Origin: Bryobacteraceae bacterium CoA2 C42
GTDB lineage: Bacteria > Acidobacteriota > Terriglobia > Bryobacterales > Bryobacteraceae
Direction of reading: 5' to 3'
Length of the DNA: 64,000 nt
Assembly (NCBI GenBank): GCA_019931245.1
Contig: JAINDL010000057.1
Span: 1 to 64,000 of the forward strand
Numbering within the stretch: position 1 is the first letter of the stretch; every line of letters starts with the position of its first letter. Positions 1 to 64,000 of the stretch are shown one piece after another. Made by a program: the position numbers and the translations under genes. The notes under the pieces were generated by a model. The model made no database searches. It had not been told where the DNA came from and saw only the letters and a program-made list of their open reading frames with translations.

Positions 1-61
1 GACGGGCCGGTAGGCCGCATCGACAACGGCATCCGGTTGCGCGATACTTGCAGGGTAAGCT

Positions 62-349
62 ATGGGCGACGCACTGGGAATGGTGGAGACCCGCGGACTG
101 GTCTCGATGATTGAAGCCGCGGATGCGATGGTGAAGGCGGCGAACGTCCGCCTGGTTGGTTGGGAAAAGATAGGGTCAGGCTACGTGACGGCCATTGTCC
201 GCGGCGATGTGGCGGCCGTGCGCGCGGCCACCGATGCCGGCGCTGCCGCGGCCCGACGCGTGGGCGAACTCGTCAGTGTCCATGTGATCCCGCGTCCGCA
301 TGCCAGCCTCGAGGGCGTGCTTCCCATCGGCAAGGCCAACGGCAAGTAG
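62..349 (+). CDS. BMC-H bacterial microcompartment hexameric shell protein (PduA/EutM/CcmK-like)
   Basis: 95 aa; [74 protein letters not shown] is canonical BMC-H. Confidence 0.97.
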
Positions 350-637
350 ATGATCCTGGCGCGCGTAGTCGGAACGATCGTCGCCACGCGCAAGGATCCG
401 CGTCTCGATGGGAAGAAGTTGCTCATTTTGAAGCCGGTTTCCCCCGAAGGCAAGGATGAGGCGAGTTACCTGATTGCCGTTGATGCCGTTGGCGCCGGTT
501 TTCGCGAGACGGTCATCGCCGTGACCGGCAGTTCGGCGCGCATGGCGGACGGCTGCAAGGACCGGCCCGTCGATACGGCTATCATCGGCATCGTCGACAC
601 GGTCAGCCTCGATAAGGGCGCCGTGAAGGGCGGTTAG
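350..637 (+). CDS. EutN/CcmL family BMC-P pentameric vertex protein
   Basis: 95 aa; MILARVVGTIVATRKDPRLDGKKLLILKPV...VDAVGAGFRETVIAVTGSSAR...DTAIIGIVDTV. Confidence 0.95.
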   Translation: MILARVVGTIVATRKDPRLDGKKLLILKPVSPEGKDEASYLIAVDAVGAGFRETVIAVTGSSARMADGCKDRPVDTAIIGIVDTVSLDKGAVKGG

Positions 638-639
638 CG

Positions 640-906
640 ATGTACATCGGCAAGGTGATCGGTCGGGTGGTTGCGACGGTAAAGGATCCGGGCCTGGCGA
701 GCCAGCGGCTCCTGATCGTACAGCCGTTGACCGCATTGCTCGCGCCCTCCGGCAGGCAGATCGTCTGTACTGACGCCATCGGCGCCGGGGCCGGCGAACT
801 GGTCTACTGGACCCGCGGCAAGGAGTCGAGCTTCCCCTTTCTCCCGGTGGAAGTGCCCACCGATACAACGATTGTGGGGATCATTGACCGGGTGAATCGA
901 TGCTGA
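640..906 (+). CDS. EutN/CcmL family BMC-P pentameric vertex protein
   Basis: 88 aa; MYIGKVIGRVVATVKDPGLASQRLLIVQPL...DAIGAGAGELVYWTRGKESS...TTIVGIIDRV. Confidence 0.95.
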   Translation: MYIGKVIGRVVATVKDPGLASQRLLIVQPLTALLAPSGRQIVCTDAIGAGAGELVYWTRGKESSFPFLPVEVPTDTTIVGIIDRVNRC

Positions 907-1190
907 TCGCGCGCGTGATCGGCGATGCCGTAGCGACCATGAAGAACGCCAGCCACGAGGGCCAGAAGCTGCTGCTGGTACAGCCGGTACAGCTCGATCA
1001 GACCACGCCCCGCGGTGATGCCGTCCTCGCCGTGGACGCGGTCGATGCCGGCCCCGGCGATCTGGTGCTGTTGGTCACCGAAGGCTTCAGCGCGATGACA
1101 GCCGTAGGCCGGCCCGATTCACCGATTGATATGGCCGTTATAGGTGTAATCGATCGAATCGACCTGATCGGCGCGACTGCTCCGGCTTGA
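900..1190 (+). CDS. EutN/CcmL family BMC-P pentameric vertex protein
   Basis: 96 aa; MLIARVIGDAVATMKNASHEGQKLLLVQPV...DAVDAGPGDLVLLVTEG...MAVIGVIDRI; start overlaps end of previous gene. Confidence 0.95.
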   Translation: MLIARVIGDAVATMKNASHEGQKLLLVQPVQLDQTTPRGDAVLAVDAVDAGPGDLVLLVTEGFSAMTAVGRPDSPIDMAVIGVIDRIDLIGATAPA

Positions 1191-1715
1191 CCGGCTCCGC
1201 GGGGCCCGGGCGAACAGGAGCGCCGCCATCGCCGCGGCGATGAGAAAGCGGAGAAAGCCGATGCTGTGGAACATGCGGTTGAGCGCGGTAAACTGCTGCC
1301 GGTCGGGCGTGTCAATACCCACGGCCCGAAAATCGAGTAACCTTCCCACGGCCACGACCTGCGGCGTCAGCAGGAACGCGGACACCAAGCCGAGCAGCAG
1401 CAGGAGGGCGGAGCCGATCAGCGTGGGTTTCCCGCTCTTGCTCATTACCGCACTCACCAGCAGGAGAGTACCCAAAAGCAGGTCGGCGTAGCGCCAGGAC
1501 TCGAGCACCTGGCGCCCCACTTCGGCATCGTAGTGCCGCAGCAGAGTGGCCGTGCGCTCCTTGGTCAAAACCTCGATCCATTTCGCGGCTTCGTACGGCG
1601 GATTATCGACCATGGCGTAAGCCAGACGTGGGCGAAACGTCGTGAACAGTGTGACGCCCACCAGACCGGCAAACCAAACGCCGAGCATAAAAGAGAGAAT
1701 CCGTCTCGAATGCAT
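1119..1715 (-). CDS. Hypothetical integral membrane protein (DUF4149-like topology)
   Basis: 198 aa with several hydrophobic helices; last 72 nt antisense to the third EutN gene. Confidence 0.7.
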   Translation of the reverse strand: MHSRRILSFMLGVWFAGLVGVTLFTTFRPRLAYAMVDNPPYEAAKWIEVLTKERTATLLRHYDAEVGRQVLESWRYADLLLGTLLLVSAVMSKSGKPTLIGSALLLLLGLVSAFLLTPQVVAVGRLLDFRAVGIDTPDRQQFTALNRMFHSIGFLRFLIAAAMAALLFARAPRSRSSRSSRADQVDSIDYTYNGHINR

Positions 1716-1755
1716 AGCCTCCTCAATGTAGCAAGCAGCGCCGCACCGCAGAGAT

Positions 1756-3492
1756 CTATTCGCCGGACCGCCGCAAATCCTTCAGTACTAGGCCCCATCC
1801 CGCCCCGCCCCGCGCCCGGCTCCAGGCGTCTTCCTCGACGAGAACGGCCACGTCCACCCGGTCGCCCGCCCGCAGCCCTTCGCCAGCCTCGGCCAGGTTC
1901 CACCCTTTAATCTGGTTCGTCACCCCATCCTGCCGCACTTTCAGGAAAAGATGCTTGCCGTTCTTCACCTCCGGCGTCAGCACCAGATCGAGCCCGCGCA
2001 GGGCCAGCAGCGGCGGCGGATTCGACGCGCCAAAAGGCGCTAGCGATAACAAATCCGCCGCCGCGGGATCCTCGAGTTCCGCCAGGTTCGCCGTCGCGTC
2101 AATACGCAGTACCGAAACTCTATCCTCCTGACTTAACACCGCCGCCGCGTACGCGGCGAAGCGCTGCCGGAACTCCCCGATGCGGTTTGCCTTCATCGTC
2201 AGCCCCGCTGCCTGCCGGTGGCCCCCGAACTTCAGGAACAGATCCGGCATGCTCTCGAGCGCCTCAAGCAGATGGAAGTTGGCCGGACTCCGGCCCGATC
2301 CCTTCGCCTCGCCCGTCTCCGCGTCCTCGCTCAACACGAATACCGGCCGCGCGTAGCGTTCCACCAACCGCCCCGCCACAATGCCCACCACCCCCGCGTG
2401 CCAGTCCGGCGCCGCAAACACGAGCCCCGCCTCCTCCGCGCCCACCGGCACCGCTTCGCACGTTCGCACAATCTCGGCCTGCGTTTCCTGCCGCTCTTTG
2501 TTCATCGCATCCAGCGCGGCCGCCAGTTCGTGTGCGCGTCCGGCGTCCGTGGTCAGAAACAGCTCAATCACGTTCCGCGCATCATCCATCCGCCCGGCCG
2601 CATTCAGGCGCGGCGCGATCTGGAAGGCCACCTGCCGCGCCGAAGGCATCACCCCCTCCTCGAGGCCGGCCACGGCGAACAGCGCCTTCAAACCCGGATT
2701 CCGCGGGTCGCGCAGACCCTCGAGGCCATGCTTGACAATCGCGCGGTTCTCCCCCGTCAGCGGGACCACATCGGCCACCGTGGCAATGGCCGCCAGCTTG
2801 AGGAACGACCCCAGCAGACGCTCCCGCCGCCCTGCCTCCCAGCCCAGTTCGACAAACAGCGCCTGCGCCAGTTTCAACGCCACGGCGGCGCCGCACAGGT
2901 TCTTCGACGGATAGCCGCAATCGGCCCGGTTGGGATTCAGCACGGCCACCGCAGCCGGCAGTTCCCCCTCGGGCAGATGGTGATCGGTCACGATAACGTC
3001 GATCCCAAGTTCATTGGCATGCGACACAACGGAGCCCGCCCGGATGCCCGTGTCGACGCTGACGATCAGCCCCACCCCGTCCGCCTTCGCCTGCCCAACC
3101 ACCTCCGTGCGCATCCCGTAGCCCTCCCGCATCCGGTGCGGCACATGAAACCCCACCACCCCGCCGGCCAGCCGCAGCGCGGTCATCAGAATCACCACCG
3201 ACGAGGTGCCGTCAACATCGTAATCGCCGTAGAGAAGTACCTTCTCCTGCGTCCGCACTGCCCGGGCCAGCCGCGCTGCCGCCCGCCCCATATCGGCCAG
3301 CCCGAACGGGTCGTGCAACTCGGCCAGCGTCGGACGCAGAAACCGCTCCGCGATGGCCGGCGTGCGAACCTCCCGCGTCCACAAGACGCGCGTGGCGGGC
3401 AGCGTCAGCCGCAGAGCCCTCGCCAGCGCGGCGATCTCCTCGTCCGGGTAGACCGGAAGCTCCCAGCGAAAAGGCTGCCGTCCGTTCGTCAA
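1756..3492 (-). CDS. recJ: Single-stranded-DNA-specific exonuclease RecJ
   Basis: 578 aa; DHH motifs (LLYGDYDVDGTSS, VTDHHLP) and DHHA1-like FGGHRQAAGLTM. Confidence 0.95.
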   Translation of the reverse strand: MTNGRQPFRWELPVYPDEEIAALARALRLTLPATRVLWTREVRTPAIAERFLRPTLAELHDPFGLADMGRAAARLARAVRTQEKVLLYGDYDVDGTSSVVILMTALRLAGGVVGFHVPHRMREGYGMRTEVVGQAKADGVGLIVSVDTGIRAGSVVSHANELGIDVIVTDHHLPEGELPAAVAVLNPNRADCGYPSKNLCGAAVALKLAQALFVELGWEAGRRERLLGSFLKLAAIATVADVVPLTGENRAIVKHGLEGLRDPRNPGLKALFAVAGLEEGVMPSARQVAFQIAPRLNAAGRMDDARNVIELFLTTDAGRAHELAAALDAMNKERQETQAEIVRTCEAVPVGAEEAGLVFAAPDWHAGVVGIVAGRLVERYARPVFVLSEDAETGEAKGSGRSPANFHLLEALESMPDLFLKFGGHRQAAGLTMKANRIGEFRQRFAAYAAAVLSQEDRVSVLRIDATANLAELEDPAAADLLSLAPFGASNPPPLLALRGLDLVLTPEVKNGKHLFLKVRQDGVTNQIKGWNLAEAGEGLRAGDRVDVAVLVEEDAWSRARGGAGWGLVLKDLRRSGE

Positions 3493-4010
3493 TTCCGTGA
3501 AAAGAAGCCGCCACCCATCGGGCCGTCGTCCTCTTCACTCTCCTCACCGGGCGGGAGCCACAGATCGATGTCGCTCATGATCGACAGCAACTCGTTCATG
3601 AACTCGCTGCGGGCCTCGTACATGTAGACCTTGTCTTCGTAGTCGAAGCTGATCTCAATCTGCGAGGTGAATCCCGTGTAGGGTGTGAGCTTTTTCAACC
3701 GCCGCTCCATCTCCCGGCGTTCCGGCTGCGGCATCTCGCTCTCAGCCAACTCTTCCATCACATCGTCTATGCTCTGCTGCTCAAACTCGCGGGCGTGCAG
3801 CACCACCAGCTTCACCCCCAGCCGCTGCGTGCATTCGATGAACTCGCGGAAATCGGGCCGCCGCTCGACATCCCACATCACCACGCCTCCCTGGTCGCTC
3901 AGTCGCGACTCGCCGTGGAAGACAATCATGCCTCGCGACTCGAGATAGGGCGGAAGCTCATTTTTCAAAGTATCGAGATCAGGATGCATTTTTCTATTTT
4001 CCCTTTTCAC
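3489..4010 (-). CDS. Hypothetical acidic protein
   Basis: 173 aa (alternative start MHPDLDTL at 3989); stop overlaps recJ start by 4 nt. Confidence 0.75.
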   Translation of the reverse strand: MKRENRKMHPDLDTLKNELPPYLESRGMIVFHGESRLSDQGGVVMWDVERRPDFREFIECTQRLGVKLVVLHAREFEQQSIDDVMEELAESEMPQPERREMERRLKKLTPYTGFTSQIEISFDYEDKVYMYEARSEFMNELLSIMSDIDLWLPPGEESEEDDGPMGGGFFSRN

Positions 4011-5742
4011 TGCGGTGCAGGATCAGCACCTCATCGCGCTGTTGGCCGGCCAGGTCCCGGGCGGCGGGAGTCACAATGCTCTTCGGACAGATGTGGATTT
4101 TGCGGCCGTGGCGGACCGCCTCTCGCACATCATTCTCGCAGACGAAATCCACGATCGTGGGCCGCGGCGCCGGCTCTGTTGCAACCGGGGCCGGTTCGGC
4201 GGCCGCCGAACCGCGCCGGGCGAGAAACCGGTCGACGATGCTCGCCGTCGTCGATGGCGCCGTGGTCACGCCCCGCGCCGTCAATACCCTTTCGACCGCC
4301 GCAATCACCCGGGCCTTCGTAACGGGTCCTCCCCCTGTGCCCGCGCTCGCCACCGCGGCCGGCTGGCCCAGCGATGGCAGCGCCTCGTGCGGCTCCCGCA
4401 CGGCCCACGCCACCCGCTTAATGTTCAACAGATGCAGCGGGGTAACGTTATCTCCGGTTGAGTTCCCGGCCACCGCACCGCAGCCGAGCGTCATCGCCGG
4501 GAACAGATTCGTCGTGATGCCGACCGAGCCCTGCGGCGTTGGCGAATTCACCAGAATTCGGTGCGCCGGCATGCGTAGGCCATACTCGCGGGCCCGCGCC
4601 TCGTCCTGCGTATAGATGCCGCATGTGTGGCCCAGCCCATGGAAGCGCAGCACCGCTTCACACGCCGCCAGCGCCTCGGGCCAGCCCGCGACAAAGTGCA
4701 GCGCCAGCACCGGCGACAGCTTCTCGGCCGAGAGCGGATGCTCCTTGCCAATGCCGCCAATCTCGCAGGCCAGCACCCGCACCCCGCTGGCGATGGCAAA
4801 TCCCGCCGCCTCCGCAATCGCCGCGGCCGAGTGGCCCACCAACTCCGGGTTCACCGCCGTGCCCCGGCTGAACAGTACTTTTTCGAGCGCCCGCGTCTGC
4901 TCCGGGGTGCACACATGCGCCCCCTGCGCCCCGAGCGCCCGCAGGATCGCCTCCCGGCGGCTCGTTTCGGCCACCACCGTCTGCTCGCTCGAACAGAGCG
5001 TGCCGTGGTCGAACGACTTGCCGGAGAGCAGTTTGCCTACCGCGGCGTCGACATCGGCCGAGGTGTCGACCAGCACGGGGACATTGCCCGGTCCCACGCC
5101 GAAGGCGGGCTTGCCGCTGGCGTAGGCCGCCTTCACCATGGCGCCGCCGCCGGTGGCGAGAATCACGGCGGTCTTCGGATGACGCATCAGCGTATTGGTC
5201 GCCTCGAGCGTCGGCTGCGTCAGACATTGCAGCAAACCCTCGGGCGCCCCGGCCGCGATCGCCGCGCGGTAGAGAATCTCCACCGTGGCGCACGTGCAGC
5301 CCTTGGCCCGCGGATGCGGGCTGATCACAATCGCGTTGCCGGCCTTAAGGGCAATCAGGCTCTTGTAGATCGCCGTCGAGGTCGGGTTGGTCGTCGGCAG
5401 CACGGCGGCCACGACGCCGAGCGGCGCGGCGATCTCCGTGATTCGCTCCTCGGCCAGTTCGCGCAATACGCCCACCGTCTTCATGCCGCGCAGCCGCTGC
5501 GGGAGCAGTTCGGCGGCCAGCAAGTTTTTGGCGAGCTTATCGGCGGCGTTGCCGTAGCCGGTCTCCTCGACAGCCATCGCCGCGAGTTTTGCCGCCTGGC
5601 CGCGCGCGGCCTCCGCCATGCGCTGCACAATCGCATCGACCTGTTCCTGGCTGAAGGAGCGGTACTTCTCCCCGGCCGCCCAAGCCTTCTCGACCTTCGT
5701 GCGGACCTCTTGAATCGTAAGCAGGTCGGGATCGTGCAGCAT
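3994..5742 (-). CDS. CoA-acylating aldehyde dehydrogenase (PduP/EutE-like) with C-terminal extension, BMC-associated
   Basis: 582 aa; LPTTNPTSTAIYKSLIALKAGNAIVISPHPRAKGCT, FDHGTLCSSEQTVV, GCGAVAGNSTGDNVTPLHLLNIKRVAW typical of PduP/EutE; about 120 aa extra at C terminus. Confidence 0.93.
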   Translation of the reverse strand: MLHDPDLLTIQEVRTKVEKAWAAGEKYRSFSQEQVDAIVQRMAEAARGQAAKLAAMAVEETGYGNAADKLAKNLLAAELLPQRLRGMKTVGVLRELAEERITEIAAPLGVVAAVLPTTNPTSTAIYKSLIALKAGNAIVISPHPRAKGCTCATVEILYRAAIAAGAPEGLLQCLTQPTLEATNTLMRHPKTAVILATGGGAMVKAAYASGKPAFGVGPGNVPVLVDTSADVDAAVGKLLSGKSFDHGTLCSSEQTVVAETSRREAILRALGAQGAHVCTPEQTRALEKVLFSRGTAVNPELVGHSAAAIAEAAGFAIASGVRVLACEIGGIGKEHPLSAEKLSPVLALHFVAGWPEALAACEAVLRFHGLGHTCGIYTQDEARAREYGLRMPAHRILVNSPTPQGSVGITTNLFPAMTLGCGAVAGNSTGDNVTPLHLLNIKRVAWAVREPHEALPSLGQPAAVASAGTGGGPVTKARVIAAVERVLTARGVTTAPSTTASIVDRFLARRGSAAAEPAPVATEPAPRPTIVDFVCENDVREAVRHGRKIHICPKSIVTPAARDLAGQQRDEVLILHRSEKGK

Positions 5743-5765
5743 CGCTGCCTATGCCTGGCCGGCGC

Positions 5766-6053
5766 CTACTTCTCGGACTTTTTCATCGCGCCGGGAAGGA
5801 TCTTCTCCACTTCCTCGTGCGGGTTCGGAATGACGTGTACCGCCACCAGTTCCCCCACGCGCCGCGCCGCGGCCGCGCCCGCATCCGTCGCTGCCTTCAC
5901 CGCGCCCACGTCGCCGCGCACGGTCACCGTCACGTAGCCGGCGCCAATGTACTCTTTGCCGGTCAACGTCACGTTGGCCGTCTTCACCATTGCGTCTGCC
6001 GCTTCAATCGCGCCGACGAGGCCTTTTGTCTCCACCATGCCAAGTGCTTCCAT
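5766..6053 (-). CDS. BMC-H bacterial microcompartment hexameric shell protein
   Basis: 95 aa; [79 protein letters not shown]. Confidence 0.97.
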
Positions 6054-6160
6054 AGGGTCTTCAGCGAGAGTACCACATTAAGCCGCTCCGGAATAGAATT
6101 CTCCCCTGGCCGCAACATTCCTAAGTAACGTGGGTTTCAAAGGCGAAGCGCGCTCCTCCC

Positions 6161-6562
6161 ATGCCCTGTGCTCTCTTTCGTAACTTGGTCTCGCCCGGCC
6201 GCCGCCTGGGGCTCGCCCTCGGGTTTACCGCTCTGTCTGCCGCCGGCGCCGATCCGTCCGGCATCTGGAGCGGCAGCATGACCGGCCGGGACGGTAACCA
6301 GCGCGAAGTCAGCTTCCGCTTTGCCGCCGATGGCCCCCGCCTCACCGGCAGCATGCTGGGTCCCACCGGCAACGAAATCGAGATCTCCGACGGCAAGGTG
6401 CAGGGCGAAGAGGTGACATTTAAGGTAGTCCTCAACTGGAACGGCCGCCCGGCGGCTCTCCTCTACCGCGGCCGACTCACCGGCGGCGAACTGCGCCTCA
6501 AAATGCAGCGCGTCGGCGCTCCGCGGGCTATCGAGATGCTCCTCAAAAAGGCCGGGGCGTAG
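6161..6562 (+). CDS. Hypothetical secreted beta-rich protein
   Basis: 133 aa; signal-peptide-like N terminus then GIWSGSMTGRDGNQREVSFRFAADGPRLTGSM. Confidence 0.75.
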   Translation: MPCALFRNLVSPGRRLGLALGFTALSAAGADPSGIWSGSMTGRDGNQREVSFRFAADGPRLTGSMLGPTGNEIEISDGKVQGEEVTFKVVLNWNGRPAALLYRGRLTGGELRLKMQRVGAPRAIEMLLKKAGA

Positions 6563-6571
6563 CCAGTCGCC

Positions 6572-9500
6572 GTGGGTAGACTGCTCCTGTTCGCCCTTCT
6601 TTTTGACGTTGCCGCCGCCCGGGCGCAGTCCACCGGCACGGTGCGGGCGAGCGGACGGCCCGTGCCGGGCGCTATCGTCACCGCCAACCAGGGCCAGACC
6701 CGCCTTGAGACCTCCACCGATGAACAGGGCCGTTATGAACTCCCGCTCACGCCCGGCGAGTGGACTCTCAACGTCCAGATGTTCGGTTTCGTCACCGCCA
6801 CGGCAGCGCGCAAAGTTCCGGAATCCTCGCCGGCGCAATGGTCGCTCCAACTGCGTACGCAGACCCAGGGCCCCGGGCCGGCGACCGGCTTCGCCCTCCC
6901 CGAACTCCCCGCCGCGGATGCGCTGCCATCGCCCGATCCAGCCGATAACAACGAAGCTTTCCTGCTCAACGGCAGCTTATCGCGCGGCCTGGCGTCCGCC
7001 CGCGCCGACGGGCCGCCGGACGCCGGCTTTCCCTCGGCTTCCCCGCTCGAGATGCGGAGCCTGAACGCGGGCGGTCCCGAGGACGCCGGCCTGGGTGCGC
7101 GCGGCCCGGGCGGGGGCTCTGGTGGCGGATTCGGTGGCCCGGGCGGGGGGCGGGGCGGGCGCGGCCCGGGCGGCGCCCGCGGCGGCTTCGGCGACCGCCT
7201 GGGCCCCGGCGGTCGCGCCGCTCTCCGCCAGCGGCTCGAACAGATGCGCAACGCCACCGTCGGCAACCGGCGGCGCCGCGGCGACCAGGGCGTGCGCGGC
7301 GCCCTCTCCTACGAAGGACGAAGCGCCGATTGGAACGCCCGCCCCTACTCGCTCACCGGCCTTGTCTACCCTCGCCCCGACCAATCCCTGTCCCGCTTCA
7401 ACGGCGTCCTCGGCGGGCCGCTCAAGATCCCGAAACTGATCCTCGGCGACAGCACCTTCTTCTCCCTCACTTACAACCTCACCCTCGGCCGCAACCCCTT
7501 CAACGGCGCCGCCACCGTCCCTACCGCCGCCGAACGCAGCGGCGATTTTTCCGCCTCCCGTGTCAACGTCCCCGTTGCCATCTACGACCCCGCCGGCGCT
7601 CTCCCCTTCGCCGCCAACCGGATCCCCGCCTCCCGCTTCGACCCCGCTGCCCGCGGCCTGCTCTCACTGATTCCCCACCCCAACTCCCTCGCCGGCATCC
7701 AGAACTACCAGTTCATCACCGGCGTTGCGCAAAATTCGCAGCAGCTCAGCGGACGCCTCAACCGGGCCGTCAACCGCAAAGACCGCCTGGCGCTCCAACT
7801 CGGCTGGCAACTCCGCGACGGCCAAAACGCTCAGCTCTACGGCTTCCTCGACCAGACGCGCGGCCACGGCTACAGCGCCGACCTCAGCTGGAACCGCAAC
7901 CTCACCCCCCGTCTCCTCCAGTCCCTCCGCTACCGACTTACCCGCAACCTCACCGAAAACACCCCCTACTTCGCCTTCACCCGCGACATCGCTGGCGAAC
8001 TCGGCATCCGCGGCGCCTCGCGCGACCCCATCAACTGGGGCCCGCCCACGCTGAACTTCACCAACTTCGGCCGCCTCGCCGACGGCGTCCCCCTCTTCCG
8101 CCGCGACCTCTCGAACAATCTCAACTGGGGACTCACCTGGGTCCGCGGCAACCACTCCCTCGTCTCCGGCTTCGACTTCACCCGCCTGCGCAACAACCAG
8201 CGCACCGACACCAACGGCCGCGGCACCTTTACCTTCTCCGGCCTCGCTACCAGCCGGCTCGACGCCGGCCAACCCGCCGCCGCCACCGGCTACGACCTGG
8301 CTGACTTCCTGCTCGGCTTCCCCCAGTCGAGCTCCCTGCGTTTCGGTTCGCCGGCCAACTACTTCCGCGGCTCCAGCTACGCCGCCTTCGTCCAGGACGA
8401 ATGGAAAGCTCGCCCCAATCTCAGCTTGAACCTCGGTCTCCGCTACGAACTCTTCGCGCCGCTTTACGAACGCTACGACCGCCTGGCCAATCTCGACCTC
8501 GCGCCCGGCCTGACCGCCGTCGCCCCCGTCACCCCCGGCCAGCCCGGGCCCTACAGCGGCCCCTTCTCGCGCGCCCTCGTCGACCGCGATGGCAACAACT
8601 TCGGCCCCCGGCTCGGCCTCGCCTGGAAGCCCGCCAACGGCGGACGCCTCACCATCCGCGCCGGCTACGGCTGGTATTACAACGGCAGCGTCTACCAGAA
8701 CTTCGCCACCCGGCTCGCCTCCCAGCCCCCCTTCGCCCAAACCGGCACCGTCCAAGCCACGGCCACCCGGCGGCTGACCCTCGCTGACGGCTTCGCCCAG
8801 ACCCCGGCGCAGAACATCACGAACACCTTCGCCGTCGACCGCTCCTACCGCATCGGCTACGCCCAAACCTGGTCGCTGTCGGTGCAGCGCGATCTGTTCC
8901 GCTCCTATGTGTTCGAAGTAGGCTACCTCGCCACCAAGGGCACCCGGCTCGACATGCAGCGGGCCCCCAATCGCGCCGCTCCCGGCTCCCAACTCGACGC
9001 CGAAGCCCGGCGCCGCATCGGCAACGCCGTCGGCTTCACGCTCGACACCGCCGAGGCCAACTCCATCTTCCACTCGGCCCAACTCCGGCTCACCCGCCGG
9101 TTCACCCGCGGCTTGTCCGGCGCGGCGCTCTACACGTGGGGCAAGTCGATCGACAACGCCAGTTCGATCGGCGGTGGCGGCGGCACCGTCGCTCAGGACG
9201 ACCAGAACCTCGCCAACGAACGCGGGCTGTCCAGCTTCGACATCCGCCATAACTTTGAAGGCCGCTTTGTCTTTGCGCCGCAGCGCCGGAGCCGCTGGGG
9301 ACGCGACTGGTCCTTCACGGGCGCCTTGCTCTGGCGCACCGGTCACCCGCTCACCGCCCGCGTCCTCGGCAACCAGTCCGACACCGCCGGCACCGGCGTC
9401 ATCGGCGCCGGCCGCGCCGAAGCCACCGGGCTCCCCGTCACCGCCGGCGACGGCCTGTTCAATCTTGCCGCTTTCACCCTCCCGCCCCCGGGCCGCTACG

Positions 9501-9739
9501 GCAACTCGGGGCGGAACGTCATCCCCGGGCCGGGGCTGTTTTCCCTAAGCGTCGGCCTCGGGCGCTCCTTCCGCCTCAGCGAACGGCGCCGCCTCGAACT
9601 ACGGGCCGAATCGAACAACCTGACCAACCATCCGGTGATCACCAACGTCGCCACCACCGTCAACGCCTCCAACTACGGGCTGCCCCTCGCCATCGGCGAC
9701 ATGCGCACCGTCCGCGTGCAGATCCGCTTCCGCTTCTAG
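6572..9739 (+). CDS. TonB-dependent receptor, Oar-like, with N-terminal carboxypeptidase-regulatory-like domain
   Basis: 1055 aa; VRASGRPVPGAIVTANQGQTRLETSTDEQGRYELPL, then beta-barrel motifs (FFSLTYNLTLGRNPFNGAATVPTAAERSGDFS, RPNLSLNLGLRYELFAP). Confidence 0.9.
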   Translation: MGRLLLFALLFDVAAARAQSTGTVRASGRPVPGAIVTANQGQTRLETSTDEQGRYELPLTPGEWTLNVQMFGFVTATAARKVPESSPAQWSLQLRTQTQGPGPATGFALPELPAADALPSPDPADNNEAFLLNGSLSRGLASARADGPPDAGFPSASPLEMRSLNAGGPEDAGLGARGPGGGSGGGFGGPGGGRGGRGPGGARGGFGDRLGPGGRAALRQRLEQMRNATVGNRRRRGDQGVRGALSYEGRSADWNARPYSLTGLVYPRPDQSLSRFNGVLGGPLKIPKLILGDSTFFSLTYNLTLGRNPFNGAATVPTAAERSGDFSASRVNVPVAIYDPAGALPFAANRIPASRFDPAARGLLSLIPHPNSLAGIQNYQFITGVAQNSQQLSGRLNRAVNRKDRLALQLGWQLRDGQNAQLYGFLDQTRGHGYSADLSWNRNLTPRLLQSLRYRLTRNLTENTPYFAFTRDIAGELGIRGASRDPINWGPPTLNFTNFGRLADGVPLFRRDLSNNLNWGLTWVRGNHSLVSGFDFTRLRNNQRTDTNGRGTFTFSGLATSRLDAGQPAAATGYDLADFLLGFPQSSSLRFGSPANYFRGSSYAAFVQDEWKARPNLSLNLGLRYELFAPLYERYDRLANLDLAPGLTAVAPVTPGQPGPYSGPFSRALVDRDGNNFGPRLGLAWKPANGGRLTIRAGYGWYYNGSVYQNFATRLASQPPFAQTGTVQATATRRLTLADGFAQTPAQNITNTFAVDRSYRIGYAQTWSLSVQRDLFRSYVFEVGYLATKGTRLDMQRAPNRAAPGSQLDAEARRRIGNAVGFTLDTAEANSIFHSAQLRLTRRFTRGLSGAALYTWGKSIDNASSIGGGGGTVAQDDQNLANERGLSSFDIRHNFEGRFVFAPQRRSRWGRDWSFTGALLWRTGHPLTARVLGNQSDTAGTGVIGAGRAEATGLPVTAGDGLFNLAAFTLPPPGRYGNSGRNVIPGPGLFSLSVGLGRSFRLSERRRLELRAESNNLTNHPVITNVATTVNASNYGLPLAIGDMRTVRVQIRFRF

Positions 9740-9741
9740 CC

Positions 9742-11670
9742 ATGCGCCCCCTGCTTCTGCTCTCCGTCGCTGCTCTCCTGGCCCAATCCCCCACGCGGGA
9801 CCCCGGACTGGCCAGCTTCTCCACCTCCTCGAACCTCGTCCTCGTCAACCTCGCCGCCCAGGGCCGCGGGAGCCTCAAACGCGGGGATTTCCGGATCTTC
9901 GAAGACGGCAAACCGCAGCAGATCGCCGTCTTCGAGTACCAGAAGCTGGATTCCACCCCCTTGCCCCCGGTGCCCATCCCGCCCTTGGCTCCGCTCCCCG
10001 CGCCGGCCGCCGCGCCCCCGGCGCCCGCGTATAAGGACCGCCGCCTGCTCGTTCTCTTCTTCGACTTCTCCTCGCTGGGCATCGCCGAGCAGGTCCGCAG
10101 CCAGCAGGCGGCCGCCCGCTTCCTGGCCACGCAGATGACCGCCGCCGACCTCGTGGCCGTCTATACATTTTCCAACCGCCTCAAGAAGCTCGTCGAATTC
10201 ACCGCCGACCGCGCCGCCCTGCTCGCCGCCATCCAATCCTTCGGCGCTGTCGACTCCCTGGACCTCGCCGTCGCCGACGCCGATGCCGCCGACCCCGACT
10301 CCTTCTCGCTCGACGAAGCCGAATTCGCCATCTTCAATACCGACCGCAAACTGGCCGCCCTCGAAGACCTCGCCAAGGAGCTGCGCGCCATCCCCGAGAA
10401 AAAGGCCGTTCTCTACTTCTCGAGCGGCGTCTCGAAGACCGGCGTTGAAAACCAGTCGCAGCTGGATGCCACCACCAACGCCGCCGTCCGCGCGGGGCTC
10501 AGCTTCTATCCCATCGACGCTCGCGGCCTGATGGCATCCGCCCCGGCCGGAGACGCTTCGGCGGCGTCCCCGCGCGGCGCCGGCGTCTTCTCCGGGCAGA
10601 CGCAGCGGCAGCGCCGCGAGAAAGAAATGGGCTCGCAGGAGACGCTCTTCTCGCTGGCCAACGACACCGGTGGACGGGCGCTGCTCGACTCGAACGACTT
10701 ATCTGCCGGTATCCGGCAGGCGCAGAAGGACCTCGATAGCTATTACATTCTCGGCTACTACTCGACCAACGACGCCAAAGACGGCCGCTTCCGCAAGATC
10801 CGCGTCGAGGGCCCGCCGAAGATGAAGCTGGCCTACCGGCCCGGCTACTACGCCGAAAAGGTCTGGGCCAAGCTGAACGAAGACGAGCGCGAAAAGCAGC
10901 TCGCCGAAGCGCTGCAACTGGGCAATCCCGTTACCGACCTGCCGCTGGCCGTGCAACTGCTCTACTTCCGCACGGCGCCCAAATCCTATTTCGTCTCGCT
11001 GGCCGTCAAAATCCCCGGCTCAAGCCTCACACCCGATACCGGACTCGATTTCACCGGCAGCGTGAAGGATGCGCGGGGCCGGACCGTCTCGACGCTCCGC
11101 GACACGCTCCGGCTGAAGGCCGAACTCGGCAGCCGAAGCCTGCTCTACGATGCCGGCTTCTCGCTGCCTCCGGGTGAGTACCGCGTGAAGGTGCTGGCCC
11201 GGGAGAACACCCGCGGCACCATGGGCACGTTTGAAACCCGTCTGCAGGTGCCGGATCTCGAGGCCGGCCCGGAGGCGCCGGTTTCGAGTCTCGTGCTCGC
11301 CACTCAGCGCGCCCCGCTTACCGCCCCGTCCCGGGAACGCAAGCTGCAGCAGCTTCACCCTCTCGTGTCCGGCGGGCAGAAGCTGCTGCCGGCGGTGACC
11401 AACGTCTTCCGGCGCGGGCAAACGCTGCGTGTATTCGCCGAGGTCTACACCCCCTCCCTTGCCACCCTGTCCATCTACCGGGGCCGGCAGCGTGTCTTTG
11501 AGGCGCCAGCCAAACAAAGCCCAAAGCAGATCGAGTTCGCCGTGCCGCTCGCCTCCCTGCCGCCCGGCGAGTATACGGCTCAGCTGACCGTCATCAACCC
11601 GGCCAGCCAGCGCTTTGCCTTCTCCCGCCAGGGCTTCGTGGTGCTAGCGGGGGGAACCGCGGCCCAATAG
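9742..11670 (+). CDS. VWFA-related acidobacterial domain protein
   Basis: 642 aa; FRIFEDGKPQQIAVFEYQ, LLVLFFDFSSLG..., SYYILGYYSTNDAKDGRFRKIRV typical of this family. Confidence 0.88.
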   Translation: MRPLLLLSVAALLAQSPTRDPGLASFSTSSNLVLVNLAAQGRGSLKRGDFRIFEDGKPQQIAVFEYQKLDSTPLPPVPIPPLAPLPAPAAAPPAPAYKDRRLLVLFFDFSSLGIAEQVRSQQAAARFLATQMTAADLVAVYTFSNRLKKLVEFTADRAALLAAIQSFGAVDSLDLAVADADAADPDSFSLDEAEFAIFNTDRKLAALEDLAKELRAIPEKKAVLYFSSGVSKTGVENQSQLDATTNAAVRAGLSFYPIDARGLMASAPAGDASAASPRGAGVFSGQTQRQRREKEMGSQETLFSLANDTGGRALLDSNDLSAGIRQAQKDLDSYYILGYYSTNDAKDGRFRKIRVEGPPKMKLAYRPGYYAEKVWAKLNEDEREKQLAEALQLGNPVTDLPLAVQLLYFRTAPKSYFVSLAVKIPGSSLTPDTGLDFTGSVKDARGRTVSTLRDTLRLKAELGSRSLLYDAGFSLPPGEYRVKVLARENTRGTMGTFETRLQVPDLEAGPEAPVSSLVLATQRAPLTAPSRERKLQQLHPLVSGGQKLLPAVTNVFRRGQTLRVFAEVYTPSLATLSIYRGRQRVFEAPAKQSPKQIEFAVPLASLPPGEYTAQLTVINPASQRFAFSRQGFVVLAGGTAAQ

Positions 11671-11695
11671 AACCGGGCAACGCGGCCGGTTCTGG

Positions 11696-11701
11696 TATAA
11701 T
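11696..11701 (+). promoter_or_regulatory. Extended -10 promoter element TGGTATAAT upstream of the lysozyme-like gene
   Basis: Perfect TATAAT preceded by TG at 11693-11694. Confidence 0.6.
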
Positions 11702-11707
11702 AAAGTA

Positions 11708-11803
11708 ATGCGATAAACCTCTAGCGGAAACGATTGCTCGCTTTCCGTCATCCACACTTTGGATCGTAAGACCGATATCTAACTTAGAGGCGACTTCCTA
11801 TTG
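11708..11803 (+). ncRNA. Candidate structured 5' UTR (cis-regulatory RNA)
   Basis: CCTCTA 11718-11723 pairs with TAGAGG 11785-11790 (the SD); hairpins CGGAAACGA-TTGC-TCGcTTTCCG 11725-11747 and ATCCA-CACTT-TGGAT 11750-11764. Confidence 0.45.
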
Positions 11804-12277
11804 AAACGATGGATTACCAAGGGACTCGTGTTGTTTGCCGTCTCCCTGCCACCCGCTATGAACGCTCCCGCCGAGGATCTGCGTTCCGGGGTGTACGCCG
11901 AAGATAGCCGGATGCAGCGCATCCGCAGCTTTTTTCGCAAACGGAAGTGCCCCGCGCAACGCTACGCCGCCGAATTCCTCCATGCGTCTGACCGCTATCG
12001 GCTCGATTGGCGTCTGCTCCCGTCTCTCGCTCTGATTGAAAGTAGCGGCGGCAAAGCTTTCACCAATAACAACATATTTGGGTGGGATTCCTGCCGGCAG
12101 CGGTTTTCCTCCGTACAGGCAGGGATCCACGCGGTCGCCGAGCGGCTCGCCAACTCACCGCTTTATCAGGGCAAGTCGATCGACGACAAACTCAAGGTCT
12201 ATAATTCCAGACCGCACTATCGCGTGGCCGTCAAGCGGGTCATGCAACAACTCGAGTTCGAAACTGCCGGATTCTAA
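11801..12277 (+). CDS. Exported lysozyme-like/glucosaminidase-type peptidoglycan hydrolase
   Basis: 158 aa, TTG start; YRLDWRLLPSLALIESSGGKAFTNNNIFGWDSC...SVQAGIHAVAERLANSPLYQGKSIDDKLKVYN. Confidence 0.75.
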   Translation: MKRWITKGLVLFAVSLPPAMNAPAEDLRSGVYAEDSRMQRIRSFFRKRKCPAQRYAAEFLHASDRYRLDWRLLPSLALIESSGGKAFTNNNIFGWDSCRQRFSSVQAGIHAVAERLANSPLYQGKSIDDKLKVYNSRPHYRVAVKRVMQQLEFETAGF

Positions 12278-12420
12278 CCCGCCAGCCGAACCCCGAAATA
12301 GAGCCCGGCGAACAGCAGCACACTTGCCGCCGCCACCGCGACCCAAACCATAGTTCGCTCGGACGCCGAACTTGCCGTTTTGGCGTCATTTTTCATCGTT
12401 TCGTCGAGGCTGTCAAACAT
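12274..12420 (-). CDS. Small single-pass membrane protein (48 aa), below the ORF-track cutoff
   Basis: MFDSLDETMKNDAKTASSASERTMVWVAVAAASVLLFAGLYFGVRLAG*; GGAGG 7 nt upstream of ATG. Confidence 0.7.
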   Translation of the reverse strand: MFDSLDETMKNDAKTASSASERTMVWVAVAAASVLLFAGLYFGVRLAG

Positions 12421-12574
12421 GGGAGACCTCCAATTTCCTTTGCCCAAAGAAGAATTAGGCCAAACGAAAGTACGGGCGCCGGAACGGTCTTCCTAGCCGA
12501 ATCTTACACCCAAATCGCTCCCGCGCAAATTGTTTTTCTCGCGCTGACGTTGTTTTTTCGCTGACGCTGCCGCG

Positions 12575-13105
12575 TTATTCGGCGGGCCGTTCGAGCCGGG
12601 CCTGAATCTGTTCGAGCAGGGCAATCTGCCGCTCCTGCATCTGCACCAGCGTGGCCCACTGCCGGTCCCGCAGTTCGTCGATCTTGGTATGGAGGCCCAT
12701 CACCTCCATTTCCGCCTTCAGGTTGATCTGGTAGTCGTACTGCGCGTCCAGCCGGTCGTGGGCGGCCTGCCGGTTTTGGCTCATCATGATTACGGGGGCC
12801 TGAATCGCCGCCACGCAGCTCAGCACGAGATTGAGCAGGATGAAGGGATAGGGGTCGAACGCGCCCGTTCGTCCCAGGTTGGCGCTAATCCAGATCGCCA
12901 TGGCTCCCAGAAATAGCCCCAGAAACGACCAGCTGCCGCCAAAGGCAGCCACCCGGTCCGCCAACCGCTGACCGAACGTCAACTTGCCGCTCAACTCCTC
13001 GTTGATGTTCCGGGCAATCGTGCTCTGGCGGAGCAGGGCAGCCACGACCATCCGTTCCTGTTCATCCAGCAGGTGGATCTGCTCGATCAGTTCGTTCGTG
13101 TTCAT
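12575..13105 (-). CDS. DUF1003 domain membrane protein
   Basis: 176 aa; FGQRLADRVAAFGGSWSFLGLFLGAMAIWISAN...DPYPFILLNLVLSCVAAIQAPVIMMSQNRQ. Confidence 0.92.
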   Translation of the reverse strand: MNTNELIEQIHLLDEQERMVVAALLRQSTIARNINEELSGKLTFGQRLADRVAAFGGSWSFLGLFLGAMAIWISANLGRTGAFDPYPFILLNLVLSCVAAIQAPVIMMSQNRQAAHDRLDAQYDYQINLKAEMEVMGLHTKIDELRDRQWATLVQMQERQIALLEQIQARLERPAE

Positions 13106-13171
13106 AACAACATATTCCCCCGAATCGGCCCTGGCCGATACGGGGGAATCGTTAACAACAGATCACCGGAT

Positions 13172-15644
<2,473 letters not shown>

Positions 15645-15652
<8 letters not shown>

Positions 15653-16325
15653 GCGCTAATTCTCCATTCTGCAGATACAACACCCGGTCGCAGGACCGGG
15701 CAAAACTCGGGTTGTGGGTGACATAGATCGATGTCAGGCCATGCCCACGGTGCAGGTCAGCCAACAAACTGCTGATGACCTCGCCCGTCCGCTCATCCAG
15801 ATTCCCCGTGGGCTCATCGGCCAACAAATATTTCGGGCGGCCCACCAGGGCCCGCGCCAGTACTACCCGCTGCTGCTCGCCGCCGGATAACTCCCCGGTC
15901 CGATGGTGCGCCCGGGCGCCCAGGCCCACTTCGTCGAGACGAGCGCGCGCCGCCGGCGCGGCGTCCTCTCGAGCCAATCCCCGGATCAGAAGAGGCATCA
16001 TCACGTTCTCTTCGGCTGTAAACTCCGGCAGCAGGTAGTGAATTTGCCAAACGAACCCAACTTCGCGATTCCGGAACTCGGCCAGTTCGGCCTCACTCAA
16101 ACCCTGCAGCTCGCGGTCGCCACAGTAAATTTGTCCGGCCGTCGGACGATCCAGACCGCCCAGACAGTGCAGCAGAGTCGACTTGCCGGCGCCGCTCGCG
16201 CCCATCAAAGCCACCCGCTCTCCTTGCTCGACCTCAAGGTCGAGATTCGCAAACACAGTGAGCGGCAACGAACCCGACTGGTACGTCTTCTTCAGTCCGA
16301 CCGTGCGTATGACTACTCCTGCCAC
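15645..16325 (-). CDS. ABC transporter ATP-binding protein (LolD/MacB-type)
   Basis: 226 aa; Walker [10 protein letters not shown], signature [15 protein letters not shown], Walker [13 protein letters not shown]. Confidence 0.95.
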
Positions 16326-16360
16326 CGTTCCTTCAGGCTATCACCAATTGCCGCCCCGCA

Positions 16361-17098
16361 TCAGAAGGGCGTTCCGGCCAGCGTCAGCCAGGCGTGCGCG
16401 TAGCGCCGCCCGAACTCCCGGAGCGAAGGTGCGTCAAAGTGCACCCCATCGGCTTTGGCGCGCAATCCTCCCGCGCTGACGAACGCCGTCCGGGGGAAGC
16501 GCACCGGCAGCAGGGCCAGTTGCTCGCTCACGGCGGAGTATTTGGGGTTGAAACGGCCCAGTTCGCCGACCACCACCGGGACATCGCCCACCGCCTCACG
16601 GAGCGCCTTCATCACGACCATCCACCGTTCGGCGTAGGTGCTGTCGAGACCCGGTTGCGAGTCGGCCTCGCCCTGGTGCCAGAGAATGCCGCGCAGCCGG
16701 CCGCCGGCGGCCTTGGTCCGGTCGACGGCGTTGGTGAACAGCTTGCCGCCCGGGGACCACTCTTCGAGGCTCGAACCGCCCATCGCGGCCGGAATCAGGC
16801 CCACCTCCCGCAGTTCGCCATGCTTCTGCACCGTCGCCGCGAACGTTCGGCCCAGCCCCACGCCGGCAATGGCCGGTTTGTCGAAGTGCAGCGGGTCCAG
16901 CGCCGGGGCCCACGTGCGCTCTTTTGTGAAAACGGAGATGCCGGCCAGCGGCTGCTTGTCGGCCGCTTCCACCTCGCCGCGGCCCGCCATGTTGGACTGC
17001 CCGGCCAGCAGGAATACATCCCGGCCGCTTTGGGCGAAGACGGGGCCGGCAAATAACGAAACGAACCCAAACCGGGTCAGGCGTATCGAGCTTGTCAT
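16361..17098 (-). CDS. SGNH-type sialate O-acetylesterase family protein
   Basis: 245 aa; DVFLLAGQSNMAGRGE, ILWHQGEADS. Confidence 0.9.
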   Translation of the reverse strand: MTSSIRLTRFGFVSLFAGPVFAQSGRDVFLLAGQSNMAGRGEVEAADKQPLAGISVFTKERTWAPALDPLHFDKPAIAGVGLGRTFAATVQKHGELREVGLIPAAMGGSSLEEWSPGGKLFTNAVDRTKAAGGRLRGILWHQGEADSQPGLDSTYAERWMVVMKALREAVGDVPVVVGELGRFNPKYSAVSEQLALLPVRFPRTAFVSAGGLRAKADGVHFDAPSLREFGRRYAHAWLTLAGTPF

Positions 17099-18396
17099 AC
17101 GCTGAGCTTCCAGGGGCCGCGCTCTTCGCGCTTGAGCAGTTTTCGCGCCTCGGGCTGCAGGACGGTCTGCCGGGCGTCGTCCCAGTCGACCTTCAGCTTG
17201 GAGCGGAGGGCAACGTTGGCGAGCAGGCAGGTCGCCGTCGATTTGTGGCAGATCTCGATATCGGAGGCGGTCTTCTCGCGCGACTTCACGCAGGCCAGGA
17301 AGTTGGCCCAGTGCGCCAGGCTCGCGTTGTTCGAACTCTTGACTTCGACCACTTCACCCGGGCCCTCCGGATGGATGCGGTAGAGCGAGCGGTCGACAAA
17401 CAGCGACGCTTTGGTGCCGTGGAACAGCGTTCCGTAGCTCTGCTTGAACATCGAGTTGCCGTTGAACATCCGGTTCTCGTAGTGGGCCAGGAAGCCGGGG
17501 AACTCGTAGACGGCCGTGAGGGTGTCGGGCGTTTCGCGGTTGTCCTTGATCTGAAATTTGTCGCCGAGGGCGACGACGGATTTGGGCATCGGCTCGCCCA
17601 TGCCCATGCGGGCGATGTCGAGCACGTGGACGCCCCAGTCGGTCATCATGCCGCCGGCGTAGTCCCAGAACCAGCGGAAGTGCGAGAAGGCTTTGGGGTC
17701 GACGCCGAAGCGGTTGGCGTTGAAGGGGCGCTTGGGCGCGGGGCCGAGCCACATGTCCCAGTCGAGTTCGCTCGGCGGGGCGCCGTCGGGGGGATTGCCG
17801 ATGCCTTCGGGTTTCGCGTTGCCGTAGTTCCAGGTTTTGACAACCGTGACCTCGCCGATGTCGCCGCGCTTGACGATATTGCAGGCTTCGATGAAGTGGG
17901 CGCCGCTGCGCTGCATGGTGCCGCCCTGCACGACACGCTTGTATTTGCGCGCGGCCTGGACCATCTTCTGGCCCTCTTCAATCGTGACGCTCGAAGGCTT
18001 TTCGACGTAGACATCTTTGCCGGCCTTGCAGGCTTCGATGGTCATGTAGGCGTGCCAGTGGTCGGGCGTCGAGATGCAGACGATGTCGACGCTCTTGTCG
18101 GCGAGGATCTCGCGGAAGTCGCGGATTTTGCGCGCCGCCCCGCCGGGTTGCTTCGAGGACTGTTCGGCGGCGAGATCGAGGTTGGGGGTGTAGACGTCAC
18201 AGACGGCGCTGACGTGCAGATTGTCCTGGCGCATGGCCGAGTTCAGGTTGCCGCGGCCCATGCGGCCCATGCCGATAAAGGCGGCATTCAGTTTGTCGTT
18301 GGCGCCGCGCACCTGGCCGGTGAAGAGGTTGGTGGTGTAGGCGAGGCTGGCGGCCTGCAGCACCGTTCGACGGGTGGAATCCTGGGACATCAGCAA
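17095..18396 (-). CDS. Gfo/Idh/MocA family oxidoreductase
   Basis: 433 aa; NAAFIGMGRMGRGNLNSA, DIVCISTPDHWHAYMTIEACKAGKDVYVEKPSSVTIEEGQKMV. Confidence 0.95.
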   Translation of the reverse strand: MLMSQDSTRRTVLQAASLAYTTNLFTGQVRGANDKLNAAFIGMGRMGRGNLNSAMRQDNLHVSAVCDVYTPNLDLAAEQSSKQPGGAARKIRDFREILADKSVDIVCISTPDHWHAYMTIEACKAGKDVYVEKPSSVTIEEGQKMVQAARKYKRVVQGGTMQRSGAHFIEACNIVKRGDIGEVTVVKTWNYGNAKPEGIGNPPDGAPPSELDWDMWLGPAPKRPFNANRFGVDPKAFSHFRWFWDYAGGMMTDWGVHVLDIARMGMGEPMPKSVVALGDKFQIKDNRETPDTLTAVYEFPGFLAHYENRMFNGNSMFKQSYGTLFHGTKASLFVDRSLYRIHPEGPGEVVEVKSSNNASLAHWANFLACVKSREKTASDIEICHKSTATCLLANVALRSKLKVDWDDARQTVLQPEARKLLKREERGPWKLSV

Positions 18397-18514
18397 AGGC
18401 TACCACGAGTTTCGGCCGGACTTGAAGCCATCGGCGGCGCCGCGCGTTTCCGCTGCACGCGCGGCCTGTGCGCGGTGGGTGATCCGGGCGCAGCCGGCGG
18501 GCTGCCCCCGGATA

Positions 18515-19207
18515 TCAACCAAACTCGAACCCGCAGATCGCGCGGGCGGGGACGTCGGGAACGAAAGGGCCGCGGCGCATGCGGACCAGTTCGCGCCGGC
18601 GCTCGAAGCCGTAGCGTTCGGCCAGCGTCAGGGCTTCGGCGTCGGAGGGAAACAGGTCCCAGCAGATGGCCTCGCCGCCGCGGCGGGAGATCGTCAACTG
18701 TAGCGCCGTCTCCAGCCCCGGCCCCACCCACGGGCCGAAGTACCAGGCGAGGCGGCCCGGGCGGCCCACGCAGGGGCCGGCGCCGGCCAGCGCGGCCAGC
18801 AGTCGGGCATCGTAGGCAACCGCGGCCCGGGGCCGCTCCCAACGCTCGATCGGCTGTTCGTCCACGAAGTTCAGCTTGCGGTAGAGCGGGGCGCCCATGG
18901 CCGTGGCGTCGAGCCGGAAGCAGGTCGCCTCCATCCCGAGGGCCTCTTCGAGGAGCCGGGTGGCATAGCCGCGGCCGCGGTAGGCGGGGGCGGTCAACAC
19001 CATGCCGATCCAGACGACGCCGTTCGAGTAGCGGACAGCCGTTGTGGTCGCGGCCAGTTCGCCATCGGCGAAGATGCCCCAGCAAGTGTCGGGGGCAAGC
19101 GAGAGGGTTCGAGCCCAGTCGGCCGCCGTCTGGTTCCAGTGGGCGGCTTCGACGAGGCGCATGGCGGCGGGGATGTCGGAGGCCTGCAGGAGGCGCAGTT
19201 CACTCAT
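18515..19207 (-). CDS. GNAT family N-acetyltransferase
   Basis: 230 aa; GVVWIGMVLTAPAYRGRGYATRLLEEAL. Confidence 0.88.
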   Translation of the reverse strand: MSELRLLQASDIPAAMRLVEAAHWNQTAADWARTLSLAPDTCWGIFADGELAATTTAVRYSNGVVWIGMVLTAPAYRGRGYATRLLEEALGMEATCFRLDATAMGAPLYRKLNFVDEQPIERWERPRAAVAYDARLLAALAGAGPCVGRPGRLAWYFGPWVGPGLETALQLTISRRGGEAICWDLFPSDAEALTLAERYGFERRRELVRMRRGPFVPDVPARAICGFEFG

Positions 19208-19260
19208 AACCGATCTCCAGCGTACCCCGGTGTGCTACCGTTTTTCTTTCCCTTTCTTCC

Positions 19261-21375
19261 ATGACCCGCCGAACCTGTCTGGCTGTAACGGGCGCCGCTG
19301 TACTGCCGGCGCAGGAGCTTCCCTATCCGGGCGTTGTCTATCGCAACTATGCCCGCTGCCTGCCCGAGTATCTGAAGGGCCTGGCGACGGCGGCCTACAC
19401 CCGCCGCCTGGCCGCTATCCGGCAGTTGACCACCCCGGCCGCCATCGCCGCACGACAGCGCTGGGCGCGGGAGACGTTCTGGTCCCTGATCGGCGGCGAA
19501 CTGCCGAAGACGCCGCTCGCGGCGCGGTCGACCGGGGTGATCAAGCGCCCGGGTTACCGGATTGAGAAGGTGATTTATGACTCGCGGCCCGGCTTTCCGG
19601 TGACGGCCAATCTCTACGTCCCCGAGCCCGGCCCCGGGCCCTTTCCCGGGGTCCTGTTGCAGATGGGGCACAGCCCGCTCGGCAAGGCCTACGCCACCTA
19701 TCAGCGGTGCGCGCAGGGCCTGGTGCAGTTGGGCTTTGTGGTGCTGGCGTTTGATCCGCAGGGGCAGGGCGAACGGATCTACTACCCCGATGCCTCCGGC
19801 CGGCGCTCCCGGCTGCCGAGCGCCGACGACGAACATTCAACGGCCGGCTGGCAGATGCTGCTCACCGGCGATACCGCCACGCGCCTGCAGACCTGGGACG
19901 CGGTCCGCTCCCTCGACTACCTGCTCTCACTGCCCTATGTCGATCCGCGCCGCGTGGCCACCACCGGGCAATCGGGCGGCGCCACCGACTCGATGTTCCT
20001 GCTCGCCGTGGATGACCGGCTGAGTTGCGCCGCGCTGACGAGCGCCAACTCCGAGAACTTCGCCTGCAAAGAGTTCTCGGCGCCCGGCTCAACCGACGAC
20101 GCCGAGCAGAACCTGCTTAACGCTGCGCCGGCCGGCTTCGACCGCTGGGATACGCTCTACCCGTTCGCGCCCAAGCCTCTGCTGCTGACCGTGAGCGACA
20201 AGGATTTTCTTGGCACTTACAGCCCGCAGTACCTGCGGAGCGGCTGGGAGGAGTTCGGGCACCTGAAAAAGCTCTATAGCACTTTGGGACGAGCGGACCG
20301 GCTGGCGTGGGGCGGCACGGCGTTGCCGCATTCGCTCGAACTGGATACGCGCCTGCAGGTTTACAACTGGTTTCTCCGCTGGATGCAGCCCGGCTCCCGG
20401 CCCGTCACCGAAGAGCCGCCCACGCGGGTAGAGGCGCCCGAGACGCTCGAGTGCACCGCGGGCGGCGGGGTGATCGCCTCGCTTGGCTCCGAGACTCCGT
20501 TTACGCTGCAGCGCCGGAGTCGCCCCCCGCGGCGGCCGCGCCCGCTGGCTGAACTGCTGCAGATGGACGCTCCGGCGGCGGGTCCGTTTGCAATTCTGAA
20601 GACTTTTCCGGGCCGCGGCGTGACGATCGAGGCGGTGGAGGTGGCTTCGGCGCCGGCGGTGCATGTCCCGGCGTGGCTGTTTACGCCGCGGCCGCCGGTG
20701 GGTGGAGGGCTGGACCCGGTGATCGTACTGCTGCAGAACGGGGGACGGCGCACGGGCTGGCATGAGGATGAGCTGCACCAGACGCTGGCGCGGCGTGGCT
20801 TCGCCGTCCTCGTGCCGGACCTGCGCGGGGTGGGCGATCTGCTGCCGGAGATGGGGCCGGGCAATCCGCGCTACGTGCGCTGGCATAACGAGGAGGAGGC
20901 TTATGCATGGGCATCCCTGATGCTGGGGCGCAGCCTGCTGGGCCAGCGGGTGAGTGATCTGCTGGCGGTGGTGCGTGGATTGCAGCTCCACCCGGCGCAC
21001 CGGGACCGACCGGTAGTGGTGGCGGCGCAGGGGCAGTTTGCGGTGGCGGCGCTGTGCGCGGCGGCGCTCAGCCCGCGGATCGGGCGACTCTATCTGGCGG
21101 GCGGCGTGGTGAGCCTGGCGAGCGTGGCCGCGACCGAGAGCTACCGGCCCGCTCCCGCCGACATTGTCCCTGGCTGGCTGACGGCGACGGACCTGCCGGA
21201 GATTGCGGCGGGATTGGGCGATCGTCCGGTGACGCTGGCCGGCACGGTGGACGGGGCGGGACGCCGGATGGCGCCGGAGGCGGTGCGTGCGGCGTATGGG
21301 GCAGGCCGCCGGATCAGCGTGCTGCCGGAGGCGGCCTGGACGGAGGAGGCGCTGGCGGGGTTTGCGCGCGGGTAG
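19261..21375 (+). CDS. Alpha/beta hydrolase (acetyl xylan esterase/dienelactone hydrolase-like)
   Basis: 704 aa; LVQLGFVVLAFDPQGQGER, VATTGQSGGATDSMFLLAVDDRLSC. Confidence 0.85.
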   Translation: MTRRTCLAVTGAAVLPAQELPYPGVVYRNYARCLPEYLKGLATAAYTRRLAAIRQLTTPAAIAARQRWARETFWSLIGGELPKTPLAARSTGVIKRPGYRIEKVIYDSRPGFPVTANLYVPEPGPGPFPGVLLQMGHSPLGKAYATYQRCAQGLVQLGFVVLAFDPQGQGERIYYPDASGRRSRLPSADDEHSTAGWQMLLTGDTATRLQTWDAVRSLDYLLSLPYVDPRRVATTGQSGGATDSMFLLAVDDRLSCAALTSANSENFACKEFSAPGSTDDAEQNLLNAAPAGFDRWDTLYPFAPKPLLLTVSDKDFLGTYSPQYLRSGWEEFGHLKKLYSTLGRADRLAWGGTALPHSLELDTRLQVYNWFLRWMQPGSRPVTEEPPTRVEAPETLECTAGGGVIASLGSETPFTLQRRSRPPRRPRPLAELLQMDAPAAGPFAILKTFPGRGVTIEAVEVASAPAVHVPAWLFTPRPPVGGGLDPVIVLLQNGGRRTGWHEDELHQTLARRGFAVLVPDLRGVGDLLPEMGPGNPRYVRWHNEEEAYAWASLMLGRSLLGQRVSDLLAVVRGLQLHPAHRDRPVVVAAQGQFAVAALCAAALSPRIGRLYLAGGVVSLASVAATESYRPAPADIVPGWLTATDLPEIAAGLGDRPVTLAGTVDGAGRRMAPEAVRAAYGAGRRISVLPEAAWTEEALAGFARG

Positions 21376-21622
21376 CTTGGGGCGGGAGCCCGGATGGGGG
21401 AGGCTCCTGCCGCGGGTGGCGAGGGCGGGGAGCGGGGCGGGACACCTGGTGGCACCGATTCCACGTGGCCCGGAGGAACGCCTGGACCGACCGGGGCCGT
21501 ACGGCGCTTTTGCTGGCTCCGCGGTGGGTTCTGGGCGGCGGGAGGGCGTCCTCGCGGTGCGGGCGCGGTGGGCACCCGAAAAATGCCGCCGAACTTTTTC
21601 GCTGCGGCTGCGTATCTTTGCC

Positions 21623-22552
21623 ATGCGACTCCTGCCCCTTCTCCCCTTAGCGCTGCTCCTGTCCGGCTGCGGTGCCGGCTCGCTCTTGAATAGCAGCCGC
21701 GAGTATGAGGATTTCTCCTTCGATTTCCCGCTGCGGTCCGGCGGCCGGATTACCCTCGAAACCTACAACGGGTCCGTGGAGGTCACGGCGTGGGATCAGG
21801 AAAAGATTGAGATCCGAGGCCGCAAACACGCGGCTACCAAAGGGCTGCTGGCCGAGGTGCGGGTGGAGGCGAATGCCCTGGGGCCGGATGCGGTCGCCAT
21901 CCGGGTCGTGCCGCCGGTGCCGCGGGGCAATTCCGGCGCGCGGTTTACTCTCCGGGTACCGCGCCGGACCACGGTTGAGCGGATCGTCAGCGCCAACGGC
22001 GCGATCCGGATGGACGGGTTGGAGGGACCAGGCATGCTGCGGACCTCGAACGGACGGATTGCGGTGGGGCGGCATCAGGGAAAGCTCGAACTGACAACCT
22101 CGAACGGTGCTATCGATCTCGGCTCGGTGACGGGGACTGTGATCGCCCGAACTGCGAACGGGCGGGTGAACGTCGATGAGCTCACGGGAGGCCTCGACGC
22201 GGCTACCTCGAACGGCTCGATTGCGGCCAAGCTGCTTGATGCGCCGCCGGAGGGGCCGCTGCGGTTCTTAACCACCAACGGAAGCGTTGATGTCAGACTG
22301 CTGCGGGCACCCCGCGGCGATCTTCGCGTGCGGAGCAGCAATGGTGCGGTGACGCTGCGGATGCCGGCCGGAAGCGATGCCCGGTTGTCGCTAAACACCT
22401 CGAATGCGACCGTCCGCAACGAGTTCCCGCTCTCCGGGAGCGAGGGCATCTCCACCAAAACGCGTGTGGAGGGGAAAATTGGCAACGGCGGGCCGCTGCT
22501 GGACATCTCTACAGACAACGCGACGATTGGGCTGTTCCGGTCCATCCTCTAA
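21623..22552 (+). CDS. DUF4097-like beta-strand repeat lipoprotein
   Basis: MRLLPLLPLALLLSGCG lipobox; repeated 'TSNGxI' beta-helix motifs (LRTSNGRIAV, LTTSNGAIDLG, ARTANGRVNV, AATSNGSIAA). Confidence 0.9.
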   Translation: MRLLPLLPLALLLSGCGAGSLLNSSREYEDFSFDFPLRSGGRITLETYNGSVEVTAWDQEKIEIRGRKHAATKGLLAEVRVEANALGPDAVAIRVVPPVPRGNSGARFTLRVPRRTTVERIVSANGAIRMDGLEGPGMLRTSNGRIAVGRHQGKLELTTSNGAIDLGSVTGTVIARTANGRVNVDELTGGLDAATSNGSIAAKLLDAPPEGPLRFLTTNGSVDVRLLRAPRGDLRVRSSNGAVTLRMPAGSDARLSLNTSNATVRNEFPLSGSEGISTKTRVEGKIGNGGPLLDISTDNATIGLFRSIL

Positions 22553-22653
22553 ACGGGCGATGGTTGCCGACCGGTCCATTTTCCATTACACTCAATTTGG
22601 GTGATTCGGTAACCCGATCCGGCGCCCAACAATCCAGGGAGGATTATCCAGTT

Positions 22654-22950
22654 ATGAAAAAGTTTGCTCTGTGTTTGGCTCTTTGCTCGGTGGCTGCTTT
22701 CGCGGACACCTGGAAGGGCACCGTTTCCGACGCCAAGTGCGGCGCCAAGCACGCTGATGCTTCCGAGAAGTCGATGGGCTGCGTGAAGGGCTGCGTGAAG
22801 GGTGGTTCCGCCCCTGTGTTCGTGACCGAGGACGGCAAAGTGGTTCCGATCCACAACGCCGACTCCGTGAAAGATCACCTCGGCCACAAGGTCACCATCA
22901 CCGGTAAGTTGAAGGACGGCTCCGTTCACATCGACTCGGTGAAGATGTAA
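22654..22950 (+). CDS. Small secreted protein
   Basis: 98 aa; GGAGG SD, signal peptide MKKFALCLALCSVAAFADTWKGTVSDAKCGAKH. Confidence 0.85.
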   Translation: MKKFALCLALCSVAAFADTWKGTVSDAKCGAKHADASEKSMGCVKGCVKGGSAPVFVTEDGKVVPIHNADSVKDHLGHKVTITGKLKDGSVHIDSVKM

Positions 22951-22971
22951 TTCTCCCCGGGGCGCGGCGGG

Positions 22972-24009
22972 CTACTGCAGCTTGCCGCGCCCCGCAACTT
23001 CCCAAGTCTCCACCACTTCCTCTCCCCGTACCCCGTAAATTCTCTCCTCCATGTTGACGCTCACGCAGACGTGATTCATCAACACCCTGGCCCGGTCTCC
23101 CACTTTAAAATTTGCTCCGTTGCGCTTGATGTAGCCGTGTTCTTCGTTCATTTTGAAGAAGAAGGCCTCCGGGCTGCCGAGAACTTCGCCGTAGCCGCCG
23201 GCGGCGGTCTGGTCACTCGTGAAGGTCTTTGAGCCGCCATCGATGATCATTTGATCGTCTACGCTTGTAGAAACAACGGTGCACAGAATACTGGCCGCGC
23301 AGTCTTCCCGGCCGCAGGCGCCACTGGCGATGGTATTGCGGTCGTTAAAGATGTAGGTGCCGGGGCGCATCTCGTTCATGCCCTGGACCAGATGGGACTG
23401 CCACATGGTGGGGGTGGAGCCGCCGCTGACGAGTTCGAATTCGATACCGGCAGCGGCCGCTTCGCGCAGCACCTGCTGAACCAGATTCGACACCTGTAAG
23501 AGTCCGGCGGGGTCGTTCGATTTCAGATGGCCGGGGTAGAAGGCGAGACCCCGGACGTTTTTGCCGATGCGCTTGGCGAGGGGGACGACCTCTTCGGGCC
23601 GAACGCCTACGCGGCCGAGGCCGGCGTCCATTTCGATCAAAAATTCTACTCCGGTAGGAATAAGGGGTTCGGCGACCTCATAGCTATCGACCGAGACGGT
23701 AAGGCGCGTCTTTTTGGCGACTTCGGCGACGCGGGGCCACTTTTTGGGGCCGTAGAGGGGGTAGGCGATGAGAAGATCCTCGACGCCGGAGGCGAGCATG
23801 ACTTCGGCTTCGCTGACTTTGGCGACGGTGAGTCCGGCGGCGCCGAGGTCGAGTTGGAGGCGGCCGAGGGCGGGAATCTTGTGGGTTTTGGTGTGTGGCC
23901 GGAGGCGGATGCCATGGGAGGCGGCATATTCCGACATTCGTCGGAGATTGCGCTCCATGATGTCCAGGTCGATCACGAGAGCGGGGGTATCGAGTTCAGA
24001 GATGTGCAT
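22972..24009 (-). CDS. D-threonine aldolase/D-serine dehydratase-like PLP enzyme (alanine racemase N-terminal fold)
   Basis: 345 aa; LDTPALVIDLDIMERNLRRMSEYAASHGIRLRPHTKTHKIPALGRLQ. Confidence 0.93.
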   Translation of the reverse strand: MHISELDTPALVIDLDIMERNLRRMSEYAASHGIRLRPHTKTHKIPALGRLQLDLGAAGLTVAKVSEAEVMLASGVEDLLIAYPLYGPKKWPRVAEVAKKTRLTVSVDSYEVAEPLIPTGVEFLIEMDAGLGRVGVRPEEVVPLAKRIGKNVRGLAFYPGHLKSNDPAGLLQVSNLVQQVLREAAAAGIEFELVSGGSTPTMWQSHLVQGMNEMRPGTYIFNDRNTIASGACGREDCAASILCTVVSTSVDDQMIIDGGSKTFTSDQTAAGGYGEVLGSPEAFFFKMNEEHGYIKRNGANFKVGDRARVLMNHVCVSVNMEERIYGVRGEEVVETWEVAGRGKLQ

Positions 24010-24647
24010 CAGTTTTTAAATCGTACCGCGAACTTGCCGGCGGGTCCGCGGTAGAAGAGTTCGAGGTCTTTGGCTTTTTGCTTGCCGTCGAAGCCGAAGT
24101 AGAGGAGGCCGCTGACGGGTTGGAGGCTTTTGCCTTCGGGGAGCACTTTTTCTTTCAACACTTTAAGGACGGGGTCTTCTTTGGTGTCGGTCATGCCTTT
24201 GCTTTCTACCGTTGTGCCGCCGCCGGCGCCGCCGCCGCCGACCATGCCGCCGTTACCGAGCGGAATGCCGCCGAGGCGGGGGCCGGTGGGGTTGTTGCCG
24301 ACATAGGTGCCGCCGCCGCCGGGCGCCTGGCCGAGGACGAGGGCGCCGCGGCCGGCGAGTTGGGCGGGGTGGAAGGGGGGAGAGCGTTGGGCGTCGCGCG
24401 TTGAGAAGAGCTGGAACTGTTCGCGTTGGATGTCGAGGGGTTCTTCGCCGAGGGGGGTGACGGTGAGGTCGACGACGATGATGGCGCCGTCGAAGTCGCT
24501 GCCGAGGAGGCGCTTGATGTCGGCGCGGTCGGGGTAGACGGTGGCTTTGATCTGGATGCGGTCATCTTCGTAGACGCCGGCGGGGAACTTCTTTTCCGCC
24601 GCGAGCAAGCCGACCGCGAGCGCGAGTGGCACAAGTTTCAGCCGCAT
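24009..24647 (-). CDS. Hypothetical secreted protein
   Basis: 212 aa, signal peptide, Gly/Pro-rich central region. Confidence 0.75.
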   Translation of the reverse strand: MRLKLVPLALAVGLLAAEKKFPAGVYEDDRIQIKATVYPDRADIKRLLGSDFDGAIIVVDLTVTPLGEEPLDIQREQFQLFSTRDAQRSPPFHPAQLAGRGALVLGQAPGGGGTYVGNNPTGPRLGGIPLGNGGMVGGGGAGGGTTVESKGMTDTKEDPVLKVLKEKVLPEGKSLQPVSGLLYFGFDGKQKAKDLELFYRGPAGKFAVRFKN

Positions 24648-24987
24648 GCCGCAATTATACGCTCAAACTTCGGCGGTGGCCGCCGAGAAGGTTTTGGTGA
24701 CCGCCTTTTTGCAGGACGCCAATTCGATCCTCGAGACCGCGCAGTATAGCGGTGAGGGCACGAACTGGACGATTCTGACCGGTGGACCCGGGGGAGTCCG
24801 AATGATCGCCGACTCGGACTGGCCGCTCGACTCGCTGCAGGTGCATACCGGCGCGGCGGCGGCCTACCGGATCCACCGGCGGGGCGGGGCAGTGATGGTG
24901 GAGGGGCGGTCGGCGCATCAGGCGCTGGCGGTGCGGTCGACTCCTCCGGCGCAGGTGGCGCGCTTTATGTTGGGCGCGCGGGGGTAG
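24646..24987 (+). CDS. Hypothetical protein (GTG at 24676 is an alternative start)
   Basis: 113 aa; ATG overlaps the start codon of the divergent gene. Confidence 0.5.
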   Translation: MPQLYAQTSAVAAEKVLVTAFLQDANSILETAQYSGEGTNWTILTGGPGGVRMIADSDWPLDSLQVHTGAAAAYRIHRRGGAVMVEGRSAHQALAVRSTPPAQVARFMLGARG

Positions 24988-25030
24988 GCCATAGGTTTTA
25001 CGTCAGGGTCGGGCGTAAGACGATAGAATA

Positions 25031-26401
25031 TTGGCCATGATGCAGCGCATGGCATTGGCAGTCGCGGGAGGCCTGTGGGCCGCCTCCGGTCTTTGGGCAC
25101 AGTTGGCGACGGGGCCGACGGTGCGGTTCAACACTTCGCTGGGAGAGATTGATGTTCTCCTGCTGCCCGGTTCGGCGCCGGCCACGGTGCAGAATTTTCT
25201 GAACTATGTGCGGCGGGGGACGTATAACAATTCGATCTTTCATCGCTCCGTGCCCGGTTTCATCATTCAGGGCGGCGGCTTTACGTTCTCGAGTGGCACT
25301 TTCCGGGCGTTGGCGGCCGACCCTCCCGTGCGGAACGAGTTCCGCACCTCCAACTCGCGCGGCACGATCGCCATGGCCAAGCTGGGCAACAACCCGAACA
25401 GCGCCACCAACCAGTGGTTCTTCAACCTGGCCAATAACGCTTCGAACCTGGACAATCAGAACGGCGGTTTTACCGTGTTCGGGCGCATCACGAATGGCCT
25501 CGCCAACATGGACCGCATTGCGGCGACCCCGGTTTTCCGCTTGAATTCGGCCGAGTTGACCGACATTCCGCTGCTGAACTTCCGTTCGGGCCAGACGGTG
25601 ACGGAGTCAAACGTGGTCTTCGTGCGTTCGATCACCATTCTCGATGAGACGCCGGTGCCGGAGATTTCGCCCAATGGCGTGATTTCGGCCGGGAACTTTG
25701 GCGGGATGCCGTTTGCCGCCCCGGGCTCCTACATTGAGATCTACGGCAACAACCTGGCTGGCGACGTCAGCCGCGGCTGGAACACGGCCGACTTTGCCGC
25801 CGGGGCCGCGCCGCAGACGCTTGAAAACGTCCGGGTGACGGCGGGTGGGCAGCTGGCGTTTGTGAACTTCGTGAGCAAGAACCAGATCAACGTGCAACTG
25901 CCGGCGAGTCTGCCGGTGGGAGGCAATGTGGATATTGTGGTGACGAACCGGAACGAGCAGAGCGCGGCTTACTCGCTACCGGTGCGGGCGCTGGCGCCAG
26001 GGTTGCTCGCGCCGGCGAGCTTCAAGGTGGGCGATAAGCAGTTCGTGGCTACCGTGCGCTCGACCGATGGCAGCTTTGTGACGGCTGCGGCGCCGGCGAA
26101 GCCGGGTGAACTGTTATTGTTCTACGGCGTGGGCTTCGGGCCGGTGAATCCGGCGACGGTGCCGATTGCGGGGCGCGTGGTGGAGGTGGCGGCAACGGTG
26201 ACGGCGCCGGTGGTGTTTGAGTTCGGCGCGGAGAAGGCCGAGGTGATCTACGCTGGCCTGGCGGGGGGGCTGGTGGGGGTCTACCAGTTCAACGTGCGGG
26301 TTCCGGCGGGGGTGCCCGACGGGGATACCGTGCTGAAGGTGAGCGTCAACGGCGAGGCGACGGGGCAGAACCTGTTTATTCCGGTGCGGGCGGGCAACTA
26401 A
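25031..26401 (+). CDS. Exported cyclophilin-type peptidyl-prolyl isomerase fused to a TIGR03437-like C-terminal domain
   Basis: 456 aa; VRFNTSLGEIDVLLLPGSAPATVQNFLNYVRRGTYNNSIFHRSVPGFIIQGGGF then VISAGNFGGMPFAAPGSYIEIYGNNLAG...VNFVSKNQINVQLPASLPVGGNVDIVVTN...GVYQFNVRVP. Confidence 0.9.
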   Translation: MAMMQRMALAVAGGLWAASGLWAQLATGPTVRFNTSLGEIDVLLLPGSAPATVQNFLNYVRRGTYNNSIFHRSVPGFIIQGGGFTFSSGTFRALAADPPVRNEFRTSNSRGTIAMAKLGNNPNSATNQWFFNLANNASNLDNQNGGFTVFGRITNGLANMDRIAATPVFRLNSAELTDIPLLNFRSGQTVTESNVVFVRSITILDETPVPEISPNGVISAGNFGGMPFAAPGSYIEIYGNNLAGDVSRGWNTADFAAGAAPQTLENVRVTAGGQLAFVNFVSKNQINVQLPASLPVGGNVDIVVTNRNEQSAAYSLPVRALAPGLLAPASFKVGDKQFVATVRSTDGSFVTAAAPAKPGELLLFYGVGFGPVNPATVPIAGRVVEVAATVTAPVVFEFGAEKAEVIYAGLAGGLVGVYQFNVRVPAGVPDGDTVLKVSVNGEATGQNLFIPVRAGN

Positions 26402-26620
26402 GCCTCGAGCGGCTGGGCTCCGGGCGGATGGATGCCGTCCGGGTCCGCCGCCGGCGCGCGCTACCCCTTGCGGTGGGCGACAACGCTGTCTTTCGTGGGT
26501 TCGGGTGCGGGTGCTGCCCGGCGTCGCGGCTATTCGGTGCCGGGTGGCGGGGGAGGGAGGAGCACCTGCGGCTGAGGCGGTGGGGTTCGTGCGTTCCTGG
26601 CCGTGCCGGCCGTTCCCTGA

Positions 26621-28018
26621 TCAGGGCTGTTTAGCCGGGGGCGGCGGGGGCGGCGGGGGCGGCGGAGCGTCCTGGTCTGTGACGCGCCGCCAGCCGCCCT
26701 TTTTGGCGGGGGCGGCTGTTGCGGGTGCGGGGGTGGTTGCGGGTGCTGGTTCGGTTGCGGGCGCCGGGGTGTCGGCGGCATCGGCGCGGCGCCAGCCGCC
26801 GCCACTCGCGGGGGCGGGGGCCGGAGCGGGGGCTTCGGACGCGCCAACGGCCGGATTCGGCCCGCGTCCGCCGCCGGAGCCGTCGCCGACCGGGCGGCGG
26901 CGCAGGGCGGGACGTTCGGGGTCGGTGGCGCTGGCGGCAGGCTCTGGTTTGGCCTCCGAGATCACTGTCACATTGGGGTCGCTGTCGTTTGAGGCCGGGG
27001 CGAGATAGTTCTGACGGTAGCGCAGTTCGGCATCGGGGTAGCGGCGGGCGCCGTTGCCTGCCAAGGAGACCTGGAGCCGTCGCTGCTGCCCTTGGCGGGC
27101 TCCCGCCGGAAGGTTGAAGTAGAGAGCGTAGCGCTGCCGTAGCCGGGCGACGGTCGTTTCGAGCGCCGAGGCGCCATCGACGGCCATGCTGTCCCCGCCC
27201 GAGGCCCGGGCGATCTCGGCGGTCCCGGCCGAGGAGAGGCGTCCGAGGCTGATGCCGCCGCCCCCGCCGCCGGGATAGCCGCCCCCGCCGAGAACAATGG
27301 TCCCCAGACCGCCCCAGCCGCCGCCGCCCCGCCGCCGTCCGGAGGGCGGATAGCCGCCGCCCCCGCCCGGGGGATAGCCGCGCATCGCGTTGGGAGCCAG
27401 CAGAGCGCTCATCACCGCATCGGCGTCGATCAGCGCCTGGCCAACGCCTTCGTCGTCGCGGCCGAACTCGGTCTGATCGTCGGTAAGGATGATAATAGCG
27501 CGGCGGGCGTCTTTGCGGGCGTGGCGCTGCATGTAGGAGGCCGCGTCGAGCATGCCGCGGGTGATGTCGGTACCGCCGTTGAAGCGTTCGCGATCGAGGA
27601 CGAGGTCGAACTGGCGGTAGACGTTGTCGCCGATGGGGGTGAAGGGCAGGCGGGTCCGGGTCTGCCGGTCAAAGACCATGATGGCGAGGCGATCCTCTTC
27701 GCTCAGGCTGTCGAGGGCGGACTGCGCGGCGCGGGCGATCCGTTCGACATGGGGGCGCATGCTGCCGCTGACATCGAGGAGAAACAGGATGTCGATCGGC
27801 ATCTTCTCGCTGGCGAAGTTGACGATCGGCAGCTCTTTGCCGTTCTCGCGCAGCGTGAAATCCTCTTTCTGCAGATAGGCTACCGGCCGGGAGGTCCGGT
27901 CGAGGACTTGAACGTCGATCCGCACCAGGGAGACATCGCTGCGGAAGACCGGGAGGTCGCCGTCCTGGGCGAAGAGGGCGGCCGGGGCCAAGGCGGTCAG
28001 CAAGAGGGTTCGTAGCAT
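26621..28018 (-). CDS. VWFA-related acidobacterial domain protein with low-complexity insert and tail
   Basis: MLRTLLLTALAPAALFAQDGDLPVFRSDVSLVRIDVQVLDRTSRPVAYLQKEDFTLRENG; FLLDVSGSM MIDAS motif; AGGAG upstream. The ORF-track extension to 29176 lacks coding character. Confidence 0.88.
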   Translation of the reverse strand: MLRTLLLTALAPAALFAQDGDLPVFRSDVSLVRIDVQVLDRTSRPVAYLQKEDFTLRENGKELPIVNFASEKMPIDILFLLDVSGSMRPHVERIARAAQSALDSLSEEDRLAIMVFDRQTRTRLPFTPIGDNVYRQFDLVLDRERFNGGTDITRGMLDAASYMQRHARKDARRAIIILTDDQTEFGRDDEGVGQALIDADAVMSALLAPNAMRGYPPGGGGGYPPSGRRRGGGGWGGLGTIVLGGGGYPGGGGGGISLGRLSSAGTAEIARASGGDSMAVDGASALETTVARLRQRYALYFNLPAGARQGQQRRLQVSLAGNGARRYPDAELRYRQNYLAPASNDSDPNVTVISEAKPEPAASATDPERPALRRRPVGDGSGGGRGPNPAVGASEAPAPAPAPASGGGWRRADAADTPAPATEPAPATTPAPATAAPAKKGGWRRVTDQDAPPPPPPPPPPAKQP

Positions 28019-28071
28019 AGGGCGCTCCTGCAGGGGAGACGTAAGCCTTGTCCCCGGCGTTCCGAAAGTTT

Positions 28072-28962
28072 CTAGAGGGCCCGTTGGGCGGCGGTGCGGG
28101 GTTTCCAGCGGTAGGCGGCCCGGGAGTTCCGGGCGAAGTATTTGGCCATGGCTTCGGGTCCTTTGGGGGCGAAGTAGGCTTTGACGAGTTCGAAGCCCTG
28201 GGCGTAGGGGGCCCAGTTGTCGCTGTTGGGCCAGTCGCTGCCGAACAGGATGCGGTCGGGGCCGAACAGGCCGGTGAGCTGATCGAGGCGGGCTTTGTAG
28301 AAAGCCGGGTCGGTGATGACTTTGCCGTCGACGCGGCGGAGGACCTCGGAGATCTTGATGAAGACCTGCGGGCGCTGGGCCAGTTTGGCGAGGTCGGCGG
28401 GCGGTTCGATCTGCGGGAGGTGGTCGACGACGAGGCGGAGGTTGGGGACGGCGTCGGTGACGCGGACGAGGTCGGCGACGAGTTGGGGGTTGGGGTTGGC
28501 GCTGTCCATGGTGAGGCCGGCGTCGGCGATGCGCTTGATGTCGGCGATCACGGTTGGCTTGCTGATGGCGGAGTGGAAGTCGCGGTCCCAGAGATTGCCG
28601 TAGCGGAGGCCGAGAAAGAGGGGGTCTTTGCGGAAGCGGTCGAGGTTTTGGGCGAAGTTGGGCTGGCCGGGCTCGATATTGCCGATCATGCCGACCAGGA
28701 TGGGTTCGTTGCGGATGATGTCGAGCACCCATTGGTTGTCTTCGAGCCACGGGCTGCATTCGACCATGACGGCGCCGACGACGTTGTGGGGGGCGACGAG
28801 TTTCCGGTAGCGATCGGGGAGGGCGGGCTGGTAGAGGGCTTTGTTTTCGGGCTTGGGCCAGGGGATGCCCTGGGGGCGACGGGGGTCGAACAGGTGGATG
28901 TGGGTATCGATGACCGGCTGCGGCGCCGGGGCCATGGCGGCCAGGAAGGTGCGTCTGAGCAT
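28072..28962 (-). CDS. Amidohydrolase family protein (TIM-barrel)
   Basis: 296 aa; PVIDTHIHLFDPRRPQGIPWP, VVDHLP, ILFGSDWPNSD. Confidence 0.92.
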   Translation of the reverse strand: MLRRTFLAAMAPAPQPVIDTHIHLFDPRRPQGIPWPKPENKALYQPALPDRYRKLVAPHNVVGAVMVECSPWLEDNQWVLDIIRNEPILVGMIGNIEPGQPNFAQNLDRFRKDPLFLGLRYGNLWDRDFHSAISKPTVIADIKRIADAGLTMDSANPNPQLVADLVRVTDAVPNLRLVVDHLPQIEPPADLAKLAQRPQVFIKISEVLRRVDGKVITDPAFYKARLDQLTGLFGPDRILFGSDWPNSDNWAPYAQGFELVKAYFAPKGPEAMAKYFARNSRAAYRWKPRTAAQRAL

Positions 28963-28974
28963 GGGGAGGTCTCC

Positions 28975-29898
28975 TTAGAATTGCAGGCTTTCGACGGCGC
29001 CGGGCAGGGCGGCGGACTGTTCGCTGGTCAGTTCGGTGATAAAGGGCGGAATGGCGCCGGCGTCGGCGATGCCGGCCGCGGTGGTGGCGGCGTGGAGGAC
29101 GCGGGCGGGGCCGAGCGAGTCGCGGATGTCTTCGAGCGGAATGAAGCGTTCGCGGATGGCGGCGGCGGCCTCCCATTCGCCCTTTTGGCAGAGTTCAAAC
29201 ATCTGCTGGGTCCAGGCCGAACCGATGCAGCCGCTGCCGGTGGTGTAGCCAGGCAGGCCGAACTGATGCATGTGCACGATGGCGGGCCGTTCGCCGATGC
29301 CGCTGATGACGAGCGACTTGTCGACGCGGGCGAGCAGGGCGGTGAGATAGGGGTCGTCGGCGGGGTTCTGGCGGACGACGGCGTATTTGATGCCAACGCA
29401 GAGGCCGCGGTCGACCATGCGGGCGACGGCGTCGAGGCCGGCGAGTTTATCGGCGCCGAAGTTGTTTTCCTCCTTGAGGTAGAGGATGAGCGGGAGGCCG
29501 GAGGCGTTGGCGAAGTCGGTGAGGCCGGCTTCCAGGCCTTTGGCGTCGCGGGGGTCGCCGCAGGGCAGGTGCATGACGGTGGGGAACTTGTAGCGGCGCA
29601 GGAGCGGGGCCTGGTCGAGGAGGCGGCCGAAGCTGGGTCCGGCCGAGGGGATGGCCCAGAGGTTGTCGTCAAACGAGGAGAGCCAGTCGAGCAGGGCTTC
29701 AAACTCGGCGAGGGTGATGTGGTAAAGGAACGCGTTGCCGCCGTAGAGGAGGCGGGTGACGCCGCCTTTGTGGATGTGGGCCGCGATCCTGGCGCTGGCC
29801 TCCCAGTTGATGGAGCGCGCGGCGTCGCGATGGCGGGCAAGCGGGGGAACGGAGAACACTCCCTGCCAGTCGGCTTTCTGGATGGACGAAGTCTTCAT
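28975..29898 (-). CDS. Dihydrodipicolinate synthase/N-acetylneuraminate lyase family protein
   Basis: 307 aa; DapA-like spacing: KGGVTRLLYGGNAFLYHITLAEFEALLDWL, LPLILYLKEENNFGADKLAGL. Confidence 0.8.
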   Translation of the reverse strand: MKTSSIQKADWQGVFSVPPLARHRDAARSINWEASARIAAHIHKGGVTRLLYGGNAFLYHITLAEFEALLDWLSSFDDNLWAIPSAGPSFGRLLDQAPLLRRYKFPTVMHLPCGDPRDAKGLEAGLTDFANASGLPLILYLKEENNFGADKLAGLDAVARMVDRGLCVGIKYAVVRQNPADDPYLTALLARVDKSLVISGIGERPAIVHMHQFGLPGYTTGSGCIGSAWTQQMFELCQKGEWEAAAAIRERFIPLEDIRDSLGPARVLHAATTAAGIADAGAIPPFITELTSEQSAALPGAVESLQF

Positions 29899-29963
29899 AT
29901 CACCGATACACTACCATTTTAGAGGACGGTTGCCGGAGACCCCGGGCGGGCACGGCGTCTCGA

Positions 29964-30494
29964 TTGGGAGGTGGGGTGATCTCGCTGCGGCTGTTTTCGC
30001 TGGTTGTCTATCTGCTGTCGTGGGTGGGGGTGGCGGTCGGTTCGCTGTGGAGTCTGCGGCCGGCGCACGGGCGGGTTCCGGCGCACCACCATCCGGCCGG
30101 GATGCTGCTGCAGGTGGCCGGGGTGCTGGTGATTACGCTGTTCCTGCCCGCGGGGCCGCTGCAGCCGGCGTTGTGGGAGCAGGGTGTGGCCGCGGTGCTG
30201 GCGCCGGCGGGGGCGGCGTTGTACCTGGCGACGGTAGCGGCGGGGCGGCGTGGCGGCTTGGTGACGACGGGGCCTTTCGCCCTGGTGCGTCACCCGATGT
30301 ACCTGGCGTTTTTCCTGCTGCTGGGGGCGACGGCGGCGTTGGCGCACGCGGGTTGGCGGAGCGCGCCGGCGCTGGCGATGTACCTGGCGGGGTCGGAGTT
30401 GCGGGCCGCGCGAGAGGAGGCGGCGCTGGCGGGCGAAGCTTACGCCGCCTATCGCGCGCGGACCCGGTGGCGGTACTTCCCCGGATTCTGGTAG
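29964..30494 (+). CDS. Isoprenylcysteine carboxyl methyltransferase-like membrane protein
   Basis: 176 aa; LVTTGPFALVRHPMYLAFFLLLGA...LRAAREEAALAGEAYAAYRARTRWRYFP. Confidence 0.9.
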   Translation: MGGGVISLRLFSLVVYLLSWVGVAVGSLWSLRPAHGRVPAHHHPAGMLLQVAGVLVITLFLPAGPLQPALWEQGVAAVLAPAGAALYLATVAAGRRGGLVTTGPFALVRHPMYLAFFLLLGATAALAHAGWRSAPALAMYLAGSELRAAREEAALAGEAYAAYRARTRWRYFPGFW

Positions 30495-30559
30495 ACGCCC
30501 GGTCTGTCGCAGGGGCCCGGTCTGTCGCAGGGGTTTGGTACACTCATCGCTGACACCCC

Positions 30560-31150
30560 ATGCTGCTGCCGAAGGAACTGATTGAGTATCTCTCCCGCCA
30601 ATTGATCAAGCGCCTCAACCCGCTGTACGTGGAGGTGGGCGACCCGGCCAAGGGGGCGCTGGTTGTAAGCGATCTGATTGTGCAGGAGTTGTCGACCGAG
30701 GACCGGTTGAACGACGAGGTGCGCGGTATCCTCGAACAGTATGCCAATTACATGCGCGAGAATCAGATCAGCTACGCCGACATGTTCCGGAAGATCAAGA
30801 ATCAGCTGATCGCCGAACGCAAGGTGATTCGCGCCTCGGGGCGGGACACCGGCGATGCGATGAAACTGTCACGCGATAAAATCACCGATATCTCCCATAA
30901 GGTGATCGCCGCGTTTCGTAAATCGCGCGAGTTCCGCCTGAAGAAGCCGGAAAATGATATCCGGCTGGAGATCGTCAAAGGCTTTACCGAACTGCTGCTG
31001 GCCGAGGACAAGATCGACAAGGCCGCCCGGGAAAAGGTGCGGAAGCAAAAGCGGGAGATTCTCGAGGGCAGCGAGGAGTTTGAACTGCTGCAGCGCCGCT
31101 ACTATGCCGAGGAGTTGAAGAAGATCGGTATTGAACTGTCCCGGCCGTAG
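30560..31150 (+). CDS. DUF507 family protein
   Basis: 196 aa; two DUF507-like halves. Confidence 0.88.
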   Translation: MLLPKELIEYLSRQLIKRLNPLYVEVGDPAKGALVVSDLIVQELSTEDRLNDEVRGILEQYANYMRENQISYADMFRKIKNQLIAERKVIRASGRDTGDAMKLSRDKITDISHKVIAAFRKSREFRLKKPENDIRLEIVKGFTELLLAEDKIDKAAREKVRKQKREILEGSEEFELLQRRYYAEELKKIGIELSRP

Positions 31151-31181
31151 ACGGCGCCGCTGCGGAGGCCCGGAAAGTAGA

Positions 31182-31216
31182 AAACCCGGCCCCGGGGGAT
31201 ACCGGGGGCCGGGTTT
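31182..31216. terminator. Bidirectional intrinsic-type hairpin between convergent genes
   Basis: AAACCCGGCCCC...GGGGGCCGGGTTT inverted repeat. Confidence 0.7.
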
Positions 31217-31242
31217 CAGTTACGGCGGTGGGCCGCCGCGGA

Positions 31243-31812
31243 TTACTGTTCTTTCTTTGATCCGTAATCGACGCGATTCACTTTGTTCGCCTCGATTGTG
31301 ATGCTCTTTTTGACGTTGCCGTAGATCTGGCTTTCGACGGTGAGTTCGTAGGTGCCGGCCGGGATCAGCAGGCCGCCGCCATTGTTATTCAGTTCGTCGA
31401 CAAAGCCCATGAAGCGGCCATTGAGATAGAAAGGCCCCGTGTCGCCCTGCGCTACCGACCAGAACGATTCCGATTCGCCGCCGCGCAGACGAAGACGGCC
31501 GAAGGGACCCTGCGGCACCTCACGCTTCTTCAATTTGGCGCGCAGTTTGGTGGTCTTTCCAGCCTTGACGTCCACTTTCGCGGTGAAGTCCTCGTAGCGC
31601 GGATCTTTGAGAGCGATTTCGTGGGAACCTGACTCGACCGGCCACTTCTCCGGAACGGAAAACCGCCCCGCCGGACCAACGTACTTCCCGTCAACGAAAA
31701 GGCCGGCGCCAACGGGCGACGACCGCACCCGAAGATAGCCGGTTTCAGCGGCCAGAGGCAGAGCGGCAAAAACAAGTACAGCGAGCGAAGTAAACCAAGG
31801 TTTCATAATCAT
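31243..31812 (-). CDS. PEGA-like domain secreted protein
   Basis: 189 aa; GYLRVRSSPVGAGLFVDGKYVGPAGRFSVPEKWPVESGSHEIALKDPRYEDF. Confidence 0.8.
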   Translation of the reverse strand: MIMKPWFTSLAVLVFAALPLAAETGYLRVRSSPVGAGLFVDGKYVGPAGRFSVPEKWPVESGSHEIALKDPRYEDFTAKVDVKAGKTTKLRAKLKKREVPQGPFGRLRLRGGESESFWSVAQGDTGPFYLNGRFMGFVDELNNNGGGLLIPAGTYELTVESQIYGNVKKSITIEANKVNRVDYGSKKEQ

Positions 31813-31844
31813 TAGAGTTCCGGAATCCGTTCCAACGTTTCAAA

Positions 31845-31931
31845 TGGTGCGCATGAGAGGACTTGAACCTCCACACCCTTGCGAGTACCGGAACCTAAAT
31901 CCGGGGCGTCTGCCAATTCCGCCACATGCGC
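31845..31931 (-). tRNA. tRNA-Leu (UAG anticodon)
   Basis: Reverse complement GCGCATGTGGCGGAATTGGCAGACGCCCCGGATTTAGGTTCCGGTACTCGCAAGGGTGTGGAGGTTCAAGTCCTCTCATGCGCACCA; acceptor GCGCATG/CATGCGC, stem CCGGA-TTTAGGT-TCCGG, encoded CCA. Confidence 0.96.
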
Positions 31932-31949
31932 CCGTGGCACAAACACTTT

Positions 31950-32762
31950 TCAGTTTATCACCATCAGCTTGCGCGGGGAAGGCGAAGCCGCCGGGCGGCG
32001 CCGGAGGTCGAGCAGCCGGGGTGTGGTTTGGCCGCACGGGCAGGTCCCGTGGGCGAGGCGGGCGCTCAGATTCGTGGCTAGGCGGAACAGCGGCGTCCGT
32101 TGGTTCCGCAGGAAGCTGATCTCCAGCTGTCCATCGGCGCCGACGCCGAAAATGGCGTTTGTCTGCTCGATGTGCATGCCGCTGTGCGCCTCGCACTCCT
32201 GGGCCAGAAGTTCGCCGGCGAAGCCGCGGAACTGTTCAAACACCGGAACCTCAAAGACGCGCCAGAAGTAGTCCCGGTCCTCCTCGCTAAGGGATCCGCG
32301 CACCACATCGGTAAAGACGACGAGGGCCTGGTCGAGCCGCCGCCACGGGATCTGTTCCTGTTCGATGCTTTGCGCGAGGGACCGGATGGTGTCGCCGGGG
32401 GCCGCCAGCGCCTGCGGCGCGAACTGCCGCAGCTTCTCGCTCCGGTAGCTTGCAAAGCTGCGGATGCGCCAACTGCCGCGAATCTCCTGGCCGAGTACGG
32501 CGGTGCGTGGCGGCGCGCCCGTGGGATAAACCAGTTCCGGGGGGCGCGCCGGGGGAGGAGAGACCGCGGCGAAACGATCCGGGTGCCGCAGATAGTCGAG
32601 TAACTGCACGCGCGGTAGGTCCGCGAGTGAAGTCGCCCCGGCCCACTCCCGGTAGAACCGGGTCTGGCGCTGGGCGTAGCCGAGCATCCAGGCGAGCTGC
32701 CGTTGCTGTTCGACAACCGGGTCGGCGGCGCGCGACCGCCCCCAATGGAGATGCAGGATCAC
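31950..32762 (-). CDS. Hypothetical protein, possibly PaaK/AMP-ligase-like
   Basis: About 270 aa from GTG at 32762 (VILHLHWGRSRAADPVVEQQRQLAWMLGYAQRQTRFYREWAG); further upstream extension is antisense to other genes. Confidence 0.6.
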   Translation of the reverse strand: MILHLHWGRSRAADPVVEQQRQLAWMLGYAQRQTRFYREWAGATSLADLPRVQLLDYLRHPDRFAAVSPPPARPPELVYPTGAPPRTAVLGQEIRGSWRIRSFASYRSEKLRQFAPQALAAPGDTIRSLAQSIEQEQIPWRRLDQALVVFTDVVRGSLSEEDRDYFWRVFEVPVFEQFRGFAGELLAQECEAHSGMHIEQTNAIFGVGADGQLEISFLRNQRTPLFRLATNLSARLAHGTCPCGQTTPRLLDLRRRPAASPSPRKLMVIN

Positions 32763-32831
32763 GTCAGGGAGTGTTTTGGCCGCGCGAGGACTCTCTCCAG
32801 ATTGCCCCGTAATGCACACTACAATGGAAGA

Positions 32832-33341
32832 ATGTTTCAACTCCTGGTCCTGCTGCTGACGGCGGCATTCCTGCTTCCGGCGCAGAGCATCGGCGTGGGC
32901 TTCAAGGGTGGGGTGCCGGTGAAGGATGCTTATCGATTCACCCGCCAGGGGGGGGCCAGCGTCCTCCGCGACGGGGACTTCGTGGTTGGTCCGTTGTTCG
33001 AGGTCCGGCTGCCGGCCGGCGTGGGAATTGAACTGAATGCCCTTTACCGTCAAGGGGCAGGCAGCCGAACCTGGGAGTTGCCCCTGCTGCTCAAGTACCG
33101 CTTTCCGGGCGTCCTGGTGCGGCCCGTGGTCGGCGGCGGCTATAGCTTCCAGCGTCTGAGCGACCTGCCGGGCCTCAACAATCGCCAAGGGGTCGTCGCC
33201 AGCGGCGGCGTTGAGTTTAAACTGCCGCGCCTGCGCCTCACCCCGGAGTTGCGCTACACGCGATTCAACGAGCAGCGGCCGAGTTCCGGCTTGCTGACCG
33301 GCACCAATCAGCTCGATGCCCTGATCGGGTTCAGCTTCTAG
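32832..33341 (+). CDS. Outer-membrane beta-barrel protein
   Basis: 169 aa; signal peptide MFQLLVLLLTAAFLLPAQS, alternating strands, terminal ...LDALIGFSF. Confidence 0.8.
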   Translation: MFQLLVLLLTAAFLLPAQSIGVGFKGGVPVKDAYRFTRQGGASVLRDGDFVVGPLFEVRLPAGVGIELNALYRQGAGSRTWELPLLLKYRFPGVLVRPVVGGGYSFQRLSDLPGLNNRQGVVASGGVEFKLPRLRLTPELRYTRFNEQRPSSGLLTGTNQLDALIGFSF

Positions 33342-33344
33342 CGC

Positions 33345-33899
33345 ATGCGGATAGCCATCTTCGGCGGTACGTTCGACCCGATCCACTCCGCGCATCTGGT
33401 GGTTGCCGAAGAAGCGGCGCGGCAGTTTCAGCTCGACCAGATTCTGTTCATCCCCAATGCCGTGCCGCCGCATAAACCGGGCCGTACGCCCTACGCTCAG
33501 CGACTGCGCATGGTGCAGATCGCCTGCGCCGGCCATCGGCGGTTCGCCGTTTCCGACATCGAGCAGGCCAACGAGAAGAGCTACTCGATTCTCACGCTCG
33601 AACGTCTGCTGCCCACCGGCGGCGAATGGTTTTTTCTGATTGGCGCCGACGCCTTTGCCGAGATCGCCACCTGGTTCCGCTGGCGCGAAGTGCTCGAACT
33701 GGTGACCTTCATCGTCGTCTCGCGCCCGGGCAGCGCCTACGCCATTCCCGCAGGGGCGCGGGTGCTGCCGCTTGAAACCGTCGAACTCGACGTCTCCTCA
33801 ACGCGCATCCGCGCCGAACTGGCCCGCGGGGAGATGCCGGCTGAACTTCCCCCCGCCGTGGCCGACTATATTCGCGCCGAACGTCTCTACGGCTTCTAG
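33345..33899 (+). CDS. nadD: Nicotinate-nucleotide adenylyltransferase
   Basis: 184 aa; IAIFGGTFDPIHSAHLVVAEEAARQF, FIPNAVPPHKP, SSTRIRAELARGE. Confidence 0.95.
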   Translation: MRIAIFGGTFDPIHSAHLVVAEEAARQFQLDQILFIPNAVPPHKPGRTPYAQRLRMVQIACAGHRRFAVSDIEQANEKSYSILTLERLLPTGGEWFFLIGADAFAEIATWFRWREVLELVTFIVVSRPGSAYAIPAGARVLPLETVELDVSSTRIRAELARGEMPAELPPAVADYIRAERLYGF

Positions 33900-34376
33900 T
33901 TAGAGATAAGCAATCACGTCGATTTCCACCAGCGAATTGCCCGGGATACCGCCGTAGGCCGCAATCGTGGTCCGCACCGGCGGCTCTTCGCCGAACCGGC
34001 CGCGAAACACCTCGTTCATCCCGGCGTAGTCGTTCAGATCGTGCAGGTAGACGTTACACTTGAGCACCTTCTCCATCGAAGAACCGGCGTTCACCAGCTC
34101 CTTTTCCACCTCATCGAGCACGTGCTTGGTGTGGGCTTTGATATCGCCCGGAAAGTGGGCGCCTTTGCCGGCGATGAACAGCAGATTGCCGTAGGAGACA
34201 GCGCCGTTGAACAGGGGCGTCTTTTCGGGTTTGGCCCCTTTGTAGTGCACTTTTTTTTCCGGTTTGGCTGGAGTCTGGGCCTGGGCGGCGGCGCCGCCGG
34301 CCAAACCGGCGGCGGCGGTGATGAGATTCCGTCGGGTGTTGGATGGTTTTTTCATGCTACGAGGCATTGTACGCAA
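33900..34376 (-). CDS. RidA/YjgF-family protein with probable export signal
   Basis: LLFIAGKGAHFPGDIKAHTKHVLDEVEKELVNAGSSMEKVLKCNVYLHDLNDYAGMNEVF; N terminus NTRRNLITAAAGLAGGAAAQAQT. Confidence 0.88.
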   Translation of the reverse strand: MRTMPRSMKKPSNTRRNLITAAAGLAGGAAAQAQTPAKPEKKVHYKGAKPEKTPLFNGAVSYGNLLFIAGKGAHFPGDIKAHTKHVLDEVEKELVNAGSSMEKVLKCNVYLHDLNDYAGMNEVFRGRFGEEPPVRTTIAAYGGIPGNSLVEIDVIAYL

Positions 34377-34520
34377 ATGCGGGCGCCGCGCAAAGGCGGA
34401 AGCCTACAACCATCACGTTCACGAAATGTTTCAGATTTGTTCATGCATCTGTAACGGCCCGTATCTCATGCTCAGAGTTTGGGAATCCCGGCTACAATCA
34501 AGCGAAGGAGCGGTTCGCCG

Positions 34521-35981
34521 TTGACAGGGAAGATTTTCTTTAAGCTGATTGCCGCCGTGCTGTGCCTGTTGGTGGTGGCGCTGGTGGCCGTAGACTTTTT
34601 CGCCTCGAAGGTGGCCGAATCCACCTACCTCGAAACGCTGGAGCGCGAACTCGTCGACAAGGGCAGGATGCTGGCGTTGGTGGTACCCTCGGACCGGGCG
34701 CAATTCACCCGGTACGCGCAGGCGGCGCGCGGACGGCTGACGCTGATCGCGCGCGACGGGCGCGTACTGGCCGACTCGGAGGCGCCGGCCGAGAGGATGG
34801 AGAATCACGCCAACCGCAGCGAAGTGCAGAGCGCGCTGGCCGGCCGTGCCGGCTCGGTCCGCCGCCAAAGCCCCACGCTCGGCGTGCCCTTTCTTTACGT
34901 GGCCGTTCCGGTGGGGGAGGGGGCGTTGCGGTTGGCCGTGCCGCTGGCCGAGATTCAGAGTCAGGTGGATGCCATCCGCCGCCGGATGCTCGCCTCGACG
35001 GCGCTCGCGTTCGTCCCCGCCATTCTGCTGGCCGCGCTGTTTGCGCGGTGGGTATCGCGGCGTCTCGGACTGATCATCGAATACTCGGCCGAGTTGGCCA
35101 AGGGCAACTTTCAGGCGCGCCTTGCCACGCCCGGCCGGGACGAACTCGGCCTGCTCGAACGGAAGCTGAACGAAACCGGACAGACGCTCGAAGGCATGTT
35201 CCAGGAACTCGAACGCGAGCACGCCGAACTTGAAAAGCTCGAGCGCGTGCGCAAAGACTTCGTCATCAATGTCTCGCACGAACTGCGGACGCCGCTGGCG
35301 TCGATTCAGGGTTACACGGAGACCCTGCTCGACGGCGCCATCCACGAACCCGAGCACAACGTTCGCTTCCTCGGCATCATCCGGCAGAACGCCGAGCGGC
35401 TGGCCAACCTCACCGCCGATCTCCTCACGCTCTCCCGCGTCGAACTGAAGCAGCAGAAGTTCCAGTTCGCCTCCTACCTGGTCGACGAACTGGTGCAGAG
35501 CACGGTGGACTCCATGCTCCCCCTCGCCCGGCGAAAAAACATCACGATCGCATTCTCCCGCTGCCCCGCCCGGCCCGAGGCTTTCTGCGATGCCGAAGCG
35601 GTCAATCAGGTGCTGACGAATCTGGTGGATAATGCGCTCAAATACACACCCGAGAATGGCACGATTCAGTTGGGCGTGCGCCAATTGAGCCCCCAGCCGT
35701 TTGTTGAGGTCTACGTCAAGGACTCGGGAATCGGCATCCCACAGGAGGATCTGCCCAGGTTGTTCGAACGCTTCTACCGGGTGGATAAGGCCCGCTCCCG
35801 GGAACTGGGCGGTACCGGCCTCGGTTTGGCCATTGTCAAACACCTCGTGCGGGCGCAGGGCGGGGAGGTGCGCGTGACCAGCGTGGTCGGCCAGGGCTCC
35901 GAGTTCTCCTTCACCCTGCCCCATGACGACCTCGGGATGAGCGAACAGAGCGATATTCGCTCACAGTTAATGGTTTCGTAA
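34521..35981 (+). CDS. Sensor histidine kinase (PhoR-like, HAMP + HisKA + HATPase)
   Basis: TTG start with GAAGGAG upstream; FVINVSHELRTPLASIQGYTETLL, VLTNLVDNALKYTPENG, GIGIPQEDLPRLFERFYRVDKARSRELGGTGLGLAIVKHLV. Confidence 0.93.
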   Translation: MTGKIFFKLIAAVLCLLVVALVAVDFFASKVAESTYLETLERELVDKGRMLALVVPSDRAQFTRYAQAARGRLTLIARDGRVLADSEAPAERMENHANRSEVQSALAGRAGSVRRQSPTLGVPFLYVAVPVGEGALRLAVPLAEIQSQVDAIRRRMLASTALAFVPAILLAALFARWVSRRLGLIIEYSAELAKGNFQARLATPGRDELGLLERKLNETGQTLEGMFQELEREHAELEKLERVRKDFVINVSHELRTPLASIQGYTETLLDGAIHEPEHNVRFLGIIRQNAERLANLTADLLTLSRVELKQQKFQFASYLVDELVQSTVDSMLPLARRKNITIAFSRCPARPEAFCDAEAVNQVLTNLVDNALKYTPENGTIQLGVRQLSPQPFVEVYVKDSGIGIPQEDLPRLFERFYRVDKARSRELGGTGLGLAIVKHLVRAQGGEVRVTSVVGQGSEFSFTLPHDDLGMSEQSDIRSQLMVS

Positions 35982-36016
35982 TCGAATTGAAACGAGTTTA
36001 CGGTTAGCGTGAAGAA

Positions 36017-36748
36017 GTGATGAAGAAGATAGTGCTGATTGAAGACGATGCCGATTTGTTCGCGCTGCTCAAATATAACCTTGAGAAAGAGGGCTACTTC
36101 TTTGCGGGTTCGCAGACGGGCAAAGGCGCTATCGACCTCTGTCGGCGGGAGCGGCCCGACCTGATCATCCTTGACATCATGCTGCCGGATTCCGACGGTC
36201 TCGAAATCTGCAAGGCCATCCGCAGCCATCCCGAACTGGCCAACATCCCGGTGATTTTTCTCACCGCGCGCGCCACCGAGACCGACCGCATCGTTGGCCT
36301 CGAACTCGGGGCCAACGACTACATCGTCAAGCCTTTCTTTGTCCGTGAACTCATCGCCCGCATCAAGATTCAGTTCCGCAGCCAGGGCCAGCCGGCGCGG
36401 TCGTTGAAGGCCGGTTCGCTCGAACTCGACCGCAACGCCTGCCGGGTCTACCTAGCCGGTGAAGAACTGACCCTGACGGCCACCGAGTTTCGCCTGCTTG
36501 AGTTCCTGATGTCCCGTCCCGGCGTCGTCTTCAGCCGCGAACAGCTTCTGAACGCAGTCTGGGGCCACGATCGCGCCGTGACCGATCGCACGGTCGACGT
36601 CTATGTTCTTCGCCTCCGGCAGAAGGTGGAACGGGACCCGGCGAATCCGCACTCCATCCGCAGTGTGCGGGGCTTCGGATACAGCTTCAACGATGGTGCC
36701 GGCGCTACCGCCGACACCGCCGCCGAAGGCGCCGGTTCGCCCGGCTGA
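36017..36748 (+). CDS. OmpR/PhoB-family response regulator
   Basis: 243 aa; receiver LIILDIMLPDSDGLEICKAI and winged helix VTDRTVDVYVLRLRQKVERDPANPHSIRSVRGFGYSF. Confidence 0.95.
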   Translation: MMKKIVLIEDDADLFALLKYNLEKEGYFFAGSQTGKGAIDLCRRERPDLIILDIMLPDSDGLEICKAIRSHPELANIPVIFLTARATETDRIVGLELGANDYIVKPFFVRELIARIKIQFRSQGQPARSLKAGSLELDRNACRVYLAGEELTLTATEFRLLEFLMSRPGVVFSREQLLNAVWGHDRAVTDRTVDVYVLRLRQKVERDPANPHSIRSVRGFGYSFNDGAGATADTAAEGAGSPG

Positions 36749-36765
36749 GTTCTTCCACCCCGCCG

Positions 36766-37110
36766 CTACTCAACCAGGATCGCCGAAGCCGGTTGAGCCG
36801 CCTTCACGATCAGAGAGAGCAGATTCCAGGCAATGAGCACTGCAAAGCCGAGGTTAATCTTCGACAACAGTTGAAGTTTCTTCGATTGCCAGCAGTACAA
36901 CCCGAGGCCAAGCGCCGCGAGCTTCACAAGCAGAAGTCCAAGAAAAGGAGAGGGCGCGGCGACGAGCGCCCAGCGGACCAGAGGATTCCCCTCCTGCACG
37001 CCATTCATCAGGAACGCGATGGTTGTCAGAAAGTCCAGCATCTGTAGATAAGAGTATTGAAAAAGAAGGTGGCTCACGTGCTGCGTCCTCAGAACCAAGA
37101 CTATCCCCAT
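36766..37110 (-). CDS. DUF5658-like small membrane protein
   Basis: 114 aa, hydrophobic helices. Confidence 0.65.
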   Translation of the reverse strand: MGIVLVLRTQHVSHLLFQYSYLQMLDFLTTIAFLMNGVQEGNPLVRWALVAAPSPFLGLLLVKLAALGLGLYCWQSKKLQLLSKINLGFAVLIAWNLLSLIVKAAQPASAILVE

Positions 37111-37327
37111 GATGCAAGACGGACAAGATTACCCTCCTCCCAGAACCCCTGCAGAAGTACCTGCTCTCGTCTGGTACTAAGGCCTCCGGTACTCTTGCGG
37201 CTAAGGTCCTTCGCCGGGGTGGTAGTATGCTGGTGCCTGGGCTTTTGAATTTATTTTCTAAGCCTTTTCAATAACTTACGTGGAGATGGGCCGGGCATGG
37301 GGCAGGCGTGGACCTTAGGTTGGATGC

Positions 37328-37678
37328 ATGAAGAAGAGTTTTCCCTGCCAGATTGCCGTTGCCCAGGCGCGGCTGGAACGAGCACAGCGTTTGGAGTCCA
37401 CCCTGCTGGACCGGTTTGCCGCCAACCCGGAAAACGGGGCGGCTGGCGCCGCCTTTGCCCTCGCCCAAAGCCATGTCGAGTCCGCCGAGCGCTCCTACTA
37501 CCGCGCCCTGCGCGAGACCGGGGCGCCCAAACCGCCCGCGCAGGCTCTATCGCTGCTCGACCCGGGCGCTTACCCGCATCCGCAGACCATGCTTCGGCCG
37601 GAGGGTGAGGAGCCCCAGCGGCTCCACCTGGTTCCCCGGAAGAAGATCCAGACGGAAGCGCTGCGCCAGGTTGGCTAG
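37328..37678 (+). CDS. Hypothetical protein
   Basis: 116 aa; coherent N-terminal coding composition; C terminus antisense to P450. Confidence 0.5.
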   Translation: MKKSFPCQIAVAQARLERAQRLESTLLDRFAANPENGAAGAAFALAQSHVESAERSYYRALRETGAPKPPAQALSLLDPGAYPHPQTMLRPEGEEPQRLHLVPRKKIQTEALRQVG

Positions 37679-38854
37679 GCAGAGGACCCCTTCCATCCAG
37701 GCATAGCGCTCCCCGATGCAGAGGCGGGCGCCGCCGCCGAAGGGGAGATAGGCGAACTTTGGCGCGGTCGATTGCAGCCAGCGGTCCGGGAGAAAGTGGT
37801 CCGGTTCGGGGAAGAACTCGGCTCGCCGGTGCAGCACGGCCATCGAGACAAGCAGGACCGAGCCCTTGGTGGCCGTAAAGTCCTGGAAGGTGTACGGGGC
37901 GAGCGCCCGCCGGCCGAGAATCCAGACCGGGGGATAGAGCCGCATCGCCTCCTGAAACACGCGCTGGCAGAACGGTAGTTGCGGGTAGTCCTCCGGGCCG
38001 GGCGGGCGGGCGCCGAGCACCGCGTCGAGTTCAGCCTCGAGCTGCTGCCGCGCTTCCGGGTTCTCCGAGAGCAGGTAGAGCGTCCAGGCCAGCGCGTTGG
38101 CCGCCGTTTCGTGGCCAGCGACGAAGATGGTCATCACCTCGTCGCGGATCTGCAGGCGGTCCATCCGCTCGCCGGTATCGGCATCGCGGACGCTGAGCAG
38201 CATGCCGAGCAGGTCATCGTGCTCGCGGCCGCACGCCAGGCGTTCGTCGATGATGCCGTAGACAATCGCGTCCAACTGGCGGAGGGCGGCCCGGTAGCGC
38301 AGACTCGCCGGCAGTGGCAGGCCGAGCAGCAGCGGCCCCCAGGGCATCACCAGCTGATTCAGCATCTTGAGCACCACCTCGAGTTCGTGGGCGATGGTGG
38401 TCGCCTTGTCGCCGGCTTCGGTGGTGAACAGGCTGCGGGCGACGATTTCGAGCGTGAGTTCGCTCATGGCGGCCGTGGCCTCGATCTCCTGGCCGTCCCG
38501 CCAGTTGGCCATCAGCGCCTGGGTGCAGCGAGTCATCATGCGGCCGTACTCGGCGATGCGCTCGCGCTGGAACGCGGGCTGCATCAGCCGCCGCTGGCGC
38601 AGATGAACCGGGTCTTCGCTTGTCAGCAGCCCTTCGCCGAACAGGCCCTTGGTGCGTTCGATGCGGGGAAATTTCTCAAACAGCGCCCCTTGCGTAATCA
38701 GCAGGTCGCGGATTAGCTCCGGGTCGTTGAGCAGGTAGAAGTGGCGGTCTCCCAACTGCAAATGGGCGCGGGGACCCTGGGTATCGGCAAGATGCGCGAA
38801 GTAGCGCAGGGGGTTGCGGATCATCTCCCACGGAGAGATTTTGACGCGTCTCAA
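37547..38854 (-). CDS. Cytochrome P450
   Basis: 435 aa; I-helix VAGHETAANALAW, ExxR EAMRLYPP, heme-binding FGGGARLCIGERYA. Confidence 0.95.
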   Translation of the reverse strand: MRRVKISPWEMIRNPLRYFAHLADTQGPRAHLQLGDRHFYLLNDPELIRDLLITQGALFEKFPRIERTKGLFGEGLLTSEDPVHLRQRRLMQPAFQRERIAEYGRMMTRCTQALMANWRDGQEIEATAAMSELTLEIVARSLFTTEAGDKATTIAHELEVVLKMLNQLVMPWGPLLLGLPLPASLRYRAALRQLDAIVYGIIDERLACGREHDDLLGMLLSVRDADTGERMDRLQIRDEVMTIFVAGHETAANALAWTLYLLSENPEARQQLEAELDAVLGARPPGPEDYPQLPFCQRVFQEAMRLYPPVWILGRRALAPYTFQDFTATKGSVLLVSMAVLHRRAEFFPEPDHFLPDRWLQSTAPKFAYLPFGGGARLCIGERYAWMEGVLCLANLAQRFRLDLLPGNQVEPLGLLTLRPKHGLRMRVSARVEQR

Positions 38855-38879
38855 TGCTCTTGATGATAGGATTTATGCT

Positions 38880-39500
38880 GTGAAACGCGCAACTCTACTC
38901 CTGCTCACTTGCACGGCCCTATTCGCCCAGCTCGACAAGGCGGAAAAGAAAGAGGGCTTCAAGCCCCTGCTCAATAAGTCGCTCAAAGGATGGAAGGGCG
39001 ACTCCCGTCTCTGGAAGGTCGAAGGCGGGGTGCTGACCGGCTCGACTGACGGGGTGAAGATCAACAGCAACACCTTTCTGATCTCCGAGCGCGAGTATAG
39101 CGACTTCGTCCTGCGCGCCGAATTCAAACTGCGCAACCACAACTCGGGGATTCAGTTCCGCAGCGCCGAACTGCCTGACTACGTCGTGCAGGGTTTGCAG
39201 GCCGACATCGCCTACGACAACTGGACCGGTTCCATCTACGATGAGAAGGGCAAGCGCGGCGTGATCGTCAACGGCTGGAAGGGCAAGGGCGAGAAGTTCT
39301 ACAAAAAGGACGAGTGGAACCAGATTGAGCTGTCCGCGATTGGCGAAAACATCGTCATCAAGATCAACGGGCAGGTGACGAGTGAGTTGAAGGACACCTC
39401 CAAGCCGTCCGGCATCCTGGCCATTCAGCTGCACCGCGGCCCGGACATGAAGGTTGAGTTCCGGAATATCCGGCTGAAGGAAGGGAAAGCTACCAGGTAG
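38880..39500 (+). CDS. DUF1080 (3-keto-disaccharide hydrolase-like) secreted protein
   Basis: GTG start; FKPLLNKSLKGWKGDSRLWKVEGGVLTGST, HNSGIQFRS, DEWNQIELSAIGENIVIKINGQ. Confidence 0.9.
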   Translation: MKRATLLLLTCTALFAQLDKAEKKEGFKPLLNKSLKGWKGDSRLWKVEGGVLTGSTDGVKINSNTFLISEREYSDFVLRAEFKLRNHNSGIQFRSAELPDYVVQGLQADIAYDNWTGSIYDEKGKRGVIVNGWKGKGEKFYKKDEWNQIELSAIGENIVIKINGQVTSELKDTSKPSGILAIQLHRGPDMKVEFRNIRLKEGKATR

Positions 39501-39846
39501 CCGGCAGGCCTTAGGGTGAGCCGCCAAGCCGGGACCGTGGGTCTCGCGGGCGTGCCGTTGAGGGCCGGGAGGGTGCTGCCGCGCGCCGGAATAATGATCC
39601 CGGGCTGCCGCGATGGGCTGCGTCCTCCAGCCGTCCGGCCTCCAGGCGATGCCGCTGCACCGGGGCCCGGACATGAAGGTTGAGTTCCGGAATATCCGGC
39701 TGAAGGAAGGGGAGGCTACCAGGTGACCGGCAGGCCCGGGGTGAGCCGCCAGACCGGGACGTCCACGAGGGCCTGCAACTCCGCTGGCGTGCCGGTGAGA
39801 GGCGGGAAGGTGCCGTAGTGCGCCGGAATGATGATCTTGGGCTGCA
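39395..39846. repeat. Diverged tandem duplication (offset 226-237 bp) of the convergent DUF1080/MBL gene junction
   Basis: 48-nt identical block GGCCCGGACATGAAGGTTGAGTTCCGGAATATCCGGCTGAAGGAAGGG in both copies, plus further flanking similarity. Confidence 0.9.
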
Positions 39847-40408
39847 GCAGACGGGCCGCCACGGCGGCCCCGCGCGGACTCATCGTGTACACGTCGCCGA
39901 TGGGCAGCACGACTAGCTCCGGCGCGTGCAGTTCGCGGATCAAGGCCATATCGCCGAACACGTCGGTATCGCCCGCGAAGTAGACGGCGCGGCCGTCCTC
40001 GAGGCGCACGATGTAGCCGCCGGGATTCCCGCCGTAGATGTTGCGGCCGTCGGGCTGCTCGATGGCGCTCGAGTGCAGCGCCGGGGTCATGGTCACCGCG
40101 ACGCCGCCGACGGCCATCGTGCCGCCGAAGTTCATCGGAACCGTGTTTTTGACCCCCTGGGCGTCCAGCCAGTTGCAGATCTCGTAGTTGGCCACCACCC
40201 GCGGCGCAAACTGCCCGGCCAGGCCCTGCACGCCGCTCAGATGGTCGCCGTGGCCGTGCGTGACGAGAATGGTATCGACGCGGGGGAACTCGTAGCCGGA
40301 GGGGAAACTGGGGTTTCCGGCGATAAAGGGATCGACGACGATCACCTCGCCCGAGGCGAGGGTCAGCGAGAAGGTGGAGTGGCCTAACCAGGTAATTTGC
40401 GGCATCAC
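39716..40408 (-). CDS. Metal-dependent hydrolase (UPF0173/metallo-beta-lactamase fold)
   Basis: 230 aa; WLGHSTFSLTLASGEVIVVDPFI, VTHGHGDHLSG. Confidence 0.94.
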   Translation of the reverse strand: MMPQITWLGHSTFSLTLASGEVIVVDPFIAGNPSFPSGYEFPRVDTILVTHGHGDHLSGVQGLAGQFAPRVVANYEICNWLDAQGVKNTVPMNFGGTMAVGGVAVTMTPALHSSAIEQPDGRNIYGGNPGGYIVRLEDGRAVYFAGDTDVFGDMALIRELHAPELVVLPIGDVYTMSPRGAAVAARLLQPKIIIPAHYGTFPPLTGTPAELQALVDVPVWRLTPGLPVTW

Positions 40409-42105
40409 TCCACTGTTACCACTTTTTTGCCCGTCATCGGCGAATCGCCGAACAGGGCCCGAACGGCGGCGGTTTCGCTGGTGGCCGCCGGGCTGTAGGT
40501 GGTGAAGTAGGTGGAGATGTCGGGAAACGCGCGGATCAGGTAGGGATTGCCGAGGCCGATCAGAATGATGGGTTTGCCGGAGCGGGCGAGTTCGCTAACG
40601 AGCTCCGGATGGTTGCCCGGCAGCGGCGCGTTCCGCTCGCCGTAGCCGCCCGACTGGGCGTAGGCGCCGAGCACGATGGTACCGCATTCGGCTGGCGGCG
40701 TGACCGTGGGGGTCTGCGGGTCCAGCAACCGGACCGGGATCCGCGGGGCGCGGAGGGCCATTTCGTCCAGAAAGGCCTGACCGTGCGTGTTGCCCTGTCG
40801 TTCGACGAGCAGCAGGACGCAGGCGTTGGCGTTCTTGGCGAGCGGCAGCAGTCCGGCCTTGTCGCGGATGAGGGTGACGGCGCGGCTGGCGATCTGCTGC
40901 GCCTTTTCGGCCGCGCCCTGCGCGTCAAGAGCGTCCGGGAGTGTCTCGGGCGCCACGTAGCGGTTCTTGTCGAGGCCCAGGCGAAGCTTGGCGGCGAGAA
41001 TCTTGCGGACACTGGCGTCGATGCGGGATTGTTTGAGGCGCCCGCTACGGACGGCGGCGAGAATGCCTTGGATGGCCGCTTCCGGATCGGAAGGGATGAG
41101 CAGGACATCGACACCGGCTTCGAGCGCCCGCACGGCGGCCTCGCCCGGTTGATAGCGGGCGGTGAGGCCGGCCATGTCCATGGCGTCGGTGGAGACAATA
41201 CCGTCGAAGCCGAGTTCGCCGCGCAGCAGGCCCGTGATGACGGGCTTTGAGACCGTGGCGGGTTCGCCCGAAGGATCGACGGCGGGCAGGGCGATGTGGG
41301 CCGTCATGACGCTGTCGACGCCGGCGGCGATGCCAGCCCGGAACGGCACCAGTTCAACGCGGTTGAGCCGCGGGCGGTCCGCGTCGAGCCGGGGCATGCC
41401 GGCGTGTGAGTCCACAGCGGTGTCGCCGTGGCCGGGAAAGTGTTTGAGGGTGACGAGGACGGGGTGGGCGGGGTCGCTTCTGGCGCCTTCGACGTAGGCC
41501 TGGACATGCTGGGCTACAAGCTGGGGGTCCTCGCCGTAGGAGCGGATGTTGATGACGGGATTCTGCGGATTGTTGTTGACATCGGCATCGGGGGCGTAGA
41601 TCCAGTGGACGCCGAGCGCCCGTGCTTCGCGGGCGGTGGCTCGTCCGAGTTCGCGGGAGAACTCCGGGCTGCCGGTGGCGGCGAAGGCCATCGCGTGGGG
41701 GTACTTGATGGTCCCGGCGACCCGCATGGAGGCGCCGCGCTCAAAGTCGCCGCCGATCAGCAACGGGACGCGGGCGAGCTTCTGCATCCGGTTGACAAAC
41801 GAGACGATCTCGAAGGGCTCGGCGTTGACGGCGCCGGTGCGGGTCACCCGGTTGTTGATGATGATGCCGCCGACGCCATCGGTTTGCACGGACTTGAGGA
41901 AGGCGCGGTAGGAACGGGAGCGGGTGGGTGGCAGCACGCCGGTGCTCTTGATGATTACCAACTGGGCGGCCCGCTGGCGGGGCGTGAGGGCGGTCAGCCA
42001 GCGCTGCGCGGGGCTGGCTGACGCAGCACTCTTCCGGGGAGGAGCCCCCGACAGGACGGACGCACAAAGCAGGAGAGCAGGAAGCCAACGGGACATCCTG
42101 CCCAT
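40405..42105 (-). CDS. Glycoside hydrolase family 3 (beta-N-acetylhexosaminidase-like)
   Basis: 566 aa; GGDFERGASMRV, VLVTLKHFPGHGDTAVDSHAGMP, GFDGIVSTDAMDMAGL. Confidence 0.93.
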   Translation of the reverse strand: MGRMSRWLPALLLCASVLSGAPPRKSAASASPAQRWLTALTPRQRAAQLVIIKSTGVLPPTRSRSYRAFLKSVQTDGVGGIIINNRVTRTGAVNAEPFEIVSFVNRMQKLARVPLLIGGDFERGASMRVAGTIKYPHAMAFAATGSPEFSRELGRATAREARALGVHWIYAPDADVNNNPQNPVINIRSYGEDPQLVAQHVQAYVEGARSDPAHPVLVTLKHFPGHGDTAVDSHAGMPRLDADRPRLNRVELVPFRAGIAAGVDSVMTAHIALPAVDPSGEPATVSKPVITGLLRGELGFDGIVSTDAMDMAGLTARYQPGEAAVRALEAGVDVLLIPSDPEAAIQGILAAVRSGRLKQSRIDASVRKILAAKLRLGLDKNRYVAPETLPDALDAQGAAEKAQQIASRAVTLIRDKAGLLPLAKNANACVLLLVERQGNTHGQAFLDEMALRAPRIPVRLLDPQTPTVTPPAECGTIVLGAYAQSGGYGERNAPLPGNHPELVSELARSGKPIILIGLGNPYLIRAFPDISTYFTTYSPAATSETAAVRALFGDSPMTGKKVVTVE

Positions 42106-42109
42106 GCTA

Positions 42110-42565
42110 TCAGGACCCGGAGGATTTCTTCAGCTTGAGAGAGCTTTTCGCCCGGGCGGGCTGCTTGGCCGCCGAGCGCTTGCTGAGCCGGTTCACGGCG
42201 CGGACCAGTTGCAGAACCTCGTTCGCACTTTTCATGATCACCACATCCGCGCCGCTGCTCTCCTCCGTCATGCCCATGGCGTCCACGAAGCCGGAGATGA
42301 GAACAACCCTCGTAGCGGGTGCGATTTCCCTGATCGCTTGAATCAATTCGACGCCGTTTTTGCCGGGCATCTTGTAGTCCGTGACCATCAACGGGAACGG
42401 ACTCTGACGGAACAACTCTATGGCGCTTTCAGCATCAGGTGCGGTTGTGATCTCATAACCCAGTTCGGCCAGAACCATCTTCCGTGCCGCCAAACCGGAG
42501 GGATTATCGTCGACCAGCAGCAGAGAGGTGCCTGCCGGAGGAGTTCTTTCAGGTTTAGACTTCAT
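42110..42565 (-). CDS. Single-domain response regulator
   Basis: 151 aa; LLVDDNPSGLAARK, MVTDYKMPGKNGVELIQAI. Confidence 0.92.
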   Translation of the reverse strand: MKSKPERTPPAGTSLLLVDDNPSGLAARKMVLAELGYEITTAPDAESAIELFRQSPFPLMVTDYKMPGKNGVELIQAIREIAPATRVVLISGFVDAMGMTEESSGADVVIMKSANEVLQLVRAVNRLSKRSAAKQPARAKSSLKLKKSSGS

Positions 42566-42660
42566 TGAGGGAGCTAAGAACCCTGCGACAGTAACAGAGG
42601 TGTAAACGGAGTGTCAACAGACGTGTATCGGACTCAAAACGTGCCAGATGTTTCGCTTGA

Positions 42661-43806
42661 CTATTCGACTTCTTTGGGGGCGTTGTAGCCGGCCTTGGCG
42701 ATGATGGTGTACTTCATCGGCTTGCCCTTTTCGTCAACGATGCGCAAGGGCTCGTTGGTGGCCGGGTTGACGAGTTGGACGCGGATCTTGCGGAACTTGC
42801 CGTCCTTGGTCTGGTTGGTCGGGGTATAGGTGATGGCGTACTGGTTGCGCAGGGCCTGATGAATCTGCTGGTAAATATTCGGAAATTCGCCGAAAAAGCG
42901 AGGGAAATAAGATTGACCGCCGGTTTCGCGGGCGAAGGTGCGCATCTGGTTATCGGCCTGCAGGAAGTCGAGCCGCTCAATGGCGCCCATGAAGCCCCGG
43001 GCGTCCATCCACTCGCGGAGTGCCTGCATGATGCCGATGGCATAGATGGGCACGCCGCTCTGCTGGAGCGATTTGCGGGTCTTGTCAAAGGTGAGCTTTG
43101 AGAAGGTATCGACGCCGCTGGCGATGACGACGATGGCCTTGCGGCCTTCGATGGTTGACATCCGGTCGGCGGTGTCGGTCAGGGCGTCGTAGAGATTGCT
43201 TTCGCTGTAGGCGGCAATGCGGAGCCGCTGCATGGCTTCGTAGGCCTTACGCTTGTCGGTGGAGAAGTCGCTGAGGATTTCGCTGCGCAGGTCGTAGGCG
43301 ACTACGGCCACGTAGTCTTCGGGCTTGAGCGTTTCAAGGAAGCCATAAGAAGCCTGCAGGGTTTCATACCAGCCGGAACTCCAGTATTGCTGGTAGAGGT
43401 TTGAAAATTCGATGACAAGGCAGACCGTCATTGGGGCCTCTCCCATCGTGAAGCCCCCAATGTTCTGCGGCACTTCGTCCTCGAGGACGCGGAAGTTGCC
43501 GCGGGGAATATTGGGAATGAAACGGCCGTTCTTGTCGAGTACCGCCACGTCGACGCTGACCGTCGCGACATCGCTCTTGAAGGTGGGCAGACCCTCAGGC
43601 AGCTGTTCGCCTTCCTTCTTTTTGAACTTCGATTCCACCTTCTGCTGTTCCGGCTCCGAGGGGGGCGCCCCATCAGCGGTTTTCTTGCGGGACTTGGCTT
43701 TGGTCTCCGAGCCGATGGGTCCAGGACCTTGTTGGCTCCAGACCACCGAGAAGGAGGCCACGAAGACGAAGGCGAGCAGGAAAAGGCGATTGCGCATGAT
43801 GGTCAC
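42661..43806 (-). CDS. VWFA-related acidobacterial domain protein
   Basis: 381 aa; VSVDVAVLDKNGRFIPNIPRGNFRVLEDEVPQNIGGFTM, ITYTPTNQTKDGKFRKIRV. Confidence 0.9.
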   Translation of the reverse strand: MTIMRNRLFLLAFVFVASFSVVWSQQGPGPIGSETKAKSRKKTADGAPPSEPEQQKVESKFKKKEGEQLPEGLPTFKSDVATVSVDVAVLDKNGRFIPNIPRGNFRVLEDEVPQNIGGFTMGEAPMTVCLVIEFSNLYQQYWSSGWYETLQASYGFLETLKPEDYVAVVAYDLRSEILSDFSTDKRKAYEAMQRLRIAAYSESNLYDALTDTADRMSTIEGRKAIVVIASGVDTFSKLTFDKTRKSLQQSGVPIYAIGIMQALREWMDARGFMGAIERLDFLQADNQMRTFARETGGQSYFPRFFGEFPNIYQQIHQALRNQYAITYTPTNQTKDGKFRKIRVQLVNPATNEPLRIVDEKGKPMKYTIIAKAGYNAPKEVE

Positions 43807-43813
43807 TTTACTC

Positions 43814-44584
43814 CTATTGGACGTCGAATGGGTCGCGGCCGCTTTTCCGCTTCATGTAGACCTGAAACTTCTTGCGGGCCCGCCGCAGCTTCCACTCCTT
43901 CCACTGTTTGCGAAACGAAGCCACCGGGTCCCAGCCGGGCCCAGGTTTGCCGCCGAGGCGCTGCAGCAGGCCGGTGCGGATGAGAAGCCACCCGGTCAAT
44001 AAACCGCCGAGATGGGCGACATAGCTGACGCGGGAGCCGTCGAGGGCGATCGCCCCCAGCAGACTGATGGCGCCGAAAATCATCACAAAGTACCGGGCGG
44101 GAATGGCGCCGAAAAACAGCAGGTTCGGAAAGAGCACGCCGTAGGCGATCATCAGGCCGAAAATGGAGCCGCTGCAGCCGATGGTGGCCTGTTGCTGCGC
44201 ACCCAGCGGGACGCTGGCCAGACAAACGAGCAGCGCGGCGCCGATGCCGGACAGAAGATAGTAGCGGAGGAAGCGGGGCGTGCCCCAGGCGCTTTCGAGC
44301 ATCGGGCCGATGAAAAACAGCGACGCCATGTTGAAAAGAATGTGCTGGAAGCCGTTCACATCGTGAAGAAACTGATAGGTCACCAACTGCCAGAGGCTAC
44401 CCGTGAAGACGTCCTCCGGGGTGAGTTTGAGAGCGGCGAACTGCCAGCCGAGGAAGGCTTTCGTCAGCAGGGCGAAGACAAATATCGAAGTGTTGCTGAT
44501 CAGCAACACCTTCACGCCCGGGGTAACCAACCCCGAAGATGACGAACCCGACGAGAAGGAGCGAAACGGGGAGCCCATGGACAT
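43814..44584 (-). CDS. Rhomboid-family intramembrane serine protease
   Basis: 256 aa; catalytic GCSGSIFGLM and HLGGLLTG. Confidence 0.92.
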   Translation of the reverse strand: MSMGSPFRSFSSGSSSSGLVTPGVKVLLISNTSIFVFALLTKAFLGWQFAALKLTPEDVFTGSLWQLVTYQFLHDVNGFQHILFNMASLFFIGPMLESAWGTPRFLRYYLLSGIGAALLVCLASVPLGAQQQATIGCSGSIFGLMIAYGVLFPNLLFFGAIPARYFVMIFGAISLLGAIALDGSRVSYVAHLGGLLTGWLLIRTGLLQRLGGKPGPGWDPVASFRKQWKEWKLRRARKKFQVYMKRKSGRDPFDVQ

Positions 44585-44642
44585 TTTCAGAATAGCAGCA
44601 CTCGCTTACTGGCAGAGATGCATGCCGGGGCCGGCCGGTTCC

Positions 44643-44921
44643 CTATTCCGGTGATGGCGTGCCGTAGCGGTTGAGCAGCGCCGCGCCCGCCTGCAGAAAC
44701 AGTCCGACGCCGATCCAGATCTGCCAGTGCGACAGCGGTCCATCGACGAACACAAACTCCTGCGCCCATTGCATGTCGGCCGCCAGACGCCAGAAGCCGA
44801 GCGCGAATGCCATGAGGGAAAAGGGGATCAGCAGGGCGGCGGCCGCCAGCGCGAGCCGCTGGTTCCGGGTACCTCTCCGCTTGACGCGCGGCCCGGAGCC
44901 CAAGCGAATTGTCAACTTCAT
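44643..44921 (-). CDS. Hypothetical small membrane protein
   Basis: 92 aa, two hydrophobic helices. Confidence 0.6.
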   Translation of the reverse strand: MKLTIRLGSGPRVKRRGTRNQRLALAAAALLIPFSLMAFALGFWRLAADMQWAQEFVFVDGPLSHWQIWIGVGLFLQAGAALLNRYGTPSPE

Positions 44922-44966
44922 CGGTAACTGTTAACAGCATAGCCTACTGTAAGATACAGTGAGGAT

Positions 44967-46109
44967 ATGAAAAAACTGACCACCGCAATCATCGGCACCG
45001 GGTTTATGGGCCGGGTTCACATTGAAGGCGTTCGCCGGCTGGGCAACGTGGAAGTCGTCGCTGTGGCCGGCTCCTCGGAGGCATCGGCCGAGAGCTTTGC
45101 GGCGTCCATGGGTGTGGAGCGTTCGACCGGCGACTACAAGACGCTGCTGGCCGATCCTTCGATCGACGCCGTCCATGTGCTGACGCCCAACGCGCTGCAT
45201 TACCCGATGTCGATGGCCGCCCTCGAAGCCGGCAAAGCGGTGCTTTGCGAAAAGCCGCTGACGATGACCTCGAAGGAGGCCAAGGCGATGGTGGCGCTGG
45301 CCGCCAAGAACAACCTGGCCAACGCGGTCTGTCATAACCTGCGCTACTACCCGGTGGTACAGCACATCCGGCGCATGATCGAATCGGGCGAACTGGGCGA
45401 GATCCTGCACGTGCAGGGTACCTACTCGCAGGACTGGCTGCTCTACGAGACCGACTACAACTGGCGCATCGAGACCGAGCGCAACGGCGCGCTGCGCGCC
45501 ATGGGCGATATCGGGTCGCACTGGATGGACATGATCCAGCACCTGACCGGGCTGCCCATCACGGGCGTCTGCGCCGACCTCGCTACCTTCCACAAGACGC
45601 GGAAGAAGCCGAAGGTGGCCATCCAGACCTTCGCCGGCAAGAAGCTGAAGCCCAAGGATTACGAGGACGTCGAGATCACGACCGACGACTGGGGCGCCGT
45701 CATGCTGCACCTCGGCGACCGCGCCCGGGGCGCTTTTACCGTGAGCCAGGTGGCCGCGGGCTGCAAGAACCGGTTTGCGTTTGAGATTTACGGCACCAAG
45801 GCCGGGGTGCAGTGGAACCAGGAGGAGCCGGACCGGCTGTGGATCGGCCACCGGAACCACCCGAACCAGGTGATCGTCAAGGACGGCTCGCTGCTGCATC
45901 CGAAAGCGGCCGAGTACGCCGAACTGCCCGGCGGCCACAGCGAGGGCTACGACGACTCGCACAAGGCGCTCTACAAGCGCTTCTACCGCAAGGTGGCCGA
46001 TTCGTCGGCGCCGGTAGAGTACCCGACCTTCGAAGACGGCCTGCGCGGCATGATTCTGCTCGAAAAAGTGGCCGAATCGGCCAAGAAGCAGAAGTGGGTG
46101 AAGGTCTAA
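44967..46109 (+). CDS. Gfo/Idh/MocA family oxidoreductase
   Basis: 380 aa; TAIIGTGFMGRVHIEGVRRLGNVEVVAVAGS, ALEAGKAVLCEKPLTMTSKEAKAMV. Confidence 0.95.
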   Translation: MKKLTTAIIGTGFMGRVHIEGVRRLGNVEVVAVAGSSEASAESFAASMGVERSTGDYKTLLADPSIDAVHVLTPNALHYPMSMAALEAGKAVLCEKPLTMTSKEAKAMVALAAKNNLANAVCHNLRYYPVVQHIRRMIESGELGEILHVQGTYSQDWLLYETDYNWRIETERNGALRAMGDIGSHWMDMIQHLTGLPITGVCADLATFHKTRKKPKVAIQTFAGKKLKPKDYEDVEITTDDWGAVMLHLGDRARGAFTVSQVAAGCKNRFAFEIYGTKAGVQWNQEEPDRLWIGHRNHPNQVIVKDGSLLHPKAAEYAELPGGHSEGYDDSHKALYKRFYRKVADSSAPVEYPTFEDGLRGMILLEKVAESAKKQKWVKV

Positions 46110-46119
46110 GGGAAGCGCG

Positions 46120-48198
46120 ATGCGTTGGCTTCTGTTTTTCGTGGCCGGCTCACTGGGGGCGGTCGACTTTGCGACCGACGTGCACCCGATTCTTGCCTCG
46201 CGCTGCCTGGGCTGCCACAGCGGCGCGACGCCGCAGGGCGGCTTTTCGCTGGCGACGCGCGAAGGCGCGCTCAAGAGCAAGGGCGAGATTGTGGCCCGGG
46301 TGAAGGGTGAGGCCGGGTTGGCGATGCCGCCGACCGGCCAGAGCCTGGACGAAAAACAGATCGCCATTCTGGAGGCGTGGGTAAAGGAGGACCTGCCATG
46401 GACGGACGTCGCGAAACGGGCGCCCCGGACCTGGCAGGCTCCGCTCGAGCCGCGCGCCATCGCGCTGCCGGCCAGTGACCAAAAGAACCCAATCGATCAG
46501 CTGCTCGATAAAGGGATGCCGTGGCGGAAGGTGGTGCCGGACGCCGTCTTTGTCCGCCGGGTCTATCTGGACCTGTGGGGGATCACCCCGACGCCGGAGC
46601 AGTTGCGGGCCTTTGACGGCAACCGGGCCAGGCTGGTGGAGCAGTTGCTGGCCGACCGGAAGATGGTGACCGGCCACTGGATCAGCTTCTGGAACGACCT
46701 GCTGCGGGACGACCTGCGCGCCTACCACGGGGGCGAGAAGTCCATCCGGCCGTGGCTCATGAAAGCGCTGAACGCGAACATGCCCTACGACCAGATGGTG
46801 CGGGAACTGGTCAATCCCGTGGGACCCGATTCCCCGGAAGGCTTCCTGCTCGGCATCAACTGGCGCGGCGACGTCAACGCCAGCCAGCGGCCGATGATTC
46901 AGGCGGCGCAGAACACGGCGCAGGTGTTTCTCGGGGTGAACCTGAAGTGCGCCAGCTGCCATGACTCCTTCATCAACCACTACAAGCTGAAACAGGCTTA
47001 CGGCATGGCGGCGCTGTTCAGTGAAGAGCGGGAACTCGACCTCTACCGCTGCGATGTGAAGACGGGCGAAAAGGTGGGGCCGCAGTTTCTGTTTCCGGCC
47101 GTGGGGCCGCCGGTGGGCGAGAACCGCCGGGCCGATGCCGCCGCGCTGTTCACGAGCCCGAAGAACGGGAGGCTGGCGCGCACCTTCGTCAACCGGATCT
47201 GGGCCAAACTGTTCGGGCGGGGCATTGTCGAGCCGGTGGATGACATGGACGCTGAGCCTTTTAACGCCGATCTGCTTGACTGGCTGGCGGTGGATTTTGC
47301 CCGTGACTATGACATTCACCGGCTGGTGAAGCTGATTCTGACGAGCCGCGCTTGGCAGCAGCCGGCCGAGGCCAACCTGACGAGCCAGTTCCGCGGCCCG
47401 CTGCCGCGGCGGCTGACGGCCGAGCAGGTAGTGGACACGCTATCGGCGATTACGGGCGAGTGGCGGGTGGTACAGACCGACACCTCCGCGCGGTTTGCGC
47501 GGGAGTGGGAGATGCGCAGCACGGCGCTGACGCGCGCGCTGGGCCGGCCGATTCGGGACCAGGTGATTACGACGCGAAACGCAGAAAACTCCACCCTGCA
47601 GGCGCTTGAGTTGGTCAACGGAACAACGATCCACCAACAGCTACGGCGCGGGGCGCAGCGACTGGTCGGCATGCTGCCGGCGCCGCCGCCGAGCTTGTGG
47701 GACAGTGCGGGTTTACGCCGGGAGGGTAAGCGCCCGTTCGAGGTGCAGGTGCGGGGGCCGGAGCTGCATTTCTTCGTGGACGACATCGGGAGCTTCGACC
47801 CCGAGCGGACGGTGGTGCGTTGGCTGGACGTGCAGGTGGACGGCAGGCCGCTGGCCGTCGAAGGAAAGCTGGGCGCGGTGGTGAAGGTGACGATCCCGGC
47901 GGGCGAGCACCGGTTGACCGGGGCTTTCGAGTTGGACGTTTCGGGCAAGCAGAGCGACATCAACAGCGCCGTGCGCGGCTACATCTTCCCGTCGGCGCCG
48001 GACCGGAACCTGCTGGCGCGGATTACGGATCCGCCGCCGGTGCCGCTGCGCAAGCCGGCAACGCTGATCGACGACCTCTTTCTGCAGACGCTGGGCCGGA
48101 CGCCGGCACCCGCCGAGCGCAAGCTGGCGCAGCAGGCCGAGGTGGAAGATCTGCTGTGGATTTTGCTCAATCATCCGGAGTTTCAGTATGTCGATTGA
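46120..48198 (+). CDS. Cytochrome-c-domain protein with DUF1549/DUF1553 domains
   Basis: 692 aa; CLGCH heme motif, VFLGVNLKCASCHDSFINHYKLKQAYGMAALF, FVNRIWAKLFGRGIVEPVDDM. Confidence 0.92.
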   Translation: MRWLLFFVAGSLGAVDFATDVHPILASRCLGCHSGATPQGGFSLATREGALKSKGEIVARVKGEAGLAMPPTGQSLDEKQIAILEAWVKEDLPWTDVAKRAPRTWQAPLEPRAIALPASDQKNPIDQLLDKGMPWRKVVPDAVFVRRVYLDLWGITPTPEQLRAFDGNRARLVEQLLADRKMVTGHWISFWNDLLRDDLRAYHGGEKSIRPWLMKALNANMPYDQMVRELVNPVGPDSPEGFLLGINWRGDVNASQRPMIQAAQNTAQVFLGVNLKCASCHDSFINHYKLKQAYGMAALFSEERELDLYRCDVKTGEKVGPQFLFPAVGPPVGENRRADAAALFTSPKNGRLARTFVNRIWAKLFGRGIVEPVDDMDAEPFNADLLDWLAVDFARDYDIHRLVKLILTSRAWQQPAEANLTSQFRGPLPRRLTAEQVVDTLSAITGEWRVVQTDTSARFAREWEMRSTALTRALGRPIRDQVITTRNAENSTLQALELVNGTTIHQQLRRGAQRLVGMLPAPPPSLWDSAGLRREGKRPFEVQVRGPELHFFVDDIGSFDPERTVVRWLDVQVDGRPLAVEGKLGAVVKVTIPAGEHRLTGAFELDVSGKQSDINSAVRGYIFPSAPDRNLLARITDPPPVPLRKPATLIDDLFLQTLGRTPAPAERKLAQQAEVEDLLWILLNHPEFQYVD

Positions 48199-49588
48199 TC
48201 GCCGCTTTTTCCTTCGCCACGGGGCCGCGGCCACCCTGGCGGCGCTGCACGGGGCGAGTCCGCGCCTGGTTTCGGCTCCGCGTACGGGCAAGGCCGACAG
48301 CATGATTCTGCTGTGGATGGCCGGCGGCATGGCGCAGACCGAGACGTTCGACCCGAAGCGGTACACGCCGTTTTCGACGGGCCTGGCGAGCGACCGCGTC
48401 TTGTCGACCTTCAAGCCGATTCCCACGGCGGTTGATGGCGTGCAGATCTCCGAGGGTCTCGAAAAGATCGCCGGGGTGCTCGACCGGGGGACGCTGATCC
48501 GGTCGCACCGGGTGGGCGATTTGGGCTTTATTCTGCACTCGCGGCACCAGTACCACTGGCATACGGGCTATGCGCCGCCGCAGAGCGTGGCGTGTCCGCA
48601 TTTCGGCGCGTTTGTGGCGCGGACGCTCGGCAAGAAGAACCCGGATATCCCGGCGTTTCTATCGATTGGACAGAACCTGGAGATTGGCGGGGAGTCCGAT
48701 GCGGTGAAGGCGTTTCATACGGCGGGCTTTCTGGGCGCCGAGCACGGGCCGTTCCACATTGTGGACCCGCGGGACGCCGTGGCGGTGACGCGGCCGAATG
48801 AGTTGATCGGGCAGAGCCGGTTTGCGAGCCGGCGGGAGCTGTACCGGAAGATGCTGGCGGCTTCGCCGCTCGGGCAGGGAAGTGATGCGCAGAAGGAGAG
48901 CTTCCTGAACTCGCTCGACAACGCGCACCGGCTGCTGACCTCGCCGGCGGCCAAGGCGTTCGACCTGTCGCTTGAGCCGGAAAAGAGCTACCGGACCTAC
49001 AACACGTCGCGGTTCGGGTTGGGCTGTCTGCTGGCGCGGCGGATGGTGGAGGCCGGGGCGCGGTTTATTGAAGTCACCACCGAGTACATCCCGTTCCGCT
49101 TCTGGGATACGCACGAGAACGGGCACGCGCGGGTGGAGGCGATGAAGCGGACGATTGACGCCCCGATTGCGCAGCTGATTCTGGATCTGGAGCAGCGCGG
49201 GCTGCTCGACAAGACGCTGGTGGTGGTGGCGACCGAGTTCGGCCGCGATATGATGACCGAGGGCAAGCCGGGCCTGGAGGTGAAAAACCAGGTGAATGTG
49301 CCCGAAGTGATGACCGAGACCAAGCACTACGGGATGCACCGGCACTTTACCGATGCCGTGAGCGTGCTGGCGTTTGGCGGCGGCATCCGGAAGGGATCTG
49401 TTTACGGGGAGACGGCGCCGGAGCGGCCGTGCAAGACGATTAAGGATCCGATCGGGATTGAAGACCTGCACGCGACGCTCTATTCGGCTCTGGGGATCGC
49501 TCCCGATACAAAATACGAAATCGAACAGCGCCCGTTTTACGTCACTAGAGATGGCAAGGGAAAGGTCCACGACCGGCTCTTTGCTTGA
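48188..49588 (+). CDS. DUF1501 family protein
   Basis: 466 aa; RRFFLRHGAAATLAALHG, SMILLWMAGGMAQTETFDPKR. Confidence 0.93.
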   Translation: MSIDRRFFLRHGAAATLAALHGASPRLVSAPRTGKADSMILLWMAGGMAQTETFDPKRYTPFSTGLASDRVLSTFKPIPTAVDGVQISEGLEKIAGVLDRGTLIRSHRVGDLGFILHSRHQYHWHTGYAPPQSVACPHFGAFVARTLGKKNPDIPAFLSIGQNLEIGGESDAVKAFHTAGFLGAEHGPFHIVDPRDAVAVTRPNELIGQSRFASRRELYRKMLAASPLGQGSDAQKESFLNSLDNAHRLLTSPAAKAFDLSLEPEKSYRTYNTSRFGLGCLLARRMVEAGARFIEVTTEYIPFRFWDTHENGHARVEAMKRTIDAPIAQLILDLEQRGLLDKTLVVVATEFGRDMMTEGKPGLEVKNQVNVPEVMTETKHYGMHRHFTDAVSVLAFGGGIRKGSVYGETAPERPCKTIKDPIGIEDLHATLYSALGIAPDTKYEIEQRPFYVTRDGKGKVHDRLFA

Positions 49589-50175
49589 AAAAAATCATGA
49601 CTTCTATTGCAACTCAGCTCGGCGATGACGGCCAGACCAGCCTCGTTGGGGGCCAACGTGTTTCAAAGGGCGCCTTGCGCGTTGAGTCCTACGGCACGGT
49701 GGACGAATTGAACGCCGCGTTGGGTTTTGCGCGGTCGATTTGTAGCGACGAGGGGATCGCCACGGCGACGCTGGCGATTCAGCGGGAGCTGTTTCAGGTG
49801 GCGGCGGCGCTGGCGACGCCGGCCGAGGCGCGCAAGGGCCAGGCGCCGGTGACGCAGGCGATGGTGGACGGGTTAACGGCGCAGGTGCATGCGCTCGAGG
49901 CGGTGAGCGGATTGCTGAGCGACTGGTCGGTGCCGGGGGGCGACCCGGCGGGGGCGTTTTACGATCTGGCGCGGACGGTTTGCCGGCGGGCGGAGCGGTG
50001 TGTGGTGCGGCTGGGCGAGGAGGAGGAGTTGGCGCCGCACGTGCTGGCGTACCTGAACCGGCTGAGTGATCTGCTGTGGCTTTTTGGCCGGAAGCTGGAG
50101 GTGGAGGCTAAGGCGCAGGCGGCTTTGCGGGAGCTAAACGATAAGCCGGGGCCGCGCTGGTCGCGGGCCTGGTAG
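49585..50175 (+). CDS. Cob(I)alamin adenosyltransferase, PduO type
   Basis: 196 aa; DDGQTSLVGGQRVSKGALRVESYGTVDELNAALGFARS, CRRAERCVVRL, YLNRLSDLLWLFGR; TTG start at 49585 or ATG at 49597. Confidence 0.95.
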   Translation: MKKIMTSIATQLGDDGQTSLVGGQRVSKGALRVESYGTVDELNAALGFARSICSDEGIATATLAIQRELFQVAAALATPAEARKGQAPVTQAMVDGLTAQVHALEAVSGLLSDWSVPGGDPAGAFYDLARTVCRRAERCVVRLGEEEELAPHVLAYLNRLSDLLWLFGRKLEVEAKAQAALRELNDKPGPRWSRAW

Positions 50176-50229
50176 GGGTCGATAACACCTCGGCAAGGTG
50201 TAACGAAAAAATTACTTATTTACAGCCTC

Positions 50230-50258
50230 TTGCAATCCGTTCCGGGTCCCTATACACT
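50230..50258 (+). promoter_or_regulatory. Candidate sigma70-type promoter: TTGCAA (50230-50235), 17-nt spacer, TACACT (50253-50258)
   Basis: Hexamer and spacing match upstream of leader ORF. Confidence 0.5.
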
Positions 50259-50266
50259 AAGAGGAG

Positions 50267-50350
50267 ATGTCAGCCCCGGCGTACAGCTTTTCCTTCTTTC
50301 GATTTTGGCGCTATTGCCGCATCGAACGAGTGGCGTTGGCCCGGCGGTAG
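50267..50350 (+). CDS. Aromatic-rich leader peptide MSAPAYSFSFFRFWRYCRIERVALARR
   Basis: 27 codons; Y6 F8 F10 F11 F13 W14 Y16; upstream of terminator and DAHP synthase gene; in-frame TAA just before the AUG region. Confidence 0.8.
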   Translation: MSAPAYSFSFFRFWRYCRIERVALARR

Positions 50351-50387
50351 GACTCGAAAGTTCTCAATCCCCCAAACCAACCCACTC
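50328..50387 (+). promoter_or_regulatory. Antiterminator: GAGTGGcGTTGG (50328-50339) pairing with CCAACCCACTC (50377-50387)
   Basis: 11 Watson-Crick pairs with a 1-nt bulge; overlaps the 5' arm of the terminator. Confidence 0.75.
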
Positions 50388-50410
50388 CGAGGAGTGGGTT
50401 TTCGTGTTTT
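50379..50410 (+). terminator. Intrinsic terminator/attenuator AACCCACTC-CGAG-GAGTGGGTT followed by TTCGTGTTTT
   Basis: 9-bp perfect stem, tetraloop, U-rich tail. Confidence 0.85.
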
Positions 50411-50451
50411 CTGGAGATCCAGTTTTAGTTTAGTTGAGGCAGGACAGACCC

Positions 50452-51501
50452 ATGATCATTTCGATGAAACTCCACAGCACCAAGGAAGATATTGAAGCCG
50501 TATGCGACCGCATCCGTCACTTCGGCTACAAGATACATGCCATTGAGGGAGAGGAGCGCTGCGTGATTGGCGTGGTCGGTGTTGGCGATGTCACCAACTG
50601 TCTCGAGTCGCTCGAGGCGATGCCGCAGGTGGAGAAGGCCGTGCGGATCTCGGCGCCCTACAAGTTTGTCTCGAAGGAGTACAAGGCGACGCCGACGGTG
50701 ATTACGGTGCGGACGCACGCCGGTGCGGTGGAGATCGGCGGCGATGAGTTCGTGATGATGGCCGGCCCGTGTTCGGTCGAAAACGAGAAGCAGATCATGG
50801 AGTCGGCCTACGCCGTTGCCGAGGCCGGGGCGAAGGTGCTGCGCGGTGGGGCCTTCAAGCCGCGGACCTCGCCCTACGATTTCCAGGGCATGGAGGGCGA
50901 CGGGCTGAAGCTGCTCGCCAAGGCGCGGGAGGCGACGGGCCTGGCGATCATCACTGAAGTGATGGCGGAAAAAGACGTCGAGCTGGTGGCCGAGTATGCG
51001 GACATCCTGCAGATCGGGGCTCGGAACATGCAGAACTTTTCGCTGCTCAAGCGTTTGGGATCGTGCGGGCGTCCGATTATGCTCAAGCGCGGCTTGAGCG
51101 CGCAGATTAAAGAGCTGCTGATGTCGGCCGAGTACATTGTGGCGCACGGGAACCCGAACATTATGTTGTGCGAACGGGGCATCCGGACGTTTGAGACGGC
51201 GACGCGGAACACGTGCGATATTACCGCGGTTTCGGTGCTCGATGAGCTGACGCATCTGCCGGTGGTGCTCGATCCGTCGCATGCCGTGGGCAAGCGCAGC
51301 CTGGTGCCGGCGTTGTGCCGAGCGGGAGTGGCGATTGGCGCGGACGGGTTGATTGTCGAAACGCATCCGTGTCCGGAGAAGGCGGTCAGCGACGGGGCGC
51401 AGAGCCTGACGCTTGATCAGTTCCGCAAGATGATGAAGGAGTTGGTGCCCTACATTGCCCTGTGGAAGAACTCGCGGACGGCGGACGCGATCGCTGTCTA
51501 G
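50452..51501 (+). CDS. aroF: 3-deoxy-7-phosphoheptulonate (DAHP) synthase with N-terminal ferredoxin-like regulatory domain
   Basis: 349 aa; [91 protein letters not shown]. Confidence 0.96.
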
Positions 51502-51518
51502 CGTTGTGAGCTGTTTCG

Positions 51519-52436
51519 ATGCGTTTTCGCTGGCAGAACTGGATGGCGGCTCTGGTTATGGTGGCCGCCTGCGTGGCAGTGGGCGGCGGGGTGGTCTGGT
51601 ACCGGTCCCGGTCATTGCCGTCGTTGGCGGAGCGGATGGAGCGGCTGCCGGCGGGTGCGAATGTGCTGTATCTGGATCTGGCGACCATGCGCCGGACGGG
51701 TTTGCTGGCGCTGCTGTCGGGTCAGAATGTGACCGAGGACGCCGACTACACTGCTTTTGTCGCCTCGACGGGATTCGACTACCGGGCGGACCTCGATTCG
51801 GTGCTGATCGGATGGGCAGGTGCGGATGTTTACATTCTGGCGACAGGCCGGTTTGACTGGAAGGCGATACAGGAGCACTCGGCGCGGTCGGGCGGCAAGT
51901 GCTGGAACGGCGTGTGCCGGATGCCGGGGTCGATGCCGCAGCGGATGGTGTCGTTTGCGCCGTTGAGCAACGGGATGGTCGGGATGGCGGTGTCAATGGA
52001 TGAGTGGGCTGTCGTGAAGCTGCAAAACAAGGCGCCGAACCGGCTGACGGCGCCGGATGCGGTGGTGTGGGCGGGTGGCGTGGGGCGGAACTGGCGGGAG
52101 AGTGAGTCCCTGCCGGCGGGGACGCGGCTGTTTGCCAAGGCGTTGGGAGAAGCCGAGGTGGTGACGCTGGGGTTACACGTGGGGGTGGCGGGGGCGGAGG
52201 TGCGGCTGCGGGCGGAGTGTTTGAGCGAGAGCGCGGCCGGCGGTTTGGAGAGTCAGTTGCGGGGGGTGACGGGAGTCTTCCGGAAGTATCTGGAAAACGT
52301 CCAGCAGAAGCCCAACCCCGAGGATTTGAGCGGCATTCTGACGAGCGGGACTTTCAGTCGAGAGGGGGCGGTGGTGACGGGGAGATGGTCGGTGCAGCGC
52401 CCGTTTTTGGAGAAGCTGCTGAGCGGGCAGTTGTAG
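51519..52436 (+). CDS. Hypothetical membrane-anchored protein
   Basis: 305 aa; N-terminal TM helix. Confidence 0.7.
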   Translation: MRFRWQNWMAALVMVAACVAVGGGVVWYRSRSLPSLAERMERLPAGANVLYLDLATMRRTGLLALLSGQNVTEDADYTAFVASTGFDYRADLDSVLIGWAGADVYILATGRFDWKAIQEHSARSGGKCWNGVCRMPGSMPQRMVSFAPLSNGMVGMAVSMDEWAVVKLQNKAPNRLTAPDAVVWAGGVGRNWRESESLPAGTRLFAKALGEAEVVTLGLHVGVAGAEVRLRAECLSESAAGGLESQLRGVTGVFRKYLENVQQKPNPEDLSGILTSGTFSREGAVVTGRWSVQRPFLEKLLSGQL

Positions 52437-52447
52437 CGGCGGGGCTG

Positions 52448-53317
52448 ATGCGGTTGCTGGTGCTGGGCAGTCTGGTGTGGGATGCGCTAGCGGGGCCGGT
52501 GGAGGGGCTGGAGTGGGAGACGACGCGGTGGGTGGAGTCGCTGACGGCCGGGCTGGGGGGAAACGGCGGCACGACGGCGTATACGTTTGCCCGTCTGACG
52601 CACGGGACGGGGCACGGGGTGGCGCTGGTGAGTGCGCGGGGGGATGACGCGGCGGGGGAGTGGTTGGAGCAGCGATTGGGCGAAGCTGGGGTGGATTGCC
52701 GTTGGGTGCAGCGGCTGGCCGGGGCGACGGCGTCGACGGTGGGGGTGTTTCATCCGGACGGGCGGCGGCAGCTGTTTCACCATCCCGGGGTGAACCGGGA
52801 GGTGGAGTTTACGCTGCCGGAGGGATTTAGCCATCTGCACGTGGCCAATCCGTTCGCGCTGCCGGACGTCCGGCGCCGGGCGCCGGCGCTGCTGCGGCAG
52901 GCGCGGGAGCGGGGGATGGGAACTTCGCTCGATTTAGGCTGGGACGGGTTGGGGGAGTGGGGCGAGGTGGTCGCGCCGTGTCTGCCGTATACCGATCTGC
53001 TGCTGGCGAACGAGGGGGAGGCGGCGCGGGTGCTGGGGCCGTATCCATGTCCGGTGGTGGTGAAGCGGGGGCGGGAGGGGTGTACCGTGGAGGGGGAGGT
53101 GGTCGAGGGCTTCCCGGTGGAAGCGCTCGATTCGACCGGTGCGGGGGACTGTTTTTGCGGAGCGTTTTTGGCGGGGCGGGCGCGCGGCTTGAGTGTCCGG
53201 GAGGCGGCCCGGATGGGGAACGCCGCCGGGGCGCTGAGCGTCCGGGTGGCGGGGGCGACGGGCGGGCTGCTCGACTGGGAGCCGATGACGGAGTGGGCGG
53301 CTCAGTTCAGAAAATAG
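52448..53317 (+). CDS. PfkB-family carbohydrate kinase
   Basis: 289 aa; LLVLGSLVWDALAGP...AGLGGNGGTTA, VEALDSTGAGDCFCGAFLAG. Confidence 0.92.
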   Translation: MRLLVLGSLVWDALAGPVEGLEWETTRWVESLTAGLGGNGGTTAYTFARLTHGTGHGVALVSARGDDAAGEWLEQRLGEAGVDCRWVQRLAGATASTVGVFHPDGRRQLFHHPGVNREVEFTLPEGFSHLHVANPFALPDVRRRAPALLRQARERGMGTSLDLGWDGLGEWGEVVAPCLPYTDLLLANEGEAARVLGPYPCPVVVKRGREGCTVEGEVVEGFPVEALDSTGAGDCFCGAFLAGRARGLSVREAARMGNAAGALSVRVAGATGGLLDWEPMTEWAAQFRK

Positions 53318-54342
53318 GTGCGGTAGAGCGTATCGCGCTGCTTGGGAATGAAGCCGGCATCGCGGATGATGCGGCGGAGATCCTCTTCCGAGGCGTGAAA
53401 GTTGGCGCCGGCCTGCGAGACAACGTTCTCTTCGAGCATGATGCTACCGACATCGTTGCCGCCGAAGCGGAGGCCCAACTGGCAGACCTTGAGGCCCTGG
53501 GTGACCCAGGAGGTTTGGATGTTGACAATGTTGTCGAGAAACAAGCGGCAGACGGCGAGGGTGCGGAGGAACTCGACGCTGGTGGCCTCTTGCTTGACGA
53601 AGCGGCCGAGCGAGGTGTTATCGCGCTGAAAGCTCCAGGGGATGAAGGCGGTGAAGCCGCCGGTTTCGTCCTGCAGCCGGCGGAGGACGTTGAGGTGGTG
53701 AACGCGATGGTCTAAGGTCTCCCCGCAGCCCCACATCATGGTGGCTGTGGTGCGGACGCCGAGTTGATGAGCGGTGCGGTGGACGCTGAGCCACTCTTCG
53801 GTGTTGCACTTCAGGCGGGCGATGCGGTGGCGGACCTCGTCATGCAGGATTTCGACGCCGGCGCCGGGGATGGAGTCCATGCCGGCGTCGCGGAGGCGGG
53901 CGATGGTGTCGCGCAGGGAGAGACCGCTGATCTGAGCGATGTTGAGAATTTCGGGGGCGGAGAGGACGTGGAGGTGGACGGGGAAGCGTTTTTTGATGGC
54001 GGCGAAGAGCTCTTCGTACCATGTGATGGGGAGATCGGGGTGAAGTCCGCCCTGCATGAGGACGCCGGTGCCGCCGACGTCGATCGTTTCCTGGATTTTG
54101 GCGAAGATCACTTCCTGGGGGTGGACATAGGCTTCGGCGTGGCCTTTGGCGCGGTAGAAGGCGCAAAAGCTGCAATATTCGGTGCAGACGTTGGTGTAGT
54201 TGATATTCCGGTCGATGATGTAGGAGGCGATGTTGTGGGGGTGGTGGCGCCGGCGGGCCGCGTCGGCGGCCATGCCAAGGCCGATCAGGTCGTGGTCGGC
54301 GAACAGTTCGAGGGCTTCGTCGGTGGAGAGGCGGTGACTCAT
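53302..54342 (-). CDS. mqnC: Cyclic dehypoxanthinyl futalosine synthase (radical SAM)
   Basis: 346 aa; NINYTNVCTEYCSFCAFYRAKGHAEAYV, MQGGLHPDLPITWYEELF, TTATMMWGCGET. Confidence 0.94.
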   Translation of the reverse strand: MSHRLSTDEALELFADHDLIGLGMAADAARRRHHPHNIASYIIDRNINYTNVCTEYCSFCAFYRAKGHAEAYVHPQEVIFAKIQETIDVGGTGVLMQGGLHPDLPITWYEELFAAIKKRFPVHLHVLSAPEILNIAQISGLSLRDTIARLRDAGMDSIPGAGVEILHDEVRHRIARLKCNTEEWLSVHRTAHQLGVRTTATMMWGCGETLDHRVHHLNVLRRLQDETGGFTAFIPWSFQRDNTSLGRFVKQEATSVEFLRTLAVCRLFLDNIVNIQTSWVTQGLKVCQLGLRFGGNDVGSIMLEENVVSQAGANFHASEEDLRRIIRDAGFIPKQRDTLYRTYFLN

Positions 54343-55115
54343 AGGCTGAGGGCGGGTTCGAGGGAGGCGGCCAGTTGGAGATAGGCTTCGAGGCCCTGCA
54401 GTTCGCGCGGGCCGATGGTAAAACGGATGTGGTTTTGAAGGTACTGGCGAACGAGGCCGCGAGGGAGACCGCGACGGTCGGCCTGGTGGTCGATGATCTC
54501 GGGGAGGCGTTCCTGGCCGTAGTGCCAGGAGCCGTCAAAGAGCGCCGGGGCATCGGCGGGCAGACGGGGGCCGGCCCAGCGGGCGAAGACCATGGGGAGT
54601 CCGGTGAGGTCGCGCCAGGCGGCGCCGAGGTCGAGGGATTCGTAGGGCTGCCGTTCCGGTTGGACGCGGAGGGCGGCATCGCCGATGAGGAGGGCGGCGT
54701 CGGCATCGGCGAGCATGGAGGGCAGGTGGGGGCGAATGGGTAGGCAGTCCGGTTCAACGCCGAAGCGTTCGCGCAGGAGGATCCGGGTGAGCATGACCGA
54801 GGTGCGGGAGCCGTGGTCGACAGCGAGGCGACGGATCTGCGTCCAGGGGGTTTTGGTGAACAGGAGAATACTGCGAACCGGTCCTTCGCAGGCGATGCCC
54901 GTCCCGGGGACGGCGGGAAGGTTCTGACGGGCGGCTTCGATCACGGGGATGAGGCCGATATCCGCGGAGCCATCGCGGAGGCGTTCCGCGCACTCGGCGG
55001 GAAGACAGAAGGAGAGATCGGCCGCGTCTTTTTGGGGACCCTGCAGCATGCCCCAAACCAGAGGGACGGTGTTCAAATAGCTGACAGCGGCGACGCGGGG
55101 CTTGGGCAGGGACAT
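54339..55115 (-). CDS. mqnA: Chorismate dehydratase
   Basis: 258 aa from MSLPKPRVAAVSYLNTVPLVWGM; RRLAVDHGSRTSVMLTRILL, ALLIGDAAL; overlaps mqnC by 4 nt. Confidence 0.93.
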   Translation of the reverse strand: MSLPKPRVAAVSYLNTVPLVWGMLQGPQKDAADLSFCLPAECAERLRDGSADIGLIPVIEAARQNLPAVPGTGIACEGPVRSILLFTKTPWTQIRRLAVDHGSRTSVMLTRILLRERFGVEPDCLPIRPHLPSMLADADAALLIGDAALRVQPERQPYESLDLGAAWRDLTGLPMVFARWAGPRLPADAPALFDGSWHYGQERLPEIIDHQADRRGLPRGLVRQYLQNHIRFTIGPRELQGLEAYLQLAASLEPALSL

Positions 55116-55293
55116 GGGACTACTCTCATAGATGATAGCGAAGTGGCCCCGCGGTGCACTGTCTTGCAGAAATCGAGCGAGAAAACCCCTCGATTTCACT
55201 CACTTCCTATCAAGTGTTATCCTCAGTTTGCCGATGGACATTCGCGGGAGGAGTTTCAGGCTGCGGCTTGTCCGGAGGCCGTTTGGGAATCCT

Positions 55294-58200
55294 ATGAAAT
55301 TTTTGAATCACTTGCGAATCGCCCTGCTGGGTCTTGTTGCCTTGGCCGGGTTGCCAATGCGGGGACAGATCCCGGTGGAATTGAGTCCGATTCCAGCCCG
55401 GACTTACGGGCACGCTCGTCAGACTTTGAACACAACGGAAGCGAATCTGGTTGAGGGGCGGGAGTTGAACACCCCGAGCGGGGTGGCCCTCGATACGAGC
55501 CAGAACCCGCCGATTACTTACGTTGCCGACACGGGGAACAACCGGGTTCTGTTCTGGCGGAACGCCCGGAGTGCGAACGGTCAGATGGCGGACGGCGTGA
55601 TCGGACAGCGGGATCTGGTGACGACGTTTCCCGGGGGGCCGGGGTCGGGTTTTACGATCGGGTTTCGGTCGCCGACCGGCATCGCCGTTGATCGCAACGG
55701 CAATCTGTACGTGGCGGATACGGCGAACAACCGCATTTTGCGTTTCCCGCGACCGGCCCAGCAGACGGGGGATCTCATTCAGCCCGATTTCGTTATGGGC
55801 CAGACCAACTTTACCTCCAGCGCGGCCAATCAGAATGAGTTGAATGCCTCGGCCCGCACGCTTGCGTTCAGCCGGGACGGCCAAGTATACCGGGTTGCAC
55901 TCCTGTTTGATCCCTCGGGCAATCTTTGGGTAACCGATCCGGGCAACCACCGGGTGCTCCGCTATCCGGCCGCGGTGCTGGCGCCGGGAAGCGGGAACGC
56001 TCCCGAGGCTGATTTAGTTTTGGGTCAGTCCGATTTTTCGTCGCGGAATACCTTTGAGTTGGGTACTCTGGGACCGTTGCAAAAGAGTGGTCTGCGGTTC
56101 CCTGGGACGTTGGCGCTTGATGGCGGCGGCCGGTTGTATGTAGGCGACCAGTTGGGCCGGGTATTGGTTTATACCGGTCCGTTGCGGACCGGGTTGGCGG
56201 CGAGTCGCGTATTGGGAATCGTGGTCAATGTGCAGGGGCAGCCGCCGCGGCCGCCGGTCAATGAATTTTCGCTTGAGACACCGGAAGGCATGTTTGTTTT
56301 CAACAACCACGTCTATGTTGTCGACACCCTGGTGAATCGGATTGTCCGCTATGACCCGTTTGAGTCCTGGGCCGAGGAGTCTGTCCTCGTCCCGTCACCA
56401 CCCGCGCGGGCCGTGTTCGGTCAGCCTGATCTGCTGAGCTTCCGGGCTAACCGCGGAGGGCGGTCAGCGACCGACTCCTCCTTCTTTCGACCGACGAACG
56501 CCGCCGTGGTCGGAACGGACCTCTATCTCTGCGATTCGGCCAATCACCGCCTGTTGGTGATCCCGATCAGTTCGAACAATTTGATGCCGGCAGTCCGGGT
56601 GCAGGGGCAGTTGGGCATGACCTACAACTCCCGGAATCTGATCGAAGGCCGGGAGCTGTTTACCGTCACGGGCCTGTTAGATCTTCCCAATGGCGGCGGT
56701 CGCGCCATCCTGAGCGGGGGGGTCACGATTGACCGGACGAGTTCGCCGCCACGTCTCTATGTGGCTGATTCGGGCAACAACCGGATTCTTGGGTTTGCCA
56801 ACGCGCTGACGGTGAAGCCGGGCGATTTGGCCGACATCATTATCGGGCAGGCGGACCGTTTCTCGGGAGTGGTGAACTCCCCGGCCAATGACGCGGATGT
56901 GCTCAACGATACCGGGCTGTTTAATCCGACCGGGATTATCACCGATGCGCAGGGCAATCTGTGGGTCGCTGATACCGGCAACGGGCGGGTGCTGCGTTTT
57001 GCGCGGCCCTTTGATCAGCCGCGGGACCGGCAGCAGCGGGCGAGCCTGGTGATTGGTCAGAGCAACTTCAACATCAAGCTCACCGACCCGACCCGCACGA
57101 ACATGCGGTCGCCCTACGGGATCGCGCTCACGGTTGACGGTCACCTGATCGTGTCCGACTCGGCTCTAAACCGGCTGCTGTACTTCCGGCGTCCTCCGAA
57201 CGGCGACTTTACTAACGGTCAAGCGGCGAACACCGTGTTTGGCCAACGCGATTTCACCTCCCAGGCCACGGCGGACGGAGATAGCCGGTTTAATGTACCC
57301 GGCCATTTGGCGACGGATACCGACGACCGCGTCTACGTCTGCGACATGGGCAAGAGCCGGATTGTTATTTTCGACCGCGTGCCAACGGCGGCGAACGATC
57401 CGGCGCCGGTGCTCGTGTTGCGTACGGCGTTGAACCCGAATGATGGGCTGCGGAACCCTCAGGGCATCACGGTGAGTGAGCGGACCGGAGAAATCTGGGT
57501 CGCGGACGGGCAGAACAACCGTCTGGTTCGCTTCCCCCGCTTCGACCTGCTCATTTTTAACCCTTTGGCCAACTTCCGGATCGATGCCCCTTCGCCCGTA
57601 GCCCTAGCTCTCGATCCTTTGGATAATCTGGTGGTGGCGGACGGGACGAACCGTCTGGCGTTCCACTACGCGCGCCTGGTGGCGATCAGTGCGGCGCACT
57701 ACCTGGACCGCGATCTGTCGCCCGGTTTGGTGGCGACCATGGCGCCGCTGGGGATTCGGTTTACCGAGAATACGATGACGTTCTCGAGCGTTCCCATCCC
57801 AAAGGTGATGGATGACGTCGAGGTTTTGGTGAACGGCGAGGCCGCTCCGCTGTACTACATCTCGCCGACGATCATTAACTTCTACGTGCCGATGAGTACG
57901 CCCACCTCGGGAACGATCGACGTGCTGGTGCAGAAGAAGTCCACTGGTCAAATCCTGGCCAGTTCCGCGTTACCTGCGGCGGTGGCCACGCCAGGATTCT
58001 TCACGACGACGCAAAACGGCAGGGGTCAGATTGCCGCCCTGAACGAAGACAACACCGTAAACTCGGCCTCGAATCCGGTAGGCCGCGGCAGGGTCATCCA
58101 ACTCTATGCCACCGGACAGGGATTCCTGCCCGATGCTCCGCCCGACGGAGAACCCGCACCCACCAACCGGTTGGTGTCGACACCCTTGCGACCGCGCGTC

Positions 58201-58401
58201 ATCGTCAACACCACCGATGGCGAGGTGCTGTTCTCGGGCCTTGCGCCGGGCTTTGTCGGGGTATGGCAGCTCAATGTGAAGGTGCCGGAATCGGTGCCGC
58301 CTGGCAACAGTATCGTGGTCGCGATTCTGCATCTGGGGATTCCGAGTAACTCGAACCGGGGCGGCGGAACTCCGATTCAGACTACCATCGCGGTTCGCTA
58401 A
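55294..58401 (+). CDS. Exported NHL-repeat protein with TIGR03437-like C-terminal domain
   Basis: ATG at 55294 (MKFLNHLRIALLGLVALAGLPMRGQ); repeated 'YVADTGNNRVLxF' and 'GQxDF' motifs; C terminus VEVLVNGEAAPLYYISPTIINFYVP...GVWQLNVKVPESVPPGNSIVVAI. Confidence 0.92.
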   Translation: MKFLNHLRIALLGLVALAGLPMRGQIPVELSPIPARTYGHARQTLNTTEANLVEGRELNTPSGVALDTSQNPPITYVADTGNNRVLFWRNARSANGQMADGVIGQRDLVTTFPGGPGSGFTIGFRSPTGIAVDRNGNLYVADTANNRILRFPRPAQQTGDLIQPDFVMGQTNFTSSAANQNELNASARTLAFSRDGQVYRVALLFDPSGNLWVTDPGNHRVLRYPAAVLAPGSGNAPEADLVLGQSDFSSRNTFELGTLGPLQKSGLRFPGTLALDGGGRLYVGDQLGRVLVYTGPLRTGLAASRVLGIVVNVQGQPPRPPVNEFSLETPEGMFVFNNHVYVVDTLVNRIVRYDPFESWAEESVLVPSPPARAVFGQPDLLSFRANRGGRSATDSSFFRPTNAAVVGTDLYLCDSANHRLLVIPISSNNLMPAVRVQGQLGMTYNSRNLIEGRELFTVTGLLDLPNGGGRAILSGGVTIDRTSSPPRLYVADSGNNRILGFANALTVKPGDLADIIIGQADRFSGVVNSPANDADVLNDTGLFNPTGIITDAQGNLWVADTGNGRVLRFARPFDQPRDRQQRASLVIGQSNFNIKLTDPTRTNMRSPYGIALTVDGHLIVSDSALNRLLYFRRPPNGDFTNGQAANTVFGQRDFTSQATADGDSRFNVPGHLATDTDDRVYVCDMGKSRIVIFDRVPTAANDPAPVLVLRTALNPNDGLRNPQGITVSERTGEIWVADGQNNRLVRFPRFDLLIFNPLANFRIDAPSPVALALDPLDNLVVADGTNRLAFHYARLVAISAAHYLDRDLSPGLVATMAPLGIRFTENTMTFSSVPIPKVMDDVEVLVNGEAAPLYYISPTIINFYVPMSTPTSGTIDVLVQKKSTGQILASSALPAAVATPGFFTTTQNGRGQIAALNEDNTVNSASNPVGRGRVIQLYATGQGFLPDAPPDGEPAPTNRLVSTPLRPRVIVNTTDGEVLFSGLAPGFVGVWQLNVKVPESVPPGNSIVVAILHLGIPSNSNRGGGTPIQTTIAVR

Positions 58402-58461
58402 ATTTTGACGGCCGGCCGGCCTCAAGGGTACGGCCGGTCGTTATAAACTGGTGTCACATCT

Positions 58462-59544
58462 ATGAAATATGGTCTTTCCATTCGTCCGGATGGCGGTCTT
58501 GATTTTGTCGCGCTCGGCGCGTTGATTCATCGCCTCGATCCGGGAGTAATTCCTTTCCGCAAGGCTACGGAGTGTCACATCCATGTGAGCGGTGGCGAAT
58601 TCAACGTCGCCGCCAACCTTGCCGACTGCTTCGGTCTCCACACGGGTGTCGTCTCGGCTATGGTCGATTACCCGATCGGCGAACTGATTGCCGAACGGGT
58701 CAAAGCGATGGGGGTCAAAGCCTTCTACAAACGGTTCAAGCACGACGGGGTCCACGGTCCCAACATGGCGACCGTTTACAGTGATCGCGGCCAGGGGATG
58801 CGTGCGCCGGTCGTTTTCTACAACCGCTCGAATGAAGCGGCGGCGCAGTTGAAGCCGGGCGATTTCGACTGGCAGCATATCTTTTCGGGCGGAGTCCGCT
58901 GGTTCCACAGCGGTGGGATCTTTGCCGCCCTGTCGAAAACGACTCCCGAGTTAATCATCGAAGGCATGGAAGCAGCCCGGCAAGCCGGGGCCATTGTTTC
59001 TCTGGACCTGAACTACCGCGCCAAGCTGTGGAACATTCTCGGCGGGCACGAGCGTGCCCTTGAGGTCATTGGCCGCATCGTCAAAAATGTTGACGTGCTG
59101 ATCGGCAACGAGGAGGACCTGCAACTCGGCTTGGGCATTCCGGGACCGGAAGTGGCGGCGACCTCCAAGCTCGATCCTTCGACCTTCTTCGGGATGATCG
59201 ACCGGGTGCGGGAGCAGCATCCGCAGATCAAAGTCGTGGCGACGACGCTGCGCGAAGTCCATTCGACCAACCGTCACAGCTGGGGAGCGGTGGCCTGGAT
59301 CGATGGCAAGACCTATGTCTCGCCGACTTGTGAGCTCGATGTTGTGGACCGCGTGGGCGGCGGTGACGGGTTTGCGGCCGGCCTGATCTTCGGTATGCTC
59401 TCGGGCGAAGAGCCGGAGGAGTGCGTCCGGCTTGGCTGGGCGCACGGCGCTCTGCTGACCACCTTCCCCGGCGATACCACCATGGCTACGGTCGAGCAGG
59501 TGCGCGCTCTGGCCAAGGGCGGTTCGGCGCGCATCCAGCGCTAG
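58462..59544 (+). CDS. 2-keto-3-deoxygluconate kinase-like PfkB family sugar kinase
   Basis: 360 aa; GGEFNVAANLADCFGLHTGVVSAMVDYPIGELIAERVKAMGV, DVVDRVGGGDGFAAGLIFG. Confidence 0.9.
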   Translation: MKYGLSIRPDGGLDFVALGALIHRLDPGVIPFRKATECHIHVSGGEFNVAANLADCFGLHTGVVSAMVDYPIGELIAERVKAMGVKAFYKRFKHDGVHGPNMATVYSDRGQGMRAPVVFYNRSNEAAAQLKPGDFDWQHIFSGGVRWFHSGGIFAALSKTTPELIIEGMEAARQAGAIVSLDLNYRAKLWNILGGHERALEVIGRIVKNVDVLIGNEEDLQLGLGIPGPEVAATSKLDPSTFFGMIDRVREQHPQIKVVATTLREVHSTNRHSWGAVAWIDGKTYVSPTCELDVVDRVGGGDGFAAGLIFGMLSGEEPEECVRLGWAHGALLTTFPGDTTMATVEQVRALAKGGSARIQR

Positions 59545-60707
59545 AGGCGGTAGCGGCGAGCGAGTTTCTCGTTCCAGGAGATCCCGAAGCCGGGGCGCGG
59601 TGGGATGTCCATCGCTCCGTTAGTGATCCGTTCGGGAGGATCGAGTAACTCGCCTCGCCAGCTCACTTCGCCCCACTGCAACTCGAGGATCTCGCAGTTG
59701 CCAAGTCCGGCGATCGCATGGAGACTGGCCACCGTGGCTACCGGGCCACTGGGATTATGAGGCGCGACCGCCACCTGGTGGGCCGCGGCCATGGCGGCGA
59801 TGTGAGTTAACGCCAGTAGGCCGCCGCAATGTTTGACGTCCGGCATGATCACTGCTGCGGCCTTCTCCCGGCAGAGGGGCAGGAATCCATCGACTCCGAA
59901 CAGAAACTCGCCGCCGGCGATGGGCTGGCGGATCTGGCGGGCGATCTCCACGGTCTCCGCCACCCGCGTCGGGGCCACCGGCTCTTCATACCAGCGCAGA
60001 CGCAGGGACTCGAGCTCCCGGGCGACGCGCACGGCCTCGGCGACGGTGAAGTTGCTGTGCACATCCACCATCACGTCGACCGATGGACCGACCGCCTCGC
60101 GGATAGCACGGGTACAATCGATCCCCTGACGCGCTGAGATCCGGGGATAGCCGTCCCAGGGCGCCGCTTTCAATGCCGTGTAACCTTCCGCCACGGCTTG
60201 GCGCGCGGAGGAGGCAAAGCCGGCAGGCGAGCGATCGGTGGTTGCCCGGTTGATGTTGGCGTAGAGCGGAATCCGCTGGCGGAGGGCGCCGCCAAACAGG
60301 GTGTGGGTGGCGACGCCCAGCGTCTGTCCGGCCAGGTCCCACAGGGCCTGTTCGATGGCGCTGTAGGCGGTCGCGGCGAGCAGCCCACCGGCCCGCGCCA
60401 GCGGCTCGGCCGCCCGGCGGTAGGCCGCGATGGCAAGGGCTGACCGGCCTTCGACGAGGGCGGCGAAGCTGGCGAGCGCCTGCTCCATCTCGCGCGCCTG
60501 GGCGGCGGAAGTGGAGGCGAAACCGAAGGCATCCGAGGCCTCGCCGAGGCCGCTGATCCCGCTGTCGGTGTGCAGTTGGACGATCAGCCATACCGTTCGG
60601 GAGGTCGCCCGCACCGGCCACAGCGAATAGCCCTTGATCTTCGGCCTGGCCTGCCCGAGCAGCGGGATCGTCCCCGCGGCCAAAAGCGCCCGTCTGCTCC
60701 ATTGCAT
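59541..60707 (-). CDS. Mandelate racemase/muconate lactonizing enzyme family (enolase superfamily), Tat-like N terminus
   Basis: 388 aa from MQWSRRALLAAGTIPLLGQARP; YTALKAAPWDGYPR, VDVMVDVHSNFTVAEAVRVARELE, RWYEEPVAP, GGEFLFG, PDVKHCGGLL. Confidence 0.93.
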   Translation of the reverse strand: MQWSRRALLAAGTIPLLGQARPKIKGYSLWPVRATSRTVWLIVQLHTDSGISGLGEASDAFGFASTSAAQAREMEQALASFAALVEGRSALAIAAYRRAAEPLARAGGLLAATAYSAIEQALWDLAGQTLGVATHTLFGGALRQRIPLYANINRATTDRSPAGFASSARQAVAEGYTALKAAPWDGYPRISARQGIDCTRAIREAVGPSVDVMVDVHSNFTVAEAVRVARELESLRLRWYEEPVAPTRVAETVEIARQIRQPIAGGEFLFGVDGFLPLCREKAAAVIMPDVKHCGGLLALTHIAAMAAAHQVAVAPHNPSGPVATVASLHAIAGLGNCEILELQWGEVSWRGELLDPPERITNGAMDIPPRPGFGISWNEKLARRYRL

Positions 60708-60761
60708 CGCTCGATTATCCGCTATTTCCCGGTTGCGCCGCGCCTTGGTTACCCTGGGGGG

Positions 60762-61262
60762 ATGCTCCGTTTTCGCCGCTACCGTTCCGCTGACCGGGAG
60801 GCCGTGCTGCGGGTGTTTCGCAGCAATGTGCCGGATTACTTTGCGGCGGCCGAAGAGCCCTGGCTGAAGCAGGTGTTGCGCGAGGCCGGCTGCCCGCTGT
60901 TCGTTCTGACCGAAGATCGGGACCTCATCGGCTTTGGCGGCTTTGAAGTGGCCGAGTTTGCCAACGTGGCGTACCTCGTTTTTGGTATGGTCGACCGCCG
61001 CCATCATGGGCGCGGTCTGGGCCGGCGCCTGCTCGAGTTCCGCCTCGCCCGGATTGCGGTGGCGCGGCGGGCCCCGCGCTATGTCGCGGTCGATACTACC
61101 CCCGCGATTGCCCCTTTCTTTGAGCACTGCGGATTTGATCGGATTGCCGAGTGGCCGGAGGGCTACCGCCACGGCTTCGACCGGATCGACTTGCGCTACG
61201 ATTTCGCCAAGCGCGGGGTGTCGCCGCCAGCGGCCCGGTCGCGTCGTCCTGGGGCGGATTGA
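60762..61262 (+). CDS. GNAT family N-acetyltransferase
   Basis: 166 aa; VAYLVFGMVDRRHHGRGLGRRLLEFRLA. Confidence 0.9.
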   Translation: MLRFRRYRSADREAVLRVFRSNVPDYFAAAEEPWLKQVLREAGCPLFVLTEDRDLIGFGGFEVAEFANVAYLVFGMVDRRHHGRGLGRRLLEFRLARIAVARRAPRYVAVDTTPAIAPFFEHCGFDRIAEWPEGYRHGFDRIDLRYDFAKRGVSPPAARSRRPGAD

Positions 61263-61310
61263 CGCAGATGGCCGAGTGTCCGCGGGGCTACCGGCATGGC
61301 TCTGACCCGT
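61146..61310 (+). repeat. Diverged partial duplication of the GNAT 3' end (offset 125 bp)
   Basis: GCCGAGTGgCCGgaGGGCTACCGcCAcGGCTtcGACC at 61146 vs GCCGAGTGtCCGcgGGGCTACCGgCAtGGCTctGACC at 61271. Confidence 0.65.
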
Positions 61311-61531
61311 TCGTGCCGTTCCACGAGTTTGCAGCGCGCCGTTCCTCGACCGGCGGCCCGCGCCCTTCTGAGTGCCGCTGCCGCGCCCGTGAGAGTTTCC
61401 CGTTACCGTGGGCTGTTTCCGCGGCCCACCGCCGTCTCTGTCTTCAGCGCGTTGCTCAGCTTTGGGGGCCGCCGGGGGGGCGGTCAATGCTCGCGATGGG
61501 GACCGATGCCGAGGACCGGCCGACTGGAGAG

Positions 61532-61852
61532 CTACCCGTCCGCCGCGCGCGGAGCGTTGCCGTCGGCGGCTTGGCCGCCGCGCTGAGCCTGTTTGGCGCG
61601 CAGCCGGGCCAGCGCCTCCTCCCCGGCGCGCCGGGCCTCGGACGTTAACGGCTCCGGCGATTCGGCGTACTCCCGGGCCGCCCCCGCCAGCCAGAACGCA
61701 TAGCCGGAGGCCACCACCACACTGAAAACGCCGAAAGACACCGCTCCGATGCGCAAAATCGACAGCGCAAACCACGCCACGAGTCCGTATCCGGGCAGCG
61801 CGCCGAAAACAAGGATAAGAAGTTTTGTTTTCGGGCTCACAGTCGAACCCAT
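61532..61852 (-). CDS. Hypothetical membrane protein
   Basis: 106 aa, two hydrophobic segments. Confidence 0.65.
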   Translation of the reverse strand: MGSTVSPKTKLLILVFGALPGYGLVAWFALSILRIGAVSFGVFSVVVASGYAFWLAGAAREYAESPEPLTSEARRAGEEALARLRAKQAQRGGQAADGNAPRAADG

Positions 61853-62802
61853 CCCCCTTCCGCCGCCGACCGGAACACTCCCTCGATCACCCGCATGTTG
61901 TGCACCGCCTGCGCCGCCGGCACCGGAACCGGGGTCCCGGCCAGCACGGCTTCTGAAAACGCATCGAACTCCACAGTGTACTGATCGACAACCGGCAACT
62001 CGGTCGGGGCGCCGTTCAGGAAGATGCGGCTCGGCCGGTCCGGCGGCGCGTTGAACGGGATCTCGACTTCAATATGCCCCGCCGTGCCGTAGAAATGCAT
62101 TTTCTGGTAAGGGTGCAGCTGCGTCGAGCAGGTGAAACTGGCCTGCACACCGTCAAAGTCGAGCAGGGCGGAGGTCAGCCGGTCGGTGCCGAAGACCGGA
62201 TCCCGTTCGACCATCCCGAGCACGCGCACCGGTTCGCGCTCGCTGACAAAACGCGAGGTGAAGATCGGGTAGCAGCCGATATCCATCAGCGCCCCGCCGC
62301 CGGCCTCCACTTTGTTCCGGATGTTCGCCGGATCGACGTTGTGATAGCTGAAAAACCCTTGAATCGCCCGCAGTTGCCCGATTTTACCCGCGCGGACCCA
62401 CTCGCGCACCTGCACCCACTGTGGGTGGGTGGCAACCATGAACGCCTCCCCGATCTGCACGCCGCACTCCCGCTGCACGGCGGCAAGCTGTTCGGCTTCG
62501 GCCACGTTCATGGCGATGGGCTTTTCGCACAGCACGTGCTTGCCGGCGCGGGCGGCGGCCGCGGCCCATTCGACGTGCAGGTGATTCGGCAGCGGGATGT
62601 AGACGGCGTCGATGGCCGGGTCGTTGAGAACGCCGGCGTAGGAGTCGAAAACGCGGGGAATCCCAAGCGTTTCGGCCTTGGCCACCTGGGCCGAGCCGAT
62701 GGCCGTTAGGCGGGCGGTCCGGCAGTGCGCCAGAGCGGGTAGGACTTTGGTCAGAAAGAACTTAGACGTGCTGAGGACTCCCCAGCGGAGAATGGTGGCC
62801 AC
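61837..62802 (-). CDS. Gfo/Idh/MocA family oxidoreductase
   Basis: 321 aa; LRWGVLSTSKFFLTKVLPAL, DAVYIPLPNHLHVEWAAAAARAGKHVLCEKPIAM. Confidence 0.95.
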   Translation of the reverse strand: MATILRWGVLSTSKFFLTKVLPALAHCRTARLTAIGSAQVAKAETLGIPRVFDSYAGVLNDPAIDAVYIPLPNHLHVEWAAAAARAGKHVLCEKPIAMNVAEAEQLAAVQRECGVQIGEAFMVATHPQWVQVREWVRAGKIGQLRAIQGFFSYHNVDPANIRNKVEAGGGALMDIGCYPIFTSRFVSEREPVRVLGMVERDPVFGTDRLTSALLDFDGVQASFTCSTQLHPYQKMHFYGTAGHIEVEIPFNAPPDRPSRIFLNGAPTELPVVDQYTVEFDAFSEAVLAGTPVPVPAAQAVHNMRVIEGVFRSAAEGGWVRL

Positions 62803-62848
62803 GTGAAAACTTTACCGCTTTTTGCCGGTGCCCCGCATCCACTCGATT

Positions 62849-64000
62849 ATGCGGAATCTCGTCATCGTTCTGGGTGATCAACTGAACGATGATTCGTCGG
62901 CGTTTGATGGATTTGACCGGAACAAGGATGCCGTCTGGATGGCGGAGGTGGCCGAAGAGTCCACTCACGTCTGGTCGCACAAAGCGCGGATCGCCCTGTT
63001 CCTCGCCGCCATGCGGCATTTCGAGCAGCGGCTGACGCAGAAGGGCCACTGCGTGGTCTACCGGCGCCTGGACGATTTCAACAACACCCACTCCCTCCGC
63101 AAAGAGCTGCTCAAGGCCTGTGAACAGTTCCGTCCGGCGAAACTGATCCTGGTCGAGCCCGGTGACTACCGGGTGCGAGGCGAACTGCTGCAGGCGGCCA
63201 AGAAGGCCGGCGTACCGCTCGAAATCCGTCCGGACCGGAGCTTCTTCTGCTCAGTGGACGAGTTCAAGCGCTGGGCCGAAGGCCGTAAGCAGCTGCGCAT
63301 GGAGTTTTTCTACCGCGAGATGCGCCGCAAGTTCGGTGTCCTGCTCGATGGCAGCGAACCCGAGGGCGGCCGCTGGAACTATGACGTCGAGAACCGCGGC
63401 TCCCTGCCCAAGTCCGGTCCCGGCCCGCTGCGCCCGCCGCTGCGCTTTGAACGGGACAACACGACGAAGTACGTCCTCGAACTGGTTGATTTCCGGTTCA
63501 GCCGCCACCCCGGCTCTCTCGACAACTTCGATTGGCCGGTGACGGCGGAGCAGGCCGACGCCGCCCTCGACGACTTCATTACCCATCGCCTCCCGCACTT
63601 CGGGCAGTATCAGGACGCCATGTGGACCAACGAACCCTGGCTCTACCATTCGCGCCTGTCGGCGGCGATGAACCTGAAACTGCTCGACCCCCGGAAGGTG
63701 GTTACCGCTGCCGAAGCGGCCTACCGGGCGGGCCAGGTGTCACTCGCGCAGGCCGAAGGCTTCATTCGGCAGGTTCTCGGCTGGCGCGAGTACGTGCGCG
63801 GCGTTTACTGGAGCTACATGCCCGAGTATGCTGACCGCAACGAGATGGGCGCTCACGAACCGCTACCCAAGTGGTTCTGGACCGGCAAGACCGAGATGAA
63901 CTGCCTCAAGCAGACGCTGCGGCAGACGCTCGATTACGGCTACGCCCACCACATCCAGCGGCTCATGGTGACCGGTCTCTACTGCCTGCTCGCCGGGATC
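62849..64000 (+). CDS. Cryptochrome/photolyase-related protein (3' truncated by window end)
   Basis: 384 codons open to the edge; MRNLVIVLGDQLNDDSSAFDGFDRNKDAVWMAEVAEESTHVWSHKARIALFLAAMRHF, FYREMRRKFGVLLDGSEPEGGRWNYDVENR, RQVLGWREYVRGVYW. Confidence 0.92.
   Translation, partial: MRNLVIVLGDQLNDDSSAFDGFDRNKDAVWMAEVAEESTHVWSHKARIALFLAAMRHFEQRLTQKGHCVVYRRLDDFNNTHSLRKELLKACEQFRPAKLILVEPGDYRVRGELLQAAKKAGVPLEIRPDRSFFCSVDEFKRWAEGRKQLRMEFFYREMRRKFGVLLDGSEPEGGRWNYDVENRGSLPKSGPGPLRPPLRFERDNTTKYVLELVDFRFSRHPGSLDNFDWPVTAEQADAALDDFITHRLPHFGQYQDAMWTNEPWLYHSRLSAAMNLKLLDPRKVVTAAEAAYRAGQVSLAQAEGFIRQVLGWREYVRGVYWSYMPEYADRNEMGAHEPLPKWFWTGKTEMNCLKQTLRQTLDYGYAHHIQRLMVTGLYCLLAGI

Follow-up and report, generated by a model that had tools for sequence, protein, structure and literature searches.

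In Escherichia coli, ptrB and other 5'-uAUG mRNAs carry an AUG at their very 5' end on a message that is led by a Shine-Dalgarno (SD) sequence (Beck, Fleming and Janssen 2016, PMC4965119), an architecture that the leader described here shares. With a start-stop AUGxxxUGA, ptrB expression stayed at about 40%, whereas an AUG-to-AUC change brought it to <8% (PMC4965119). The E. coli 5'-uORFs listed in the table of that paper span 5-26 codons and the start-stop form of ptrB was engineered, whereas the start-stop and four-codon forms that we report are natural, conserved within a family, tied to one gene and followed by a positioned hairpin. Minigenes act in cis in several ways, one of them being protection of the mRNA, according to the summary given in PMC8708949. 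The EHEC LEE1/LEE4 and axe-txe mg2 minigenes covered by that summary resemble our mini-ORF as leader ORFs of two to six codons with action in cis, which in our case is predicted; the LEE4 mini-ORF and the txe minigenes are described there as using SD sequences, whereas ours would be leaderless at the predicted +1. Mycobacterial leaderless uORFs are likewise short ORFs that run from the transcript 5' end and lie 5' of genes, according to PMC4633059, but they belong to another gene and another phylum. In the open-licence literature, 5'-terminal AUGs and leader minigenes have so far been single E. coli cases without deep conservation. To our knowledge, no conserved 1- to 5-codon form of the mycobacterial leaderless uORFs has been described.

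In translational attenuators of the erm type, a ribosome on the leader ORF alters SD sequestration of the next gene. The leaders of the clade studied here may be similar: occupancy of the mini-ORF is predicted to change SD exposure in this clade, and in 11 of 55 leaders overall. They differ from the erm type in being leaderless, in their far shorter ORF, in the confinement of SD pairing to one clade and in having no conserved stalling peptide (MR*, MW*, ML*, MTPW*, MSVP* and M* all occur).

The locus lies in a window of 64,000 nucleotides, the whole stretch of DNA analysed, from Bryobacteraceae bacterium CoA2 C42. It appears to represent a family-wide, gene-specific mini-ORF leader with codon-level selection on ORFs of only one to five codons, and comprises the following features:

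11693-11701, + strand: extended -10 promoter TGGTATAAT, read from the sequence; an extended -10 is kept 5' of most homologues
11708-11716, + strand: putative leaderless mini-ORF at the predicted +1, ATG CGA TAA (Met-Arg-stop), from sequence and family conservation
11718-11723, + strand: CCTCTA, the 5' arm of helix P1 (anti-SD), within the predicted footprint of a mini-ORF ribosome
11724-11748, + strand: hairpin 1 (GCGGAAA...TTTCCGT), given as 11725-11747 in the initial annotation, 7 nt past the mini-ORF stop, from the minimum free energy (MFE) structure and compensatory changes
11750-11764, + strand: hairpin ATCCA-CACTT-TGGAT, from the MFE structure of the window leader
11785-11790, + strand: TAGAGG, the 3' arm of P1, which includes the SD GAGG, from sequence and ensemble pairing
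11801-12277, + strand: main gene with a TTG start, 158 aa

The initial annotation had named the -10, CCTCTA, the hairpins, TAGAGG and the TTG at 11801, and its observation of these leader elements is confirmed: all lie where it placed them, the UTR of about 93 nt and the layout from -10 to TTG are as it described, and its P1 and both hairpins are exactly what the MFE structure shows. The mini-ORF, immediately 5' of P1, was absent from that description. The P1 helix is plausible, yet we regard the mini-ORF as the principal feature of the leader.

The mini-ORF itself is well supported by its recurrence in the family. We collected 78 non-redundant leaders of Bryobacteraceae homologues that have a good -10 (75% identity filter) and picked the best -10 of each leader blind to any ATG. 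In these leaders, which are still phylogenetically non-independent, an ATG lies 5-9 nt past the -10 in 58 of 78 (shuffles: mean 4.4, max 11) and opens an ORF of <=5 codons in 47 of 78 (shuffled leaders: mean 0.85, max 5; 300 shuffles each). The gap is tightly held at 6, 7 or 8 nt for 64 of 66 ATGs. The encoded peptides vary between clades and include short forms (M*, MR*, MW*, ML*, MS*, MLL*, MKL*), four-codon forms such as MDSL*, MSRL*, MTPW* and MTPL*, and, in a large clade, MSVP*, MSIP*, MPVP*, MDAP*, MEAP* and similar ones. In three sister leaders (L158, L159, L162) a TTG with an immediate stop stands in for the ATG, and L113 has GTG-TAA at this place. The ATG is lost in two close relatives, L155 (ATA) and L166, and some homologue leaders lack any recognisable mini-ORF element.

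Several features suggest that this block is read by ribosomes. The 34 four-codon ORFs end with TAA (26), TAG (5) or TGA (3), and 20 of them have Pro directly before the stop. Within this Pro-ending group (n=20), variability is highest at third codon positions, with entropies for codon positions 1/2/3 of 1.26/0.72/1.93, 0.99/0.81/1.74 and 0/0/1.49 bits. Variable third positions and the use of all three stops favour translation and disfavour a DNA operator. It is thus highly improbable that the ATG...stop block is an untranslated DNA element, either an operator or an initially transcribed sequence: such an element would explain why the block is held at a fixed spacing from the -10, but the sequence changes between clades while the start and in-frame stop stay, third codon positions vary most, and three stops as well as ATG, TTG and GTG starts are all used. 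The excess over shuffled leaders (47/78 against 0.85) and the codon-type substitutions indicate a very short ORF under translational selection, as expected of a minigene. Readthrough from the mini-ORF stop into the main gene was considered and rejected; the two are in frame at this locus (93 nt), but an in-frame TAA (11780-11782) lies between them, and the frame is lost in relatives (91 nt in L003).

The promoter suggests that translation of the mini-ORF would be leaderless. At the window locus 6 nt separate TATAAT from the mini-ORF ATG, and a TA-like signal about 10-12 bp 5' of the start is a published signature of leaderless starts (PMC3160421). The pattern TATAATN{5,9}ATG occurs 22 times in the window's genome, against 7 for the reversed control, and its readable loci are mostly starts of long ORFs with a gap of 6 as the commonest. 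Leaderless genes with a -10/ATG spacing like that of the mini-ORF thus appear to exist in this organism, and the gap of 6-8 nt seen for the mini-ORF across the family equals the spacing of the long leaderless genes in the window's genome. One likely leaderless gene of this common kind lies in the window itself, at 24645-24659 on the - strand, where TATAAT-N6-ATG opens an ORF of 212 aa. Given a -10 this near to the ATG in a genome with leaderless genes, the 93-nt leader most likely opens with a two-codon leaderless ORF, and the predicted mRNA 5' end would lie at the mini-ORF AUG or within 1-2 nt of it. TGGTATAAT followed by ATG is found in the window's genome solely at the 11693 locus, and TGNTATAAT, whatever follows it, hardly occurs elsewhere in the 6 Mb of this genome, with one other match (non-T at the last pattern position). 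This near-absence suggests that the promoter at 11693-11701 is exceptional and probably strong.

The combination of promoter and mini-ORF is almost exclusive to one gene among 237 family genomes. TATAATN{6,9}ATGNNNRTNCCNTAR occurs at 11 places in these genomes, one per genome (reversed control: 1), and by coordinates all 11 matches are directly 5' of the glucosaminidase-like gene. A frame-blind search with TGNTATAATN{6,8}ATGN{0,9}TAA returned 43 places in the family genomes, of which 32 are in-frame and 11 out-of-frame. The glucosaminidase-like gene follows 22 of 24 fetched in-frame matches, compared with none of six fetched out-of-frame matches, and five further in-frame matches were assigned to it by coordinates. 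A regulon of many genes with a shared leader was rejected, as almost all motif matches lie at this single gene. Its own paralogue (L116) has a leader without such a mini-ORF element.

The product of the main gene has a hydrophobic, signal-peptide-like N-terminus. It is weakly assigned as glucosaminidase-like, with PF01832 (glucosaminidase) matched at 25.8 bits, below the 30.2 cutoff, and in 7 of 18 aligned members; a search for relatives of solved structure found none. Of 150 sampled genomes of Bryobacteraceae, a family of soil bacteria, 128 carry a homologue; outside the family none appeared at E 1e-8 among 200 sampled genomes of the class. Named relatives belong to Bryobacteraceae, 'Candidatus Sulfopaludibacter' and 'Candidatus Solibacter' (Acidobacteriota).

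Beyond the mini-ORF, the leaders place a covarying hairpin at a defined distance from its stop, about 7-14 nt. In the four-codon clade with Pro- or Ser-ending ORFs, 17 of 25 leaders have a hairpin of <= -5 kcal/mol that starts 6-14 nt past the stop, where shuffles give 3.3 of 25 (SD 1.5, max 8 in 100), and within a scanned range of 0-39 nt the onset peaks at 9-13 nt, most sharply at 11 nt. The onset scatters less relative to the stop than relative to the AUG (SD 3.3 nt vs SD 10.1 nt), although part of this tightness reflects a search range of 5-17 nt past the stop, so that the peak seen over 0-39 nt is the better evidence. The stems of this clade differ in sequence and yet remain paired (GGGAAC/GTTCCC, GGGAGC/GCTCCC, GGGAGA/TCTCCC, GCGGGAC/GTCCCGC), which indicates covariation of the post-stop hairpin. 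In the window's clade the onset is 7-9 nt past the stop in 4 of 5 leaders, and among six close relatives both partners have changed in three of the pairs of hairpin 1. Ribosomes usually give a toeprint 15-16 nt from the P site, so that one holding the stop codon in the A site would reach about 10 nt past the stop, to the onset of the hairpin.

The P1 helix has a much narrower distribution. In the ensemble of the window leader about 99% pairing is predicted for the SD GAGG, and the four CCTC/GAGG pairs are present in 6 of 6 close relatives (fifth pair 5/6, sixth 3/6). The sequestration of the SD by P1 that the initial annotation had proposed is thus predicted and kept in the immediate clade, but it lacks covariation, with no compensatory changes among the six close relatives and 4 of 5 counted pairs invariant, and it is absent beyond them; of the helices, it is hairpin 1, with its three compensatory pairs, that is backed by covariation. 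The fold of the whole leader is unremarkable (z -1.1), and 23 of 200 dinucleotide shuffles equal or exceed its stability. The ATCCA/TGGAT hairpin is not preserved in this form by the closest relatives, and the 3' hairpins inside P1 change even between sister species.

A ligand riboswitch or RNA thermometer with P1 as its expression platform is therefore very unlikely. P1 holds the SD and encloses hairpins, one of which covaries, in line with such a device, but Rfam yields no match for the leader, whether at its gathering threshold or with E as high as 10, no aptamer-like core is conserved outside the clade, and the unexceptional fold, the non-covarying P1 and the changing 3' hairpins speak against it as well. 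The riboswitch- or thermometer-like character read into the leader by the initial annotation is thus not supported, and its interpretation as a whole is partly supported. In the window Rfam finds only a tRNA. The leaders of relatives have no riboswitch match; apart from a SorX match below threshold, they gave only a match to a group II intron, which is unrelated. The intron match (D1-D4-3, 93.6 bits) is at L106:589-758, around one homologue. What is deeply conserved is the mini-ORF and a hairpin just past the ribosome, which suggests that the ligand of this leader is the ribosome rather than a small molecule or temperature.

The promoter, the mini-ORF, its translational selection, its gene specificity, the placement of the hairpin and the predicted P1/SD pairing are all read from the sequence; the +1 site, ribosome occupancy, the direction of its effect and any signal that the leader might respond to are inferred. 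A ribosome parked at the mRNA 5' end probably controls the glucosaminidase-like gene. A 70S ribosome would bind the 5'-terminal AUG without an SD, add one residue (a few in longer mini-ORFs) and halt once the stop codon has entered the A site; termination would be slow, leaving the ribosome parked over the 5' end with its leading edge abutting hairpin 1. In the window's clade, where P1 begins one nucleotide past the mini-ORF stop and within the footprint, this ribosome would cover CCTCTA, block P1 and expose the SD of the TTG-started gene; without it P1 would close and the weak TTG start would be translated poorly. Consistent with this, the energy needed to open the SD falls when the footprint is masked, from 4.7 to 2.6 kcal/mol in the window leader, from 4.3 to 1.7 in L003 and from 4.5 to 1.7 in L004, two relatives in which the predicted helix reaches into the mini-ORF itself, and by smaller amounts in L005 (3.0 to 2.2) and L156 (3.1 to 2.8). 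We consider this model as a whole, with a leaderless mini-ORF ribosome at the 5' end that frees the SD in this clade, somewhat probable.

Only 11 of 55 family leaders gain >1 kcal/mol in SD accessibility on masking, which rules out SD release as the family-wide mechanism. As P1 is moreover limited to six relatives and does not covary, SD release is plausibly a local elaboration in the window's clade and not the ancestral role. Across the family the general role is probably that a docked ribosome raises the expression of the downstream message or stabilises it. We tentatively propose, with somewhat less confidence than for the local model, that the family-wide element is a 70S ribosome parked on the mini-ORF and locked against the hairpin, serving as a cap or sensor for a secreted glucosaminidase-like protein; as a sensor it may respond to non-canonical 70S initiation or termination.

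The slowly terminating 70S and the abutting hairpin could instead act purely as a 5' cap against decay of the RNase E/RppH type, giving the mRNA a longer half-life, with P1 as an incidental feature. This reading is rather unlikely and makes no use of the predicted SD sequestration in the window's clade, but it would account for the persistence of the mini-ORF in family members that lack P1 and for a hairpin onset that follows the stop better than the AUG. It would also fit the Pro before the stop in 20 of 34 four-codon ORFs, a reported context of slow termination, and it has a precedent in the LEE4 mini-ORF as summarised in PMC8708949. Slow termination after a C-terminal proline is cited in PMC7246954, although that study itself observed no effect on expression.

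The mini-ORF could also act on the main gene in the opposite direction, by repression. A repressive decoy or sensor, in which occupancy or stalling switches the leader between states in the manner of erm-type translational attenuation, with an antibiotic, a shortage of release factor or tRNA, or 70S abundance as candidate triggers, is improbable. A leader ORF beside an SD-sequestering helix does resemble translational attenuators, and minigenes this small can sequester peptidyl-tRNA, according to the minigene summary in PMC8708949. However, the peptides differ by clade, which argues against a common stalling peptide, P1 is clade-limited, and no inducer is known. 

The family-wide, gene-specific mini-ORF makes two questions directly testable, namely whether a leaderless start-stop ORF can serve a bacterial mRNA as a ribosome-occupied 5' end and whether the position of a hairpin at the ribosome edge is important, and the window's clade shows how one lineage can add an anti-SD helix to a mini-ORF element.

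Individual lineages depart from the common layout. In L079 (genome G025) the ORF that begins at the 5' AUG has no stop and after about 39 codons joins the main gene in the same reading frame, possibly as a leaderless N-terminal extension rather than a mini-ORF. A CTTATA/TTTATA motif recurs about 8-25 nt past the mini-ORF stop in leaders L157, L158, L160, L163 and L164, all of one genus. In L160 and L161, as read from the letters, the mini-ORF ATGACCC can pair with GGGTCA shortly 3' of it, which would place the mini-ORF itself within a hairpin in that lineage.
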